Shown here: positions 1 to 14,306 of the stretch, piece after piece
Layout: the number at the start of each line of letters is the position of its first letter
How positions within the stretch are numbered: the stretch's first letter is position 1
Origin: Magnetococcales bacterium
Lineage (GTDB): Bacteria; Pseudomonadota; Magnetococcia; Magnetococcales; JADFWU01
DNA length: 14,306 nucleotides
Direction of reading: 5' to 3'
NCBI GenBank assembly: GCA_015234045.1
Contig: JADFWU010000063.1
Coordinates: forward strand, 1 to 14,306
Position numbers and translations under genes: made by a program
The notes under the pieces: model-generated
Told to the model about the DNA's origin: nothing
Database searches by the model: none
What the model saw: the letters and a program-made list of their open reading frames with translations, nothing else

Positions 1-133
1 TCAAAAGCGGCGCAAAAACATCACCAGGGCTTCCACTCAGGTTGTGATTCATTGTCAAATTTTGGATCGAAATAACGATATCAGAAATATTGAATCAAGA
101 TGTGTTAAGGAATTGAAAGGAAGGAGTTTCGCT
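1..133 (+). other. Upstream region of aprA; possible aprB 3' end
   Basis: In most sulfur-metabolising bacteria aprB, the ferredoxin-like beta subunit, lies immediately upstream of aprA, so the end of aprB could fall here. Reading frame 3 is open from the window edge to a stop at 45-47 and frame 1 to a stop at 73-75. Neither short tail carries a cysteine cluster or another residue pattern that would identify AprB. The frame of aprA itself is also open to the left edge. The identity of this stretch is therefore unresolved. A good Shine-Dalgarno sequence (AAGGAG, 121-126) precedes aprA, which fits either a polycistronic aprBA message or a local start. Confidence 0.3.
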
Positions 134-2050
134 ATGGGAAGCTTTGGTGATCCCGATATCGTTGAAGTAGATACCGATGTATTAATCATCGGTGGCGGCA
201 TGGCCGCTTGTGGTTGTGCTTACGAGATTACCCGCTGGGCTCCTGAGGGGACACGCATTCGTTTGGTTGATAAAGCCGCTATGGAGCGCTCCGGTGCCGT
301 GGCTATGGGGCTGTCCGCCATTAATACCTATTTGGGCGATCAAGATCCGACCAACTATGTTCGTATGGTCTCCAACGACCTCATGGGCATCGTACGTGAT
401 GATTTGGTCTATGATGTCGGTCGTCACGTGGATAACAGCGTTCATCTGTTTGAAGAGTGGGGATTGCCCATCTGGAAACAGCCCGGCGATGAAAATAAAA
501 GCCTTGCTGAAGGGGGTAGGCCGGTTCGTTCCGGTAAATGGCAGATTATGGTCAACGGTGAGTCCTACAAGTGCATCGTTGCTGAAGCCGCTAAAAAAGC
601 GCTGGGTATGGACAATATTCAAGAGCGTGTCTTCATCGTGAAGCTGGTTCTGGATGCTGAAATCGACAACCGTATTGCCGGTGCTGTTGGTTTCTCCAAT
701 CGTGAAGACAAAATCTACGTCTACTCCGCCAAAGTGATGTTGCTTGTGGCTGGTGGGGCTGTGAATATTTTTCGTCCTCGGTCTGTTGCTGAAGGCCAAG
801 GCCGTACCTGGTATCCTGTTTGGAATGCCGGTTCTACCTATGCTATGGCTGCTCTGGTTGGTGCCGAGTTGACCATGATGGAAAATCGCTTCGTTCCTAC
901 CCGTTTTAAAGATGGTTATGGTCCAGTTGGCGCTTGGTTCCTGCTCTTCAAAGCCAAAGCGACAAACTGTCGTGGCGAAGTGTACATGGACACCAATATC
1001 GAGATGCTGAAGGACTATCCGCCTTATGGTCTCGCTGCGGTTCCTGCTACCTGCCTCCGTAATCACTTGATGATGAAAGAGACTCGTGATGGCCGTGGTC
1101 CTATCTACATGCGTACGGATACGGCACTCCAAGCGCTTGCTGAGTCCTATGAAGATGAATTCGGCGTGCGTGTAGCCAAGAAGAAAATCAAGCATCTCGA
1201 GGCAGAAGCTTGGGAAGATTTCCTTGATATGTGTGTTGGCCAGGCTGGTGTTTGGGCGGGTGAGAATATCGAGCCTGAGAAGGTTCCTTCCGAGTTGATG
1301 CCTACTGAACCCTACTTCTTGGGTTCACACGCTGGTTGCTGTGGTATTTGGGTGTCCGGTCCTGCTGATATCTGCCCGGAAGAGTGGAACTGGGGCTACA
1401 ACCGTATGACCACGGTGAACGGTCTTTTCACCGCTGGTGATGGTGTTGGTGCGTCCGGTCACAAATTTTCTTCCGGTTCCCATGCTGAGGGTCGTATTGC
1501 AGCCAAGAATATGATTCGTTTTCTGCGCGATAATGCTGACTATACCCCTAACTTGGGGCTTGATGTCCAAGCGCTGGCAGAAGAAATTTATGCGCCCGTT
1601 CGCACATTCATGGAGCATAAAGACTACACCACAGCCATTGAAGTGAATCCCAACTACATTACACCCAATATGCTTCAGCACCGTTTGATGAAGATCATGG
1701 ATGAGTATGTAGCTGGTGTTGGTACTGCGTATACTACCAATGAAACGCTCATGAAAATCGCTGTTGATAAAATTGCTGAGTTGAAAATCGACTCCAAGAA
1801 AATGATGGCGCGTGATCTTCATGAGCTGATGCGTGCCTGGGAGAACTACCACCGCATTCTTGCAGGTGAAGCCCATCTTCGTCACATGTTGTTCCGCAAA
1901 GAGACCCGTTATCCCGGTTTCTACTACAATATGGACTATAATTTTGTTGATGAAGAGAATTGGCGCTGCTTCGTTAATTCTCGGATTGATCCTAAGACCG
2001 GCGAGTGGACCACGTTCAAGCGAGAACACAAGGATTTGGTCACAAAGTAA
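134..2050 (+). CDS. aprA: Adenylylsulfate (APS) reductase, alpha subunit
   Basis: This is the FAD-bearing catalytic subunit of dissimilatory APS reductase, a cytoplasmic AprA-AprB enzyme that interconverts APS with sulfite plus AMP. It works in sulfate reduction, or in reverse in sulfur oxidation. The ATG at 134 was chosen because AAGGAG sits 7 bases upstream; the frame stays open further left but has no better start. The protein is 638 residues, the normal size for the family. The N-terminal FAD site is visible as LIIGGGMAACG near residues 17-27. Family-typical blocks include RFVPTRFKDGYGPVGAW around residues 252-268 and GSHAGCCGIW around 397-406. The Arg in the first block and the His in the second (about R257 and H399) match the substrate-binding Arg and His known from the Archaeoglobus structure. 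The presence of AprA alone does not reveal the direction of the reaction. A terminator follows 50 bases downstream, so aprA is the last gene of its unit. Confidence 0.96.
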   Translation: MGSFGDPDIVEVDTDVLIIGGGMAACGCAYEITRWAPEGTRIRLVDKAAMERSGAVAMGLSAINTYLGDQDPTNYVRMVSNDLMGIVRDDLVYDVGRHVDNSVHLFEEWGLPIWKQPGDENKSLAEGGRPVRSGKWQIMVNGESYKCIVAEAAKKALGMDNIQERVFIVKLVLDAEIDNRIAGAVGFSNREDKIYVYSAKVMLLVAGGAVNIFRPRSVAEGQGRTWYPVWNAGSTYAMAALVGAELTMMENRFVPTRFKDGYGPVGAWFLLFKAKATNCRGEVYMDTNIEMLKDYPPYGLAAVPATCLRNHLMMKETRDGRGPIYMRTDTALQALAESYEDEFGVRVAKKKIKHLEAEAWEDFLDMCVGQAGVWAGENIEPEKVPSELMPTEPYFLGSHAGCCGIWVSGPADICPEEWNWGYNRMTTVNGLFTAGDGVGASGHKFSSGSHAEGRIAAKNMIRFLRDNADYTPNLGLDVQALAEEIYAPVRTFMEHKDYTTAIEVNPNYITPNMLQHRLMKIMDEYVAGVGTAYTTNETLMKIAVDKIAELKIDSKKMMARDLHELMRAWENYHRILAGEAHLRHMLFRKETRYPGFYYNMDYNFVDEENWRCFVNSRIDPKTGEWTTFKREHKDLVTK

Positions 2051-2099
2051 GACAGCCTACCTAAGCTTTATAAAGATGCTTTTTCCTTCAATAGATTTT

Positions 2100-2126
2100 A
2101 GCCCTGGTACGTCTGGGGCTTTTTTC
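2100..2126 (+). terminator. Rho-independent terminator after aprA
   Basis: An 8-bp stem (AGCCCTGG pairing with CTGGGGCT, with two wobble pairs) closes a 5-base loop and is followed directly by a run of six T. It lies 50 bases after the aprA stop and ends that transcript. Confidence 0.8.
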
Positions 2127-2248
2127 TATTGCAAAGTCATGAAAATCCAATTATTTTGTCACACTCATCCTAAATAAAAAAATAACCTTACGGTTGGATA
2201 TCGGCTTTGCGGTGTCCACCACTGTCTTATCTTTGCGAGGAGAAATCG

Positions 2249-2524
2249 ATGTCTGAGGTTGACCAGCTGGCTTCATTCCAACAGTCGCGTGCTATTCAAG
2301 GTCAGACCGAGACGATTCAAAAGGGTCGTCAGTTGGCCAAGGATCTTGAGAATAAATCCAACGCCAGAGCAGCTGATGGCGCACAGGAAGTGGCACAGAA
2401 AAATAAGGGATTTCAACAAGAAGCGGTCAAAGTCTCCATTACAGCTAATGAGCGCTCAGACTCTCCGGCATTCTCAGCCCGTCCTGAGCAGGCTCAGACC
2501 TATGTGCGTAATCAGGCTATCTGA
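2249..2524 (+). CDS. Small polar protein of unknown function (91 aa)
   Basis: I do not recognise this gene. The ATG at 2249 is preceded by GAGGAG (2237-2242) and encodes 91 residues; an in-frame upstream start at 2207 lacks a comparable ribosome site and is not preferred. The protein is rich in Gln, Ala, Lys and Glu, has no Cys or Trp, and has no signal peptide or membrane segment, so it should be soluble and largely helical or disordered. Residues 60-67 (VKVSITAN) resemble residues 59-66 (VRITLSEK) of the next small protein, which suggests a distant relation. It is flanked by its own terminator on each side and so is a single-gene unit. No convincing promoter was identified. Its strong ribosome site and downstream terminator support it being real. 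Confidence 0.75.
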   Translation: MSEVDQLASFQQSRAIQGQTETIQKGRQLAKDLENKSNARAADGAQEVAQKNKGFQQEAVKVSITANERSDSPAFSARPEQAQTYVRNQAI

Positions 2525-2560
2525 TCAATTACAGTTCTGACAGAATATCAGCTCATGAAA

Positions 2561-2602
2561 AGAAAAAAGGCGTTGAGGATTATCTCAGCGTCTTTTTTTT
2601 TT
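2561..2602 (+). terminator. Rho-independent terminator after the 91-aa gene
   Basis: The 9-bp stem GGCGTTGAG / CTCAGCGTC (two wobble pairs) closes a 6-base loop. An A-rich tract lies before it and ten T follow it. The flanking A and T tracts could extend the stem. It separates the two small-protein genes into independent transcripts. Confidence 0.88.
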
Positions 2603-2634
2603 CATCAATTTTCACTTTATGGGCAATTTTTCGC

Positions 2635-2662
2635 TAAAGTCCCATGAAGGGATTACCGATAG
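2635..2662 (+). promoter_or_regulatory. Sigma-28 (FliA)-type promoter
   Basis: TAAAGTCC (2635-2642) and ACCGATAG (2655-2662) are separated by 12 bases. The enterobacterial FliA consensus is TAAAGTTT, 11 bases, GCCGATAA; the core TAAAG and CCGATA are both intact, with one extra spacer base. The predicted transcript would start near 2669, about 40 bases ahead of the small gene at 2711. This would place that gene in the late flagellar regulon. No such element was found before the 2249 gene. Confidence 0.6.
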
Positions 2663-2710
2663 GAGACTGGAGGACTTGGATTTTCAACCCCTAACGACGG
2701 GAAGGGCATC

Positions 2711-2947
2711 ATGAGTATTACAGCCGTCAACAATTTCACCGCAGGTCGGGCCGATATGGCCGAGAACCAATTGGGGGAACGCGCCAAGGTTGATGCGTCC
2801 AAAACGCAGAAGACCGTGGAGCAACGGATTTATAAAGGCAATGTGGAAACCTCATCAGAGACAAAATCTAATTCTGATGAGGCGGTTCGCATTACATTGT
2901 CTGAAAAATCCAAAGAGATGGGACGTATGTTCCCAACCCCTCAGTAG
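2711..2947 (+). CDS. Small polar protein, likely sigma-28 dependent (78 aa)
   Basis: I do not recognise this gene. The ATG at 2711 follows a purine-rich GGGAAGGG ribosome site (about 2699-2706) and encodes 78 residues. The protein is hydrophilic, rich in Lys, Glu, Ser and Thr, has no Cys or Trp, and lacks a signal peptide or membrane segment. Residues 57-66 (EAVRITLSEK) recall the short V-x-[IL]-[ST]-L-S pattern seen near the C-terminus of several small flagellar and secretion-linked proteins, for example FlgM (VSLSS). That resemblance is short and is inference only. The upstream sigma-28-like promoter suggests late flagellar expression. It may be a diverged sister of the 91-residue protein upstream, with which it shares the same short motif and general composition. 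Confidence 0.7.
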   Translation: MSITAVNNFTAGRADMAENQLGERAKVDASKTQKTVEQRIYKGNVETSSETKSNSDEAVRITLSEKSKEMGRMFPTPQ

Positions 2948-3019
2948 GTGAAGCATCAGTGGGTGTATGTTGCCACCGATGAAGCCATGGAGGAAATCTT
3001 TTGCTTTTTTAAATAGTTG

Positions 3020-3058
3020 CCTTTAAATTCTTAGAAAGTTACATTAAGAATTTAAAGG
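3020..3058. repeat. 14-bp perfect inverted repeat
   Basis: CCTTTAAATTCTTA (3020-3033) is exactly complementary to TAAGAATTTAAAGG (3045-3058), with 11 bases between. The stem is AT-rich and lacks an adjoining T run on either strand, so it is not a standard intrinsic terminator. It could be a protein-binding site or an RNA hairpin at the 3' end of the preceding small transcript. The arms are seen directly; the role is unknown. Confidence 0.8.
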
Positions 3059-3188
3059 GGTTGGTTCGCAGCAGTTCCAATGATCTGTTTAGAGAACAAT
3101 TGACCTGCCAAGTCTCCGCCGCCCGTTTTGTTGAATCCTTTTTTCGCAATTGGATAGCAATCGGGCGGTGCCTCCGCCTTTCTATTGC

Positions 3189-3217
3189 TTGACAAAACCG
3201 TGTACCTCTCTGATCAT
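3189..3217 (+). promoter_or_regulatory. Probable sigma-70 promoter of the alaC-hom unit
   Basis: TTGACA (3189-3194) matches the -35 consensus fully; GATCAT (3212-3217), 17 bases on, matches 4 of 6 positions of the -10. Transcription would start near 3224, 37 bases before the ATG at 3261. This supports that ATG over upstream in-frame starts. Confidence 0.5.
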
Positions 3218-3260
3218 CCCCCTTTCATATTCACTTCTTCTGTCTGACTGGACCCGGTTC

Positions 3261-4454
3261 ATGGAAGAGTTTTATCGCATCAGCCGGCTTCCTCCCTATG
3301 TTTTTGCTGTGGTGAATGATCTCAAGCACCAGGCACGACTCCGGGGGGAGGATGTTATTGACTTTGGTATGGGCAACCCTGATCAGCCTACGCCAAAACA
3401 TATTGTTAAACGATTGGCCGAAGCGGCCCAAGAGGGCCGCAATCATCGCTACTCCCTGTCTAAAGGCATTCACGGCCTTCGCAAAGCTGTGTGTGGTTAT
3501 TATAAACGTCGTTTTGATGTTGACCTGGACCCTGAAACCGAGGCCATTGTCACTATTGGCTCAAAAGAGGGGCTTTCTCATCTGGCATTGGCTATCACCA
3601 ATCCTGGTGTTTCAGTATTGGTGCCCAATCCAACCTATCCGATCCATGTGTATGCGTTTGTTATCGCTGGTGCGGATGTGTTGCATGTGCCCATTGGTCC
3701 GAAGTTCGACTTTTTTGAAGAGTTGCGCCGTTCGGTACTGAATACTTGGCCTAAGCCGAAAGTGCTGGTGGTCAACTTTCCATCCAATCCTACTGCTCAG
3801 GTGGTGGATTTGGATTTTTATGTGAAAGTGGTCGAGTTTGCCAAAGAACATGAATTGCTGGTGGTATCTGATATCGCCTATGCAGAGATCTGCTTTGATG
3901 GCTATAGAGCACCGTCCATTCTTCAGGTGCCTGGTGCTAAAGATGTAGCTATTGAGTTCTATTCGCTCTCCAAGACCTACAACATGCCCGGATGGCGTGT
4001 AGGGTTTGCGGTAGGCAACAGGCATTTGGTCAAAGCGCTGACCCGCATCAAGTCCTATCTGGATTATGGTATGTTTCAGCCGATTCAGATCGCTAGTGCT
4101 GTGGCGTTGAACGAGTCACAGGATTGTGTGCGTGAGATTCGTCAGAACTATCAGAAACGCCGGGATGTGCTGGTTGAAGGTCTGCATAGAGCAGGCTGGG
4201 AGATTGAAAGTCCCAAGGCGACCATGTTTGTCTGGGCGGAAATTCCTGAAGAGTTCAAAAAATTGGGCAGTCTTGAATTTTCCAAGTTACTGCTTCAAGA
4301 AGCGCAGGTTGCTGTAAGTCCTGGTGTTGGCTTTGGGGTTAATGGTGATGATTATGTGCGTATCTCATTGATCGAAAATTCACATCGGACCCGTCAGGCT
4401 ATTCGGAACATCAGGAAATTCCTGAATGCTGGCGGTGATATTCAGTCATCATGA
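3261..4454 (+). CDS. alaC: PLP-dependent aminotransferase, AlaC-like (alanine/LL-DAP type)
   Basis: This is a fold-type I, class I/II aminotransferase of 397 residues that is expected to transfer amino groups between alanine or a related amino acid and 2-oxoglutarate in the cytoplasm. The N-terminus ([10 protein letters not shown], then DFGMGNPD at residues 34-41) is very close in pattern to E. coli AlaC (412 aa). The PLP-binding lysine is K238 in [15 protein letters not shown]. The family Asn (FPSNPTAQ) and the Asp/Tyr pair (SDIAYAE) are present, and the substrate-carboxylate Arg is probably the one in VRISLIEN. The ATG at 3261 aligns with AlaC-type starts; the ribosome site is weak (GGACCCGG). 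Sequence reading alone cannot separate alanine transaminase from LL-diaminopimelate aminotransferase, which is closely related. The gene starts a run with hom 31 bases downstream, consistent with a role in amino-acid synthesis. Confidence 0.88.
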
Positions 4455-4485
4455 GTCATTGTCTTTTTTCTATGGGAGTAGAATT

Positions 4486-5796
4486 GTGAAGTCACTCGGT
4501 ATTGGTGTGTTGGGATTTGGAACCGTCGGAACCGGTACGGTCAAACTTCTCCTGGAAAACAGTGAACTGATGGCACAACGCACAGGTGTTGCGCTTAACC
4601 TGGTTCGGATCTGTGATAAAGATCTGCAAACAGATCGTGGTGTGGATCTGACCGGCGTTGAGTTGACTGATTCGGTGGATAAGGTTCTGGATGGCGATGA
4701 CATCGATGTGGTTGTTGAGTTGATCGGTGGTTACGAACCAGCCCGGAGTTTTGTTGAACAGGCACTTAAAAACGGCAAACATGTGGTGACAGCCAACAAG
4801 GCGTTGATTGCGCTCCATGGTAATGACCTGCTCAAAACCGCAGCCGAAGCGGGTGTTCAGCTGTTATTTGAAGCCTCTGTTGCAGGTGCGGTTCCTGTTG
4901 TTAAGGCGTTGCGTGAGAGTTTGGCTGCCAACCGGATTGAAGAGATCTACGGGATTCTGAATGGAACCTGTAACTATATTCTGACTCAGATGCGGGTCAA
5001 TCAGGCACCGTTTAACGAAGTGCTTGCCGATGCTCAGAAGAAGGGATATGCCGAGGCGGATCCGACTTTTGATATTGACGGCATCGATACCGCGCATAAA
5101 TTGACCATTCTGGCTGCTATAGCCTTTGGTACGCCGTTAGCCTTTGATCAGGTTCATGTGGAAGGGATACGCAGTATCACCGATGTGGATATCCTTTGGG
5201 CCAATCGGATGGGATACCGGATCAAGCTGTTGGGTATTGCCCGGCGCACTGAGGATGGTCTCGAATTGCGTATTCATCCGACAATGGTGCCTGAGAACAG
5301 TATGGTTGCTTCGGTGGAAGATGTGTTTAACGCTGTTTTTGTCAAAGGCGACTACTCCGGCACCACCATGTATCATGGTCGCGGCGCTGGTGAAAAGCCG
5401 ACGGCAGGAGCGGTTGTGGCGGATCTGATTGATTTGGCGCGTGATGCCAAGAGTAAATCGAAAGGGCGTGTTGCTGGGTTATCCTATCTGGATAAACATC
5501 TCAAAGAGAAGCCGATACGCGCATTGAATGACGTGGAAAGTCAATACTATCTGCGTTTTTCAGTGGAAGATCGCCCTGGTGTGCTGGCGGAGATTACTGC
5601 GATTTTACGTGATCAGCGGATTTCCATCAAAACAGTCAATCAGGATGGGCGCTCTTCAACGGATTCGGTTCCGTTGGTGATAATGACGCATCGTGCCAAA
5701 GAAGAGAATATTCGTGCCAGTTTGGCCGCTATTGAGAAGTTGGATGTGGTGAGTGAAAAACCACATCTTATTCGTATCGAAAACAGCCTCTCTTGA
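4486..5796 (+). CDS. hom: Homoserine dehydrogenase
   Basis: The enzyme reduces L-aspartate 4-semialdehyde to L-homoserine with NAD(P)H, at the branch to threonine and methionine. The start is GTG at 4486, preceded by GGGAG (4474-4478) at good spacing; an in-frame ATG at 4426 overlaps the previous gene and would add an unlike N-terminus. The 436-residue product is the typical monofunctional size. Domains in order are a Rossmann NAD(P)-binding fold with GFGTVG at 10-15, a catalytic and dimerisation domain with NGTCNYIL near 159-166 and the acidic stretch EADPTFDIDGIDTAHK that carries the catalytic Asp/Lys pair, and a C-terminal ACT domain from about 352 (RFSVEDRPGVLAEI). The ACT domain suggests allosteric inhibition by threonine. 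It lies 31 bases after the aminotransferase and 18 before the ApgM-like gene, so the three are probably cotranscribed. Confidence 0.96.
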   Translation: MKSLGIGVLGFGTVGTGTVKLLLENSELMAQRTGVALNLVRICDKDLQTDRGVDLTGVELTDSVDKVLDGDDIDVVVELIGGYEPARSFVEQALKNGKHVVTANKALIALHGNDLLKTAAEAGVQLLFEASVAGAVPVVKALRESLAANRIEEIYGILNGTCNYILTQMRVNQAPFNEVLADAQKKGYAEADPTFDIDGIDTAHKLTILAAIAFGTPLAFDQVHVEGIRSITDVDILWANRMGYRIKLLGIARRTEDGLELRIHPTMVPENSMVASVEDVFNAVFVKGDYSGTTMYHGRGAGEKPTAGAVVADLIDLARDAKSKSKGRVAGLSYLDKHLKEKPIRALNDVESQYYLRFSVEDRPGVLAEITAILRDQRISIKTVNQDGRSSTDSVPLVIMTHRAKEENIRASLAAIEKLDVVSEKPHLIRIENSLS

Positions 5797-5814
5797 TGAG
5801 GAAGTAGACTGACC

Positions 5815-6972
5815 ATGCCTGTTCTGTTCCTCATTGATGGTTTAACAGCGGACGGTGATCCACCTTTTGGATCACTCTGTCCGCATTTGGATGGTATGGC
5901 AGCCCATGGTGATACCGGTCGGGTTCGGTTGATTCAAAAGGGACAAGTGCCTGAAGAGTCCATGGCATGGTTCAGTCTGTTTGGTCGAGCCGGTTTTTTT
6001 CCAAAAGAGACCGATCCACCGCTGGGTTATCTTTCTGCATTGGGGTTGGGATTGAATCCTGATCCCAGCCGGATTTGGGCCAGGCTCTCTTTTACCCATG
6101 TGTATCGCAAGCAGGATAAGTTGATTTTCATGTCACCGAATCGTACTGGTCAATCACCGGGCGAGTGTCAGATTCTGGCCAGCGGCATGAAAGAAGATCT
6201 TGCAGTCATGGGCTGGAAGCTACACCTGACCAATCCAGATTCTCTCTGTATTCTGGTTTCCAGTGATCAACCGATTCAAGCCAGGACCAGTATGTTGGAT
6301 CGTTTGGAAGGGGAATCCCTGCTGGACTTTATTCCGCGCAGCAGTTCGGGCGGAAAAGGGTTGACCAACTTGTTGACCAATGCACAAATGCTGCTCAAAC
6401 CGCATCCGGTCAACCTGGAGCGTGAGGCAGAAGGGCGATTTCCGCTCAATCTGGCTTGGTTTTGGGGAATGAGTGATGGTCGGAATTTTCCCAGTAAATC
6501 ACCTATCAAGTCAGCTCGGAACATCTGTTGGACACATGATCCCGTTGTGATGGGATTGGCTGTGGCATCCAATTTCGGGATTGGTATGTTGCCTGTTGAT
6601 GCTCATGGTTTTGATTATCTGGTTGAAAATATTGTCAAGCAGGCCAAAGAGGGGCAAGTGGTGGTTCATATCCAATCACCAGCAACATTGGCGCGGCATG
6701 GCATGAATGACGAGCGTTTGGCGCGGCTCAAACAGATTGATCAAGAACTCATCGCACCGATTGCCAATGCATTGCAGAGCAGTGGAAACCGGTTGGTGGT
6801 GGCAGGCAGTTATCACCTTTCTGAACGTGGTTTGGGATTGGGTGATCCGACATCCTGGTTATCCACATCCGGACCCTCTTTGACCAAAACAAGACGGGTT
6901 TGGAATCGGCGTCAGTTTGGTCAGGGACGGCTCATTGACGCATCGGTATTTCGTAAAAGATGGCTGGCATGA
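5815..6972 (+). CDS. ApgM-like alkaline-phosphatase-superfamily protein, probably degenerate
   Basis: The 385-residue protein has the layout of archaeal-type cofactor-independent phosphoglycerate mutase (about 400 aa), including the subgroup proposed to act as an alternative homoserine kinase beside hom in some bacteria. The start is ATG 5815 with GAGGAAG just upstream. Recognisable points are LFLIDG with D8, the PEES block with S49 where the family has its PGSD nucleophile Ser, VVHIQSPATLARHG (H285, H295) where the family has HVEAPDEAGHDG, a helix resembling K..IE.ID before residue 310, and GSYH at 331-334 where the family has PDH. The Asp after the Ser, the Asp in HVEAPD, the Asp of PDH and the final HS ligand all appear replaced. 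It therefore has the fold but probably not the two-metal chemistry. It overlaps recJ and follows hom by 18 bases. A role as regulator or an altered active site is inference. Confidence 0.7.
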   Translation: MPVLFLIDGLTADGDPPFGSLCPHLDGMAAHGDTGRVRLIQKGQVPEESMAWFSLFGRAGFFPKETDPPLGYLSALGLGLNPDPSRIWARLSFTHVYRKQDKLIFMSPNRTGQSPGECQILASGMKEDLAVMGWKLHLTNPDSLCILVSSDQPIQARTSMLDRLEGESLLDFIPRSSSGGKGLTNLLTNAQMLLKPHPVNLEREAEGRFPLNLAWFWGMSDGRNFPSKSPIKSARNICWTHDPVVMGLAVASNFGIGMLPVDAHGFDYLVENIVKQAKEGQVVVHIQSPATLARHGMNDERLARLKQIDQELIAPIANALQSSGNRLVVAGSYHLSERGLGLGDPTSWLSTSGPSLTKTRRVWNRRQFGQGRLIDASVFRKRWLA

Positions 6973-8726
6973 CCAATTGGGATGAACTTTCGGTCACGGG
7001 ACGAAAGTGGCGGCTTCGTGCCCAGGCTCAAGACCATCATCAACAGATCATCAAACAACTGATTCTGCCTCCGGTTTTGGCACCGCTTCTGGCCAGTCGT
7101 CAGTTGGAAAGCATGGCTCAGGCCAAGGATTTTCTCAATCCACGTCTGAATCAACTCACCGACCCGCTCTCACTCAAAGATATGGATAAGGCGGTAGAGC
7201 GTCTTGTTCAGGCACTCAAAAAAAACCAGTCCATTGCCATCTTTGGTGATTATGATGTGGATGGGGCAACGTCATCCGCCATCATGGTGCGCTATTTTCG
7301 GATGTTGGGCATAGATGTTCGCGTCTATATTCCCAGTCGAAAAAAAGAAGGATACGGCCCTAATCCCGCTGCAATGGAGATGCTGAAAGGCGAAGGCATT
7401 GATCTGGTTGTTACGGTGGATTGTGGGATTACCGCTTTTGAGGCATTGGATAAAGCGCAACAGCTCGGTCTTGATGTCGTGGTTACCGATCATCATCAAC
7501 AAGCACCGGAAGGAGTGCCTAAAGCGATTGCTGTTGTGAATCCCAATCGGTTGGATGATGATTTTCCGCATAAGAATCTTGCTGGCGTGGGCGTGGCTTT
7601 TCATTTGTTGATGGCATTGAATCGTAGCTTGCGTGAACAGGGCTGGTTTTCCCAACGGCCTGAACCCGAGTTAAAAACGATTTTAGACCTGGTCGCCGTG
7701 GGTACTGTTGCCGATGTAGTGCCGCTCTCTGGCGTTAATCGTCCTTTGGTTGCTGCGGGTCTGCGTCAGGCCAATGGAACCAGCCATGCCGGTCTGCGTG
7801 CCCTCTATGAGACTGCGGGCATTAAAGGTTCTCTGAGTGTTGGTCAAGTTGGCTTTCAGGTTGGACCGCGTATCAATGCCGGTGGTCGATTGGATCAAGA
7901 GTCATTGGGCTGGACGATTCTTTCCACCGAAGATCCAAGACAAGCTGAAAATATCGCTCAGATCCTGGAAGCGGCCAATCAAGAGCGCCGACGCTTGGAA
8001 GATGACATGTTGAAGTCGGCTCTGGCGGATTTGAAAAAACGGGATGATATCGAGGATCACCGTGGTTTGGTTGTGTCGGGTCAGGATTGGCATCCTGGCG
8101 TGATCGGGATTGTGGCATCACGGATTGTTGATGTATATCATAGGCCTACCATTGTGATTGCCTTTGATGAACACGGATTGGGTAAAGCCAGTGCGCGTTC
8201 CATTCCGGGTATTGATCTTCTATCAGCGATTCGTGCGGCGGATGAACATCTTCTTACCTATGGTGGACATAAGGCAGCGGCTGGGTTGAGTATCAAACGT
8301 GAGCATTTGGACGCTTTCAGCGTGGCTTTTGATCAGGCGTTGCGTGATCAAAACGCGCCGGAAGCGTTTCAACCGGTGCTCAAGGTGGATGCACCGATTG
8401 CCGCTACTGCCATTGATAATGAACTAATTCGGCTGTTGGAGCGATTTCAGCCCTTTGGTATGGGCAATCCTGAGCCGGTGTTTGTTGTGGATGGCGTGCG
8501 GATTTCTGAGCGTCGTGTATTAAAAGATCGGCATGTGAAGTGCCGACTTTCCGGTGGTCAAGGCGCTGAACTGGACGCTATTGCCTTCCAGGTGTTGCCT
8601 GGCGCTTTGGGCGAGATGTTGATGCATGAAACACGGCTGGTTCGCGTGGCTGGTACGCTCTCTTTGAATCGTTTTCGTGGTCAGGAAACCGTTCAAATGA
8701 TGGTGCGTGATATCGCGCTCTCATAG
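6960..8726 (+). CDS. recJ: Single-stranded-DNA-specific 5'-3' exonuclease RecJ
   Basis: RecJ degrades single-stranded DNA from 5' ends in RecF-pathway recombination, mismatch repair and base-excision repair. It has 588 residues against about 577 in E. coli. The DHH phosphoesterase core shows FGDYDVDG at 95-102 and TDHHQQ with D177-H178-H179, both metal-binding motifs. The DHHA1 region carries the GGHKAAAGLS motif beginning at G435, and an OB-fold-like C-terminal segment follows (about 455-588). Two starts are possible: ATG 6960, which overlaps the ApgM-like gene by 13 bases, and ATG 6969, which gives a 4-base ATGA overlap typical of translational coupling; neither has a strong ribosome site. 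The overlap indicates cotranslation with the upstream gene. A perfect 10-bp terminator hairpin follows at 8755-8782. Confidence 0.96.
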   Translation: MAGMTNWDELSVTGRKWRLRAQAQDHHQQIIKQLILPPVLAPLLASRQLESMAQAKDFLNPRLNQLTDPLSLKDMDKAVERLVQALKKNQSIAIFGDYDVDGATSSAIMVRYFRMLGIDVRVYIPSRKKEGYGPNPAAMEMLKGEGIDLVVTVDCGITAFEALDKAQQLGLDVVVTDHHQQAPEGVPKAIAVVNPNRLDDDFPHKNLAGVGVAFHLLMALNRSLREQGWFSQRPEPELKTILDLVAVGTVADVVPLSGVNRPLVAAGLRQANGTSHAGLRALYETAGIKGSLSVGQVGFQVGPRINAGGRLDQESLGWTILSTEDPRQAENIAQILEAANQERRRLEDDMLKSALADLKKRDDIEDHRGLVVSGQDWHPGVIGIVASRIVDVYHRPTIVIAFDEHGLGKASARSIPGIDLLSAIRAADEHLLTYGGHKAAAGLSIKREHLDAFSVAFDQALRDQNAPEAFQPVLKVDAPIAATAIDNELIRLLERFQPFGMGNPEPVFVVDGVRISERRVLKDRHVKCRLSGGQGAELDAIAFQVLPGALGEMLMHETRLVRVAGTLSLNRFRGQETVQMMVRDIALS

Positions 8727-8754
8727 CGGATTAGGTAGATTTTTTCAGAGAAAA

Positions 8755-8782
8755 AAAGGGCGACTGTGCAATGTCGCCCTTT
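8755..8782. terminator. Bidirectional Rho-independent terminator
   Basis: A perfect 10-bp stem (AAAGGGCGAC / GTCGCCCTTT) closes an 8-base loop between recJ and the convergent GST gene. The seven A at 8751-8757 give a clean U run for minus-strand transcripts; on the plus strand the T content after the stem is weaker but present. It can serve both genes. Confidence 0.9.
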
Positions 8783-8806
8783 GTCGTTGGTTTTGATTGC
8801 AAAAAA

Positions 8807-9475
8807 CTATTTCGCTGACATAGCCTTGGCCAGATAGCTTCTTTTCTTGAGAATAAATCCTTTGAACAGGCGTGGTAGTTCGGGCACGACCGAATCTTTG
8901 ACTTCTGGCAGTGCCAAGAGTCGTTTGGACCATGCCACGGCCTTTGGAGTGTCGGAGAGATCAATCACCGCGCTATAGCTCTCCTGAACCACGGCAAGAC
9001 GCATCCAGAGCGGTGCAAATGCGGCATCCACCAGAGAAAAGGCAGTGCCGAGGAACCAAGGTTCCGCTTCGAGGGCGTTATCCAACCGTTTTAGTTTTTT
9101 CAGCAGTGCATCACGCGCTTTGTTAAATCCTTCTTCACTGTCTGCGGATATCATGGCAGAGAAATCGCCCTGGCAAGCGGACGCAAACTGAACCCATCCA
9201 CGAGCATTGGCGCGTTGGATCGGATCTTCAGGAAGCAATGGTTCTGGTGTGATGTCGTTGACGAATTCACCCAGAACTGTGGAGTCGAACAGTACCGTGT
9301 TGTCATCGACTTTCAACAGAGGGACTTGACCCAATGGTGAAATCTGCCAAAACCAGTCCGGTTGTTGACCGGGCATGATGTGAGTGAGTTCAAACGGGGT
9401 TTTTGTGTGGAGCAGGGCGATGGCCGCGCGTTGAACATAGGGGCAGATCTTATAACTGACCAATTCCAGTTTCAT
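8807..9475 (-). CDS. Glutathione S-transferase family protein
   Basis: The 222-residue protein has a thioredoxin-like N-terminal domain (about 1-80) and an all-helical C-terminal domain (about 88-205). The N-terminus SYKICPYVQR with C11 is typical of omega/beta-like and SspA-like GSTs that use a catalytic Cys. The GQVPLL segment holds the cis-Pro at P52 and LFDST (63-66) replaces the usual glutathione-binding ES. The ribosome site ahead of the ATG is AGGATAGAG-like. Possible roles are thiol conjugation, dehydroascorbate or glutathionyl reduction; the substrate is not visible. Being convergent with recJ and divergent from the Nudix gene, it is a single-gene unit. Its promoter probably lies in the palindromic region at 9553-9590. 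Confidence 0.88.
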   Translation of the reverse strand: MKLELVSYKICPYVQRAAIALLHTKTPFELTHIMPGQQPDWFWQISPLGQVPLLKVDDNTVLFDSTVLGEFVNDITPEPLLPEDPIQRANARGWVQFASACQGDFSAMISADSEEGFNKARDALLKKLKRLDNALEAEPWFLGTAFSLVDAAFAPLWMRLAVVQESYSAVIDLSDTPKAVAWSKRLLALPEVKDSVVPELPRLFKGFILKKRSYLAKAMSAK

Positions 9476-9535
9476 GATTCTCTATCCTGGTGCTTGGGAT
9501 CACCTGTTTTTCCCGTGATCCTAAAAATGGATTTA

Positions 9536-9563
9536 TTGAGCTATTTTGCCTGAATCTTACAAT
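9536..9563 (+). promoter_or_regulatory. Possible sigma-70 promoter towards the Nudix gene
   Basis: TTGAGC (9536-9541) and TACAAT (9558-9563) are separated by 16 bases. The -10 is one half of the palindrome that also holds a minus-strand -10. The leader to the Nudix start would be about 120 bases; a second TTGAGC at 9631 has no good -10 partner. Confidence 0.4.
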
Positions 9564-9574
9564 ATTGTATGATT
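9553..9574. repeat. 22-bp near-perfect palindrome in the divergent GST/Nudix control region
   Basis: AATC-T-TACAATATTGTA-T-GATT is symmetrical apart from one T/T position; its central 12 bases are a perfect palindrome. Each half contains TACAAT, a good -10 hexamer, one facing each way. The site looks like a dimeric regulator operator that overlaps both -10 boxes. The regulator is not in the window. Two smaller palindromes follow (ACGATAATCGT at 9595-9605 and CGTATACG at 9603-9610). Confidence 0.6.
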
Positions 9575-9590
9575 AGGCGGTAAGGGTCAA
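9564..9590 (-). promoter_or_regulatory. Possible sigma-70 promoter of the GST gene
   Basis: Read on the minus strand, TTGACC (9590-9585) and TACAAT (9569-9564) are 15 bases apart, a short but tolerated spacing, with 5 of 6 matches in each box. Transcription would start near 9557, about 80 bases before the GST ATG. Confidence 0.45.
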
Positions 9591-9689
9591 ATGCACGATA
9601 ATCGTATACGTCACACTGAGCATTTAATCATTGAGCAGAGTGAAAGATTGATTATTCATATATCTAGTAGAACAAACTGAGTGAGCGAT

Positions 9690-10115
9690 ATGGAAGAGAA
9701 AAAGCCGGACTATTGGTATCTTCAATCCGCTGTGGTGCCTTATCGGATGGTCGATGATACGCCAGAGATCATGATGATCACCTCACGCAAGAAAAAACGT
9801 TGGGTGGTGCCCAAAGGTATTATTGAACCCGATCTGCCCGCGCCAGAGTCCGCCGCTAAAGAGGCTTGGGAAGAGGCGGGAATCAAAGGGGATCTGCTGG
9901 ATGGTACGTTGGGTTCATATAAATACCAAAAATGGGCCGGTACATGCACTGTTGATGTGTTTGTCATGCGTGTGACTGAAGAGGCTGATAAGTGGCTGGA
10001 AGATTTCAGGGATCGGCAATGGGTTTCTGTTGATGAAGCGGTGAAACGGATCAAAGAGCCTGCTTTGAAAGAGATGGTCGGTAGAGTGAACGCCTTTATC
10101 CATCAATACAGCTAA
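9690..10115 (+). CDS. Nudix hydrolase
   Basis: The 141-residue protein is a single Nudix domain, a fold that cleaves nucleoside diphosphates linked to another group with Mg2+ or Mn2+. The Nudix box runs from G43 (GIIEPDLPAPESAAKEAWEE) with the metal-binding glutamates in KEAWEEAGI (E58, E61, E62). The usual box Glu after G-x5 is Leu and the box Arg is Lys, a variant also common in proteobacterial diphosphoinositol-polyphosphate-type Nudix proteins with the pattern WVVPKG; the substrate is unknown. ATG 9690 is used; an in-frame GTG at 9681 would add three residues, and neither has a clear ribosome site. The alpha/beta hydrolase starts 10 bases downstream, so the two are probably an operon. Confidence 0.88.
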   Translation: MEEKKPDYWYLQSAVVPYRMVDDTPEIMMITSRKKKRWVVPKGIIEPDLPAPESAAKEAWEEAGIKGDLLDGTLGSYKYQKWAGTCTVDVFVMRVTEEADKWLEDFRDRQWVSVDEAVKRIKEPALKEMVGRVNAFIHQYS

Positions 10116-10125
10116 CAGAACGATC

Positions 10126-10953
10126 ATGGCCCTGTTTAAATCTCTATTGGTTCTCTTCAGTGTTGGTTATCTGTCCATAGCTGCGGTGCTTTATCTGACC
10201 CAAACGACTCGGGTTTTCCAGCCCGTTCAGTTTATGGACAGTGATCCGGATCAATGGGGCATGGTCTTTGAGGATATTACTTTCTCAAGTGGAGAAGAAC
10301 GGCTGAATGGTTGGTGGTTGCCTGCGTCAAAGGGTGATCGTCCTGTCGTGCTGTTTTTTCATGGTAATGCCAGCAATATAAGCGGATTGAAGGGGCATGC
10401 TCAGCTTTTCCAGTCCCTCGATCTCAACGTATTCATGTTTGACTATCGTGGCTATGGAAAAAGCTCCGGCACGCCACAAGAGCAGGGTGTATATACCGAT
10501 GCCATGTCCGCATGGCGTTATCTGGTCCATGAGCGGGGTATAGCGCCGGAGAGAATCGTTTTGTACGGCCACTCTCTTGGCGCGGCAATTGGGCTTAATC
10601 TGGCTGTCTCAGGGTATACAGTGGCTGGTGTTGTCCTGGAGGGTGCGTTTACCAGCGTAACGGATTTGGCACAGAGCTACTATCCCTGGTTGCCGGTGGC
10701 GTATCTGGTTCGGATCTATTTTGATAATTTGACCCGGATTGCGGCTTTGGACGTGCCTTTGTTGGTGGTGCATAGCCACGATGATGAGGTCGTACCCTTT
10801 TCACACGGTGAAAAACTGTATCAAAGCGCACCAAAAACCAAGTATTTTCAATCAGTAAATGGTACACACAATGATGCTGTATCCACACAAGTCGATACTT
10901 CACAGGTTTGGTTTAAGGCCTATCTGGTCGATATCGGACTGATGGACGGATAG
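10126..10953 (+). CDS. Membrane-anchored alpha/beta hydrolase (BEM46/ABHD13-like)
   Basis: The 275-residue serine hydrolase has an N-terminal hydrophobic stretch (about 4-27) that should anchor it in the inner membrane with the catalytic domain on the outer face, or act as an uncleaved signal. The oxyanion motif FFHGNASN is at about 74-81. The nucleophile elbow GHSLG carries S150; the acid is D219 or D220 in HSHDDEVVPF; the catalytic His is H248 in GTHNDAV. This full triad makes it an active esterase, thioesterase or lipase-like enzyme of the COG1073 group. The substrate cannot be read from the sequence. The gene follows the Nudix gene by 10 bases and has no strong ribosome site of its own, which suggests coupling. 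Confidence 0.88.
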   Translation: MALFKSLLVLFSVGYLSIAAVLYLTQTTRVFQPVQFMDSDPDQWGMVFEDITFSSGEERLNGWWLPASKGDRPVVLFFHGNASNISGLKGHAQLFQSLDLNVFMFDYRGYGKSSGTPQEQGVYTDAMSAWRYLVHERGIAPERIVLYGHSLGAAIGLNLAVSGYTVAGVVLEGAFTSVTDLAQSYYPWLPVAYLVRIYFDNLTRIAALDVPLLVVHSHDDEVVPFSHGEKLYQSAPKTKYFQSVNGTHNDAVSTQVDTSQVWFKAYLVDIGLMDG

Positions 10954-10992
10954 AAATATGGACGAAAAATCCAGCCAATGTCTATTTATCCA

Positions 10993-11021
10993 TTGCTATC
11001 CATCCAAAAGATCGTTATAAA
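10993..11021 (+). promoter_or_regulatory. Probable promoter of tRNA-Glu
   Basis: TTGCTA (10993-10998) and TATAAA (11016-11021) are 17 bases apart. Transcription would begin near 11028, leaving a 5' leader of about 39 bases before the mature tRNA. Confidence 0.5.
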
Positions 11022-11066
11022 CACCCTCCAACAACGCACCAACACGGTGCAACCGCAGCACAGTGC

Positions 11067-11142
11067 GACCCGTTCGTCTAGGGGTCTAGGACATCGGCCT
11101 TTCACGCCGACAACACGGGTTCGATTCCCGTACGGGTCGCCA
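11067..11142 (+). tRNA. tRNA-Glu (anticodon UUC)
   Basis: The cloverleaf is complete: acceptor GACCCGT pairs with ACGGGTC, the anticodon arm TCGGC-CTTTCAC-GCCGA carries TTC, and the T arm ACGGG-TTCGATT-CCCGT is canonical. The discriminator is G and CCA is encoded. The D-arm (GTCTAGGGGTCTAGGAC) matches the bacterial tRNA-Glu pattern. Downstream DNA is mobile in character, so the tRNA 3' end is a likely integration site; no second copy of its 3' end was found in the window. Confidence 0.97.
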
Positions 11143-11317
11143 CTTTTTCTGTTTGCTCATTCCTGCTTTAGCTTCCCTATAAATCTGTTTTAATCTGAGT
11201 TTGATAACTCAAATTGGTTGTCATTAAAATTGCTCTTTACTTCCTGGAAAAGTGAAGATACAGTTTTTTCTATTGCCATTTTATGATGATAATATTTATC
11301 ATAAGTTTTTGCATGGT
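11143..11317. other. AT-rich interval between tRNA-Glu and recombinase remnant
   Basis: No gene is visible here. It contains a 6-bp hairpin TGAGTT-TGAT-AACTCA (11196-11211) with no T run, and a 17-base palindrome ATGATAA-TAT-TTATCAT (11286-11302) just before recognisable recombinase coding sequence. No frame in this stretch gives the N-terminal domain expected of the recombinase, so it was probably replaced or deleted. Confidence 0.5.
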
Positions 11318-11860
11318 TTCAGGGAAAGAGCCATGTTGTTAATGGCCCGTGGCATGCTGGCTAGATCAAGTGAAGTGGTAGCCGTCAATGTCGAGGATCT
11401 CCACTTTGATAAAGACGGTTCCGGCACAATCACCATACGCCGATCCAAGACAGACAAGACCGGACAAGGTGCCATAATGTGGATCTCACAACCCACCGTC
11501 CAGGCTGTAAAAGACTGGTTAAAGGTATCAGGAATCAAGAAAGGCCCCCTCTTCCAGTCGCTCACAAAGGGTGGCACATTGCGCGGTAACCGGCTCGCTA
11601 CCACCGACTTTTACCGCTAATAAGACGGCTAGCCGAATGTGCAAATATTGAGGGAATTTAAGGGTATAGCGCACGTGTAGGTATGGCTAACCGCGAATGG
11701 CGTGGAATTAAGCGCGATAATGCAAGCAGGCCGATGGAAAAGCCCAACCATGCCAGCACGCTATAGCGAACGCCTATCAGCCGGGAAAGGGGCTGTGGCG
11801 CAACTGTATCAGAAGCATGATAATAATACTGGATTGTTGGAAGAGGGTTTAAGTGATTAA
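11318..11860 (+). pseudogene. Tyrosine recombinase/integrase remnant, N-truncated and frameshifted
   Basis: The catalytic domain of a phage-type tyrosine recombinase can be followed through two frames. Frame A (to the stop at 11618-11620) holds RERAMLLMARGMLARSSEVVAV, with the first catalytic Arg in LARSSE, and the beta-sheet with the Lys of RRSKTDK. The next block lies one frame over from about 11617 (RRLAECANIEGI), is broken by TAA, and continues as YSARVGMA where the family has HSxR-VGMA. The original frame resumes near 11696 with AGRWKSPTMPARYSERL, which contains the nucleophile Tyr, and ends at 11858-11860. The N-terminal arm- and core-binding region is missing. An open stretch from 11252 exists, but its first residues are unlike an integrase. 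Position directly after tRNA-Glu fits a tRNA-directed integrase whose loss of function fixed the island. Confidence 0.85.
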
Positions 11861-11886
11861 ATTATTAATATAAAAGGATTAATTGA

Positions 11887-13122
11887 ATGGCTGTTGATTT
11901 GACTAAAATACTCTTAAATGGTTCAATTCCTATTGGTGAACTAGAGTGCTTTCTAAGTACAAACTTTGGTGGCTCAAGCCAAATAGAAGAACGTATTGTC
12001 TTATACGGTAATTGTGTCCAAATCACATATAATAAGCATAATAAAGTATCGAAAATTGAATGGATAAATGAGGATAGTGCTGATGGAAAAGGTAAGCTGA
12101 TAGAAAAAGTAAAACATGATTTGCTTGCAGATTATGGTTATAATATTGCTCAAAGCTATATTACCTCACGAACCAGAATTATAGGACCGTGTCGAATTGA
12201 TGATGAATTTCAAATCATTCCTTTACCAAAGGGAGCGCCCCTGCCTCGGATGGAATGGGCAGATCATCCAGCAATACTTCAGTATAAATATAAGGTATCA
12301 CCAAATGATCTGATCAGCTCATACAGGCAAGAGGAAAGATTTAGTTATCTTATTAATTTTCTAAACATAATAATTGAAGGAGGGTTGAAGTACCCTTCGT
12401 GCTCCAGTCGTAATGTATGGGTTTGGCCAGCACTGGATGGGAATCAACTATCAGAAGCTGAAGCGGAATATAGGCAGGTTGGATTTGTAACACAAAAACA
12501 ATGGGAAGAGAAAGATAATCAAGGTTTTTCCATTTCTGAAGAATGGGAGTATGTTGATTATTATTCCAGAGAAAAAGGAATTGATATAATTTATTTTGCA
12601 TCATTAGCAAATACAATTGGCCCAAAATACTATTCATTTAAATTGTTGATTCCAGATGATAAAGAGGTTTTTCTTCGTGCGTTACATTGGTATAAGTGTT
12701 CTGAAGAGTCTTTCAATATTTCTCGATCACAATCATATGCAAATCTTGTATTTTCTATTGAAGCATTGTTGCCAAAAGATTGTCATAAAGAAAAGTGTCA
12801 TAAGTGTGGAAAGGATATTCATAAGTCAAGCATATCGGAGCGATTTAAAAGGGTGTTGATTAAATATTATTTTGGTGAAAACAATAACGATGAAGATGAA
12901 ATCAAAAAAAACATCAATAAATTTTTACGCATGCGATCAAAATACGTTCATGGAAGTGGCTTAATGGTAAGTGATGCAGAACCTATTGGTTTCAGGTTCT
13001 CAGCAACAATCAATGCTGATGACCATGAATACAGGAAATTGTATCAAATATGTAGGGCAGTGTTAACCAATTGGCTTGAACATCCTGAACGCCGGATGAG
13101 TCATTTGAATCAAACTGATTAG
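11887..13122 (+). CDS. HEPN-domain protein, ApeA-like C-terminus
   Basis: The 411-residue protein starts at ATG 11887, with AAAAGGA about 8 bases ahead. Residues 1 to about 250 are not recognised; they are mixed alpha/beta in character, with no membrane segment or signal. From about 265 the sequence looks like an ApeA-type HEPN domain: a helix with ANLVFSIEALL, a Cys/His cluster C299, C304, C307, H312 that could bind zinc, a basic helix, then LRMRSKYVHGSG with the R-x4-H motif R350-H355 that forms the RNase site in many HEPN toxins, and a closing helix before residue 405. HEPN proteins of this type cut RNA in phage-defence and toxin systems, and ApeA itself is a single-gene anti-phage protein. 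The gene is much richer in AT than the housekeeping genes upstream, which suggests transfer. It stands alone and is convergent with the toxin-antitoxin pair. HEPN assignment is fairly sure; a defence role is inferred. Confidence 0.72.
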   Translation: MAVDLTKILLNGSIPIGELECFLSTNFGGSSQIEERIVLYGNCVQITYNKHNKVSKIEWINEDSADGKGKLIEKVKHDLLADYGYNIAQSYITSRTRIIGPCRIDDEFQIIPLPKGAPLPRMEWADHPAILQYKYKVSPNDLISSYRQEERFSYLINFLNIIIEGGLKYPSCSSRNVWVWPALDGNQLSEAEAEYRQVGFVTQKQWEEKDNQGFSISEEWEYVDYYSREKGIDIIYFASLANTIGPKYYSFKLLIPDDKEVFLRALHWYKCSEESFNISRSQSYANLVFSIEALLPKDCHKEKCHKCGKDIHKSSISERFKRVLIKYYFGENNNDEDEIKKNINKFLRMRSKYVHGSGLMVSDAEPIGFRFSATINADDHEYRKLYQICRAVLTNWLEHPERRMSHLNQTD

Positions 13123-13205
13123 TCAGAAATACTGTCGTCAAATCGGGTTGGCTATCCAATTTGGATTTGGTATGGGTTGCTATCAGAATCACAACATATC
13201 AGTCA

Positions 13206-13499
13206 TTATGTTCCGTGAGGCTGAACAGATAGACTAAATCCCATGGCCTTAAACAGTTGGCAAAGGCTCTTTAATTTTGGATTCCCATTTTCAGACAGGC
13301 CACGATAGAGACTCTCTCGGTTAAGGTTGGCCTTTTTGGAGACCTGACCGATACCACCTTGAGCTTCTACTACATCCCGGATGGCCAAGAGGATGACTTC
13401 AGGATCCCCATCTTCAAAGGCACCGCTCAGATAGTCCGAAGCCTCTTCAGGGTCACGCAGACTCTCAAGCAAGCCTTCTTTGTATTCACGTGTCCCCAT
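13206..13499 (-). CDS. HigA-type antitoxin (HI1420-like, XRE fold)
   Basis: This 97-residue protein is the putative addiction-module antidote type, a DNA-binding antitoxin that neutralises the adjacent toxin and represses the pair. The helix-turn-helix lies at about 53-75 (GIGQVSKKANLNRESLYRGL) and is followed by FKAMGFSLSV, a family-typical C-terminal strand. The ATG at 13499 is preferred because GGAG lies 8 bases before it on the minus strand; an in-frame GTG at 13508 is a worse fit. It overlaps the end of the toxin gene by 14 bases, typical of coupled translation with the toxin first. Confidence 0.88.
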   Translation of the reverse strand: MGTREYKEGLLESLRDPEEASDYLSGAFEDGDPEVILLAIRDVVEAQGGIGQVSKKANLNRESLYRGLSENGNPKLKSLCQLFKAMGFSLSVQPHGT

Positions 13500-13821
13500 T
13501 CTGTTCACTCCTATAAGCTTCCCAATGTTGCCGAGCTATGGCTATGTCTTTACTCTGGGTGGACTTGTCACCACCACAGAGAAGAAGAACCAGAGTATTT
13601 CCTTCACGACCAAAGTAGACACGATAGCCGGGACCATATGGAAGTCGTAGTTCAAACACACCACCACCAAGGGATTTATGATCCCCAAGATTGCCAAGCC
13701 GAACCCGGTTCAAACGGGTTCGAATACGCCTCGTGGCTTGACGGTCACGAAGAGAAGACAGCCACTTTGAAAAAGGGACTTCCCCATCGTCCGTAACATA
13801 TTCAAGAACTCTGATCTCCAT
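13486..13821 (-). CDS. HigB-like toxin (RelE/ParE superfamily, Gp49-like)
   Basis: This 111-residue protein belongs to the phage-derived Gp49-like/HigB toxins that cut ribosome-bound mRNA. The family pattern PFSKWLSSLRDRQATRRI is near residues 16-33, and LRLPYGPGYRVYFGREG with LVLLLCGGDKSTQSKDI follows, including the basic Arg/Lys residues expected of the RNase surface. ATG 13821 is chosen; an in-frame start at 13869 would add an atypical 16-residue extension. There is no ribosome site before 13821, and a promoter places the transcript start close to the ATG, so the mRNA may be leaderless. The toxin-before-antitoxin order is as in higBA. Confidence 0.9.
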   Translation of the reverse strand: MEIRVLEYVTDDGEVPFSKWLSSLRDRQATRRIRTRLNRVRLGNLGDHKSLGGGVFELRLPYGPGYRVYFGREGNTLVLLLCGGDKSTQSKDIAIARQHWEAYRSEQNGDT

Positions 13822-13826
13822 ATCTG

Positions 13827-13856
13827 ATTGTAGCCTTAAAGCTACATGTATATCAA
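13827..13856 (-). promoter_or_regulatory. Promoter of the toxin-antitoxin pair with inverted-repeat operator
   Basis: On the minus strand TTGATA (13856-13851) and TACAAT (13832-13827) are 18 bases apart. A TGTAGC-N6-GCTACA inverted repeat (13829-13846) overlaps the -10 and spacer, as expected for an antitoxin operator. The predicted start is at about 13820-13821, coinciding with the toxin ATG. Confidence 0.55.
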
Positions 13857-13869
13857 TCCTGGAAATCAA

Positions 13870-14043
13870 GTTTCACTACAGAGGGTAGGGGATAACCATG
13901 TCAAATTTGGTCAGTTGGGTAAGATGGATTGGATAGGTTCTGAAGGTGACTGTAACGAACTGCAAGCTCATGAAGTGGGATACCATCCTATGTAGGGTGG
14001 TATAGTCATTCCAATCTAAAATCTAACAGTGTATAATGTGCTC
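13870..14043. other. Gene-free interval before IS630 transposase, including likely IS end
   Basis: No gene is seen. A hairpin of two 10-base arms, ATACCATCCT (13980-13989) and AGGGTGGTAT (13994-14003), pairs fully with one wobble and a 4-base loop. TATAGTCATTCCAA begins at 14001 and resembles the TA-flanked termini of IS630-type elements; the exact end is not established. TTCCAA (14009-14014) with TATAAT (14032-14037) at 17-base spacing is the likely transposase promoter. Confidence 0.5.
14009..14037 (+). promoter_or_regulatory. Likely IS630 transposase promoter
   Basis: TTCCAA and a consensus TATAAT are separated by 17 bases. The transcript would start about 14044, at the ATG itself, and no ribosome site is seen; a leaderless message is possible. 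Confidence 0.5.
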
Positions 14044-14306
14044 ATGAGCTATGATATTGATTTGAGAAAACGTGCTGTTGAATATGTTAATTCGGGTGGC
14101 AAGAAAGCTGAAGCTGCCCGAATATTTGGTATCAGTCGTGGAACTATCTACGAATGGTTAAAACGATCAGATCTGACGCCAAAATCACGTGGTCTTAGTG
14201 ATCGCAAGCTGAAAAAGGCCGAACTGGCGGCACATGTGGAGGCTTACCCAGATGCTTTTTTGCGGGAACGAGCAGAGCATTTTGGGGTTCGCACCAGTAC
14301 AATCTG
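14044..14306 (+). mobile_element. IS630-family transposase, 5' part (cut by window end)
   Basis: The 87 visible residues begin MSYDIDLRKRAVEYV and contain a winged helix-turn-helix at about 20-43 (KAEAARIFGISRGTIYEWLK), the standard N-terminal DNA-binding domain of IS630-family transposases. A second basic, helical segment follows (DRKLKKAELAAHVEAYPDAFLRERAEHFGV). The DDE catalytic domain is beyond the window, and in several members of this family it is reached by a programmed frameshift. Start is ATG 14044; no stop is seen before the end. It marks another mobile element in the post-tRNA region. Confidence 0.85.

Follow-up and report, generated by a model that had tools for sequence, protein, structure and literature searches.

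A candidate single-gene HEPN ribonuclease, of a family without a name, in a mobile unit at tRNA-Glu

The gene at 11887-13122 on the forward strand of the window (the whole stretch of 14,306 nucleotides that was analysed) is best read, from its sequence and a predicted structure, as encoding a single-gene HEPN ribonuclease of a family that has no name. The HEPN fold of the 411-residue protein is very probable and ribonuclease activity is likely, and we assign a probability of about 0.6 both to a role in phage defence and to the specific reading in which the protein would be an anti-phage effector that is inducible and probably works by abortive infection. The fuller proposal is more tentative, with slightly less than even odds: an undescribed single-gene anti-phage system in which the HEPN ribonuclease would be combined with a CxxC brace and an alpha/beta sensor of its own, spread over Nitrospirota, the phylum of the window and an enterobacterial plasmid, and carried here as exchangeable cargo in a tRNA-Glu array. 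Phage defence has repeatedly drawn on HEPN ribonucleases, and any N-terminal partner newly found with such a domain is a candidate for a new infection sensor.

The gene and the mobile unit at tRNA-Glu

The gene is intact, with an ATG start at 11887 and an RBS-like AAAGGA in the upstream sequence (AAAGGATTAATTGAATG). The probability that an open frame of 411 codons would arise by chance at this base composition is about 10^-15, and the protein is conserved in another phylum. The initial annotation, which described an AT-rich HEPN gene at 11887-13122, had the coordinates exactly right; the GC content is 35% (as against 45-51% in the other window genes measured) and falls to 26% at third codon positions (as against 36-54%), and inspection of the protein sequence places both R350 and H355 (RSKYVH) and the SIEALL segment where that annotation had put them. 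It was equally accurate in naming as neighbours a dead integrase, a toxin-antitoxin pair and an insertion sequence, all of which are recognised by profile matches, with the integrase frames indeed broken:

11067-11142, forward strand: tRNA-Glu (TTC), the integration target
11095-11825, forward strand: 731-bp unit made up of the tRNA 3' half and the remains of an integrase; contig C106 has a copy with 98.4% identity
11096-11150, forward strand: att-like core of 55 bp, the 3' half of tRNA-Glu plus 8 bp
11252-11620, forward strand: middle part of a broken tyrosine integrase (PF00589, E 1.8e-5)
11887-13122, forward strand: HEPN-family gene, intact, 411 aa
13206-13508, reverse strand: antitoxin of the dnstrm_HI1420 type (PF21716, E 1.5e-15)
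13486-13869, reverse strand: Gp49/HigB-type toxin that pairs with this antitoxin (PF05973, E 2.1e-4, slightly short of the cut-off)
13877-14001, forward strand: stretch with 74% identity to L059 9553-9429, where the unit probably ends on the right
14001-14306, forward strand: IS630 element cut by the contig end (transposase start, E 1.4e-24)

The C-terminal part of the integrase lies beyond stops and frame changes, up to about 11830. The 731-bp unit recurs, with other cargo behind it, at L059 13624-12894 (G000:C106:97893-98623), and the similarity stops about 60 bp before the start codon of the HEPN gene. The 55-bp core is also found at three sites on C106, a contig of the same genome, with left flanks that differ from that in the window; two of the three sites have the same left flank. 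Furthermore, the stretch that resembles the probable right end (L059 9553-9429) precedes an att copy on that contig. The 28 bp at the left end of IS630 (14001-14028) are present at six other places of the genome, and no further copy of the tRNA 3' end was found downstream within the window. The simplest reading of these contig pieces is a row of units that would be stacked at tRNA-Glu and differ in exchangeable cargo, the window unit apparently carrying the HEPN gene and the toxin-antitoxin pair, with IS630 in its right end. Such a mobile unit suggests how genes of this kind swap at one tRNA site.

Several observations on the surrounding contigs are recorded here in their own right. Contigs C88 and C82 begin in the integrase remnant. 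The alternative cargo on C106 consists of a toxin-antitoxin-like pair followed by an 812-aa open reading frame (L059 10334-12772), in which a DUF4238 N-terminus (NHYVPQWYQRGF) and a SEC-C motif can be read by eye and which is a possible second defence gene. The tRNA-Arg (CCG) that ARAGORN predicts at L059 13577-13662 is composed of the tRNA-Glu 3' half and foreign 5' sequence and is probably an att junction, no real tRNA gene. The first gene of the contig (window 2-2050) looks by eye like the alpha subunit of adenylylsulfate reductase, suggestive of a sulfur-metabolising host.

A sparse family and its surroundings

Taken singly, the protein is nearly unrecognisable, the best Pfam match being HEPN_Apea, below its cut-off; PADLOC, NCBIfam and the PDB sequences contain no match to it, and its N-terminal half has no Pfam domain. 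Scans of the genome and viral collections with the whole protein or its C-terminal part, as well as tblastn of plasmids and phages with the window protein, returned zero matches, and a degenerate search pattern was made because these direct scans failed. The underlying alignment (A1) has the real protein in row 1 and made-up variants in all further rows, with nothing but the expected HEPN motif retained; these variants are a pattern-making device and count as no evidence. The pattern applied to the genome collection, [LY][KR][MLI]R[SN][KA][ILY]VHG, led to one locus that was confirmed by tblastn with the real protein (E 1e-30), namely L018 of Nitrospirales bacterium NPIRA01, which is 29% identical and covers residues 3-403 in three frames. 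Profiles built from two (A2) and then seven (A3) real proteins brought up members of full or almost full length in eight genomes of the same phylum, along with a shorter protein in genome G507 that is related in its C-terminal half and one marginal match; the phylum of these relatives was taken as Nitrospirota, after L018. A tblastn search with one relative added a protein encoded on a plasmid of Pantoea soli (E 5e-7), which scores E 5e-25 with a profile built without it. The window protein itself scores E 5.8e-147 against the family profile, a model in which it is included.

With members in about 9 of the 395 genomes of the L018 phylum, in a single genome of the 398 from the window's phylum (the window's own) and on the Pantoea plasmid, this is a sparse family that is represented in two or more phyla and on a plasmid of an enterobacterium. 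Neither 50,697 phage records nor seven scans of IMG/VR yielded a member, and the E. coli genomes contain no DNA-level relative of the Pantoea gene. The family is missing from the copies of Pfam, NCBIfam and PADLOC that were searched; specialist databases beyond these may hold it. Some copies are damaged (L018 is split over three frames and L050 over two, and L033 lacks the N-terminal start), although these defects may be sequencing errors in draft genomes; L031 and L034 are among the intact relatives. The dN/dS values of about 0.12 for L031/L033 and 0.29 for L035/L050 indicate purifying selection on the protein in these relatives. In the same phylum, two HEPN-looking proteins outside the family, L052 (a 297-aa frame with RSDIVHG; E 2.9e-4 with the family profile) and L030 (a 457-aa frame with RSKLIHG; E 0.07), may bridge it to the classical ApeA-like HEPN proteins.

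The surroundings of the relatives, tallied as raw counts over 11 loci, are diverse. The Pantoea gene resides on a mobilizable plasmid in a defence island, in the company of VapBC, an Mrr-type nuclease, an Abi_2 protein and an AAA_13 ATPase; the vicinity also includes an integrase and a recombinase. L018 is flanked by BrnTA, Gp49/HTH_37 and ParE-type toxin genes, and L051 by a YoeB/ParE-type toxin and an antitoxin that shares its Pfam family with the window antitoxin; L035 adjoins a serine recombinase that abuts a tRNA-Glu, L036 overlaps a DUF559 nuclease gene, and L034 neighbours a DUF6036 nucleotidyltransferase. By contrast, four of the 11 loci (L031, L032, L033 and L050) lie among housekeeping genes such as ppx/gppA, ribD and crtC, with no obvious defence genes. 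The earlier suggestion of a defence effector is backed indirectly by the Pantoea island and by the relatives beside toxin-antitoxin genes or an integrase at a tRNA, but not by these four loci. Upstream of the Pantoea relative and within the same island, at a distance of 98 bp and on the same strand, there is a hypothetical 317-aa gene (L053 13967-14920), a possible partner.

Predicted fold and active site

AlphaFold, given a family alignment of 12 rows with the window protein as row 1, produced a model with a mean pLDDT of 72.5 and a pTM of 0.71, whereas a single-sequence prediction (pLDDT 32) was discarded. The parts of the protein that matter for what follows are these:

11887-12390, forward strand: N-terminal alpha/beta region, residues 1-168 (AlphaFold; block pLDDT mostly 63-88)
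12397-12600, forward strand: low-confidence linker, residues 171-238 (pLDDT below 50 over most of it)
12643-13107, forward strand: HEPN domain, residues 253-407 (AlphaFold and structure alignment)
12760-12762, forward strand: E292, an acidic residue invariant in 9 of 9 sequences, where the helix preceding the knuckle ends
12796-12807, forward strand: CxxC knuckle, C304-x2-C307, predicted as part of a beta-hairpin that separates helices 280-292 and 316-328
12934-12951, forward strand: R350-S-x3-H355, the predicted RNase site, where helix 336-354 ends; present in all nine sequences

The predicted C-terminal domain is a bundle of helices (256-275, 280-292, 316-328, 336-354 and 372-398) whose best structural match is 4nqf (Z 9.5, rmsd 3.5 over 118), followed among the HEPN chains by Csm6 (5fsh, Z 8.0), sacsin (3o10, Z 7.8), HepT (7ae9, 7ae6 and 6m6u, Z 6.3-6.7) and LsoA (5hy3, Z 4.9). 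HEPN chains occupy ranks 1, 2, 3, 7, 8, 9 and 13 of the 996 aligned with VIA-align. Because any Z below about 13 can be reached by chance for helical bundles, the support for the HEPN fold comes from the combination of these chains topping the list with the sequence motif. Foldseek by itself returned nothing below E 0.001, and the search of viral structures nothing usable. The HEPN C-terminus proposed in the initial annotation, for which structure prediction had been named as the check, is upheld by the predicted bundle, by HEPN chains as its best matches and by the invariant catalytic arginine and histidine.

Among nine aligned sequences, most of which share about 20-30% identity with the window protein, the residues E292, F320, R350, S351, H355 and D363 are identical throughout, as would be expected of a HEPN active site. 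The R-x4-6-H motif is present with a polar residue after the arginine, and R350-S-x3-H355 is retained in L033 and L050 too; E292 is invariant, and the Ex3[KR] form that the second conserved acidic residue of HEPN proteins typically takes is absent. The Cys/His cluster that had been read between the SIEALL helix and the R-x4-H motif fared less well: C299, C304, C307 and H312 are all in place, but only C304 and C307 are conserved among the relatives (in all eight rows that have the segment), C299 and H312 vary, and the idea of the four residues as one conserved zinc site was dropped. The CxxC is a probable zinc site, albeit a dispensable one, and is likely to be structural because L035 and L050 have lost the knuckle by deletion and L033 has lost half of it (CPTF).

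In the N-terminal region, the model runs through a helix, four strands, a helix, further strands and a last helix, the helices being predicted at 16-27, 65-80 and 141-162. The invariant columns of the A3 alignment are G100, Q109-x2-P112-x-P114 and H127-P128, together with R147 in helix 141-162. The Pantoea protein does without the first 83 residues and keeps the second part (GxxRxxDxFQIxPxP).

Possible mechanism, alternatives and known HEPN systems

How might such a protein act? The R-x4-6-H HEPN domains are metal-independent endoribonucleases that are common in abortive infection (PMC3710099), and the known HEPN RNases work as homodimers (PMC13405049). In the mechanism that we propose, a HEPN dimer would join two R-x4-H sites into one metal-independent RNase centre, with the CxxC hairpin propping up the helical bundle and the N-terminal alpha/beta region holding the dimer inactive. 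An infection-related nucleic acid, nucleotide or protein would then bind the N-terminal region and free the dimer, and the freed RNase would cut RNA and stop the infected cell. That the N-terminus could be an off-switch responding to infection is suggested by the combination of a solitary gene, a location in mobile DNA and an N-terminal domain of the protein's own. The active site of the family is strictly kept, yet the family moves between phyla, and with a few intact members known from unrelated hosts, phage challenge is feasible as a direct test.

The same gene could be construed as an addiction toxin that keeps the mobile unit in the cell, its antitoxin being unlinked, or lost, or else the product of the antitoxin gene next to it. 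The HEPN toxins of toxin-antitoxin pairs, HepT and RnlA, share the R-x4-H motif (PMC7641770, PMC3710099), and the gene adjoins a complete toxin-antitoxin pair, as L018 and L051 adjoin several. We nevertheless consider this explanation unlikely: no small co-directional partner gene adjoins the HEPN gene in the window, the window antitoxin is already paired with its own toxin, the neighbours of the relatives vary, and the adenylylation motif of HepT, RX4HXY, is absent (H355-G356-S357). A HEPN protein that binds or processes RNA in a housekeeping or regulatory capacity, outside defence, would have precedents in MtlR and Las1, which are not toxins (PMC3710099), and would suit the four relatives among housekeeping genes. 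Such a role is distinctly unlikely, however, given the patchy occurrence in both phyla, the low GC content of a gene on a tRNA island, the plasmid copy in a defence island, and catalytic residues that are invariant while the neighbours differ from locus to locus. The reading as an inducible anti-phage ribonuclease is preferred to both.

Could the protein, then, be a diverged representative of a defence system that is already described? RnlA and LsoA are the RNase LS toxins directed against T4, and the HEPN RNase of RnlA has a conserved glutamate upstream of R-x4-H. A diverged RNase of this type, with alpha/beta domains followed by HEPN and restrained by an RnlB-like antitoxin, would have a domain order identical to that of the window protein; RnlA takes rank 2-3 in Foldseek when the entire length is compared (E 0.12-0.26), and residues 1-82 match residues 100-184 of RnlA, which has two TBP-like repeats before its HEPN domain, weakly (Z 4.3), next to the match of the HEPN part with LsoA mentioned above. 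All these scores are within noise, with TM-scores of 0.13-0.16, and the N-terminal resemblance amounts to a hint. Moreover, no Pfam RnlA model matches up to E 10, no RnlB-like neighbour was recognised, and the part concerned is absent from the Pantoea member, so we regard a diverged RnlA or LsoA as quite improbable.

ApeA (PF18739) is a single-gene anti-phage HEPN protein, and the window protein resembles it in having a C-terminal HEPN domain with R-x4-H that follows a large N-terminal region of its own. HEPN_Apea is also the best Pfam match, with E 0.23 for the entire protein and 0.027-0.035 when the C-terminal part is taken by itself, but its 12.3-15.3 bits fall short of the cut-off of 24.4, and no PADLOC model matches any of the 12 family rows. 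In a profile comparison with eight HEPN_Apea-matching proteins, 46 columns were aligned at a probability of 20%, a relation confined to the motif region, and the CxxC hairpin is an insert of the window family's own. Searches of the 398 genomes of the window's phylum with HEPN_Apea yielded other HEPN proteins, none of them related beyond the motif, and in the window's genome PF18739 matches only the gene at 11887-13122 (E 0.08). The NTD1 of ApeA comprises about 300 residues and is mostly beta (PMC3710099), as opposed to the alpha/beta region with long helices predicted here, which is why we do not consider the window protein an ApeA. The ApeA-like character claimed in the initial annotation is, in effect, retained at the level of the HEPN superfamily only, and a diverged ApeA is very improbable.

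Three of the nine sub-threshold Pfam matches of the family are HEPN families, HEPN_Apea being joined by DUF3644 (E 0.043) and pEK499_p136 (both in the range of E 0.04-0.05). The known members of EC042_2821/DUF3644 and pEK499_p136 occur either as fusions with winged-helix or nuclease domains or in restriction-modification operons, and EC042_2821 has been described with fused Zn-ribbon domains. HepT, likewise a HEPN RNase with R-x4-H, has about 140 residues as against 411, and the tyrosine of its RX4HXY motif corresponds to S357 in the window protein; identity with HepT/MntA was rejected on account of this motif and since there is no MNT neighbour in the window. The family is accordingly distinct from ApeA by the cut-off and NTD1, from RnlA by sequence and the lack of a partner, and from HepT as well.
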